Source: Candidatus Kaiserbacteria bacterium
GTDB lineage: Bacteria > Patescibacteriota > Minisyncoccia > Phycocordibacterales > Phycocordibacteraceae
Assembly (NCBI GenBank): GCA_016194455.1
Contig: JACQBN010000008.1
Location: 1 to 38,562, forward strand
DNA: 38,562 nucleotides
Direction: 5' to 3'
The position numbers and the translations under genes are program-made. The notes beneath the pieces were generated by a model, which did no database searches, was not told the DNA's origin, and worked only from the letters and a program-made list of their open reading frames with translations. Shown one piece after another: positions 1 through 38,562 of the stretch; the stretch's first letter is position 1; each line of letters begins with the position of its first letter.

Positions 1-813
1 AGCGTTTTCCCTGTGTGCGTTACGCAGGACGGCTTGGCGGCCTTCCGGCTGGCCGATCACTTCACACGCCTCGTGAATTCGGCGCGCATCATCGGCATCG
101 ACACGTTTGAAGGCGCCTGGACGCGCGAGCGGTTTGGGGATGCCGTGCGCGAGCTTGTGAAGGCGAACGATATTAGCCGCGATGTGCTCATTCGCGCCAC
201 GGTGCATGTCGTGGATTCGGTGCCCGGCGTGCGTTCACGCGGCCTCGCAACAGCTCTCAGCCTGTTCGCTTACGAAACAGAGCCAATTCTCTCTCAAACG
301 GGCGCACGCCTCACAACGAGCATGTGGCGCAGAGTCCCGGACGATGCGATTCCTTCACGCGCGAAGGTGAACGGCGCGTACGTCAACTCGGTGCTCGGGA
401 AGCAGGACGCGCTTGATAGAGGCGCCGACGACTGCGTATTCCTCGACCGGCTCGGGCACGTGTGCGAGTTGAGCGCGGCGAATATCTTCATGGTTCGAGG
501 CGGAGTCCTGATCACGCCCGGAGCCTCAAGCGACATTCTTGAGGGCATCACCCGCCGTACACTGCTTGAGCTCGCCCGCGACCTGGAGATCCCGAGTAGC
601 GAGCGCAGCATTGATCTCACCGAGCTCTATATCGCGGACGAAGTCTTCGCCTGCGGGACCTCAGCGTCCCTAGCGCCGGTGACAGAGATCGATACGCGAA
701 GAATCGGGAACGGCTCAATTGGACCGATTACCGCCGCCTTGAAGAAAAAGTATCGAGACATTCTTCACGGCGAAGACCCAAACTATACGCACCTGCTCAC
801 CGCACTCTCCTAA
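1..813 (+). CDS. Class IV (branched-chain type) aminotransferase, 5' end outside window
   Basis: PLP-dependent fold-type IV aminotransferase, the family of IlvE and D-amino-acid aminotransferase. The frame is open from base 1 and reads SVF, then an AFRLADHF segment equivalent to the family's N-terminal 'FRL..H..RL..SA' region, so the true start lies upstream. The probable PLP lysine is in SRAKVNGAYVNS. The conserved C-terminal part follows: LDRLGHVCELSAANIF, then a TPGASSDILEGITR segment. About 30-50 N-terminal residues are probably missing. Whether the substrate is a branched-chain amino acid or, for example, aminodeoxychorismate cannot be told from this part. It is convergent with the tRNA-Leu gene, with 16 bases between them and no evident terminator. 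Confidence 0.85.
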   Translation, partial: SVFPVCVTQDGLAAFRLADHFTRLVNSARIIGIDTFEGAWTRERFGDAVRELVKANDISRDVLIRATVHVVDSVPGVRSRGLATALSLFAYETEPILSQTGARLTTSMWRRVPDDAIPSRAKVNGAYVNSVLGKQDALDRGADDCVFLDRLGHVCELSAANIFMVRGGVLITPGASSDILEGITRRTLLELARDLEIPSSERSIDLTELYIADEVFACGTSASLAPVTEIDTRRIGNGSIGPITAALKKKYRDILHGEDPNYTHLLTALS

Positions 814-829
814 CAGTTTGTAACGATAG

Positions 830-918
830 TGCTGGGGGTGAGACTCGAACTCACATGAGGATTTTTGGGCCCTCTCAGGGTTTTAAGCCCTGTGCGTCTA
901 CCATTCCGCCACCCCAGC
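830..918 (-). tRNA. tRNA-Leu (anticodon UAA)
   Basis: Complete class II tRNA on the minus strand. The 7-bp acceptor stem GCTGGGG/CCCCAGC carries discriminator A. The anticodon arm is CAGGG-CTTAAAA-CCCTG (anticodon TAA). There is a long variable arm, and the T arm is GTGAG-TTCGAGT-CTCAC. CCA is not encoded (the next bases on the minus strand are CTA). Its 5' end lies two bases beyond the 3' end of tRNA-Cys. Confidence 0.96.
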
Positions 919-920
919 AG

Positions 921-992
921 AGGCCCGGGCGGGAATTGAACCCGCGCATAACGGTTTTGCAGACCGTCGTGTTACCATTTCACCACCGGGCC
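921..992 (-). tRNA. tRNA-Cys (anticodon GCA)
   Basis: Complete tRNA on the minus strand. The acceptor GGCCCGG/CCGGGCC has U73, the usual identity base of tRNA-Cys. The anticodon arm is ACGGT-CTGCAAA-ACCGT and the T arm GCGGG-TTCAATT-CCCGC. CCA is not encoded. It begins 14 bases after the rbfA stop and is separated from tRNA-Leu by two bases, so it may be cut from an infB-rbfA-tRNA transcript. Confidence 0.96.
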
Positions 993-1006
993 GTGAGCCA
1001 ATACTA

Positions 1007-1303
1007 CTATGTTTTTAAGGAATTACCGTCGTCTAACAGAAAAGTAACGTGCGGCAGCGGCCGGAGCCGCGTGTGTTGCTTCAAATGCTCCGAAAACGTT
1101 TCGCGTCGCCCCTCGAGGAAATGGAGCGCCGCGCGGCTCTCCTCCGCGGGGAAGACGGAGACGAAGACCGTCGCGCGCTGCCCATGTGCACGCATGAGGG
1201 CGCGCGTCACTGTGATGAGCGAGGCGGAACTCGCTTCGCGCTGGATAAACAACGCGGCCTCGTGCGCGATCTGCTCGGCTACGCGATTTTCGTGCCGGCT
1301 CAT
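1007..1303 (-). CDS. rbfA: Ribosome-binding factor A
   Basis: RbfA is a KH-domain protein that binds the 30S subunit and assists 16S rRNA 5'-end maturation. The 98-residue product opens with SRHENRVAEQIAHEAALFI and continues with SLITVTRA and a TVFVSVFPAEE strand, the usual N-terminal helix and beta pattern. It is slightly shorter than typical RbfA (about 110-130 residues). The start codon overlaps the infB stop by four bases (ATGA), so it is probably translationally coupled to infB, the classic infB-rbfA order. Confidence 0.85.
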   Translation of the reverse strand: MSRHENRVAEQIAHEAALFIQREASSASLITVTRALMRAHGQRATVFVSVFPAEESRAALHFLEGRRETFSEHLKQHTRLRPLPHVTFLLDDGNSLKT

Positions 1304-2823
1304 GATTCAATCAGCGCGAAGACGACGATTTCATCACCGGGGGCGGCATCCTCGCGCGCTTCTATCTCCACGCCGAAGTCGCCCTCGACACGGATCTCCT
1401 CTACGTTCGCGCGCGCGATCTGGAGATTAAGAATCTTGCCGCGCGCGATCTCGATCTCTCGCCGCAAGATCTTGATCTGCCTGCCAAGAGCGAAGACCCC
1501 GCCGAGGTAACGGACGCCAAGCACCTGGCGCTTCGCGCCGGAGGAGAAAGTCTTGAGCACCTTGCCGCGCCCGAGTTCGGTCTCAAGCATGACCCGCGGT
1601 GCACGTAGGATGAGAAGTTCTGAAATCTTTTTAGAAAGTTCGTAGATGACGGTAAATGATTCGATCGTGACGCCATCTCGGAGTGCGAGGTCACGCGCGG
1701 CCGCATCGGTCCCGACCGAGAAGGCGATGATGACGCCGTGCGCAGCGCTCGCGGCCTTCACATCGCTCTCGGAGACGGCACCCACGCCGGAGGCGAGAAG
1801 CGCGATCGCTACATGCTCGTGCGAGAGTTTTTTGATTTCGTGGAGGATGGCGTCGAGCGAGCCCTGCACGTCCGCCTTCACGACCAGCGCAAGCTCCGCG
1901 TCACTTGCGCGGGCGGTAACGTCTTCCTTGCTCCCTCGGGCCTCATCAGAATGAGTCAGCCAGTCGCTACGGAATCCGTCTCCGCCCGCGCTCGCCTGCG
2001 CACGTTTTTCAGCCTCTTTCTTTGATGCAGTAATCAAGAAAGGCGTACCGGCCGGCGGGAGCTTGGAGAAACCGCTGATGCGCACGGGCTCGGAGGGGCC
2101 CGCGGAGTCCACGCGTTTGCCGAGAAAGTTCTCAATGAAGCGCACGGGTGCGTACGCGTCGCCCGCTACGACGAATGAGCCCTGGCCGGGCAGGCCGGTC
2201 GCGAGCGTGCCGTCTTTGAGAATGAGCGTGGCGGAGGCGCCGCGCTTAGAATCTTGCGTTGATTCAAGCACAAACCCCTCGGCTGGCGCCTCGGGATCTG
2301 CGACCAACCCCACGAGGTCGGCAGAGAGAAGGACGAGGTCCCAAAGTTCCGGGATGCCCACGCCGCTTTTTGAAGAAATCGCCGCATAGGGCACCTCGCC
2401 GCCGAGTCCCTCAAGATACACCCCGTGCTCCAAGAGAGAATTTTTTGCGCGTTCAAGGTCAGCATTATTTTTATCAATCTTTGTCAACGCAACAACAAAC
2501 GGAATCTTCGCTTCCGTGATCGCGGCGAGCGCGTCAAGCGTCTGGGGCATCACGCCCTCGTCTGCGGCGACCACGAGAATCGCGATGTCCGCTGCTTGCG
2601 CTCCGCGCGCGCGCAGCGCCTTAAACGCTTCATGCCCGGGCGTATCGAGGAAGGTGACCGCGCGGCCGTTATGCTCGGCGACGTACGCGGCGACATGCTG
2701 GGTGATCCCGCCTGCCTCGCCCGCAACAACATTCGCCTTACGGATGTAATCCAAGAGCGAAGACTTCCCGTGATCTATGTGGCCCATCACCGCGATGATG
2801 GGCGGCCGTGCCTGCCGCGCCAT
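1300..2823 (-). CDS. infB: Translation initiation factor IF-2, short form
   Basis: IF-2 is the GTPase that brings initiator tRNA to the 30S subunit and promotes subunit joining. G motifs are clear: G1 GHIDHGKS (residues 14-21), G3 DTPGHE (60-65), G4 TKID (114-117) and G5 SSKSG (about 150-154), followed by the beta-barrel, IF-2 core and C-terminal domains. At 507 residues it starts directly at the GTPase domain and lacks the long N-terminal extension of most bacterial IF-2 (700-900 residues). This is common in reduced CPR genomes. A TATGAT hexamer lies 14 bases upstream of the ATG. It is followed by rbfA with a four-base overlap. Confidence 0.95.
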   Translation of the reverse strand: MARQARPPIIAVMGHIDHGKSSLLDYIRKANVVAGEAGGITQHVAAYVAEHNGRAVTFLDTPGHEAFKALRARGAQAADIAILVVAADEGVMPQTLDALAAITEAKIPFVVALTKIDKNNADLERAKNSLLEHGVYLEGLGGEVPYAAISSKSGVGIPELWDLVLLSADLVGLVADPEAPAEGFVLESTQDSKRGASATLILKDGTLATGLPGQGSFVVAGDAYAPVRFIENFLGKRVDSAGPSEPVRISGFSKLPPAGTPFLITASKKEAEKRAQASAGGDGFRSDWLTHSDEARGSKEDVTARASDAELALVVKADVQGSLDAILHEIKKLSHEHVAIALLASGVGAVSESDVKAASAAHGVIIAFSVGTDAAARDLALRDGVTIESFTVIYELSKKISELLILRAPRVMLETELGRGKVLKTFSSGAKRQVLGVRYLGGVFALGRQIKILRREIEIARGKILNLQIARANVEEIRVEGDFGVEIEAREDAAPGDEIVVFALIES

Positions 2824-2878
2824 AATCCCGCCATTTCATCATAAAAATCACCCATCTGCAATGCGTTAGAATGCGAGA

Positions 2879-3980
2879 ATGTTTTGGAAACGGAGAACCT
2901 ATCTTGATTACGCCGCGGGGGCGAGCGGGAATCCTTCGTCGCCGCATGCAGAAGGCCGTGCGGCCAAGGGTATGCTCGAAGATGCTCGGCGGGAGATTGC
3001 GCGTTTGGCGGAGGTGAAGCCGGATGACGTCATCTTCACGAGTGGCGCGACGGAGGCGAATGCAATCGCCATTCTCGGGATCGCGAAGCCCGGAGATCAT
3101 ATTTTTTATATGCCCGGGGCGCACGCCTCCATTGTGGAGAATATAAAACTGCTCGCCACGCGGGGCACGGATGTGGAGATGTTGCCGATCAAGGGCGGCC
3201 GCGTCGATACCGAATCGCTCAAGCAAATGATCCGCCCAAAGACGCGGCTTATCGCGATGGAGGCCGTCTGTGGCGAGACGGGGACGACCTGGAACACGCG
3301 CGAGGTTGCGCACTCCCTACAAGAATTTTTTGCTCGCTCGGGGCAGGGCAGCCACTCGCAAAAAATTCCTGCAGGTCGTGCGCTCTTGCATGTCGATGCA
3401 TCACAGGCGCCCTTGACCGAAAAGATCTCGCGTGCGCACTTCAGCGCCGACGTACTCACGTTTGACTCCGCGAAGGTCGGTGGCCCACGCGGCGTCGGCT
3501 GCCTTATCGCGCACCGGACTATCACGTGGATTGCGCAGCGGAAGCGAAGCGCCGGAGCTTGCAAGGGAATTCGCCGCGGCGCTCCGTGCCGCGGCGCACG
3601 GCCGCGCGGCGTTTCGTGCGCGCGGAGTTCAGCTGCGCGCGCAACTCATTGCTGCTCTTACAAACATTTCGCATCTGTATATAAACGAGGGACACGAAGG
3701 CGTGCCGCACATTCTCAACGTCTCGCTCGTAGAGCGCGACACTGATTATCTCGTCGCACTTTTGGATGAGGCGGGCTTTGCGGTCTCTACCCGGAGCGCC
3801 TGCGAGACGAATTCCGCGGAGGGCTCGCGCGCTGTCCTCGCGCTCACGGGTAATCCCGCGCGCGCGGACTCGACGCTGCGCATCTCGTGGGGTCCTGCGA
3901 CGACCTCTCGCGACCTCCGACTTTTCGCCGAAGCACTACGGAGGGCAGTAGCGTTTGTTGACAGCAAGGGCGCCAGGTAG
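2879..3980 (+). pseudogene. Cysteine desulfurase (NifS/IscS family), disrupted by internal deletion and frameshift
   Basis: Class V aminotransferase fold enzyme that takes sulfur from cysteine for Fe-S clusters and tRNA thiolation. Residues 1 to about 213 are in frame from ATG 2879 and include LDYAAGASGNPSS, TSGATEANAIAI and the PLP lysine near 199 (FDSAKVGGPRGVG). The remainder is in the next frame (to TAG 3978-3980) and contains RGLRSGSE and the catalytic-cysteine loop STRSACETNS. The switch falls near 3513-3530. There, about 11 residues including the conserved P..GGGQE stretch are missing, which suggests a deletion not divisible by three. The upstream frame alone runs to 3745 with non-family sequence. 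TAGAAT sits six bases before the ATG. This is either a true pseudogene or an assembly or sequencing error. Confidence 0.85.
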
Positions 3981-3992
3981 CATCATAGGAAC

Positions 3993-4751
3993 ATGAACAT
4001 CGAGGAGCTCTCCAAATCCCAACTCATCCTGCTCACGATCCTCGTGAACTTCGTGACCTCGGTCGCGACCGGCATCCTGACGGTCTCTTTGCTCGACCAG
4101 GCGCCGCCGTTTGTGACTCAGACGGTGAACCGGGTCGTCGAGCACACCATCGAGACGGTGGCCGCCGCGCCTGCGGCGGCTATCACCGCGCCCGCGCCCT
4201 CGGATCAGGATCTGGTCACGAATGCGCTTGCTGCCTCGAGCGCACGCTTCGCTTTGATCTACGATCCGAAAATCGGCACTTCCACTCCGGCAATCGCCAT
4301 CGGCACCTATCTGCCCAAAGCGCGCGCCGTGGTGACCGCGACGCAATCCGCGCTCCCGCAGGAGGCGCTGGTGGAGTTCCCGGATGGTTCCTTCGTTCCT
4401 GCCTCGGTCTCTCATGCCGACCAAAGTCTCACGATCTATGGCTTTGCTGATAGCGCGACGCTGCCCAAAGCGGTCTCCCCCGTCCTCGTGGCAGCGAAGG
4501 ATCTGAAACTCGGCGAGACCGCGCTTGCGATCACCACCGACGGTGCGGCCACTACCGGCATCATCTCGCGCGTTGCCGACGACGGCGTCCACACGACGCT
4601 GCCGAATATCGGTTCGGGCAGTTCCGCAGTTGATCTCTTGGGGAATCTCATCGGCATTGCGGCGGGCGTTACCCCCGGACTCCTGGTGAGCGCGGATCAG
4701 GTCCGCGTGCTCCTCAGCGCGACCACGACCGCCGCGACTCCGTCGCATTAA
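3993..4751 (+). CDS. Membrane-anchored protein resembling a degenerate trypsin-like protease
   Basis: 252 residues with one N-terminal membrane segment (about residues 10-34, [19 protein letters not shown]) and a low-complexity Ala/Pro linker (about 50-70). The extracytoplasmic domain that follows resembles the double beta-barrel of HtrA/trypsin proteins. The late motif [16 protein letters not shown] looks like the usual SGGPL..LDG.LIGI region but lacks the GNSGG signature, and I see no convincing His or Asp of a triad. An inactive (pseudo) protease or scaffold is therefore more likely than an active enzyme. It starts 12 bases after the cysteine desulfurase and ends 10 bases before the Clp gene, so co-transcription is likely. 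A TAGCAT hexamer lies nine bases before the ATG. Confidence 0.6.
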
Positions 4752-4761
4752 CCCTTTCCAC

Positions 4762-7437
4762 ATGCCTCCTCCGTTCAATAATTTCACCACCAAAGCTAAG
4801 GAAGCCGTGCGCCGCGCGCACGAGCTCGCGATTGAGCGTGGGCAGAACCACGTCTCCTCGCTCCATCTCCTTGCTGCTCTCGTGCTCCAAGAGGAATCGC
4901 TCGTGTTCTCTATGTTGGATCGGATGGAAGTAGATCCGATACTCCTCACCGATGCTGTTTTGGAAACTCTTGAAGCGCCCGAATCTGCCTCCGTGCTTTC
5001 GCCCTCCTATCAGATTTATCTCACGCCGGACTTGGCGCAGGCATTCGAGGCTTCGGGCAAGATCGCCGCGAGCATGAACGACACCTTCGTCAGCACCGAG
5101 CATCTCTTCCTCGCGATTGTGGAATATCCCGGGCCCGCCGCCGAGATCCTCACGCGGCTCCGGATCACCAAGGACGCCGCGCTCGCGGTGCTCAAAGAGC
5201 TCAAGAACACCAAGGACGGTCAGGTTGCGGAGCCCAAGCGTTTCCGCGCGCTCGCGAAGTACGCGCGCAATCTCACCAAGCTTGCCTCCGAGAACAAGCT
5301 CGATCCAGTCATTGGCCGCGACCAAGAGATCAATCGCGTCATCCAGATTCTCGCGCGCCGCACCAAGAATAATCCCGTCTTGATCGGGGAACCCGGCACC
5401 GGCAAGACCGCGATCGCCGAGGGGCTCGCCGCGCGCATGGCTTCTGGCGACGTGCCCGAATCGCTCCGCGGCAAAGAGCTCCTCTCGCTCGATCTCGGAC
5501 TCCTCATCGCCGGGACCAAGTATCGCGGCGAGTTCGAAGAGCGGCTCAAGAACGTGATGAAGGAAGTGGAGCGGGCGGAGGGCAAGGTCGTCCTCTTTGT
5601 CGACGAACTCCACACCATCGTGGGCGCGGGCGGCGCCGAGGGCTCGCTCGACGCGTCCAATATGCTGAAGCCCGCTCTCTCGCGCGGCGAGCTCCGCATG
5701 ATCGGCGCGACGACGTTGAAGGAGTATCAGAAGTATGTAGAGAAGGACGCAGCGCTGACCCGCCGCTTCCAGCCCGTCTACATCCAGGAGCCTTCGATCG
5801 AGGACGGCGTCGCGATACTGCGCGGGCTCCGGGACAAGTACGAGCTCTTTCACGGCGTGCGCATCACCGACGGCGCCATCGTCGCCGCGGTAGATCTCTC
5901 GGCGCGCTACATTAGCGATCGTTATCTGCCGGACAAGGCGATTGATCTTATTGATGAAGCGGCGAGCGGGCTCCGTATAGCGCTTGAGAATAAGCCCCCG
6001 CTCCTTGAGGAGACCGACCGCAAGATCCGCCGTTTAGAAATAGAGCGCCAGGCGCTCACGAAAGACGCGGAAACTGAATCGGGGAAGGAGATTCATGAAC
6101 GCATCAAAGCTATCGTCGCCGAGATCGCTGACCTTCGCGAGAAGACAAGCGAGCTCGAACTCAAGTGGAAGAATGAAAAGGAGGTGCTCGAGGGCATCCG
6201 AAGCGCGAAGACCGAGCTCGAAAAGCTGAAGCAGCAGGCGGACGCCGCCGAGAGCGCTGCCGACCTCGGCACCGTCGCAGAAATTCGTTACGGCAAGATC
6301 CCCCATTTACAAAAAGACCTGGAGACAAAACTTAAGCGCTTGAAATCGCTCCAGAAATCGCGCCGCGTCCTCAACGAAGAAGTCACTGAGCAGGAGATCG
6401 CCGCGGTCGTTGCGCGTTGGACGGGCATCCCGGTTGCGAAGATGCTGGAGGAGGAGGCGGCCAAGCTCGCGCGCATGGAGGAGACGCTCCGTAAGAACAT
6501 CATGGGGCAGGATGCGGCGGTCAAGAAGGTCGCAGACGCCGTGAAGCGCTCGCGGGTCGGCATCTCTGATCCAAACCGCCCGATCGGCTCGTTCCTTTTC
6601 TTGGGGCCTACGGGAGTGGGGAAGACGGAACTCTCGCGCCAGCTCGCAGAGTTTATGTTTAACGACCCCGAGGCGCTGGTGCGGGTGGACATGAGCGAGT
6701 TTATGGAGCGGCACTCGGTCGCGAAGCTTATTGGCGCACCGCCCGGCTACGTCGGGCACGAAGAGGCCGGCTCCCTGACCGAGCGGGTCCGGCATCGCCC
6801 CTACGCGGTTATCCTTTTTGATGAAATAGAGAAAGCGCACCCCGAGGTCTTCAATATCCTCTTGCAGGTGCTCGACTCCGGCCATCTCTCCGACGGCAAA
6901 GGGCGCAAGGTTAACTTTAAGAATACGATCGTCATCCTCACGAGCAACATCGGCGGGGAATACATCGACCGGCTCGCGCATATCGGTTTCGGCTCCGCGA
7001 GCGCGACCGATGCCTCGCGCTACGAAGAGGTCAAGGAGAAAGTGCTGGGCGCTCTGAAGGAGCACTTCCGCCCCGAGTTCCTCAACCGGCTCGACGACAT
7101 CATCATCTTCGATGTCCTCTCCAAGGACGCGCTCGCGCAAATTGTGGAGAAGGAAGTGGAGGAAGTGGTCAAGCGCCTCTCGGCGAAGAATATCGCCCTC
7201 GCGATACTGCCCGACGTGCGCGCATGGCTTGCGCAGATCGGTTACAGCCCCCAATACGGCGCGCGCCCCTTGCGCCGCGCGATCCAGGACAAGATCCTCA
7301 CCCCGCTTGCCTCGCTGATGGTGGAGCAGGGTGTGAGGGAGGGCGGCCTCGTCACCGTCTCTATAAAAAATAACGAGCCGCATTTTGAAGTCAAGAAACG
7401 CGCGCCGAAAGCCACGCGCGCCACCGCCGTTGCGTAG
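4762..7437 (+). CDS. clpB: ClpB/ClpC-type AAA+ unfoldase
   Basis: 891-residue Hsp100 protein. It has a double Clp_N repeat (about 1-150), AAA module 1 with Walker A GEPGTGKT and Walker [11 protein letters not shown], a long coiled-coil middle domain (about 410-530), AAA module 2 with GPTGVGKT and [11 protein letters not shown], and the C-terminal small domain. The middle domain, with a segment close to [14 protein letters not shown], is of ClpB disaggregase type. Yet the second module carries an HIGFG tripeptide loop placed as the ClpP-docking VGF loop of ClpC is placed. It could therefore be a ClpB chaperone or a protease partner; the gene symbol is a best guess. No Shine-Dalgarno sequence is visible before ATG 4762, ten bases after the previous stop. 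Confidence 0.9.
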
Positions 7438-7464
7438 GTTCGCACAGTCTGCTAGGTTCTCTCT

Positions 7465-7623
7465 ATGTCATCGCAAGACCGCATCATCAAACTCCAATCC
7501 ACCAAGTCGCGGCACGTTATTTGGACGAGCAAGAACAAGCGCAAGGTGGAGCGCAAGATCGAGCTCATGAAGTTCGATCCCACGCTCCGCAAGCGCGTCC
7601 TCTTCAAAGAAGGGAAGAAATAA
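7465..7623 (+). CDS. rpmG: 50S ribosomal protein L33
   Basis: 52-residue basic protein beginning MSSQDRIIKLQSTKSRHVIW and continuing with TSKNKRKVERKIEL and KFDPTLRKRVLFKE, a near-textbook L33. It lacks the CxxC pairs of zinc-binding L33 forms. An extended -10 (TGC TAGGTT) sits six bases before the ATG, predicting a leaderless mRNA. tRNA-Trp follows 22 bases downstream on the same strand. Confidence 0.95.
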   Translation: MSSQDRIIKLQSTKSRHVIWTSKNKRKVERKIELMKFDPTLRKRVLFKEGKK

Positions 7624-7645
7624 GTGTAGTATCCTATTCACCACG

Positions 7646-7719
7646 GGGCCTATAGTTTAGTGGTAAAACAGCGGTCTCCAAAACCGCCGTCCCAGGTTCG
7701 AGTCCTGGTGGGCCCGCCA
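7646..7719 (+). tRNA. tRNA-Trp (anticodon CCA)
   Basis: Complete tRNA. The acceptor GGGCCTA/TGGGCCC contains one T-G wobble and has discriminator G. The anticodon arm is GCGGT-CTCCAAA-ACCGC and the T arm CCAGG-TTCGAGT-CCTGG. The 3' CCA is encoded (7717-7719). It lies just downstream of rpmG and is probably co-transcribed with it. Confidence 0.97.
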
Positions 7720-7820
7720 GCACTTGACAATATTTAATAGACGTGCAAAACTGCATCCGGGTGCACTATTGAAAATTCTGTCAAACGGGACAGGGTTGCT
7801 ACACACAAGGGAGTAAGCAA

Positions 7821-9080
7821 ATGAATGGCAACAGCATTGCCCAAATCGCCGCGATGGCGAAGGAATATAAGGCGTGGATGGACCAGTTCGACGATATGTT
7901 CGTTGGGCGTGGTAACCTCCTCAAGCTGATGCGCTATGCGCTCTTGATGCGTCAGCACATTCTCGTGTTCGGCCCGCCGGGCACCAGCAAAACGCAGCTC
8001 TGTGATCAGGTGTTCGCCGGCATCATCGGCGCGCCCAAGTTTGCAACCGAGCTCACGGCGTTTATGACCGAGGATGGTATCTTCGGTCCCTATAACGTCA
8101 AGCTCCTGCGCGAACAGGGCATCCTGGAACGCAACGTGAGCGGTATGCTGCCGCAGGCGGAGTTCGCTCGTCTCGGTGAGCTCTTGGACGCCAATCCGCA
8201 AACGCTCCGCTCGACGCTCGGTATCTTGAACGAGCGGCGGATGATGCGGGGCACACAGCAAATCAACGCGCCCCTCTTCACCGTCTACTGCGACACGAAC
8301 AAAGACCCCGCCGACTACATCAGGCGGAATCCTGACGCGTTCGCGGTGCTCGACCGTCTGCTGTTCATTGCGCAAGTTGGCTATCTCAAGGATCAAAAAG
8401 AAATCAGCGAGATGGTAAAACGCCACCAGCAAGGCCGGACGAAGATCCTGTCGCGGACCATCTCTGCAAACATCATCGAGAAGCTCTCGAGCTTCATCGT
8501 GCTGCCGCCGGGACTGATCACCGACCCGACTATCATCGACACCTTCGGCAGGGCGGTAGAGGAATACCGCGAGGCACGCAGGAAGATGAGTGACGAGGAG
8601 AAGAAAGCATTCATCTTGCCGGACATCTCCGATCGCCGCATTTGCCTCGCGAGCCAGCTGCTCGAGGTCGAAGCGATCCTCAACGGCCGCGTCGAAGCGA
8701 AGGTCGAGGACGTTCTTGCCGCCGTCATCGTCATCTGTATGAGCGAGGCCGAGCACAAGCTCTGGGAACCGATTGCCGGGGAGCATATCGAAGAGCATAA
8801 GAGAAACGCCGCTGCCCAGACCACCACCTCGCAGGGGTTGGCGATCAAGGGACTGTGCACGCAACTCGAGCAACAGGTGATCAGCGCTCTAGCGGGCACG
8901 CCGCTCTCCGAGATCGGCCACACATTCCAAGTATTGGCCGAACAGCTGAGTCTCATCAGCCCGAAGGATCCACAGGTCCAAAAGCTCTACGACGAAGCGA
9001 AAACGAAGTTCGCGGGAGCGCTCGGATTGTTGCAGAAGCGCACGCTCAACGAAAACGGCATTGCGAAACTCCCGTTCTGA
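7821..9080 (+). CDS. MoxR-family AAA+ ATPase, RavA-like, with altered Walker B
   Basis: 419-residue MoxR-type AAA+ ATPase. Members of the family act as chaperone-like motors and work with a VWA-domain partner, here the next gene. Walker A is GPPGTSKT (51-58). The segment MLPQAEFARLGELLDANP aligns with the RavA Walker B segment that contains FLDEI. At the usual Asp position there is Gly119 (codon GGT, 8175-8177), while the following Glu120 is kept. Sensor 1 is probably in YCDTNKDP and the arginine finger in VLDRLL. The C-terminal half (about 230-419) is a helical lid plus an unassigned region. A good Shine-Dalgarno AGGGAG lies before ATG 7821. A TTGACA occurs at 7724-7729, but I see no convincing -10 behind it. 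Confidence 0.88.
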   Translation: MNGNSIAQIAAMAKEYKAWMDQFDDMFVGRGNLLKLMRYALLMRQHILVFGPPGTSKTQLCDQVFAGIIGAPKFATELTAFMTEDGIFGPYNVKLLREQGILERNVSGMLPQAEFARLGELLDANPQTLRSTLGILNERRMMRGTQQINAPLFTVYCDTNKDPADYIRRNPDAFAVLDRLLFIAQVGYLKDQKEISEMVKRHQQGRTKILSRTISANIIEKLSSFIVLPPGLITDPTIIDTFGRAVEEYREARRKMSDEEKKAFILPDISDRRICLASQLLEVEAILNGRVEAKVEDVLAAVIVICMSEAEHKLWEPIAGEHIEEHKRNAAAQTTTSQGLAIKGLCTQLEQQVISALAGTPLSEIGHTFQVLAEQLSLISPKDPQVQKLYDEAKTKFAGALGLLQKRTLNENGIAKLPF

Positions 9081-9085
9081 CAGAT

Positions 9086-9170
9086 GCGCGTGCGGCGGAT
9101 ACAACCGCCGCACGCGCCATCCGCCTCGCGGCGGATATGTATAAGGGGCGGAGACATCGTCGGCCCCTTA
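9086..9170 (+). other. Three tandem hairpins between the moxR-like and VWA genes
   Basis: Three perfect inverted repeats follow the moxR-like stop. Hairpin 1 has 13-bp arms at 9086-9098 and 9105-9117 with loop ATACAA. Hairpin 2 is ATCCGCC-TCGC-GGCGGAT at 9119-9136. Hairpin 3 is TAAGGGGC/GCCCCTTA at 9142-9149 and 9163-9170. None is followed directly by a T run, so they are not standard terminators. They may stabilise or process the mRNA and set the ratio of the two proteins. Confidence 0.75.
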
Positions 9171-9221
9171 CAGTATCCGACACGTTTTTGTTCTTTCCAT
9201 CAGACAACCCAGGAGTGCTCC

Positions 9222-10154
9222 ATGGAACTCTTATTGTTTGGACTAGCAGCGCTTGCCGCTGCCGCTCTCGCATACTTGCTCTCGCGGGGGAAGCCTAAAG
9301 ACGAAACTCCAAAGGCCGAGCCGAAAGACGACGAAATACCCGACGCGGGGGAGGAAGAGCCCGGGCATGCAGCTGGCTCCGAGCCGCCACGCGAACAGCC
9401 TCGGTACCAAGCCCGCACCGCTGCCGCAATCGAGAAGATTGCGGATCGCATCGTCTTCGCCGCCGGCGTCGGCGTCTTCAAAGATATGAAGGTCGGCGAG
9501 ATGTTAGTCCCCTCGCCGATTCCGAGCGATGAAATCGGCATTCGGCCCATCCGCGAGATTGCGGAAATCCCGCAGACGCTCCCGGACGCGCTCGCGGTCG
9601 ACGACGACCGCTTCTACGCCGCCCTGGCCGCTCACCGGCTACCAGTGATCGAATACCAAGAGCGCGTCGATGTCCGCGAGGATATAACGGGTCAGCCCCG
9701 GAAAATCCTCGTACTCATCGTCGATGTCTCCGGCAGCATGGGAGAGGATGGCCGCATTGAATGGGCCATTGGCCTCTGCCACGCAGCGATTAAGAGAGCA
9801 ATCGCCGCGAATGCCGAAATAGCTCTGCTTCCGTTCACGGGCCGACCTGGGACGTGGCGTCACGCTGTGGGGAAGGACGAATGCCTCCTGCTCTCCAACC
9901 GACTCACGCAGTTCCTTACTCCGGACGGCGGCACGAGCATCAGGCTCGCGCTTGATGAAGGAATCCGGTTCCTCGCGGAGGAGACCTTCACAGATCGCCA
10001 GATCCTGCTTATCACCGACGGCGATGATAACGTTGACGCAGAGGGCACTCGTAACGCTCTCTCCTCCATCGGCGCAGTGCTCCACACGGTTTGCATCGGG
10101 CCCGGTAACCCGGATCTCCAGCAAGCCTCGGCGCATTACGACTTGCTTGCATGA
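9222..10154 (+). CDS. Membrane-anchored von Willebrand factor A domain protein
   Basis: 310 residues from ATG 9222. The start was chosen because AGGAG lies at 9211-9215 and because the protein then opens with a membrane anchor (LLLFGLAALAAAALAYLL, residues 3-20). An acidic/Pro linker (about 25-60) and an unassigned region follow, then a VWA domain with a complete MIDAS: DVSGS (168-172), Thr238 in DGGTSI and Asp266 in LITDGDD. MoxR ATPases often pair with VWA proteins that bind metal and partner proteins. Anchoring at the membrane suggests that the pair works on envelope proteins (inference). It is followed by a strong terminator. Confidence 0.88.
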   Translation: MELLLFGLAALAAAALAYLLSRGKPKDETPKAEPKDDEIPDAGEEEPGHAAGSEPPREQPRYQARTAAAIEKIADRIVFAAGVGVFKDMKVGEMLVPSPIPSDEIGIRPIREIAEIPQTLPDALAVDDDRFYAALAAHRLPVIEYQERVDVREDITGQPRKILVLIVDVSGSMGEDGRIEWAIGLCHAAIKRAIAANAEIALLPFTGRPGTWRHAVGKDECLLLSNRLTQFLTPDGGTSIRLALDEGIRFLAEETFTDRQILLITDGDDNVDAEGTRNALSSIGAVLHTVCIGPGNPDLQQASAHYDLLA

Positions 10155-10159
10155 ACGAC

Positions 10160-10189
10160 GGGCCGCCCGCTTGGGCGGCCCCTTTCTTT
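10160..10189 (+). terminator. Intrinsic terminator after the VWA gene
   Basis: Perfect 9-bp GC stem GGGCCGCCC/GGGCGGCCC with loop GCTT, followed by CTTTCTTT. It begins six bases after the VWA stop codon and ends the moxR-VWA unit. A further 7-bp inverted repeat (10191-10197 with 10209-10215) lies just beyond. Confidence 0.85.
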
Positions 10190-10260
10190 GACCGCACTAT
10201 TTGTTTCAGTGCGGTGGGGAAAGTCATCCCGAATTTGCCGAAGGGCGGTACAATGGTGCC

Positions 10261-11247
10261 ATGCGCCTCCGCGCTCTCTTGCTTGCTCTTGCGCCTTTGG
10301 CGCTTCTCGCCATTCCTTTGGCAGCGCACGCGACCGGCATTCCCTACTTCGGCCCCATCGTGCCGACCAACGCCTCGACCTGCGCCGCCGGCTGGCAGAG
10401 TCTCATCCAGCTCATCAACAATCTTGTCGCGCTCTTGATCACGCTCGCGATCGTATTCGTGGCGCCCATCATGATCGCGTATTCTGGTTTCCTCTACGTC
10501 GTGAATCCGGTCAAGCCCGAGGGCAGGAGCGAGGCGAATAAAATATTACGGAACACGGTCGTCGGCATCGTCATCGCGCTCGCCGCGTGGCTCATCGTAG
10601 ACGCGATCCTCACCGCGCTCACGACCCGCGGCATCAACGCGTGGACGAGCGGGCTCTTCAACAGCGGCTACGCCCCCTGCCTCCTTACCGACCAACAGCT
10701 CGCGACCTTCAACCAAAGTGCTGGCCAGACCACGAGCGGAGCAAGCGGCGCGGGTGGGACCGGAGCTCCGCTCTTGGCGGGCGGCAGCGGCGCCTGCGAT
10801 CCCTCGGTGGTCGCGCAGGGAGCGGCCGCAGGCGGTCAAGGCACCATCAGCAGCAACGAGGCTGGCATGCTTGCCTGCTTCGCACGTTACGAGAGTGCCT
10901 GCGGTACCAGCAACAATCTCAACTACAACTGGGGCAACGGATCAAGCGCAGCCGGAGCGCTCCAGGTAACCCTAAAAGGCAACAGCAGCTGTTACGACAA
11001 CGCTGCTTGCGAGGCGGCCGCGGGGACACCGGGCGTACCCCTCAACTGTGCTTCCGGATTCGACGGTCACGGAAACCCGATTCCCGGCAGTTCGGTGGTC
11101 GGTACCTGTACACAAGCGGCGGCAAATCTCGACTGCAGTTCTGCAGCGGCCGCATGCGTCTATGCGAAGCAGGGTCCCTCGGCCTGGACCGCCGACTCTC
11201 ACAGCGCGGGGCAACAGAGTTGCGTCAACCAATATGGCGGCGGCTGA
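10261..11247 (+). CDS. VirB2/TrbC-like membrane protein fused to a lysozyme-like (transglycosylase-like) domain
   Basis: 328 residues. It has a signal peptide (1-24, ending AAHA), a short exported segment and two membrane helices (about 54-77 and 98-120) flanking a cytoplasmic-like loop (NPVKPEGRSEANK). This is the hairpin layout of VirB2/TrbC pilin-like proteins abundant in CPR genomes. After a Ser/Gly/Ala linker (about 150-195), the C-terminal part has ACFARYESACG with a candidate catalytic Glu211, then GSSAAGALQVT and several cysteines. This matches the E...S..GA.GLMQ layout of lytic transglycosylases. It may open peptidoglycan for a surface fibre (inference). TACAAT lies six bases before the ATG and no Shine-Dalgarno sequence is visible, which predicts a leaderless mRNA. 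In-frame codons extend upstream, but without a supporting signal. Confidence 0.75.
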   Translation: MRLRALLLALAPLALLAIPLAAHATGIPYFGPIVPTNASTCAAGWQSLIQLINNLVALLITLAIVFVAPIMIAYSGFLYVVNPVKPEGRSEANKILRNTVVGIVIALAAWLIVDAILTALTTRGINAWTSGLFNSGYAPCLLTDQQLATFNQSAGQTTSGASGAGGTGAPLLAGGSGACDPSVVAQGAAAGGQGTISSNEAGMLACFARYESACGTSNNLNYNWGNGSSAAGALQVTLKGNSSCYDNAACEAAAGTPGVPLNCASGFDGHGNPIPGSSVVGTCTQAAANLDCSSAAAACVYAKQGPSAWTADSHSAGQQSCVNQYGGG

Positions 11248-11265
11248 TACGTTATGATGACCAAC

Positions 11266-11856
11266 ATGACGCGTTATCTACTCATCGGAGCTCTCGCGAT
11301 TATCGTCGTCGGTGGCGCGCTCTACCTTTTTTCTGGGACAAATAAAAACGCGGGGACGACCACCAATTCCTCGCCAGGATTACCGGCAGCGGGCTCCACC
11401 GGGCAGAGCTCGTCGGGCTCCGCGACTGGCCCCGGCACTCCCGCTTCGACACTGATCCTGCCTGAGCGCGACACGAGCACGTCCATCACCACCAACGATT
11501 TCATCCACAACGGTACGACGATCGAGGACCCGGAAAACAAAGGAGACTATTATCTCGCCGGAAGCCTTGGCTATTGCCTCAAGGACGGCACGTGCCCCTC
11601 AGGCGCTCCCTCAAATGATTACCACATTGTCTATTTCTCGAAGGATCAATCATTCACGATCGCGCTTATTAAAGAATCGATTGGTACCGCGCGGCTTGCG
11701 GCCGAACAATTCCTGCTCGCAACGCTTGGCGTCTCGGAGAACGATCTTTGCAACTTAAAGTATTACGTTGGTACGGACATTTACACTAATTCCCTCTACG
11801 CCGGCAAGAATCTCGGCTTCAGCTTCTGCCCCGGCGCGACCGCGCTCCCGAAATAG
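11266..11856 (+). CDS. Membrane-anchored protein of unknown function
   Basis: 196 residues from ATG 11266. ATGs at 11254 and 11257 are also in frame. I prefer 11266 because TATGAT (11253-11258) lies seven bases before it and the protein then opens directly with a membrane anchor (YLLIGALAIIVVGGALYLF). A Gly/Ser/Thr-rich linker (about 25-60) leads to a globular domain of about 130 residues with four cysteines (two around YCLKDGTC, then DLCNL and SFCPG) that could form disulfides outside the cell. I do not recognise the family. It follows the VirB2-like gene by 18 bases and may serve the same surface structure. Confidence 0.7.
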   Translation: MTRYLLIGALAIIVVGGALYLFSGTNKNAGTTTNSSPGLPAAGSTGQSSSGSATGPGTPASTLILPERDTSTSITTNDFIHNGTTIEDPENKGDYYLAGSLGYCLKDGTCPSGAPSNDYHIVYFSKDQSFTIALIKESIGTARLAAEQFLLATLGVSENDLCNLKYYVGTDIYTNSLYAGKNLGFSFCPGATALPK

Positions 11857-11869
11857 AATAGCGTCGCTC

Positions 11870-11934
11870 GCAAGTCACAAAAAACAGAGCGCTCGGGCCG
11901 CTAGGCCAATTCCACTCTGTTTTTTGTGACTTGC
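11870..11934. terminator. 20-bp perfect inverted repeat at convergent gene ends
   Basis: Arms 11870-11889 and 11915-11934 are perfect complements with a 25-base loop and include an A6/T6 tract. The right arm encodes the last residues of MiaA (around EQVTKNR). The repeat lies between the stop codons of two convergent genes and probably acts as a two-way terminator or RNA 3'-end stabiliser. The T tract sits inside the stem, which is atypical. Confidence 0.6.
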
Positions 11935-12755
11935 TCGCTTCGCAACTTCCGCAGCCAGGCCCTCTGGCGGCGCGCGTATTGAGATAATTTGGCGGTAAGG
12001 GTCGGCATAAGGGACTCTCGCGTGCGCTCCTCGCGCAGATATTCACCAACAACTTTATATTCCAGCCCGAGCTCGTTGAGGCGCGCATCTCCAACGTGGT
12101 CGCGCACGCGCCGTACTTCGTCGATCAACCCACGTGCGAAGGCACTTTCAAGACGTACCTCAATGCGCTTTCGTAGTTCATCAGCGGATGGGTTGATGAT
12201 GATCCATTCGGTTTGATAGCGCGCGCCGCGAAGCGGCGCGCGCTCCGGCACTTTCCCCTTCGCGTCGATAATTTCAAGCGCGCGGATAAGGCGGCGTCGG
12301 TTCTTGGAATCAAGTTCCGCTGCGCGACGCGCATCAGTTTCTTGCACTTTTTTAAAAAGTTCCTCGTCTGACAGTTTCTCTAACTGCGCGCGTAGTTCGG
12401 GATTCGCGCTGCTCTCGGGGAGCCCCTTCAAAAGCGCATCAAAATAGAAGTGCGTGCCGCCCCCGAGAATCGGAAGCCTGCCGCGCGCGCTGACTTCCGC
12501 AATAAGTTGCGTCGCGTCATGTACGAAATCTCCCGCCGAATATGTTTCTTTGGGGTCGCGGATATCAATCAGGTGATGCGGCACTCCACGCATCTCCTCT
12601 AGCGTCGTCTTTTCCGTTCCAATATCGAGCCCGCAATACACTTGGCGGGAATCTACGGAGATTACTTCTCCGTTTCGGGCAAGCGCCTCTTCAACCGCGC
12701 GCGCGGATTTGCCCGAGGCGGTCGGGCCCGCGATGCAGAGGATCGTTGTGCTCAT
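11901..12755 (-). CDS. miaA: tRNA dimethylallyltransferase
   Basis: Transfers a dimethylallyl group to A37 of tRNAs that read codons starting with U. 284 residues from ATG 12755 (family about 300). It has P-loop CIAGPTASGKS, the DSRQVY and GLDIGTEK motifs, PHHLIDI and the GGTHFYFDALL segment. The start was chosen because MSTTILCIAGPTASGKS is the expected N-terminus and a TACCAT hexamer sits eight bases upstream. An in-frame extension to 12815 would run through the divergent promoter. It is divergent from the peroxiredoxin gene. Confidence 0.95.
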   Translation of the reverse strand: MSTTILCIAGPTASGKSARAVEEALARNGEVISVDSRQVYCGLDIGTEKTTLEEMRGVPHHLIDIRDPKETYSAGDFVHDATQLIAEVSARGRLPILGGGTHFYFDALLKGLPESSANPELRAQLEKLSDEELFKKVQETDARRAAELDSKNRRRLIRALEIIDAKGKVPERAPLRGARYQTEWIIINPSADELRKRIEVRLESAFARGLIDEVRRVRDHVGDARLNELGLEYKVVGEYLREERTRESLMPTLTAKLSQYARRQRAWLRKLRSEQVTKNRVELA

Positions 12756-12763
12756 CGAGCGCG

Positions 12764-12773
12764 ATGGTATCAT
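12764..12773. promoter_or_regulatory. Symmetric divergent promoter, miaA/peroxiredoxin
   Basis: ATGGTATCAT reads as an extended -10 in both directions: TG-G-TATCAT on plus and TG-A-TACCAT on minus. The minus reading lies eight bases from the miaA ATG. The plus reading lies 22 bases from peroxiredoxin ATG 12796. The same arrangement recurs at 36471-36480. Confidence 0.5.
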
Positions 12774-12795
12774 GAAAGGGAATAACCCCAAAAAT

Positions 12796-13455
12796 ATGCG
12801 AGAGATGAAGAGCAACTATTGTGAGCATTGCGGCGAGTTCCATGATCATCCGCGCGACTACACGAGTCGCGTGCGGGTCGGCGAGAGCGTGCCCGATTTT
12901 GAATTTGAGATCTATCAGAACGATCAAACGAAAAAGCTCTCGCTCTCCTCGCTCCGCGGCAAGTGGGCGGTGCTCGTCTTCTATCCCGCGGACTTCAGCT
13001 TCGTCTGCCCGACCGAGCTCGAGGAGTTCGCCAAACTCTACCCGAAGTTCCAAGAGCTCAACGCTGAAGTGATTTCTATTTCCGCCGACACCGTCTATAC
13101 CCACAAGGCTTGGCACGACACCTCGGCGGCGATTAAACAGGTGAAGTATCCGATGGCCGCCGACCCCGCAGGCAAGCTCTCCTACGCCTTCGGCGTATTG
13201 ATTGAGGGTGGAGCAGCGGAACTCACTCCGGACGAGGGTCTCGCGATGCGCGGCACCTTCATCATCGACCCGGCCGGGATCCTGCGCGCCCTCGAGATCA
13301 ACGACAACTCCATGGGTCGCAAGGCTGCGGAGACGCTCCGCAAGCTGCAGATGGCGCAGTACGTGGAGACGCACAAAGGCCAGGTCTGCCCGGCCTCCTG
13401 GGAGCCTGGCGACGATACGCTTGAGCCCGGGATGGATTTGGTAGGGAAAATATAA
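12796..13455 (+). CDS. AhpC/TSA-family 2-Cys peroxiredoxin with N-terminal CxxC
   Basis: Thiol peroxidase that reduces H2O2 and organic peroxides. 219 residues. Peroxidatic Cys71 lies in DFSFVCPTE and resolving Cys198 in GQVCPASW, as in AhpC. An unusual N-terminal extension, NYCEHCGEFHDHP, holds a CxxC pair and three histidines that could bind metal or accept electrons. The start is uncertain: ATGs at 12772 and 12805 are in frame. I take 12796 because 12772 overlaps the putative -10 (TATCAT 12768-12773). No AhpF or thioredoxin gene is adjacent. It is followed by a GC-rich terminator. Confidence 0.92.
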   Translation: MREMKSNYCEHCGEFHDHPRDYTSRVRVGESVPDFEFEIYQNDQTKKLSLSSLRGKWAVLVFYPADFSFVCPTELEEFAKLYPKFQELNAEVISISADTVYTHKAWHDTSAAIKQVKYPMAADPAGKLSYAFGVLIEGGAAELTPDEGLAMRGTFIIDPAGILRALEINDNSMGRKAAETLRKLQMAQYVETHKGQVCPASWEPGDDTLEPGMDLVGKI

Positions 13456-13463
13456 AAAGAAAA

Positions 13464-13484
13464 ACCGGCCCCGAGGGGGCCGGT
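13464..13484. terminator. Intrinsic terminator between convergent peroxiredoxin and pyrE
   Basis: Perfect 9-bp stem ACCGGCCCC-GAG-GGGGCCGGT. On the minus strand it is followed by a T-rich run (TTTTTC then TTTTTATA), making it a strong terminator for pyrE. On the plus strand it is followed only by GTCGTTTA, a weaker signal for the peroxiredoxin gene. Confidence 0.85.
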
Positions 13485-13489
13485 GTCGT

Positions 13490-14161
13490 TTACGAATGGG
13501 AAACGACTCTTCGATTGGCCGAGATTTCGTCGAGCCCCTCTACAACGCGTTCTCGGGGCCAGATGCCGTGTTCAGCGAAGGCAAACAATATCTCACGCAA
13601 CTTCCAGATGCCTTGAACGCGATATCCCGCAGCCACCAGCATCTCGATGCCGCCCTCTTGGCGATCCACGAGGACGAGATGGTGCATCGTATCCACGGGG
13701 TAACCGTCTTCGCGCAAGCGCCGGAACCATTCGAGCTTGGAGGCTCCGTCAGTGATGGTGTTGTCGAGGGTGACGTGCTCGAGATTCTCAGCGTTCGGGC
13801 GACCATCGACCCAGTGCTGATGGGCGCCGTGCTCTTTCTTCTTCTCGCGGAGCACCTCGAAGGCGAACATCCCGTCCGGGTGTGTGGCCGCGGCTTGCGC
13901 GAGCGGCCTGCCCGCAGAGGGAATACCGATCAGGCAGGGCCGGCGGTGGACCGAAACGACCTCCCAGACCTTTTGTACGATGATACCGCCGATGTCGATG
14001 AGCAGATCTGGATTGTGGGTCAGGTCTTCTCGGCCGCCGACGTAGACGCGCGACTTCAGCGCAGGGTTTTTGAAGGTGACGGGTTCATCCTTCCAGGCGA
14101 TGAAGCCAGAATCGGCGATGCGGTAGAGAAGCGAGATATCGGGCACTGTTGGCAACGGCAT
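13490..14161 (-). CDS. pyrE: Orotate phosphoribosyltransferase-like protein
   Basis: Type I phosphoribosyltransferase that joins orotate to PRPP in UMP synthesis. 223 residues from ATG 14161, chosen for the strong Shine-Dalgarno GAGGAGA just upstream. The segment TLDNTITDGASKLE sits where OPRT has its PRPP loop (E/D-D..TSG/TG.S). HLVLVDRQEGG then corresponds to the OPRT VLLDREQGG signature followed by G..L.S...L. The second acidic residue of the PRPP loop is Asn here. The neighbouring pyrF supports the call. The gene has its own terminator. Confidence 0.78.
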   Translation of the reverse strand: MPLPTVPDISLLYRIADSGFIAWKDEPVTFKNPALKSRVYVGGREDLTHNPDLLIDIGGIIVQKVWEVVSVHRRPCLIGIPSAGRPLAQAAATHPDGMFAFEVLREKKKEHGAHQHWVDGRPNAENLEHVTLDNTITDGASKLEWFRRLREDGYPVDTMHHLVLVDRQEGGIEMLVAAGYRVQGIWKLREILFAFAEHGIWPRERVVEGLDEISANRRVVSHS

Positions 14162-14225
14162 GCGCGTTCTCCTCGAGAGGACAGGGTTATCCGACTGCAG
14201 AATAGCATGGGAAAAGTAAAAGAAA

Positions 14226-14252
14226 ATCCCGCGCGGCAGAGCCGCGCGGGAT
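14226..14252 (-). terminator. Intrinsic terminator after pyrF
   Basis: 12-bp perfect stem (arms 14226-14237 and 14241-14252) with a 3-base loop, followed on the minus strand by TTTCTTTTAC. It lies between pyrF and pyrE, so the two genes are probably separate transcription units despite their order. Confidence 0.88.
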
Positions 14253-14262
14253 CGCATGTTGA

Positions 14263-14988
14263 TTATCGAGTCGCGCCCTCGATCGTGCGCGCGAGAACCC
14301 GCGCGGCGTATCCGGGGTCGCTCGCCGTAGTGATCATTGAGCCGATAATGTAGTAATCGGCGCCGAGTGTGGCGAAATTCTGAATCGTGTCGAAGCGCAC
14401 CTGGTCGAGCTCCGAGCTCCCCTCCGGCCGCACCCCGACCGCAATGCGCTTCAATTCTGGATACTTCCCGGCCAAGAGGCGGATCACAAGCGGCGAGGCG
14501 ATGATGCCCCATGCGCCGCCGTCGCGGGCATACTGTGCGAACTGGTCCGCTTTCCGCTCCAGGTCGCCATACATGCCGCGGATCTGGTCTTTAGAAAGCG
14601 AGGAAAGGAAGATCACGGCGGCGATGCCTCCAATGCCAAGCTTCGCGAAGTCTAACTCCGGACGTGCCTCGGCGAATCCTTCAGCCGCGGCCCGGAGCAT
14701 ATCAATGCCGCCGCATGCGTGCGCGGTAACGATCCACGCGCCGTGTCTCGCGAACGCGCGTGCCAGATTCCGCGCCTCGCGGGGCACCTCGTAGATCTTG
14801 CGATCCGCAAGGACGCATCCCCACGCCTTGAGGTTGCCGATAACTTTGCAGTGCCCCTCGGGATCGGCATCTCCAAGCACATGTTCCTTGAAGCCCCACA
14901 CGCAATCGTGAGTCGCTTGTGCAATGCTCGTCGCCCGCGCAAGTGGCATACCATCCATGGCGATAACGATCTTATGTTTTATGGTCAC
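14263..14988 (-). CDS. pyrF: Orotidine 5'-phosphate decarboxylase
   Basis: Last step of UMP synthesis: decarboxylates OMP. 241 residues, a usual length for a TIM-barrel PyrF. Motifs are KIVIAMDG (first strand), LADRKIYEVP (equivalent to the catalytic D.K..DIP), TAHACGG, and a phosphate-binding end with AVGVRPEG and DYYIIGSMIT. The third catalytic residue is Glu instead of Asp (DRKIYE). I chose GTG 14988 because GAGGAGG lies eight bases upstream; longer frames from 15039 or 15177 run through that signal. Confidence 0.85.
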   Translation of the reverse strand: MTIKHKIVIAMDGMPLARATSIAQATHDCVWGFKEHVLGDADPEGHCKVIGNLKAWGCVLADRKIYEVPREARNLARAFARHGAWIVTAHACGGIDMLRAAAEGFAEARPELDFAKLGIGGIAAVIFLSSLSKDQIRGMYGDLERKADQFAQYARDGGAWGIIASPLVIRLLAGKYPELKRIAVGVRPEGSSELDQVRFDTIQNFATLGADYYIIGSMITTASDPGYAARVLARTIEGATR

Positions 14989-15048
14989 CCTCAATTCCTC
15001 CTCGGTTTGAACGAGACCAATCCGCCGGAACTCTAGCATAAACCTGCG

Positions 15049-15090
15049 AAAAGAAAAAGTCCCGAGCAGAGTTGTATTCTGCGAGGGACT
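15049..15090 (-). terminator. Intrinsic terminator after the 159-aa unknown gene
   Basis: Minus-strand stem formed by AGTCCC and GGGACT, plus an upper CAGA/TCTG part with a two-base internal mismatch, followed by TTTTTCTTTT. It separates the unknown gene from pyrF. Confidence 0.75.
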
Positions 15091-15118
15091 CGAATACGAA
15101 ATATCGCTACCAAAGTCG

Positions 15119-15598
15119 CTACACAAACATTTCGGCGGCGTAACGTTTGGAAAAAAAACGGAACTTGATCCGGTCAAGCATGGAGGGCGCGGCCTTGCCC
15201 CACCGCGCGAGCTTCACGAATGCATCACCGTTCAGGTCCATGAAGTCCTTGAACTCGTAGTCCACCGGATCTCCCTTGTGGAATTCGAGGATGACATCCC
15301 AGCCATTCTCCCTAGCCGACATACACGTGAATATGCCACAATGCACCGCGTCGCTGAACTGGACGAACTTATCGTTCCGCGCATTGGTCAGCCGAACGTC
15401 CACCATCTCGCATGTTGCGCCGTACTTGCGGATCGCCTCGTCGATCGAGACCGTCCGTCCCCTACCGGGTGCCCACCGCAGACCCGCCAGTTGTCCATCA
15501 GCGTAGATGTTCATCTGGAAGATCGGCATAGGGTAACCCTTGAAATTGAGGAACTCCTGGGCTTTTTTAAGCCCACCAAGCGTTGGTTTATAACCCAC
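15119..15598 (-). CDS. Hypothetical protein, 159 aa
   Basis: Start GTG 15598, chosen because AAAGGAG lies eight bases upstream and a promoter lies at 15661-15689. The soluble protein has mixed alpha/beta character. Notable stretches are KAQEFLNFKGYPMPIFQMN, CEMVDVRLTN, DAVHCGIFTC and WDVILEFHKGDPVDYEFKDFMD. No membrane segment and no family I recognise. It has its own promoter and terminator, so it is monocistronic and its position next to pyrF does not show a shared role. Confidence 0.7.
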   Translation of the reverse strand: MGYKPTLGGLKKAQEFLNFKGYPMPIFQMNIYADGQLAGLRWAPGRGRTVSIDEAIRKYGATCEMVDVRLTNARNDKFVQFSDAVHCGIFTCMSARENGWDVILEFHKGDPVDYEFKDFMDLNGDAFVKLARWGKAAPSMLDRIKFRFFSKRYAAEMFV

Positions 15599-15660
15599 GG
15601 CGTTTTCTCCTTTCAGTATGCAGCTTTTTTCATCCAGACACCACGCCTGAATCCAGCTCA

Positions 15661-15689
15661 ACTTTAGTATATATGGGACTTACTGTCAA
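15661..15689 (-). promoter_or_regulatory. Promoter for the 159-aa unknown gene
   Basis: Minus strand: TTGACA (15684-15689), 17-base spacer, TAAAGT (15661-15666). Predicted transcript start near 15655, giving a leader of roughly 55 bases before GTG 15598. Confidence 0.6.
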
Positions 15690-15716
15690 GCCCAACAGGA
15701 ATTACGATTTCTGGTG

Positions 15717-15800
15717 TGGTGCCGGGGGTGGGACTTGGACCCACATGTCTTGCGACAACGGGTTTTGAATCCGTCGCGTATACCATTCCGCCACCCCGGC
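15717..15800 (-). tRNA. tRNA-Leu (anticodon CAA)
   Basis: Class II tRNA with acceptor GCCGGGG/CCCCGGC, discriminator A and encoded CCA (15717-15719). Anticodon arm ACGGA-TTCAAAA-CCCGT has an A-C mismatch at pair 31-39. T arm GTGGG-TCCAAGT-CCCAC has C instead of the near-universal T at position 55. It is divergent from parB. Confidence 0.93.
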
Positions 15801-15825
15801 CTCGCGGCATGCTAACATATTTCTA

Positions 15826-16809
15826 ATGGCCGAATACGTTCCGACCAAGTACGACTCCATCTTCTGGATCGCGGTGGAGAAGATACGCCCAAATCCGTAT
15901 CAGCCGCGGCGCGACTTCGACGAAGAGAAGCTCCGCTCGCTCGCCGAGAGCATCCGCCAATATGGCCTCCTGCAGCCCTTGACCGTGACCAGGAGCGATG
16001 TCGAGCGCCCTGACGGCGGCCTCGCGAGCGAATACGAACTCATCGCGGGGGAGCGGCGGTTGCGCGCCGCGAAGCTGATCGGGCTCAAGGAGGTACCAGC
16101 GGTCATCCGCAGAGGGGACAGCAATCTCACCAAGCTCGAGCTCGCAATCATCGAGAATCTGCAGCGCGAGGATCTGAACGCGATTGATCGCGCCAAGGCG
16201 CTCGCGAAGCTGATTGAGGAGTTCGGCATTTCGCACACCGAGACAGCGCTCAAGATCGGCAAGAGCCGCGAGTACGTCTCCAACTCGCTCCGGCTCCTCA
16301 CGCTCCCCGAACATATGCAGGGCGCCATCGTGGGGAAGGAGATCAGCGAGGGCCACGCGCGCACTCTGCTGGCGTTGAACGACCGCCCGGAGGAGCGCGA
16401 AACCTTGTTTAAAGAAATCATATTGAAGAAGCTGCCGGTCCGCCACGCGGAGCGCATCGCGCGCTCGATCGCGCAGGAGCGAGTGCGCAAGCATCATCGC
16501 AAGAGCCCCGAGATGGAGGAACTCGAGAAGTCGCTTACCGAGAGCCTCGGCACGCGCGTGATCATTGAGGCGAACGCCGAGGGCGGGCGTCTCACGATCG
16601 ACTTCTTTTCTCCCGAAGATCTCTCCGCACTCGTCGCCGCGCTTGCGGCCCGTGAGGCAGCGAGTGTGTCGCCCCGAGCGGAGCCGAGGAGCGCAAACAC
16701 CTCGCGCGTGGAGATAGAGAACACGACGCAGGTGGACCCGGTACCCGCCGCCGCTCCGGACGAACCGGGCGAAGACGATCTCTACTCGGTGAGCAATTTT
16801 AGCCTTTAA
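15826..16809 (+). CDS. parB: ParB/Spo0J-family chromosome partitioning protein
   Basis: 327 residues. ParB CTPase domain with NPYQPRRDFD, LIAGERRLRAAKLIG and ENLQREDLNAIDRA, then a helix-turn-helix DNA-binding domain (about 125-215), a variable linker and a short C-terminal part. It would load at parS sites and help segregate the chromosome origin. No parA is adjacent. An extended -10 (TGC TAACAT) ends seven bases before ATG, predicting a leaderless transcript. The linker (about 285-310) is Ala/Pro/Glu-rich. Confidence 0.93.
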   Translation: MAEYVPTKYDSIFWIAVEKIRPNPYQPRRDFDEEKLRSLAESIRQYGLLQPLTVTRSDVERPDGGLASEYELIAGERRLRAAKLIGLKEVPAVIRRGDSNLTKLELAIIENLQREDLNAIDRAKALAKLIEEFGISHTETALKIGKSREYVSNSLRLLTLPEHMQGAIVGKEISEGHARTLLALNDRPEERETLFKEIILKKLPVRHAERIARSIAQERVRKHHRKSPEMEELEKSLTESLGTRVIIEANAEGGRLTIDFFSPEDLSALVAALAAREAASVSPRAEPRSANTSRVEIENTTQVDPVPAAAPDEPGEDDLYSVSNFSL

Positions 16810-16828
16810 ATACAACGTTTTAGCGCCA

Positions 16829-16859
16829 TTGACAAAATAATCAGTTCGTGTATTATAAT
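16829..16859 (+). promoter_or_regulatory. Promoter for the 96-aa unknown gene
   Basis: TTGACA (16829-16834) and TATAAT (16854-16859) with 19 bases between, or TATTAT (16851-16856) with 16. Near-consensus. The leader begins with a small hairpin, TTGCCA/TGGCAA (16866-16886), before the GGAGG ribosome site. Confidence 0.75.
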
Positions 16860-16902
16860 CCTCGGATTGCCAGCACCACGTTGGCAAGCGACGGAGGCTT
16901 AC

Positions 16903-17193
16903 ATGACGACGCTTCAGGAGCTTATCGATTCACGAATCAAATACCTCGAGAAAGAGTGCGAGGCAACGGCGGAGACAACGGTTAAGGACATCTTGCAGGA
17001 CGAGATCATCTGTCTCGGCATCGCCCGAGGAGTTTTGAATCCTGTGATTGTCCCAACTGACCACCAATATGCTTTGTTCATAAATGCCGTGGCAGAATTC
17101 GCTCGTGAAAAGGAAAGGAGCGGATTGAAGGGTCATATATTCCTACTCCAGGTCGCTGCTGCCGCAAACACCTTCAGCGCCAACGCAAAATAA
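16903..17193 (+). CDS. Hypothetical protein, 96 aa
   Basis: Start ATG 16903 with GGAGG at 16891-16895. The protein is acidic and mostly helical: an N-terminal coiled-coil-like stretch (LQELIDSRIKYLEKECEA), a DEIICLGIARGVL segment and a C-terminal helix. No membrane segment and no recognised domain. It has the best sigma-70-like promoter in the window and a terminator, so it is likely expressed well and alone. Confidence 0.7.
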   Translation: MTTLQELIDSRIKYLEKECEATAETTVKDILQDEIICLGIARGVLNPVIVPTDHQYALFINAVAEFAREKERSGLKGHIFLLQVAAAANTFSANAK

Positions 17194-17217
17194 GATTCTC
17201 GATGGTGAGTGCGTTCG

Positions 17218-17256
17218 AGCGCTCGGGGCCACAAGTCCCGGGCGCTATTTCTTTTT
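17218..17256 (+). terminator. Intrinsic terminator overlapping the rel stop
   Basis: 11-bp stem with two G-T pairs (17218-17228 with 17236-17246), loop CCACAAG, then ATTTCTTTTT. It ends the 96-aa gene. Its T run also encodes the lysines at the end of the convergent rel gene. Confidence 0.75.
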
Positions 17257-18816
17257 GGCTGCGCGCGGAGCGCGCGGCTTTTTCTGTTCCTTCGGTTTCC
17301 CCTTCGATTCTTCGCCCATGCCGAGCGCCGCGCGGATGTGCTTGCGGGCCAACGAGGTCTTGGCGTGTTCAAGCCATTTTGCTGATGGGTGCGCCGCCTC
17401 GCGCTCTAGGATCTCTACTACGTCGCCGTTGCCGAGCGCTCCCTGGAGATGATTACCAAGTCCGCTGTGGATTGCATAGGCGAAATCGATCGGCGTTGCG
17501 CCCGCGGGCAGGTCGATGACGTCGCCCTCGGGAGTGAAGACGAAGACCCGATGCGAGAAAAAATCCTCTTTCAATCCCTCCACGAACTCTTTTGATCCGG
17601 CAACCTCCGCGTGTGCCGAAGCCAATTCCGCGAGCCAGCGCGGCGGCAGAGCCGCCGCGCTCCCGCGGGCGGAGCCAGCGGGTTTCACCTTCATCAGCGA
17701 AGGTACGAGCCCGCGTATCCAAGAAAGCGAGAGCGAGGCGAAAGAATTTTTTTGCGTTGTTTTGTCCGCCTTCTCTATCTTCTTCCCGAGCTGTTTGTAG
17801 GACATATGCGAGGCGATGCCGAACTGCGCGTTCTTGTGCATCTCTTCGGTACGTACTTGTATCTCTACGATGCCCGCCTCCTTGGTGAGCACGGTCGTGT
17901 GGAGCGATTGATAGCCGTTTGGCTTTTCAAATGCGATGTAGTCCTTGAACTCGCCGGGCAGCGGGCGCCAAAGCGCGTGGATGACGCCGAGCGCGCTGTA
18001 GCAGTCGTCAACACTCCCGACGACGACCCGAAGTGCGTTGATGTCATGGATCTGCGTGATGTCGTCGCCCTTACGCTTCAGCTTCTGATGCAGGCTCCAG
18101 AGCCCTTTCGTGCGGATCTCGGTGCGGAAGTTCTTGATGCCCTTCTTCGCGAGCTCGCGCCGCAGCTCCTTCTGCACCTTCGCGAGACCGGTTTCGGTCT
18201 CTTTATTTTTCAACTTACGTACCTCAAGCGCGTGCGTTTGCGCGTCCGGATCGACATAGGGGAAGGCGAGATCCTCGAGCTCTCGCTTCACTAGGCCCAT
18301 GCCGAGCCGGTCCGCGATGGGCGCATAGATCTCCAAGGTCTCGAGCGCAATGCGTTTTTGTTTCTCAGCCGGCACATACTGTAACGTCTCCATGTTGTGG
18401 TAGCGATCTGCGAGCTTGACGATCAGCACGCGAATGTCGGAGGCAGTCGCGACTAAAAGGCGACGCAAGCTCTCGGCGTGCCGTTCAACACCACGATACT
18501 TGTGGGTGCCGAGCTTGGTGACGCCGTCCACAATGAAGAGCACTTCCTTGCCGAACTCCTTTTCCACTGCCTCGCGTGTAGTGCAGGCGTCCTCGACCGC
18601 GTCGTGGAGCAAGCCCGCGGTGATTGTCGTCGCATCCATCCCGTACTCGGCGAGGATTTTCGCGACCGCCGCGGGATGAATGAAGTACGGCTCGCCCGAG
18701 TAGCGCGTGTGGCCTTCGTGGGCGGACTTCGCGAAGTCGTAAGCCCTCTCCACGAGCTTCTGCTCCGCCTCTGAGGCCCCGCGGAGCTTGCCGAGAATCT
18801 CCTTGACAGTCGTCAT
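17245..18816 (-). CDS. rel: Bifunctional (p)ppGpp synthetase/hydrolase, short Rel
   Basis: Makes and degrades (p)ppGpp in the stringent response. 523 residues. The N-terminal HD hydrolase domain has YFIHPAAVAKIL and LLHDAVED. The synthetase domain has RVVVGSVDDCYSALGVIH and FKDYIAFEKPNGYQSLHT. A TGS domain has VFVFTPEGDVIDLPAGATPIDFAYAIH. The ZFD and ACT/RRM regions of full-length Rel (about 730 residues) are absent and replaced by a Lys-rich tail. The TGS seems about 12 residues short after IHSGLGNHLQGA. Start ATG 18816 lies seven bases after a TATACT hexamer, so the mRNA is probably leaderless. Confidence 0.93.
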   Translation of the reverse strand: MTTVKEILGKLRGASEAEQKLVERAYDFAKSAHEGHTRYSGEPYFIHPAAVAKILAEYGMDATTITAGLLHDAVEDACTTREAVEKEFGKEVLFIVDGVTKLGTHKYRGVERHAESLRRLLVATASDIRVLIVKLADRYHNMETLQYVPAEKQKRIALETLEIYAPIADRLGMGLVKRELEDLAFPYVDPDAQTHALEVRKLKNKETETGLAKVQKELRRELAKKGIKNFRTEIRTKGLWSLHQKLKRKGDDITQIHDINALRVVVGSVDDCYSALGVIHALWRPLPGEFKDYIAFEKPNGYQSLHTTVLTKEAGIVEIQVRTEEMHKNAQFGIASHMSYKQLGKKIEKADKTTQKNSFASLSLSWIRGLVPSLMKVKPAGSARGSAAALPPRWLAELASAHAEVAGSKEFVEGLKEDFFSHRVFVFTPEGDVIDLPAGATPIDFAYAIHSGLGNHLQGALGNGDVVEILEREAAHPSAKWLEHAKTSLARKHIRAALGMGEESKGKPKEQKKPRAPRAAKKK

Positions 18817-18822
18817 TGCATA

Positions 18823-18832
18823 GAGTATACTC
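18823..18832. promoter_or_regulatory. Palindromic divergent -10, rel/zinc-ribbon gene
   Basis: GAGTATACTC is self-complementary. Read on minus it gives TATACT seven bases before the rel ATG; read on plus it gives TATACT (18826-18831) with a leader of about 26 bases to ATG 18864. Confidence 0.6.
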
Positions 18833-18863
18833 GCGCTCGGGGAATCTGCAAAACGAGGATCAC

Positions 18864-19079
18864 ATGGAGAGTAAGAGGAGGCCCAATACTTTTGGTTGTT
18901 CACATTGTGGTGCACGGCACGAATTTGGCTCCGAAGGGCGACTTAGTTGCCCATTGAATGAGGGCGACGCCGGAATCTGGAACACTGACGACGACGCCCC
19001 GGAGCCTCACGATGACCTCCCGCCCGCACCTCCGGAGCGGGACACGTACGGCATAATCGAGAAAGGCTTCGTCTTATAG
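18864..19079 (+). CDS. Small zinc-ribbon-like protein, 71 aa
   Basis: Start ATG 18864 with GAGGA just upstream. The N-terminal half has FGCSHCGARHEF followed by RLSCPLN, a Cys2-His-Cys set that could bind one zinc. The C-terminal half is acidic and Pro-rich (DDDAPEPHDDLPPAPP). Function unknown. It is divergent from rel and is followed by a strong terminator, so it forms a single-gene unit. Confidence 0.7.
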   Translation: MESKRRPNTFGCSHCGARHEFGSEGRLSCPLNEGDAGIWNTDDDAPEPHDDLPPAPPERDTYGIIEKGFVL

Positions 19080-19093
19080 GCCCGGATCATGCA

Positions 19094-19124
19094 GCCGCGG
19101 ACGGAAGTCCGCGGCATTTTTTAT
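19094..19124 (+). terminator. Intrinsic terminator after the zinc-ribbon gene
   Basis: 9-bp stem GCCGCGGAC/GTCCGCGGC closed by a GGAA (GNRA) tetraloop, then ATTTTTTATTT. Confidence 0.9.
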
Positions 19125-21484
19125 TTCATCAGCTCGGCGACTTGCTCCGGCGTGAGCGTATCGGCGTTTACGCTTGAGGGCAGATAGATCCGGCGCAAGC
19201 CTTTTTTCAAAAAGTTTCCCTGTTTTGATTTATAGAGGACAAGCGTTGTGCCGCTCTTCGGATGCTTGCCGATCTCGCGGACAATCGTCACGCCGCGCGG
19301 CGGCTTCTTCTCCTGCGCCAGTAAGGCGAGCGCTTCCGCGAGCGTGATCGTGTAGGGATCGCCCTGCTTGATGGAGCGGAAGTCGCCATCGCTTCCGACG
19401 TAGGGTCCGTAGCGGCCGCTTGAAGCGAAGACGCTCTTACCGGTCTTCGGGTGCATCCCGAGCTCGCGCGGCAACGAGAGATAACGGAGCGCGTCCGCGA
19501 GCGTGAGCTGCGAGAGATCCGTGCCGGGCGGGATGCTTGCGCGCTTGGCAGCGGTCTTGGGCCGCCCCCTACCCCTTTTTGTTTTTCCGGTTTTCGGCTT
19601 CTGTTCTGCCGTTTCTGGAAGTGCCATCTCCACATATGGCCCGAAGCGGCCGGTTTTTATATAAACAGGCGCGCCCGTTTCGGGATCGTTCCCGATCGGT
19701 TCATCGCCCTTCAGCTCCTCGCCCTTCTCGCTTCGCGCGCCGAGGCAGTCGGGGTAGCGCTTGCAGCTCATGAAGACGCCACCGCGGCCAAGTTTGAATT
19801 CCATTTTGCTCCCGCAGATGGGGCAGGGGAATTTTCTTGGTGCGTCGCCGAGCGAGGTCGCCTTCGGCAATTTATCCTTGCTCCGCACCGCCTTCTCGAA
19901 AGGGCCGTAGAAGGCCGCGAGGGTGGGCGTGTAGCCCCTTTCTCCTCGGGCGATCTCATCGAGCTCGTCCTCCATCTCTGCGGTGAAGGAGTCGCTGATG
20001 TAGGTGAGGAAATGTTTCTCGAGCCAACCCGAGACGACCATCCCGGTCGCGGTCGGCAAGAGGGTGCGGCCCTGTTTCTCCACATAGCCGCGGTCTGCAA
20101 TCGTCTTCATGATGCTCGCATAGGTTGACGGGCGACCGATGCCACGCTTCTCGAGCTCCTTGATGAGCCCAGCCTCGGTGTAGCGGTTGGGGGGCTCAGT
20201 CTGCTTCTCGTTGGCGGCCAAGGAGAGAAGAGTGAGCGTCTCTCCCTCGGCAACTTTAGGCAACTCCACGTCTTCGCCGCGCGCGGCGGTATCGAGTGCC
20301 AACCAGCCCGGGAAGAGAACGCGTGAGCCGTTGGCGCCAAAGGCGGGGACACCAGCAGCCACGGCCTTGATGAGGGTGCGGGAGATCCGCGCGCTCGCCA
20401 TCTGGCTGGCGAGCGCGCGGATCCGGATAAGCTCATAGATATCCCTCTCATCCGGCGTTATGCCCGCGTGAGCGCGCGCCGGATCGGTGGGGCGGATCGC
20501 TTCGTGCGCCTCCTGCGCGTTCTTGCTCGTCGTTTTATAGGCCCGCGACTGCGCATATTCCTTCCCGAATTCTTTCTCCACCGCGGCGAGCATGCGCGCG
20601 ACGGACTCTTTGGCGAGATTGACCGAATCAGTGCGCATATAAGTGATGTGGCCAGCCTCGTAGAGCTTCTGCGCGGCGCGCATTGCGCGCGCGGGCGCGA
20701 GCCCAAGTCGCGTGGAGGCCGCTTGTTGGAACGTAGAGGTGGTGAAGGGCGGGCGCGGTGAGCGCTCCTCGGAGCGCTCACTCACGTCGCCGACTTTCCA
20801 GGCGGCGGCGCGGCCCGCCGCTACAATCCGCTCAGCCTCCGCTCCTGTTTTCGGTTCTTCTACACAGACAGCGCGGAACTCGCCTGCCTTTGCATTGAAT
20901 CTTGCGTTAAGGACGAAAAACGTCTCCGGTACAAATGCTGTGATTTCACGCTCGCGTTCCGCGAGGATGCGGAGCGCGGGCGACTGCACGCGCCCGGCCG
21001 AGAGCCCGTAGCGTACTTTCTTCCAAATCAGCCCCGAGAGGTCGTAGCCCACGATGCGGTCCAGCACGCGGCGCGCCTCCTGCGCCTCGCGCAGATGCTC
21101 GTCAATCAGGCGCGGATGGGCGAGCGCCTCTTCTATCGCGCCTTTGGTAATCTCGTGGAAGACGACGCGCTTTGGGTGCGCGAGGCCGGCCGCCTCCTTG
21201 ATATGCCACGCGATGGCCTCGCCCTCGCGGTCGGGGTCGGTCGCGAGGTAGACCTCGCTCGCCTTGAGGGCCTCGCGCCTGATGCGCTCGATGACCTCCT
21301 GCTTCCCGGGCGAGACGACGTAGCGCGGCACGAAGCCGCCCTCGATATCCACCGCGTCCTTGTTTGATTTGGGCAAGTCGCGCACGTGCCCGACCGAGGC
21401 GAGCACCTCGTACTCCTTGCCTAAATAATGCCCGACGGTGCGGGCTTTGGTCGGCGATTCGACGATCAGTAATTTTTTACTCAC
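19121..21484 (-). CDS. topA: DNA topoisomerase I
   Basis: Type IA topoisomerase that relaxes negative supercoils. 787 residues. The TOPRIM domain has Glu9 in VESPTKA and the acidic triad D83/D85/E87 in ATDPDREGE. The active-site tyrosine is Tyr282 in HITYMRTDS. One four-cysteine zinc finger (CPICG...C...C) follows the core, then three C-terminal topoisomerase repeats, two with GRFGPYV or GRYGPYV. Start is GTG 21484; TATGTG lies seven bases upstream and there is no Shine-Dalgarno sequence. It lies 33 bases downstream of the EEP gene on the same strand. Confidence 0.96.
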   Translation of the reverse strand: MSKKLLIVESPTKARTVGHYLGKEYEVLASVGHVRDLPKSNKDAVDIEGGFVPRYVVSPGKQEVIERIRREALKASEVYLATDPDREGEAIAWHIKEAAGLAHPKRVVFHEITKGAIEEALAHPRLIDEHLREAQEARRVLDRIVGYDLSGLIWKKVRYGLSAGRVQSPALRILAEREREITAFVPETFFVLNARFNAKAGEFRAVCVEEPKTGAEAERIVAAGRAAAWKVGDVSERSEERSPRPPFTTSTFQQAASTRLGLAPARAMRAAQKLYEAGHITYMRTDSVNLAKESVARMLAAVEKEFGKEYAQSRAYKTTSKNAQEAHEAIRPTDPARAHAGITPDERDIYELIRIRALASQMASARISRTLIKAVAAGVPAFGANGSRVLFPGWLALDTAARGEDVELPKVAEGETLTLLSLAANEKQTEPPNRYTEAGLIKELEKRGIGRPSTYASIMKTIADRGYVEKQGRTLLPTATGMVVSGWLEKHFLTYISDSFTAEMEDELDEIARGERGYTPTLAAFYGPFEKAVRSKDKLPKATSLGDAPRKFPCPICGSKMEFKLGRGGVFMSCKRYPDCLGARSEKGEELKGDEPIGNDPETGAPVYIKTGRFGPYVEMALPETAEQKPKTGKTKRGRGRPKTAAKRASIPPGTDLSQLTLADALRYLSLPRELGMHPKTGKSVFASSGRYGPYVGSDGDFRSIKQGDPYTITLAEALALLAQEKKPPRGVTIVREIGKHPKSGTTLVLYKSKQGNFLKKGLRRIYLPSSVNADTLTPEQVAELMK

Positions 21485-21517
21485 GCACTAACACATACCC
21501 CGCACCTCTATCCGTCG

Positions 21518-22291
21518 TCAAGTGAGTTCTACAAAAATTGGATTGTGGTCGGAACCGTATCGTTCAGGAAGAACAACTGCATTTTTAATAGAAAAAGAAC
21601 GAGAGACGAGAATATGATCAAGCTGGGATTGGGAGAAATGATGCGTCACTTGTGTGCCGAGCGGATTCACTAAGCCGTGTGCGAGAATCATCCGGTCGAC
21701 GCGCGCGCGCTCCCGACCGTAATACAGAGCATCGCTTGCCCTGCCGCCAAGAATCCAGTTAAGAGGCGCGGTATAGGGTTTATCATGAGTATTGAAGTCC
21801 CCGCAGATGATAACTGGTTTTATCGGATCGTATGTGGCAAGTGCTGTTTCTAATTCCTGCAAGCGCCACTCCGGATGTGCTTGTACCAAATGCAGATTCA
21901 AAATACGTACTGATGTGTGGCCTAGCGCCACTTCAGCATGCTGGCCTCCGCGCTTGCGGATTCTTGAGAAGTATCGGGAGGGCATCAGGCGGACGAACAA
22001 CCGCGTGCGCAGCGGGAGAAACGTCCAGTAATCGGGAAAGGATATCCCACCTTCTTGGGTGATTGGATATCGTGAGAGTATAACGCCGTAATTAGGCACG
22101 ATGCCTTGCGGCAACAGCCGTTCTACCTCAATACGACTAGCGATAGAGAAGGGAAGCGTCTTAAGGCGCGTAAGGAATTCTTCCGGCACTTCCTGCAGAC
22201 AGAAGATATCGAAATCACTTTTGGAAATGAAGTCGAACGCGCGATCGAGTTCGCGATTCCGATACAATATATTCCAGGAATAGATTTTCAT
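21518..22291 (-). CDS. Endonuclease/exonuclease/phosphatase (EEP) family protein
   Basis: 257 residues with the EEP metal phosphohydrolase motifs in order: YSWNI (1-8), CLQEV (Glu ligand), LNLHL, ICGDFNTHD, QLDHILVS and GSDHNPIFV. Family members cut DNA, RNA, phosphoinositides or phosphodiesters, so the substrate is open. No signal peptide is seen, so it is probably cytoplasmic. Its ATG overlaps the dprA stop by four bases (ATGA), which implies coupled translation with the DNA-uptake protein DprA. Confidence 0.85.
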   Translation of the reverse strand: MKIYSWNILYRNRELDRAFDFISKSDFDIFCLQEVPEEFLTRLKTLPFSIASRIEVERLLPQGIVPNYGVILSRYPITQEGGISFPDYWTFLPLRTRLFVRLMPSRYFSRIRKRGGQHAEVALGHTSVRILNLHLVQAHPEWRLQELETALATYDPIKPVIICGDFNTHDKPYTAPLNWILGGRASDALYYGRERARVDRMILAHGLVNPLGTQVTHHFSQSQLDHILVSRSFSIKNAVVLPERYGSDHNPIFVELT

Positions 22292-23172
22292 ATCCTACGC
22301 CAGGCGCCGAACTCCTCGCGGATGAGACCGCGCAGCTCCAAGGCGACGAGCGCGGTCAAGATCTCGCCAGTCGAAGCAGGCCCGCCTGCGGAGATACCGA
22401 GCGAAGTCGAGGTACGCAAAATCTCATCCCGCGTTTGCGGCTCTGCAAGCAGCTTCCAAATCTTTTTCTCCACGCCTTCGAGTGCCGGCGCGGCTTCGCT
22501 GCCCGCGCCGGTTTCCCGGGGCGGAACTTTCAAAGCTTCCAGGATATGGAGCGGCTCGGAGACGAGCGTCGCACCGAGGCGAATGAAAAGATGCGGCCCG
22601 AAAGCATGCGGATCGCCGATGCGGTGCGGCACGCAGAGCAACTCGCGGTTATATTCGCCCGCGAGGCGTGCGGTGATGAGTGTCCCCGATTGTGCACTTG
22701 CTTCTATGATCAGCACCGCGTCCGCAATCCCGACCATCAGGCGGTTGCGCTCGGGAAAGAAGTGAACGCGCGATGCCGTCTCTGGCGGATATTCAGAAAG
22801 GAATCCGCCGCCCGCTTTTAAAATCTCTTTGGCAAAAGGGCGATTGCTTCGCGGATAAAGAACAGCGTCCGCGAGCCCCGAGCCCGGGATGACGAGCGTG
22901 TGGAGCCCGGCCGCGAGCGCGGCCTTGTGGGAGGCGGTGTCCACCCCGAGCGCGAGCCCGGAGACGATGGAGATCGGATAGCCGGCTAGGCCGGTGATCA
23001 GCTTCTCGCACGCTTCTTGCCCGTAGCGCGTCATCGCGCGCGAGCCCACCACAGTCAAAAGCTTGTTGCCGGGAGGCGGGAGCGCGCCACGCACCCAGAG
23101 CTTTTTGGGCGGTTGCGGGATTTCTAAAAGTTGCATCGGCCATTCTTCGCGGAGCAGCTCGCGGATTTCCAT
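22288..23172 (-). CDS. dprA: DNA processing protein DprA
   Basis: Rossmann-fold protein that protects incoming single-stranded DNA and loads RecA during transformation. 294 residues from ATG 23172. Motifs are VVGSRAMTRYG, IVSGLALGVDTASHKAAL, VIPGSGL, LSEYPP, FPERNRLMVGIADAVLIIEA and SGTLITA, with a C-terminal winged-helix-like region (about 225-294). TATACT lies seven bases before this ATG. A GTG two codons upstream (23178) is also open. The gene supports natural competence in the host. Confidence 0.94.
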   Translation of the reverse strand: MEIRELLREEWPMQLLEIPQPPKKLWVRGALPPPGNKLLTVVGSRAMTRYGQEACEKLITGLAGYPISIVSGLALGVDTASHKAALAAGLHTLVIPGSGLADAVLYPRSNRPFAKEILKAGGGFLSEYPPETASRVHFFPERNRLMVGIADAVLIIEASAQSGTLITARLAGEYNRELLCVPHRIGDPHAFGPHLFIRLGATLVSEPLHILEALKVPPRETGAGSEAAPALEGVEKKIWKLLAEPQTRDEILRTSTSLGISAGGPASTGEILTALVALELRGLIREEFGAWRRI

Positions 23173-23193
23173 CCGCACCAGTATACGATACAG

Positions 23194-23219
23194 AAAAGCG
23201 CACCCCCTTGGGGTGCGCT
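23194..23219 (-). terminator. Intrinsic terminator after the PP2C gene
   Basis: 10-bp stem AGCGCACCCC/GGGGTGCGCT with a 3-base loop, followed on minus by TTTTCTG. It lies between the PP2C stop and the dprA -10. Confidence 0.8.
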
Positions 23220-23224
23220 GACTT

Positions 23225-23974
23225 TTAGTTCAAGCGGCAGAGAATCGCTGTGATGTCGTCTTCACTGCCCCAGGCACATGCTTGATCGATGAGCTGTGCC
23301 GGGCCAGCGTCTTTTTCGATTGCTGCTGCGAGCTCGTTGATATGTTCTGCGGAATACTCGTGCGCCGGGTCAGACAATCCATCAGAGGCAAGAAGCACCC
23401 ACGCGCCGCGCGCAATAGAGAACGAGGCGATACTCGGCTCGCGCGAGAGAATCTCGTCGAGGAAGTTGTCGCCGAGGGCGCGCGTGAGTTGCAGACCGTG
23501 ATTCCCCTCGGGCGGATAAATATACCCGCCGTCGAAGAACGCTCCTTGAGCCACAGCTCTTTCGCGTTCGCTTTTGTTCGTGCGCGCGTTGTGTTCTTGG
23601 CTCACAAAGAGCTTGCCGTCCGGAAGGCGCGCGATGATAGGCGAATCGCCGATTACCGCAATGGACACCCATCCGCTGCGGAAGAGGTACGCCGCGGAGA
23701 ATGTCGTCCCGCTCTCGAAATGTCGACTCTCCCCGGCAAGTGTTTTACAGACATCCCAGAGAAACGCTTCGGGACTTTTCCCGCTCATCCTGGTTGGATT
23801 CACCAATGCGGGCAAGCGCTCATAGCAGTAATTCACGCACTCGCTATCCCTGCCGTGGCCGTCGAGCACGGCGGCGAAGCAGGTGCCGTCGGATAAGTGG
23901 TGCGCATATGCTCGGTCTTGATTAACCCGTTTCCTCGTGCCTTTTGCAAGAGTAGAGTCGATAATCCATTTCAT
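23225..23974 (-). CDS. PP2C-type (PPM) serine/threonine protein phosphatase
   Basis: 249 residues from ATG 23974, chosen because AGAGG lies six bases before it and the product then opens with the family's first strand. PP2C metal-binding motifs: NQDRA, AVLDGHGRD, GDSPIIA, LTRALGDN, LLASDGLSD and the final EDDITAILCRL. It is a stand-alone soluble phosphatase, and no partner Ser/Thr kinase is seen in the window. It is divergent from serS. TAGAAT (24009-24014 on minus) and the palindromic AGTATACT are both possible -10 elements. Confidence 0.92.
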   Translation of the reverse strand: MKWIIDSTLAKGTRKRVNQDRAYAHHLSDGTCFAAVLDGHGRDSECVNYCYERLPALVNPTRMSGKSPEAFLWDVCKTLAGESRHFESGTTFSAAYLFRSGWVSIAVIGDSPIIARLPDGKLFVSQEHNARTNKSERERAVAQGAFFDGGYIYPPEGNHGLQLTRALGDNFLDEILSREPSIASFSIARGAWVLLASDGLSDPAHEYSAEHINELAAAIEKDAGPAQLIDQACAWGSEDDITAILCRLN

Positions 23975-24034
23975 TGTAGGCCTCTTTTTCGTCTTGCTTC
24001 CGTCTGCCATTCTACCACGTATTGCCGAGAATGC

Positions 24035-24042
24035 AGTATACT
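24035..24042. promoter_or_regulatory. Palindromic divergent -10, serS/PP2C
   Basis: AGTATACT is self-complementary. On plus, TATACT (24037-24042) lies eight bases before the serS ATG. On minus it could start a leader of about 55 bases toward the PP2C gene. Confidence 0.55.
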
Positions 24043-24050
24043 GGCGAGAC

Positions 24051-25316
24051 ATGCTCGATATCCATTTTATCCGGGAGAACACCGACATCGTGAAGGCCGG
24101 AGCGGCGAAGAAGCACGTTGTCGTGGATATTGATCGGCTGCTTAAGGTCGATGACGAGCGGAAGCGCCTCAAGCAGGAGATAGAGGGAAAACGCGCGGAG
24201 CAGAACAAGCGCTCGAGCGAGATGCAACGCGCACAAGGCGCCGAGCGCGCGGCGCTCCTCGAGGCTATGCGGGAACTGAAGAATGGAATGGGGAAGAGCG
24301 ACGAGAAGCTGAAGACCGTGACGGAGGAATGGCAGAAGCTGATGCTCGCGGTGCCGAACGTCCCCGACATCTCGGTGCCGGAGGGGCAGAGCGATGCGGA
24401 TAATAAGGAGGTGAAGACGTGGGGGAAGGTGCCGAGATTCCGCTTCGAACCCAAGGGCCATAGCGAGCTGATGACGGCGCTCAAGATGGCGGACTTCGAG
24501 CGCGGGGCGAAGGTCGCGGGCTTTCGCGGATACTTTTTGAAAAACGACGGTGCGCTGCTCTCGTACGCGCTCTGGCATTTTCTCTCCGACCATTTCATCA
24601 CAAAGGGCGGCTGGACGCCGATGATCGTGCCATCTCTTGCGCGGCGCGAAGGATTCCTCGGCACCGGCTTCCTGCCGCAGAGTGAAGAGGATCTCTACAC
24701 AACGCAGGACGGTGAATATCTCGCGGGCACCGCGGAGGTTGCGACAATGGCCTACCACATGGACGAGGTGCTCGAGGCGAAGGATCTGCCGATAAAATAT
24801 TTTTCATTCTCGCCCTGCTTCCGCAGGGAGGCGGGCGCACACGGTAAGGACACGAAGGGGCTCGTGCGCGTGCACGAGTTCTTCAAGTTCGAGCAGGTGA
24901 TCCTCTGCGAGGCCTCGCACGAGGCGTCGGTCAAGCATCATGAAGAGCTGACCGCGAACTCCGAGGAGGCAGTGCAGGCACTCGGCATCCCCTATCGCGT
25001 CATCATCAACAGCGGCGCGGATCTTGGGTTGGGGCAGGTGAAGAAGTACGATATTGAATGTTGGATGCCCTCGGAGGGCCGCTATCGCGAGACGCACTCC
25101 GCTTCTTATTTCCACGATTTCCAGACCCGCCGGCTCAACATCCGCTATCGCGATGCACAGGGCGCGCTCAAGTTTGCGCATTCACTCAACAACACCGCGC
25201 TCGCCACACCGCGCTTCCTCGCGGTTCTGGTGGAGAACTATCAACAGGGAGACGGGAGCGTGAAGGTCCCGGACGCGCTCGTGCCGTATGTTGGCAAGGA
25301 ACGCATCGCCCCTTGA
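24051..25316 (+). CDS. serS: Seryl-tRNA synthetase
   Basis: Class II synthetase that charges tRNA-Ser. 421 residues, family-typical. The N-terminal MLDIHFIRENTDIVKAG and the long antiparallel coiled-coil arm (about 30-105) bind the long variable arm of tRNA. The catalytic domain includes GTAEVATMAYHMDE, motif 2 in SPCFRREAGAHGKDTKGLVR, HEFFKFEQ and motif 3 near NNTALATPRFLAVLVEN. Start 24051 gives the canonical N-terminus; an upstream in-frame extension to 23937 overlaps the divergent promoter and the PP2C gene. Confidence 0.97.
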   Translation: MLDIHFIRENTDIVKAGAAKKHVVVDIDRLLKVDDERKRLKQEIEGKRAEQNKRSSEMQRAQGAERAALLEAMRELKNGMGKSDEKLKTVTEEWQKLMLAVPNVPDISVPEGQSDADNKEVKTWGKVPRFRFEPKGHSELMTALKMADFERGAKVAGFRGYFLKNDGALLSYALWHFLSDHFITKGGWTPMIVPSLARREGFLGTGFLPQSEEDLYTTQDGEYLAGTAEVATMAYHMDEVLEAKDLPIKYFSFSPCFRREAGAHGKDTKGLVRVHEFFKFEQVILCEASHEASVKHHEELTANSEEAVQALGIPYRVIINSGADLGLGQVKKYDIECWMPSEGRYRETHSASYFHDFQTRRLNIRYRDAQGALKFAHSLNNTALATPRFLAVLVENYQQGDGSVKVPDALVPYVGKERIAP

Positions 25317-26157
25317 CCGCGGCGATCGGCTCTTCGCACGCCGCCGCGCAGCGCGGCGGCGGGAGCTGATCCTGATCGCGACGCTCGCGTTCGTCATCAT
25401 TGGCGCTGGCGTTTGGAGCCTCTGGCGGCCGCAGCTGCGCATCGCGAACGTAACCATTTCGAATAACGACCCGGCGCTCCTCGCGCTCGCAGAGCAGAAG
25501 CTCGCGGGCAGCTACTTCGGCATCGTCCCGCGCGACTCCATCTTCTTCCCGCCCGCGCACGCAATCCGCGCCGCGCTCCTCGCCGCCAATCCGGATATCG
25601 CCACGGTCTCGATTGTGCGGAGTGGCTTCACTGCGCTCACGATCACGCTGAACCTCCGCGCAGCGGTCGGCCGCTGGTGTGGTTCGATGTACTCACCACA
25701 AGTGGCGCTTGCCCCAAGCACAGTCGAGGGGTCGACCACGTGCTATCTCTTCGACGCGAGCGGATCTATCTATGCGGCGGCCGGAGATGGAGATGAGACA
25801 GTAAACCCCGCTACTCTCTTTGCGCCTTTGGCCAATCCCGCATCCGGTATTGTGGGCGGGATCATCCTAGATGCGGACAAACTCCCTGCGCTTTTTGACT
25901 TCGCCCGCGAGATCACGGGATTGAGTACCTCTATAGGCACCTCCGTCCTCTGGATCGCGATCCGCGCCGATGAGGTGGACGATTATCTCGCGAGCGGTAC
26001 CCGCATCACCTATGTATTGGGCGATGAGCAAAATGCCTTCGCACTCCTCTCGTCTTCAAAATCGGATCTGAATCTCGCCGACGGCCCGGTGGAGTATGTG
26101 GATCTGCGCTTCACCGCGAGCGGCCGCGTGTACTTCAAAAAAAGTTCGGGTAAATAA
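25288..26157 (+). CDS. ftsQ: FtsQ/DivIB-like cell division protein
   Basis: 289 residues: basic cytoplasmic N-terminus, a single membrane helix (27-46), then a POTRA-like domain (about 50-130, LRIANVTISNNDPALL through LAANPDIATVSIVRSGFTALTITL). The C-terminal beta region ends VEYVDLRFTASGRVYFKK, which matches the closing 'DLR....VYF' of FtsQ. It would link divisome proteins across the membrane. It overlaps the serS 3' end by 29 bases. The usual neighbours (murC, ftsA, ftsZ) are absent, so the symbol is an inference from layout. Confidence 0.7.
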   Translation: MLARNASPLDRGDRLFARRRAARRRELILIATLAFVIIGAGVWSLWRPQLRIANVTISNNDPALLALAEQKLAGSYFGIVPRDSIFFPPAHAIRAALLAANPDIATVSIVRSGFTALTITLNLRAAVGRWCGSMYSPQVALAPSTVEGSTTCYLFDASGSIYAAAGDGDETVNPATLFAPLANPASGIVGGIILDADKLPALFDFAREITGLSTSIGTSVLWIAIRADEVDDYLASGTRITYVLGDEQNAFALLSSSKSDLNLADGPVEYVDLRFTASGRVYFKKSSGK

Positions 26158-26185
26158 AAACGCGGAGAGTGAAATTCTCTCCGCG
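26155..26185 (-). terminator. Intrinsic terminator after the 112-aa membrane protein gene
   Basis: 9-bp stem CGCGGAGAG/CTCTCCGCG with a 7-base loop, followed on the minus strand by TTTTTATTT. It lies between convergent genes and may also stop the ftsQ transcript. Confidence 0.85.
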
Positions 26186-26192
26186 CACTCAA

Positions 26193-26531
26193 TTAGTGAG
26201 AGTCTCGGTTCTGAAGTTTGTTATAGCCTTCGGCAAGCATCTCGAAAACATAGAACACGCAGTACCAGATAACGGCGAAAAGAACAGAAGCACCCGCGAC
26301 CCCAATCGCAAACACAATGAGATCGAGGACGAGTGCCGCCAGGCTGTCTTGTGCCGACACAGGGTCGTGAACGAGAGCCATGGCGCCCAACGCAAAGAAA
26401 ACAGCCGAGATGATTGTGATTGCGAGCGGCCAATCAATCTTCTTTCGTTTACGGAGTGCCATGCCGAATCCGAGGCAGAGAGCGGAAAGGCCGAAGAAAA
26501 AGGTAAACAGAACAGTGTCAAGCGGCATCAT
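26193..26531 (-). CDS. Small integral membrane protein, 112 aa
   Basis: Three hydrophobic segments (about 5-25, 34-54 and 65-95) separated by a basic loop (RKRKK). Shine-Dalgarno GAGGAGA lies seven bases before ATG 26531. It has a TTGACA promoter and a terminator of its own. Another minus-strand frame over the same region (26189-26521) is also open, but this frame has the ribosome site and the membrane pattern. No family recognised. Confidence 0.7.
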   Translation of the reverse strand: MMPLDTVLFTFFFGLSALCLGFGMALRKRKKIDWPLAITIISAVFFALGAMALVHDPVSAQDSLAALVLDLIVFAIGVAGASVLFAVIWYCVFYVFEMLAEGYNKLQNRDSH

Positions 26532-26588
26532 GACGTTTCTCCTCGTTTACGGTGCGCGGGATTGCGCCCGGAACGAATATCCGCAGAG

Positions 26589-26618
26589 AGCCTACCATCA
26601 TAAGCAGCAGGCTGTCAA
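26589..26618 (-). promoter_or_regulatory. Promoter for the 112-aa membrane protein gene
   Basis: Minus strand TTGACA (26613-26618), 18-base spacer, TAGGCT (26589-26594). It lies back to back with the dus -10 on the plus strand (TAGAAT, 26626-26631). Confidence 0.5.
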
Positions 26619-26637
26619 GCGATTGTAGAATACAGGC

Positions 26638-27615
26638 ATGCAATCGTTTTGGGAGAAACTACCAAAACCATTTTTTGCGCTGGCGCCGATGGCGGACGTG
26701 ACCGACGCGGCGTTCCGGCCCCTCATCGCGAAGTACGGCAAGCCGGACGTGCTGTTCACCGAGTTCGTCTCGGCCGACGGGCTTTTTCACACTCGCGAAA
26801 GGGCGAAGGTGAAAGATGAAGAAAATCCCTTGATGCGAGATGTCAAATTTTCTGAAATAGAGCGGCCTATCGTGATGCAGATATTCTCGGGAAAGCCCGC
26901 GATGATCGCGTACGGAGCGAAGCTTGCGCAAGAACTCGGATTCGACGGCGTGGACATCAATATGGGCTGTCCGGATCGAACGATCGAGAAGCAATCAGCG
27001 GGCGCCGCGCTCATCAAGCACCCGGAGCTTGCGCTCGAGCTTATCCGTGCGGCCCAAGAGGCGAGCCCGCTCCCGGTTTCGGTCAAGACCCGCGTCGGGT
27101 ATCACTATGAGATTCTCGACGAGTGGATTCCGCTTCTGCTCTCGGGCGAGCCCTCTGCGATCGCGATACATTTGCGTACGCGGAAGGAGATGTCGAGCGT
27201 GCCGGCCGATTGGGGACTGATGAAACGCGCGGTCGCGCTTCGCGACCGCGCGGGCTCGAAGACCCTGATGATAGGCAACGGCGACGTAAAAGATTTAGAA
27301 GAAGCGAGAGTAAAGGCTGCGGAGAGCGGGGCGGACGGCGTGATGCTTGGCCGAGCAATATTCGGCAACCCGTGGCTCTTTAGCGGTCGCCCCGCGAGCG
27401 GCATCACGCCGGCCGAGAAGCTCGTCGCGCTCGCCGAGCTCGCGCATAACTTCGAGAAACTCTCGCCGCCCAAGTCCTTCGCCACCTTCAAGAAGCACAT
27501 CAAAGCATTCGTCTCGGGCTGGCCCGAAGCGGCCGAGCTCCGCACCCGGCTTATGGATGTAACAAGCGCCGAAGCGCTCAGCGCGGTTGTCCAAGCCACA
27601 GGACTTGATTTATAA
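26638..27615 (+). CDS. dus: tRNA-dihydrouridine synthase
   Basis: FMN enzyme that reduces uridines in tRNA D-loops. 325 residues. Motifs are FALAPMADVTDAAFR (FMN site), QIFSGKP, VDINMGCPDRTIEKQSAGAAL with catalytic Cys111, VSVKTRVGY, IHLRTR and a phosphate-binding IGNGDVKDLEEA...GADGVMLGRAIFGNPW segment. TAGAAT lies six bases before ATG and no Shine-Dalgarno sequence is seen, which predicts a leaderless mRNA. Which Dus subfamily it belongs to cannot be set by eye. Confidence 0.94.
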   Translation: MQSFWEKLPKPFFALAPMADVTDAAFRPLIAKYGKPDVLFTEFVSADGLFHTRERAKVKDEENPLMRDVKFSEIERPIVMQIFSGKPAMIAYGAKLAQELGFDGVDINMGCPDRTIEKQSAGAALIKHPELALELIRAAQEASPLPVSVKTRVGYHYEILDEWIPLLLSGEPSAIAIHLRTRKEMSSVPADWGLMKRAVALRDRAGSKTLMIGNGDVKDLEEARVKAAESGADGVMLGRAIFGNPWLFSGRPASGITPAEKLVALAELAHNFEKLSPPKSFATFKKHIKAFVSGWPEAAELRTRLMDVTSAEALSAVVQATGLDL

Positions 27616-27633
27616 AAGCACTGATGTTATAAA
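27605..27633 (+). promoter_or_regulatory. Promoter for the 196-aa unknown gene
   Basis: TTGATT (27605-27610), 17-base spacer and extended -10 TGT-TATAAA (27628-27633). The -35 lies inside the dus 3' end. Confidence 0.65.
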
Positions 27634-27667
27634 TAGAACAGAAGCGCCAGTATTGGGAGACTAAGGA

Positions 27668-28258
27668 ATGAACAACAAATTAGTTAACTTTTTCTTCCCG
27701 AAACGCTTTGGGCGCCAAGGGAGGGTTGGAAGGTTGGTGGCGGCAGAAAACGACGACCTCATACGTCAAGCCCTTAAGGCTGGAGTTGAACCAGCGGAGG
27801 CCGCGCGGTATTCAGTGGAGTTCTTTGAGTGCAAACATACGGGATACCACACCGTCAACGCCTCAAGCATCTACTGGGAGAGCAAGAGCGGTTTCGTTCT
27901 CTCCTATAACGGACGGGCGATCGCGTGCACAGCAGTAGAAGTGAAGCGGACCCACCTCTTCATCAAACAAGTGCAAGGCGTGTCGGGCTTCAAGCAGGAA
28001 CTGGGGCTGCTGCGCTGGGAACGTCTCCTCTTTAAGATTGCGGCAGAGTATGCCCGCGCGCTCGGCTTGAGAGAGGCTCGCTCTATCAGGTCAGAGGATC
28101 AACGCTACTATCCAGAGAACGGCCGCTCCGCCCAGCTCGACGACCATCGCCAGCGCGCAGAACGCATGCACGTTATCTACGACAAAACGCCACTGCGGTT
28201 AGGATTCCGGTGGTCGGCGGAGCGCAACGCATTCGTTCTGCCGCTCGCTTGTGGATAA
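27668..28258 (+). CDS. Hypothetical protein, 196 aa
   Basis: Shine-Dalgarno-like GGGAG and AAGGA precede ATG 27668. The protein has a beta-rich middle (IYWESKSGFVLSYNGRAIACTAVEV, then HLFIKQVQGV) followed by a helix with WERLLFKIAAEYARALGLREARSIR and a C-terminal GFRWSAERNAFVLPL. The layout recalls a GNAT-like acetyltransferase fold (strand, acyl-CoA-site-like segment, helix), but no acetyl-CoA motif is clear and I do not name a function. It has a strong own promoter. Confidence 0.7.
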   Translation: MNNKLVNFFFPKRFGRQGRVGRLVAAENDDLIRQALKAGVEPAEAARYSVEFFECKHTGYHTVNASSIYWESKSGFVLSYNGRAIACTAVEVKRTHLFIKQVQGVSGFKQELGLLRWERLLFKIAAEYARALGLREARSIRSEDQRYYPENGRSAQLDDHRQRAERMHVIYDKTPLRLGFRWSAERNAFVLPLACG

Positions 28259-28263
28259 CCCCA

Positions 28264-28292
28264 TTGCAGCTTCCGCGCCACGAGCGTAGAAT
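28264..28292 (+). promoter_or_regulatory. Possible promoter of a short leader or small RNA
   Basis: TTGCAG (28264-28269), 17-base spacer, TAGAAT (28287-28292). Predicted start near 28299, giving an RNA of about 85 bases up to the terminator at 28355-28382, only 18 bases before the next start codon. Confidence 0.4.
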
Positions 28293-28354
28293 GCGCGGGA
28301 CTTGGAACGCCCTCTCACCAGAAGCGACCATGGTTGGGCTTCGGCCCGCAGCAG

Positions 28355-28382
28355 CGCCCCGTCTCGGACGGGGCGTTTTTTT
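28355..28382 (+). terminator. Intrinsic terminator before the synthetase-like gene
   Basis: 9-bp stem CGCCCCGTC-TCG-GACGGGGCG followed by seven T. It lies about 95 bases after the 196-aa gene stop and 18 bases before ATG 28401. It may end the upstream gene, a small RNA, or act as an attenuator. Confidence 0.88.
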
Positions 28383-28400
28383 ATTCACTAATGCACGCAC

Positions 28401-29225
28401 ATGTATAAAAACTATAAGCCGCCGCGCGACACGAAGAAGTTCAGCGAAGCGGTCAACAAGCTCCGCAGCTTCTTCCTTAAGAAAAAATTTATTGAGGTGC
28501 ATACCCAGGACCGCTTGAGCATCCTCGCCGCCTGCGAGGATCCGAAGACGGTGGCGACCTACCGCTATGAAAATGAAATCTGGCCGCTGCCACAGACCGG
28601 GCAGATGTGGCTGGAATATGAGCTCTTGACGCAGCCGGAGTTCCCCGGCGTCTTCTGCGTTTCAACGAGCTACCGCAACGAACCGCGCCCGGTCCCGGGT
28701 CGCCACGAACGCATCTTCCCGATGTTCGAGTTCGAGGCCAAGGGCACGCTCCAGGATTTGCAAAAGCTTGAAGCGGAGCTCTGCGAGTATCTCGGCTTCG
28801 GCAGGCAGAGCTCTTTCGTCCGCAAGAACTACGACGACCTCGCGAAGCGCTACAACACGCGCGAACTCACGGGCGAGTACGAAACGAAGATGGGGGAGGA
28901 ATACGGTCGCGTCATTTTTTTGGAGAGGTTCCCCGAGCACACCTCGCCCTTCTGGAATATGCGCCGGAGCGGAGCGCACGCGCACAAGATTGACGTCATC
29001 ATCGACGGCATGGAGACCATCGGCTCGGCGGAGCGCAGTTCCAACGCCGAGGAAATGCGTGAACGCTTCCGCACCATCAGCAGAGGCGGCTACGCAAAGC
29101 TCCTCTATGACACCTTCGGCAAGGAGCGGGTTGAGTCCGAGCTCGAGGGGTTCCTCTCGTTGCCGTTCTTCCCGCGCTACGGTGGCGGTATCGGCATGAC
29201 GCGCCTCATGCGAGCGCTCGCCTAA
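28401..29225 (+). CDS. Class II aminoacyl-tRNA synthetase-like catalytic core (AsnRS paralogue / asparagine synthetase-like)
   Basis: 274 residues that resemble the catalytic domain of Asp/AsnRS without the anticodon-binding domain. Motif 2 is in [19 protein letters not shown], with MFEFEAKG after it. A long central part holds [10 protein letters not shown] and [18 protein letters not shown]. Motif 3 is [13 protein letters not shown]. Family knowledge: archaeal AsnRS-like stand-alone cores of this kind make asparagine from aspartate and ammonia. It is thus a candidate asparagine synthetase, or an enzyme modifying another substrate. No Shine-Dalgarno sequence is seen. The stop overlaps the convergent purL stop by four bases. 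Confidence 0.8.
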
Positions 29226-30766
29226 CGGGCAGGACGCACGCCGGCCATCACGAGCACCGGCGTCGGCTTTATGGAATGTTTACCATGCGCGTTGTAGAGA
29301 CTCACGTTACCGCCCACGATAGGGATGCGAGCTTTCTTGCAAAGCTTCGCGAGCGCCTGTGTCGTCTCCGCAAACGCGCCCATGGAGTCGCGCGGATGGC
29401 CGAAGTTGAGGCAGTTGGTAATGCCGAGCGGCTGCGCGTTTTTGCTCCGCAGTTGCCGGAGGCAGCGATCAAACGCGTGCGTGACGCCCTCTGTTGGGCT
29501 TCGATCCGAGCGACCTTCGTCCGAGCTCCAGGCGATGACAACTTCTTTGTCGATCTCGGGGATGTCGATAATCGCGTAGTGGCCTGGGCGGTCAGGACCC
29601 TTGATCGTGCGAACGCCCACCGACCAGTCGTATTGACGCCAGATGTCGCGGGTGATCTCGCGGCTAGCCTTCCGCGGTAAACCGCCCTCTGCGCGCCAGG
29701 GCAGGAGTTCCCAGTCCTCTTCTAGATCCGGGAATAGTTCTGCAAATTGCATCGGCAGCGTTGTGAGTCGCCTGCGCGCATCCCGATAGCGGATGGTGTA
29801 GTGGCCGTCGTTGGTCACTCGCCCGATAACTCTCGCTTCGAGATCCCAGCGCTTGAAGACGGAAAGAATCTGTGCTCGATGCTCGCGCCGGCCGACGATC
29901 AGCATGCGTTCTTGCGATTCAGAGAGGAGCATCTCCACCGGCGAGAGGCGCGCGGCCTTCGTCGGCACCTGGTCAAGGAGGACGTGCGCACCGAGATTCC
30001 TTTTCGTCCGCGCTCGGCCCCGGAGCACGACCTCGGAGGTGGAGCAGAGCAGCCCGGCAGCGCCCATGTCCTGCATGCCCTCTATCCAGCCGCTGCCGGC
30101 GAGCTCGAGGCACGCCTCGAGCAAGAGCTTTTCCAGGAATGGATCAGCCTCCTGTACCGTGCTTGCGTCGAGCGCCTCAAGATTTGTAGATGCCATCTGC
30201 GCTCCACCCACTCCGTCGCGGCCCGTGCGCGCCCCGACGTAGATAAGGTCGCTCCCTGGAGTTGTCGCGCGGCCGTAGATGATGTTCTTTCTCCGGACGA
30301 GGCCGAAGGCCGCGACATTGACGAGACAGTTATGGTTAAACGTTGGATCAAAATAGAGATCGCCGCCCACCACCGGCACGCCCACGCAATTGCCGTAGTC
30401 AGAAATGCCGTGCACCACCTTCGGGAGCAGTCGCTTTGCTTTCGCGTCGGTGCCGAAGCGCAGACTATCGATGATCGCGATGGGCCGGGCGCCCATCGTG
30501 AAGATGTCGCGCAGGATACCGCCCACGCCGGTCGCGGCACCGCTATACGGTTTAATGAACGAGGGGTGGTTATGACTCTCGATGCGCATCGCGAGTGCCC
30601 AGCCCCTGCCGAGATCCACGATACCAGCGTTCTCTCCCGGACCTTGAATGACCTGCCGCCCCCTCGTCGGCAACTCCTTCAAGAATTGTTTTGTGCTTTT
30701 GTAGCTCGTATGCTCGCTCGCCATTGCTTCTGCGAGCGCCCGCTGAATGTCGCTAGCGATGGACAT
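29222..30766 (-). CDS. purL: Phosphoribosylformylglycinamidine synthase subunit PurL, lacking the last domain
   Basis: Converts FGAR to FGAM with ammonia from PurQ. 514 residues from ATG 30766, which overlaps the purQ stop by 14 bases. The N-terminus has ASEHTSYKS (active-site His), then ENAG and [22 protein letters not shown] (A1). B1 ends near [13 protein letters not shown]2 has [10 protein letters not shown] and [12 protein letters not shown] and ends [14 protein letters not shown]-stop. Full small PurL continues for another 150-200 residues (domain B2), which is absent. The convergent gene occupies the downstream DNA. The break falls at a domain boundary. This is either a functional minimal form or a truncated gene. 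Confidence 0.9.
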
Positions 30767-31445
30767 AGCGTTCGATCGCGCGCACGAAGAGCTCGGGATG
30801 CTTGGACCGCTCCGGGTGTGGCATGAGGCCGAAGATGGTGCCAGTTTCGTTGGCAACGCCGGCGATGCAGTCGTCCGAGCCGTTCGGGTTCGCGGGCCCA
30901 TAGCGCAGGAATATGCGCTCCGCTTTCTCGAGCGCTCTGCGCTCCTTGGCAGGAAGGCGATACCGACCATAACCGTGAGCGATGGGGATGTCGAATTTTG
31001 TGCCGAGCAGGCGCGTGTCGCCGAAGAACGACTGACCCGTCACCGTGCAGGCGACAGTGTCGCAGAAGAACTTGCCGAATTTATTCTGCACGAGCTTCCC
31101 GGGCAAGAGCCCCGCGTGGACCAGGATCTGGAAGCCGTTGCAGATGCCGAGAATTGGCCGCCCGCGCTTCGCTGCGGCGCGAAGCGCGGGCATAATCGGT
31201 GAGCGCACTGCGAGCACGCCAGGATCCATCGCATAAGCGCCAGTCGCCCTGCGGTAGCTGCGGTCGCCGAAAGCGAACCCGCCCGGCAGCACGATGAGAT
31301 CAGCCGGAGGGATTTCTTTATCGCGATACCAGACGAACTCCGCCTCATGCCCGAAGCGCCTGAAAAATCGCAGCGTATCGAAGTCGCAGTTGGAGCCGGG
31401 GAAGCGCAGCACGGCGACCCGCAGGCGTTTCTTCCGCTCCTTCAT
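30753..31445 (-). CDS. purQ: Phosphoribosylformylglycinamidine synthase, glutaminase subunit
   Basis: Class I glutamine amidotransferase that supplies ammonia to PurL. 230 residues. It has [21 protein letters not shown], nucleophile Cys102 in GICNGFQIL, and the His/Glu of the triad in MPHPERS near the C-terminus. A TATACT six bases before the ATG is half of a palindrome shared with dnaX. It is coupled to purL by a 14-base overlap. No purS is visible. Confidence 0.94.
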
Positions 31446-31451
31446 ACATTG

Positions 31452-31459
31452 AGTATACT
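31452..31459. promoter_or_regulatory. Palindromic divergent -10, purQL/dnaX
   Basis: AGTATACT is self-complementary. Minus reading: TATACT six bases before the purQ ATG. Plus reading: TATACT (31454-31459) seven bases before the dnaX ATG. The two start codons are only 21 bases apart, leaving no room for separate promoters' -10 boxes or for Shine-Dalgarno sequences. Confidence 0.65.
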
Positions 31460-31466
31460 ATTCCGC

Positions 31467-32522
31467 ATGGCGCATCAGTCGCTTTATCGGCAGTATCGGC
31501 CACAATCCTTCGACGAGGTTGTCGGGCAGGAGCAGGTCACCAAGCCGCTTGCTGATTCCATCAAGGCGAAGAAAATCGGGCACGCCTATCTCTTCGCCGG
31601 CTCGCGGGGCCTCGGGAAGACCAGCGTGGCGCGCATCTTCGCGCGTGAGATCGGCTGCAAGGATAACGACCTCTACGAGATCGACGCAGCCTCCAACAAC
31701 AGCGTCGATGACATCCGCGTGCTCACCGAGGGCGTCTATACGCTCCCGTTTGAATCGCCCTACAAGGTCTACATCCTGGACGAGGCGCACATGCTCTCGA
31801 AGAGCGCGTGGAACGCGTTCCTCAAGACCTTGGAGGAGCCGCCCACATACGCGGTCTTTATTCTCGCGACCACCGAGCTCGAGAAGGTGCCCGAGACCGT
31901 GCAATCGCGCTGCCAGGTGTTTGAATTCAAAAAGCCGGACCGTAAATCACTCGCCGCGCTCGCCTCGCGCGTGGCGAAGAAGGAGGGCTGCACTCTTGCT
32001 CCCGACGCTGCCGAGCTCATCGCGCTCCTCGCAGAAGGCTCGTATCGCGATGCGCTCTCGGTGCTGCAGAAGGTCTCGGCAGTCTCTGCGGATAAGAAGT
32101 TGAGCCGTGAGGAAGTGGAGCGCGCGACGGGAGCGCCCAAACGCGAGCTCGTGCACGCACTCATCAACGCGCTCGCCGCAGGCGAGCGCGGCAAGGCGCT
32201 CGCCGCGATCGAGAACGCTGCGAACTCCGGCGCGGATATGCGGCTCTTCCTTGAGTTGACTCTCGAGGCGCTCCGTGCGGTTTTGCTGATTCGCTACGCG
32301 CCCGATCTGCGTGCGAGCTTAGAGCAAGAGCTTGGCGCCGACGAGTTCACGGCACTTGAGAAGTTTGCAAAGGGAAGCGGCCTGCCTGCGCAGGCAGGCA
32401 TCACCCACGCGACGCTCCTCGCGTTCCTCGAAGCCTCCGAGCGTATCCGTTACGCGCCCATCCCGACGCTCCCCTTGGAGCTCGCGGTGCTAGAACTTTT
32501 CCCTGACGAACCCAAGAACTAG
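31467..32522 (+). CDS. dnaX: DNA polymerase III clamp-loader subunit gamma/tau, without zinc module
   Basis: AAA+ subunit that loads the sliding clamp. 351 residues, so a gamma-length form with no tau tail. It has YRPQSFDEVVGQ, Walker A GSRGLGKT (45-52), Walker B YILDEAHM, sensor 1 ATTE and arginine finger SRCQ. Between the Walker A helix and EIDAASNN the usual four-cysteine zinc module is missing: the helix runs straight from FAREIGC to DNDLYEIDAAS. The collar domain holds an 18-bp palindrome encoding LPAQAG. Start 31467 gives the canonical N-terminus. Confidence 0.94.
   Translation: MAHQSLYRQYRPQSFDEVVGQEQVTKPLADSIKAKKIGHAYLFAGSRGLGKTSVARIFAREIGCKDNDLYEIDAASNNSVDDIRVLTEGVYTLPFESPYKVYILDEAHMLSKSAWNAFLKTLEEPPTYAVFILATTELEKVPETVQSRCQVFEFKKPDRKSLAALASRVAKKEGCTLAPDAAELIALLAEGSYRDALSVLQKVSAVSADKKLSREEVERATGAPKRELVHALINALAAGERGKALAAIENAANSGADMRLFLELTLEALRAVLLIRYAPDLRASLEQELGADEFTALEKFAKGSGLPAQAGITHATLLAFLEASERIRYAPIPTLPLELAVLELFPDEPKN
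32380..32399. repeat. Short palindromic repeat inside dnaX
   Basis: 20-bp palindrome containing CCTGCCTGCGCAGGCAGG (32381-32398). The same 18 bases, preceded by GCGG in both places, occur at 34091-34108 inside the alkylguanine transferase gene. In dnaX it reads as GLPAQAG. Confidence 0.8.
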
Positions 32523-32539
32523 TGTTAGAGTCCCTCTAT

Positions 32540-32610
32540 TGGGGGATCGTCTAATGGTAGGACAGGGGCCTTTGGAGCCCTTAATCTAGGTCCGACTCCT
32601 AGTCCCCCAG
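32540..32610 (+). tRNA. tRNA-Gln (anticodon UUG)
   Basis: Acceptor TGGGGGA/TCCCCCA with the U1-A72 pair typical of tRNA-Gln and discriminator G. Anticodon arm GGGGC-CTTTGGA-GCCCT. T arm CTAGG-TCCGACT-CCTAG has C at position 55 instead of T. CCA is not encoded. It lies 17 bases after dnaX. Confidence 0.93.
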
Positions 32611-32676
32611 CTCTTCGTCGCTCCGCTCCTCAGAGCCTCCGGCCAGGAGGGCGAGACAGATCAACGGCATTTTGAG

Positions 32677-32706
32677 TTGCGACGTTTGGGGGTGGAGGAG
32701 TATGCT
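32677..32706 (+). promoter_or_regulatory. Possible promoter for the transglutaminase-like protease gene
   Basis: TTGCGA (32677-32682), 18-base spacer, TATGCT (32701-32706). It sits in the 142-base gap between tRNA-Gln and the next gene, in which I see nothing else. Confidence 0.4.
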
Positions 32707-32752
32707 CTCGGGAGTTTCGTAACGAGGCTCTTTCGAGAAAGGACAGGAACAC

Positions 32753-33343
32753 ATGAAAGCGAATAGCATTGGCCAGGCGCTCTACGCGCTCGGTCTTCTC
32801 TATTGCGTCTTCTACCCAGGCTCCGCGCTTGCGGCCCACAATTGGATCGAGGCGTATCTTGAATGCCAGCAACGCTATGATGCGGGCTGCACGGTCGATC
32901 GGGGAGCGCTTACGCTTGCCCACGAGACTCGCACGTTTATCGAGCGGATGTGGACGGTCAACGATCAAGTCAACGAGAGCATGCCATATCTCGGCACGGA
33001 GCCGGACAACACATGGAGTTCGTGGGTTCCCACAGGTAATTGCGTCCCCCACGCGCTCAAAAAGCGCCGTCTGTTGAGAGAGCTTGGCGTGCCCGCGGGC
33101 GCGCTCCGATTCGCTGTGGTGCATGTTGCAGGGAAACCAGTGCTCGAGGATCATCTGCTTCTTCTGGTTTATACCGATCAGCACCCGAACGATCCGTATG
33201 TGCTCGACAGCCGCCTGATCCTGCGCGCACGACTCTCGCTCGTGCTTAGCTCAAGGCAGTTCGATGCCTTGGCGCTGATCCAGGACGCGCACGGCAATTG
33301 GATGAGCTGGGAACGATCTGCGAATGTAGTCTCTACAAGGTAA
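32753..33343 (+). CDS. Bacterial transglutaminase-like cysteine peptidase (BTLCP type), exported
   Basis: 196 residues. Signal peptide about 1-27 (hydrophobic LYALGLLYCVFYPGSALA, cleavage after ALAA). The papain-like core has the probable nucleophile Cys in WVPTGNCVPHALKKRRLL, His in LEDHLLLLV and Asp in PYVLDSR, the Cys-His-Asp order of the BTLCP family. Relatives include LapG-type periplasmic proteases that cut surface adhesins. A Shine-Dalgarno-like AAAGGA/AGGA lies upstream. Single-gene unit with terminator. The substrate is unknown. Confidence 0.8.
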   Translation: MKANSIGQALYALGLLYCVFYPGSALAAHNWIEAYLECQQRYDAGCTVDRGALTLAHETRTFIERMWTVNDQVNESMPYLGTEPDNTWSSWVPTGNCVPHALKKRRLLRELGVPAGALRFAVVHVAGKPVLEDHLLLLVYTDQHPNDPYVLDSRLILRARLSLVLSSRQFDALALIQDAHGNWMSWERSANVVSTR

Positions 33344-33348
33344 AAATA

Positions 33349-33371
33349 AGCCGCGGCAGAGCGCCGCGGCT
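33349..33371. terminator. Bidirectional intrinsic terminator
   Basis: 9-bp stem AGCCGCGGC/GCCGCGGCT with a 5-base loop, followed on plus by TTTTATTTTTT and on minus by TTATTTTTA. It serves the convergent protease and methyltransferase genes. Confidence 0.88.
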
Positions 33372-33382
33372 TTTTATTTTTT

Positions 33383-33988
33383 CTACCAGACCTCATACGT
33401 GGGGCAGACAGCGCTTCTCGCGTACACATAAGAAGACGAACGTGTACCTTCGAACTCGTTTCTCCGCTCAATCTTCTCAACCAACGACTGTTTGATGATG
33501 TCGCTCGGAGGGAAGACCGAAGGCGCCCAATCAGGGACGAGATCCTTCAGGCGAACCGGGCTCTGATCATCGGCAAAGTGGCCGATCGCGATCTGCGTGA
33601 AGCCTCGTTGTTCGAGCTTGAGTGGCAAGTACATTTGAGGGGAAGGATAAGAGTAGAAGAATATCCCTCCAGGCTTGAGGCAGCGCTCAAGCTCTTTCTC
33701 CATCCTGAACGGCAGATGGAATGGCGACAGCGGCGCGTTGCACGTTACTACGTCGAGCGTCGCATCGTCAAATGCGAAGGCCGAATAGCGCGAGACGACG
33801 TGATACGACCAAGTGCCTCCCTGAGCAATCAGTCGGGCGGCTCGCTCGCGGCTTATGACAAGGGGCTTCAAGTATTCCCAACTGGGTTCGCCACAAAACG
33901 AGAGAAGCGGACAGTTCCAGTTCCGCCACCACAATCGCCGGACGAACTCCTTTGATCCAGCACCGATGTCTAAAAGAACACAAGCCAT
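33383..33988 (-). CDS. Class I SAM-dependent methyltransferase-like protein
   Basis: 201 residues. N-terminal CVLLDIGAGSKEF matches motif I (SAM-binding glycine loop). FDDATLDVVTCNAPLSPFHL is the motif IV-like region, and LKPGGIFFYSYP the post-motif strand typical of the Methyltransf_11 group. TAAGGAG lies seven bases before the ATG, with a promoter upstream. The substrate is unknown. About 25 residues of sequence usually found before motif I are absent, so the domain is compact. Confidence 0.75.
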   Translation of the reverse strand: MACVLLDIGAGSKEFVRRLWWRNWNCPLLSFCGEPSWEYLKPLVISRERAARLIAQGGTWSYHVVSRYSAFAFDDATLDVVTCNAPLSPFHLPFRMEKELERCLKPGGIFFYSYPSPQMYLPLKLEQRGFTQIAIGHFADDQSPVRLKDLVPDWAPSVFPPSDIIKQSLVEKIERRNEFEGTRSSSYVYARSAVCPTYEVW

Positions 33989-34015
33989 GTGAAGGCTCCT
34001 TATTAAACCGGACGC

Positions 34016-34044
34016 ACCTTACCTCGCTCGAACGCTTCGGTCAA
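34016..34044 (-). promoter_or_regulatory. Promoter for the methyltransferase gene
   Basis: Minus strand TTGACC (34039-34044), 17-base spacer, TAAGGT (34016-34021). It abuts the stop codon of the alkylguanine transferase gene. Confidence 0.6.
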
Positions 34045-34365
34045 CTATTTCTTCCAACCCGAGATTTTAAGATTCACGCGGATGCCGCGGCCTGCCTGCG
34101 CAGGCAGGAAGGAGACTCCCTCGTCGATTAGCTTGCGGCGTTTCTCCGAGACACCGTGGAAGGCGTAGCCGACCAAAGCGCCCGTTGAGCCGACGACGCG
34201 ATGGCACGGGATTCGTTTTGTGTCTGCATTCTTCTCCATCAGCTGGCCCACGGCACGCCCGGCTCTTGGCGCGCCCGCGAGCCGGGCGATCTGCCCGTAG
34301 CTCGCAACCTTGCCCTTCGGTACCTTGGCGACCACCGCATAGACTTTCTCCTTAAAAGATTTCAT
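34045..34365 (-). CDS. ogt: Minimal O6-alkylguanine-DNA alkyltransferase (C-terminal domain only)
   Basis: 106 residues from ATG 34365, seven bases after TATGCT; longer in-frame starts lack signals. It contains only the DNA-binding/active-site domain: KEKVYAVVAKVPKGKVASYGQIARLAG, RAVGQLM and RIPCHRVV with acceptor Cys54. The length is that of alkyltransferase-like (ATL) proteins, but ATLs have Trp in place of Cys, so this may be an active repair enzyme. The C-terminal LPAQAG is encoded by an 18-bp palindrome shared with dnaX. Confidence 0.85.
   Translation of the reverse strand: MKSFKEKVYAVVAKVPKGKVASYGQIARLAGAPRAGRAVGQLMEKNADTKRIPCHRVVGSTGALVGYAFHGVSEKRRKLIDEGVSFLPAQAGRGIRVNLKISGWKK
34091..34108. 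repeat. Short palindromic repeat inside ogt
   Basis: CCTGCCTGCGCAGGCAGG, identical to 32381-32398 in dnaX and again preceded by GCGG. On the minus strand it encodes LPAQAG, near the protein's C-terminus. Confidence 0.8.
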
Positions 34366-34438
34366 CAAAGGCAGCATACCATGGACGTTCTTTTTTTTAA
34401 GTGCTACCATCCGCCACGGAACAAAAAAGGAACACGAA

Positions 34439-35299
34439 ATGTCCCAACACGAGCGATTCGGTTTAGTGAACGGACACATCATCGGCCGCGTGCTCAAGGA
34501 AGCAGTGCGCCGGGCAACCGTCACGATCCGCAACGAACGTCTCGTCTTCGAGACGCAGGCCAAGCCTGGTTACAGCGGGAAAATGGATGACGTCTGCACC
34601 ACCGCAGACAGGAAGGCGCAAGAGATCTATCTCCGCACCTTTCACGAATGTTTCCCCGATTATGGGGTGATTGGCGAGGAAGAAAATCTCCGCATTGAAC
34701 CCACAAACGGTTGTACCGCCTACTTCACCGTCGATCCGCTCGACGGGACGCGCGCCTACATTCGGCGCCAATCGCACGGGGTCGGGACTATGGTTGCGCT
34801 CTGCGAGGACGGCGAAGTCCTCTCGGCCTACGTCGGCGACATTAATACTGAAGAGATGTATGGTTATCGTCCGGGCTCAAGCAAAGTACACCGCATCACA
34901 CGTCTCGATACCTTCGAAACGCTCGGATATGAGGCGCGCGGTAAGACCACCGACTCCTATGCGCTCCTGCGCGATCCAGTGAGTACGTACTCGCCTCAGG
35001 TCCAGCGGTTTATCGGGCACTTCAAGAACTACGAAGTGATGGGCTCCAGCATCGGCACCTGGGCAGCGCGGCTCTGGAAGCGCGGGGTCATGGCACTCCT
35101 CCTCCCTCCTGGTGTTGAGACCCCCTGGGACAGCGCGCCTGTCATCGGGATCTCGAAGAAACTGGGCTACGTTTTTCTTCGGCCTCGGAGTGTCGGTATC
35201 AGCTGGGAAGCATACGCACCTCCCGTATCGCCCGAGATATATCAGCGGGAGCATGAGACGCTCATCATGCATGGTAGCGATCTCGGCTGGCTTGTTTGA
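34439..35299 (+). CDS. Inositol monophosphatase family protein
   Basis: 286 residues of the Mg-dependent phosphatase family (IMPase, CysQ, HisN). Metal-site motifs: GVIGEEEN, VDPLDGTRAYIRR and late ETPWDSAPVIGISKKLGY. Substrate could be inositol phosphate, histidinol phosphate or PAP, and sequence alone does not decide. AAGGA lies seven bases before ATG 34439, and an extended -10 (TGC TACCAT, 34402-34410) lies upstream. It is followed by a strong terminator. Confidence 0.88.
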   Translation: MSQHERFGLVNGHIIGRVLKEAVRRATVTIRNERLVFETQAKPGYSGKMDDVCTTADRKAQEIYLRTFHECFPDYGVIGEEENLRIEPTNGCTAYFTVDPLDGTRAYIRRQSHGVGTMVALCEDGEVLSAYVGDINTEEMYGYRPGSSKVHRITRLDTFETLGYEARGKTTDSYALLRDPVSTYSPQVQRFIGHFKNYEVMGSSIGTWAARLWKRGVMALLLPPGVETPWDSAPVIGISKKLGYVFLRPRSVGISWEAYAPPVSPEIYQREHETLIMHGSDLGWLV

Positions 35300-35312
35300 G
35301 ATTATACAAATG

Positions 35313-35339
35313 CCCCGCGCATACGAGCGCGGGGTTTTT
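35313..35339 (+). terminator. Intrinsic terminator after the IMPase-family gene
   Basis: 8-bp stem CCCCGCGC/GCGCGGGG with 6-base loop ATACGA, followed by five T. Confidence 0.9.
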
Positions 35340-35340
35340 C

Positions 35341-35874
35341 TTATGCTGATTCATCGCGTACTGGGCGGATGATCGGCACGCGCGTACGGAACATAATTTC
35401 CTCGCGATCGCCGAACTGGGTACGCCTACCGCAGACCATATCGCCGAACATCTTGGTGTAGACGCGGGTGGCGTTCTTGTTGTGTTTGTTCACCCACACC
35501 ACAAAGCCGATATGACTCTCGATACGGTCGTTGATTGTTTGCATCCAGGTCGCGAGCTCTTTCATGTTTGCCCCAATGAGCTCTGACGCTAATCCTTTGC
35601 CCTGATGCACGGGGTCGATGCCGATCTGATCGAGCTCGATCGCCGGTTCAGAGCGGTGGAAGCCGCCATGCGTCTGCCATCCCGCATAGCCCGCGAGCAC
35701 GCCCGCTTGCTCAATCACAAAGTATTGATAAACCGGAAACGCGTTGTGGAAGCTGGTCACCCAGGCTGTCGCGCCGGGAAGGTGATCGCGGTCGCCGAGG
35801 AACACCTCGGCGTTGATGCGCGCCATAGAGGCGATGTCGTCGGCCCGCGCGCGGCGGATGATGTGTTGGCTCAT
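35341..35874 (-). CDS. GNAT-family acetyltransferase
   Basis: 177 residues from ATG 35874, chosen for AAAGGAG seven bases upstream (an in-frame extension to 35937 crosses it). It opens IIRRARADDIASMARINAEVF, a usual GNAT start. The acetyl-CoA motif A is ELDQIGIDPVHQGKGLASELI (Q-G-K-G-L-A loop). The C-terminal NKHNKNATRVYTKMFG matches motif B. The acceptor is unknown. It is convergent with the IMPase-family gene. Confidence 0.85.
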   Translation of the reverse strand: MSQHIIRRARADDIASMARINAEVFLGDRDHLPGATAWVTSFHNAFPVYQYFVIEQAGVLAGYAGWQTHGGFHRSEPAIELDQIGIDPVHQGKGLASELIGANMKELATWMQTINDRIESHIGFVVWVNKHNKNATRVYTKMFGDMVCGRRTQFGDREEIMFRTRVPIIRPVRDESA

Positions 35875-35934
35875 CGGTTTACTCCTTTTGTAGGTACTCC
35901 CACCAATAAAACTACGCTTGCGGTGCCGTAGTTG

Positions 35935-35965
35935 CAATAAAAAAGCCCCGCGCCTGGCGTGGGGC
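35935..35965 (-). terminator. Intrinsic terminator after the Nudix gene
   Basis: Stem GCCCCGCG/CGTGGGGC (8 bp with one G-T pair) closed by CCTGG, followed on minus by TTTTTTATT. Confidence 0.85.
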
Positions 35966-35967
35966 GA

Positions 35968-36441
35968 TCAAGTGCCGTACTGATAGAACTCGATGCGGAG
36001 GAAGCCCTTCGCGCGTTCCCGATAGTAGACCTTCGCGCGGAACTTGATCCCGTTCGCCGCCTTCGGGAGCCAGTGCCGGTCGCCCTCGAACATTTGATCA
36101 AAGGGGAGCGCATCGAGCCCGTAGAGCTGCGGAGCTTTGAAGCGCTTCGTCTCGTGCGGAGTGCCGGAAAGGATGCGCGCGCTGAAGTTATGCACACGCA
36201 TGTTGAGGACGCCGCTGGCATAATAGTCGATGACGGCGACTTCCTCGAGCGAGTGCGGGTCAAGCTTGACCTCCCACTCCTCCTCTGTTTCGCGGAGCAA
36301 ACACTCGGCCGGAGTTTCTGGCGGCAGCACCTTGCCGCCCGGGCCGGTGATAACGCCGTGCCCGATCTCCTCACCCGCCTTCTTCTCGGCGAGCCAGATC
36401 CCAGTACCCCGCTTGATAATGCCCCATGCTGCAAGCTTCAT
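35968..36441 (-). CDS. Nudix hydrolase, MTH1/MutT-like (probable 8-oxo-dGTP diphosphatase)
   Basis: 157 residues from ATG 36441 (GAGGTGG upstream; GTG 36450 also possible). The Nudix box at about 36-58 (GGKVLPPETPAECLLRE then TEEEWEV) keeps G-x5-E-x7-R-E-x2-E-E. The C-terminal part, LPFDQMFEGDRHWLPKAANG then IKFRAKVYY, resembles the MTH1 region around its substrate pocket. It would clean oxidised nucleotides from the pool. It is divergent from the DsbA-like gene across a symmetric promoter element. Confidence 0.88.
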   Translation of the reverse strand: MKLAAWGIIKRGTGIWLAEKKAGEEIGHGVITGPGGKVLPPETPAECLLRETEEEWEVKLDPHSLEEVAVIDYYASGVLNMRVHNFSARILSGTPHETKRFKAPQLYGLDALPFDQMFEGDRHWLPKAANGIKFRAKVYYRERAKGFLRIEFYQYGT

Positions 36442-36470
36442 GTTTGCCACCTCTGTTCTTGTCCGTTCCT

Positions 36471-36480
36471 ATGCTATCAT
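36471..36480. promoter_or_regulatory. Symmetric divergent promoter, Nudix/DsbA-like
   Basis: ATGCTATCAT reads as TG-C-TATCAT on plus (nine bases before ATG 36490) and TG-A-TAGCAT on minus (leader of about 30 bases to the Nudix ATG). Same geometry as 12764-12773. Confidence 0.55.
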
Positions 36481-36489
36481 CTCTGACAT

Positions 36490-37191
36490 ATGGAACCAAA
36501 CACCACGGGCATGAATAAGTTTTTCTTACCAGTCGCGGTTATTCTCGCCGGACTCTTCATTGGCGGAGCAGTGATCTGGAACGGCTCGCATCCCTCGACC
36601 GGTTCGACCGGCTCGCAGACGGGGAAGCCCTCAGTGAATGTCAAAGACGTGACAACCGACGGCGAACCCTTCATTGGCAGCGCCTCGGCGCCGGTGACGA
36701 TTGTCGAATGGTCGGACTATCAGTGTCCCTTTTGCAAAAATTTTGAAGTGGACACGCTCCCGCAGATCATCCAGAACTATGTAAGCGCGGGCAAAGTGCG
36801 TGTCGTCTTCAAGGATTTCGCATTTCTTGGCCAGGACTCAATCACCGGGGCCGCCTATGGCCGCGCGGTGTGGAAGCTCTATCCCGATCAGTACTTCGCC
36901 TGGCGAACCGCGATGTTCTCCGCGCAAGACGCGGAGGGTGATCAGGGCTTTGGCAACGCCGCCTTGATCGACAAGCTCGATGCGACCATCAAAGGGATTG
37001 ACGCCAGCAAGGTCGCTGCCGACGTGAAGGCGAACGTGAGCGCGTATCAGGCAGCGATGAACGCAGACCGCAGCGAGGGGCAGAAGTTCGGCATCAGCGC
37101 GACCCCCTCCTTCGTCATCGGAACGCGAGTCATCGCGGGCGCGTACCCCTACGCAACCTTCGACGCCGCCATCCAGTTGCTTCTCAAATAA
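36490..37191 (+). CDS. DsbA/BdbD-like thiol-disulfide oxidoreductase, membrane-anchored
   Basis: 233 residues. N-terminal membrane anchor (about 10-30, FFLPVAVILAGLFIGGAVIW), Ser/Thr/Gly linker (about 33-50), then a thioredoxin-fold domain with a helical insert. The active site is DYQCPFCKNFE (CPFC) and the cis-proline is in SATPSFVIG. It probably forms or reshuffles disulfides in exported proteins. The exported Cys-rich products at 10261 and 11266 are possible clients (inference). No DsbB/VKOR partner is in the window. Confidence 0.92.
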   Translation: MEPNTTGMNKFFLPVAVILAGLFIGGAVIWNGSHPSTGSTGSQTGKPSVNVKDVTTDGEPFIGSASAPVTIVEWSDYQCPFCKNFEVDTLPQIIQNYVSAGKVRVVFKDFAFLGQDSITGAAYGRAVWKLYPDQYFAWRTAMFSAQDAEGDQGFGNAALIDKLDATIKGIDASKVAADVKANVSAYQAAMNADRSEGQKFGISATPSFVIGTRVIAGAYPYATFDAAIQLLLK

Positions 37192-37215
37192 GTACGCATA
37201 GGTGAGATACAAAAG

Positions 37216-37249
37216 AGCGCCTCGTCCGCCGGCTGGCGGACGAGGCGCT
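37216..37249. terminator. Bidirectional terminator between DsbA-like and purB genes
   Basis: Perfect 14-bp GC-rich stem (37217-37230 with 37235-37248) with loop GGCT, plus one A-T pair outside. On minus it is followed by CTCTTTTG, and on plus by TGAGTGTTTTC. Confidence 0.8.
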
Positions 37250-37271
37250 TGAGTGTTTTCATCAGCCCGAC

Positions 37272-38562
37272 TCACATCCCGATTTCGCCGCTCGGGAAGC
37301 GCTCGAAGATGCGCTCCTCGTGCTGCAGCAGGTGGACAAGCGTGAAGCACGTTCTCCACTTCGCCAACGTTGCTTCGTCGGCGAAAACTTCGCGGAGAAG
37401 CACGTTCCACTCCCGCACCATCTCCGGAGTCGCTTCGAGCGCGGGGTTAGGTATCAAGCCCGCGAACTCGATGATTCTCCGGATGTGGCTCATGCGCGGC
37501 TTCGGCTCCTCTTGGATAACGAGCAACAACTTGTCGGCGTCCTCCACGTTTGTCGGCGGATTCTCCCGCATCTTTTTCGCGAAGGCGCCCGGCTCGAACA
37601 CCGCGAACGAAGCAAGTTGGACGATACGATACGCCACGTTGGCCGCAACGCCTCGCTTCGCAAACTCCTCGGCGAGGAAGTTCTTCGCCTCGTCCGAAGC
37701 GTACGTGCCGCCCGAGCGCGCGATCTCCTCGAGCATGTGGTCGGGATAGACCACGAGGCCCGAGAGGACTTTCGTCATCACGCCGAGCATCCGCAGCACA
37801 ACGTGGTAGAGATCAGGCCACTCGACCCGCTCGACGCATGACTGCGCGATGTCCCGGCATTCCCACGTCTCGATATTCTCGACGATCGTACGCGCTTTGC
37901 CGCTTGCCATGCGCGCGAACCCCGTCATCTGCTCGGTAAGGATGGTGTTCTTCTTGTGTGGCATCGCCGAGGAACCCTTCTGCTTCTTCCCGAACGGCTC
38001 GTGCCAAAGCGGCAAGCCGCTCCGGGCGCCGAGGCGGGTATCGAGGGCAATCTTGCCGAGCACCCGAGCGATAAGCTCGAGACTCTGTGCGAGCTGCCCG
38101 TACGCGACGCGCGACATGATCTGGGTCGCTCCGTGGAAGGGAGTGAGCCCGAGGATACCAAGCGCCTTCTCTTCGATTTCGGGCGAGAGCCCTCCACCGT
38201 AATTGCCGATAGCTCCCGAGAGCCGTGAGTGCAGACACACCACTTGTGCTCGCTCGAATGCATCCCGAGCGAGCCGCAATTCGGCGATCCAGGTAAGGAC
38301 TCGACGGCCGAAGGTGGCAACCTTAGCTCCCTGCCCGTGCGTGCGCTCCAGCATCGGCGTGTGGCGGTAGCGTTCTGCAAGAACTCGGAGCGTCTTAACG
38401 TTCTCCCGCAACGCTCCGTTGACGGTTGCGTTGGCTTCTCGGAGCGCGAGCGCGAAGGCCGGATCCTCGATGTCGTAACTCGTCGTGTCCTTATGGAACT
38501 CGTACTGGAGCTCCGGCGGCAACGCCTGCTGGCGGAGCTCGACATAGGCGCCGAGGTCGTGA
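37272..38562 (-). CDS. purB: Adenylosuccinate lyase, 5' end outside window
   Basis: Fumarase-superfamily lyase acting twice in AMP synthesis (SAICAR and adenylosuccinate cleavage). The frame is open to the window edge (reading HDLGAYVELRQQA before LPPELQYEFHKDT), so the true start lies beyond 38562. At least 430 residues are visible. The signature loop is GSSAMPHKKN, with catalytic-region segments ERTHGQGAK and FHGATQIMSRVAYGQ. The gene joins purL and purQ as the third purine gene in this window. Confidence 0.95.
   Translation of the reverse strand, partial: HDLGAYVELRQQALPPELQYEFHKDTTSYDIEDPAFALALREANATVNGALRENVKTLRVLAERYRHTPMLERTHGQGAKVATFGRRVLTWIAELRLARDAFERAQVVCLHSRLSGAIGNYGGGLSPEIEEKALGILGLTPFHGATQIMSRVAYGQLAQSLELIARVLGKIALDTRLGARSGLPLWHEPFGKKQKGSSAMPHKKNTILTEQMTGFARMASGKARTIVENIETWECRDIAQSCVERVEWPDLYHVVLRMLGVMTKVLSGLVVYPDHMLEEIARSGGTYASDEAKNFLAEEFAKRGVAANVAYRIVQLASFAVFEPGAFAKKMRENPPTNVEDADKLLLVIQEEPKPRMSHIRRIIEFAGLIPNPALEATPEMVREWNVLLREVFADEATLAKWRTCFTLVHLLQHEERIFERFPSGEIGM

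Follow-up and report, generated by a model that had tools for sequence, protein, structure and literature searches.

A type IV secretion pilin hairpin fused to a predicted lysozyme-like head at a conserved locus of Kaiserbacteria, with other wall-hydrolase heads in related genomes

A single gene of Candidatus Kaiserbacteria encodes a protein in which a VirB2-like pilin hairpin of type IV secretion systems (T4SS) is joined to a predicted lysozyme/lytic transglycosylase-like domain, and comparison with related genomes reveals that the hairpin stalk stays at a conserved locus while the head is exchanged among several kinds of wall hydrolase, an observation that goes beyond the preliminary description of this DNA. 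The bacteria of this group are tiny, have reduced genomes and are thought to live on other microbes. The gene lies in a stretch of 38,562 nucleotides (the window), which is part of contig C9 of a 0.6 Mb assembly that is 83% complete, and whose relevant features are the following:

1..141, no strand assigned: 141 bases identical to the end of contig C26, with which they overlap (contig sequence comparison)
10214..10254, + strand: conserved promoter-like block (aligned upstream DNA of 25 loci, the window and 24 relatives)
10261..11247, + strand: pilin-hydrolase fusion protein, 328 amino acids (Pfam, homologues, family alignment, AF2)
10261..10335, + strand: signal peptide, residues about 1-25, boundary inferred (hydropathy, family alignment)
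10393..10620, + strand: two-helix T4SS_pilin (VirB2-like) hairpin, residues 45-120 (PF18895, AF2 helices)
10621..10791, + strand: linker, residues 121-177, of which 139-174 are predicted disordered (AF2 pLDDT <50)
10792..11244, + strand: lysozyme/lytic transglycosylase-like domain, residues 178-328 (profile, AF2, structural neighbours, head comparison)
10891..10893, + strand: codon of E211, the predicted catalytic acid (invariant in 21 sequences, aligned with lysozyme Glu35)
10939..10965, + strand: GSSAAGALQ motif (A230, G232, Q235), corresponding to the loops GAxGLMQ of SLT and STDYGILQ of lysozyme (alignments)
11254..11856, + strand: companion protein with an N-terminal membrane helix and an exported domain of roughly 135 amino acids, starting 6 nt past the fusion stop

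The preliminary description had placed the reading frame correctly at 10261-11247. An upstream TTG at 10201 offers a possible longer start, but we retain the ATG at 10261, since homologues begin there and the promoter-like block stops just 5' of it. Hydropathy and the family alignment agree on the proposed signal peptide; hydrophobic segments lie at about residues 10-18, 55-73 and 103-114, and ten of the twelve cysteines indeed fall within the C-terminal domain. The AF2 model of the whole protein has a pTM of 0.50 and a linker of low confidence, so that the relative placement of the two halves is not fixed. A chance juxtaposition of two separate ORFs was considered and ruled out, the frame being single and continuous in many relatives; homologous fusions at the same locus in many genomes of the same genus likewise argue against chance.

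In the window the upstream block consists of GTGGGGAAAG, a spacer and a -10-like box (TACAAT) whose end lies about 6 nt 5' of the ATG. Across the 25 loci it comprises a GTGGGG(G)AAAAGC block, often palindromic, and a TATGAT/TACAAT box ending 5-7 nt 5' of the ATG; the spacer is palindromic in several relatives, and no Shine-Dalgarno is evident in the upstream block of the aligned loci. This organization suggests a dedicated promoter and a leaderless mRNA. A regulon governed by the block was ruled out, as a genome-wide search met the combined pattern at a single place.

The N-terminal half was recognized by the Pfam family T4SS_pilin (PF18895), which matches residues 48-116 with 28.9 bits against a cut-off of 26.6 in the Pfam search and with 31.8 bits in a genome scan, and the AF2 model contains two helices (residues 45-81 and 86-120) where a VirB2-like hairpin had been predicted. 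Profile searches thus bear out the pilin assignment through PF18895, but not through the classical TrbC/VirB2 model PF04956, which gave no match to the fusion protein up to E 1 in the Pfam search; NCBIfam returned a sub-threshold match to the Mbov_0395 pilin-like family across the same stretch. Together, the PF18895 match, the signal peptide and the hairpin, which is better conserved than the head across relatives, support a T4SS/VirB2-like pilin. A scan of the phylum also revealed pilin-domain matches within open frames as long as 3,000 to 14,000 codons in several Patescibacteria (e.g., G143:C1 and G130:C1), which suggests that the T4SS_pilin hairpin is a widespread N-terminal module.

The C-terminal half alone has no match in Pfam or NCBIfam, neither SLT (PF01464) nor SLT_3 (PF18896) matches the window protein, and a single-sequence search of the PDB with the fusion protein gave nothing useful. 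A family profile built from 21 homologues of the head finds animal lysozymes in the PDB (best 1lmt, E 0.0013; 6ukc, E 0.0027), aligning E211 with their catalytic Glu and GSSAAGALQ with STDYGIFQ. The lytic transglycosylase-type E...GSSAAGALQ layout noted in the preliminary description holds across the family, E211, A230, G232 and Q235 being invariant in all 21 sequences. The AF2 model, with pLDDT >90 across most of residues 178-328, has the fly digestive lysozyme 2fbd as its top VIA-align neighbour (Z 8.8, rmsd 3.4, 107 residues aligned), and all 50 listed rows belong to the lysozyme/lytic transglycosylase superfamily, including hen lysozyme, MltC, MltE and DslA, with no other fold among them, in line with the lysozyme fold proposed earlier. 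However, the VIA-align list is a re-examination of candidates from a Foldseek search of the fusion that was itself weak (no significant match, best E about 5), and the case for the fold therefore rests on the concord of profile, model and conserved residues. Where C-type lysozymes carry Asp52, the family invariably has Ala (A230), the residue that SLT enzymes show in their GAxG loop, and a profile comparison of lysozyme-type with SLT-type heads aligned 111 columns (E 2.7e-4 for the pair) with both the Glu and the GAxG loop matched; the invariant Ala and the SLT-like loop point to a single-Glu mechanism. Sequence and model thus support membership of the C-terminal domain in the lysozyme/lytic transglycosylase superfamily, with a conserved predicted catalytic Glu. 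Neither of the two outcomes that would have refuted the preliminary description, a head that does not model as a lysozyme fold and a Glu that varies, was observed.

Homologues were identified in 53 of the 59 relatives searched, fusions occurring mostly within the same genus, and the order clpB, variable genes, fusion, miaA and peroxiredoxin (prx) is kept in about 20 loci of Kaiserbacteria-like genomes. The head at this slot is lysozyme-like in most loci, a canonical SLT domain in G006, G015 and G016 (PF01464, E 4e-11 to 2e-15), a VanY-type peptidase in G701 (PF02557, E 1.8e-13) and another His/Asp-motif domain in G002, G003, G018, G019, G022, G029 and G034, while G025 has a bare pilin. PF01464 is matched by the relatives L013, L022 and L030, the G772 head gives a weaker VanY match, and L141 holds VanY (PF02557, 50.8 bits, cut-off 25) and T4SS_pilin (43.8 bits) in one protein. 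Heads with the motif SHxxGxxxD...ExxH have no PDB or Pfam match and compare weakly with the VanY profile; they are called peptidases by motif alone, as profiles place them in no known peptidase family. On a housekeeping phylogeny (FastTree, seven genes, 35 genomes), head class changes at least 10 times, an approximate count given uneven node support, against an average of 15.6 and a minimum of 11 with shuffled labels, indicating that head class follows descent to some extent but changes frequently.

In the window, the genes lying between clpB and the fusion include those for a vWA protein and a MoxR-type AAA ATPase (7821-10154), which have no counterpart at this site in the compared relatives, where the gap holds other genes. 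Reverse-transcriptase-like ORF fragments lie alongside the fusion locus of G030 (L060:11025-12091), and a repeat scan found no direct repeats of >=30 bases near them.

The companion protein encoded immediately downstream is tied to one head type. In the tree set (35), each of the 23 lysozyme-type loci has a homologue of it next to the fusion, and the 12 other loci have none; in the first 29 genomes its association with the lysozyme head gives a Fisher p of 5e-8, a value that overstates independence. Its presence changes at least six times on the tree, the lysozyme head changing along each time. From this strict co-occurrence we infer that the companion probably binds or restrains the lysozyme-type head. 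Its exported domain is modelled with confidence by AF2 (mean pLDDT 84.5), but the protein has no Pfam match, no significant Foldseek match and no recognizable fold, that of a known inhibitor included. The VIA-align rows for the companion (best Z 4.0, a methyltransferase; TipC2 at 3.5) are at noise level, and nothing was drawn from them.

G010, G011, G679, G701 and G757 each have a glycosidase-type fusion next to a peptidase-type one, and comparable pairs occur in further families of the order (L097, L124, L132, L139, L140). Fusions of the T4SS_pilin hairpin to SLT/SLT_3 heads also extend to other families within the phylum. In Gram-positive bacteria, a single VirB1 chain unites SLT and CHAP domains (PMC12102498), and the tandem pairs therefore fit a wall-opening role. 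A protein from another family of the phylum (L109:436-2208) contains T4SS_pilin, SLT and a GDSL-lipase-like region together.

The genome also encodes further T4SS components. A virB4 gene (PF19044, E 4.3e-26) with dnaA nearby is present at C17:54949-55863, on a different contig from the fusion gene, and seven of the eight T4SS_pilin matches of the genome lie outside the window, six of them as an array on C26. Through the 141-base overlap, these six domains, encoded on the strand of the fusion gene, would fall about 0.35-2.6 kb outside the start of the window and about 10-13 kb upstream of the fusion; a pilin match about 12-13 kb from the fusion in G023, G024 and G029 agrees with this spacing, so that the linkage of array and fusion is given by contig overlap together with similar spacing in some relatives. 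With regard to a VirB1 encoded among T4SS genes, the head is hydrolase-like and predicted to be exported, but virB4 lies on another contig, and a pilin array adjoins the window by that overlap. Near virB4 and dnaA lies a second long pilin (L046, about 2060-3670; contig C17 of G000) with a Cys-rich C-terminal domain of no recognized family.

No free SLT gene (PF01464) was found in the window's genome, which is 83% complete, so a separate VirB1 may simply be missing from the assembly; among the same-genus relatives G001-G020, SLT matches amount to three pilin heads and one in G019. A 2025 survey found that most Patescibacteria with VirB2-like pilins lack VirB1, and that pilus biogenesis seems not to need it (PMC12102498). 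A fused VirB1 is one explanation for this gap.

On balance we favour, with moderate confidence, a VirB2-VirB1 fusion, i.e., a pilin-tethered peptidoglycan hydrolase that would open the wall where a pilus or secretion machinery passes. From sequence and model, the protein would sit in the cell membrane by means of its signal peptide and hairpin, a charged loop facing inward and the head held outside by a flexible tether; the head would cut glycan strands with one catalytic Glu, working beside the pilus/T4SS machinery at its crossing point, and the companion at 11254-11856 would probably hold lysozyme-type heads in check. An SLT head, a peptidase head or a glycosidase/peptidase pair may play the same role in other genomes, and the protein may assemble into a fibre. 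As the target we favour the cell's own wall where assembly takes place, the main alternative being a host wall touching the fibre, and the drilling of the own or the host's wall during construction of a surface fibre, as envisaged in the preliminary description, is plausible.

Host walls are the target in a possible but clearly less probable scenario, in which heads displayed on a fibre cut the host wall, head exchange reflects host range, and the companion is an immunity protein or inhibitor for the lysozyme type. Frequent switches among close relatives, whose own wall is unlikely to differ much, and the strict pairing of the companion with lysozyme heads both speak for it, as does the proposal that lytic transglycosylases of Patescibacteria act on host envelopes (PMC11665869). 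However, at the SLT-type and peptidase-type loci that were checked no partner gene lies between the head and miaA, which means that self-protection is not a general feature; moreover, the companion has no recognized inhibitor fold, and there is no known host. Somewhat more doubtful still is the idea of an exchangeable-head weapon or drill, whereby wall-cutting enzymes of lysozyme-like, transglycosylase, D,D-carboxypeptidase or other type, at times as a glycosidase-type and peptidase-type pair, would be shown outside a secretion pilus and breach the host wall, and a head-specific partner would shield the producer.

An ordinary membrane-tethered autolysin for growth or division, unrelated to any pilus and using the hairpin as a mere membrane anchor, would agree with a lone gene between clpB and miaA, outside any T4SS operon, and such a general enzyme could tolerate a bare pilin at the slot in one relative and different enzymes in others. 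We nonetheless consider it unlikely, given that the hairpin serving as anchor is that of a T4SS pilin in particular, is better conserved than the head and appears again with SLT/SLT_3 heads in further families of the phylum, and that the fusion co-occurs with arrays of short pilins. A head keeping the lysozyme fold as a binding module without catalysis appears highly improbable: it would account for the lack of an Asp52 equivalent, but the Glu is invariant, the loop is SLT-like, and canonical SLT and VanY heads substitute at the same slot.

The VirB2-VirB1 fusion can be set against several known systems. It shares a signal peptide, hairpin, Pfam match and occurrence of several pilins per genome with the VirB2-like T4SS pilins of Patescibacteria (PF18895; arrays in PMC12102498), but has about 200 extra residues with an enzyme-like head and is not adjacent to virB4. 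Like VirB1 and its Gram-positive counterparts (TraG of pIP501, PrgK; SLT plus CHAP), it is an exported or anchored predicted peptidoglycan hydrolase; glycosidase and peptidase are used together there, as they are here in glycosidase-type and peptidase-type pilins, although here each catalytic type has its own pilin hairpin, often in two tandem genes. With C-type and insect digestive lysozymes (2fbd, 3cb7) and E. coli MltC/MltE, the head shares a predicted fold, catalytic Glu and G..Q loop; it differs from C-type lysozymes (GH22) in lacking Asp52, and from all of these in being both bacterial and tethered to a pilin. The lysozyme-like family SLT_3 (PF18896), although not matching the window protein itself, gives above-cut-off matches to heads in several relatives, in proteins where these are fused to PF18895. 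As these two accessions are neighbours, we would guess that Pfam curators may have met such a fusion. No published description of the fusion was found in the open literature, while earlier mention in subscription papers or preprints is possible.

An enzyme present but hidden in a pilin gene would give a direct and testable answer to the absence of VirB1 (PMC12102498), and could explain how reduced genomes cope without a separate wall-opening enzyme. The companion, like head exchange new beyond the preliminary description, is a specific protein of no recognizable fold that goes with one head type. Finally, head swapping gives a starting point for understanding how these bacteria get through cell walls, be it their own or those of a host.
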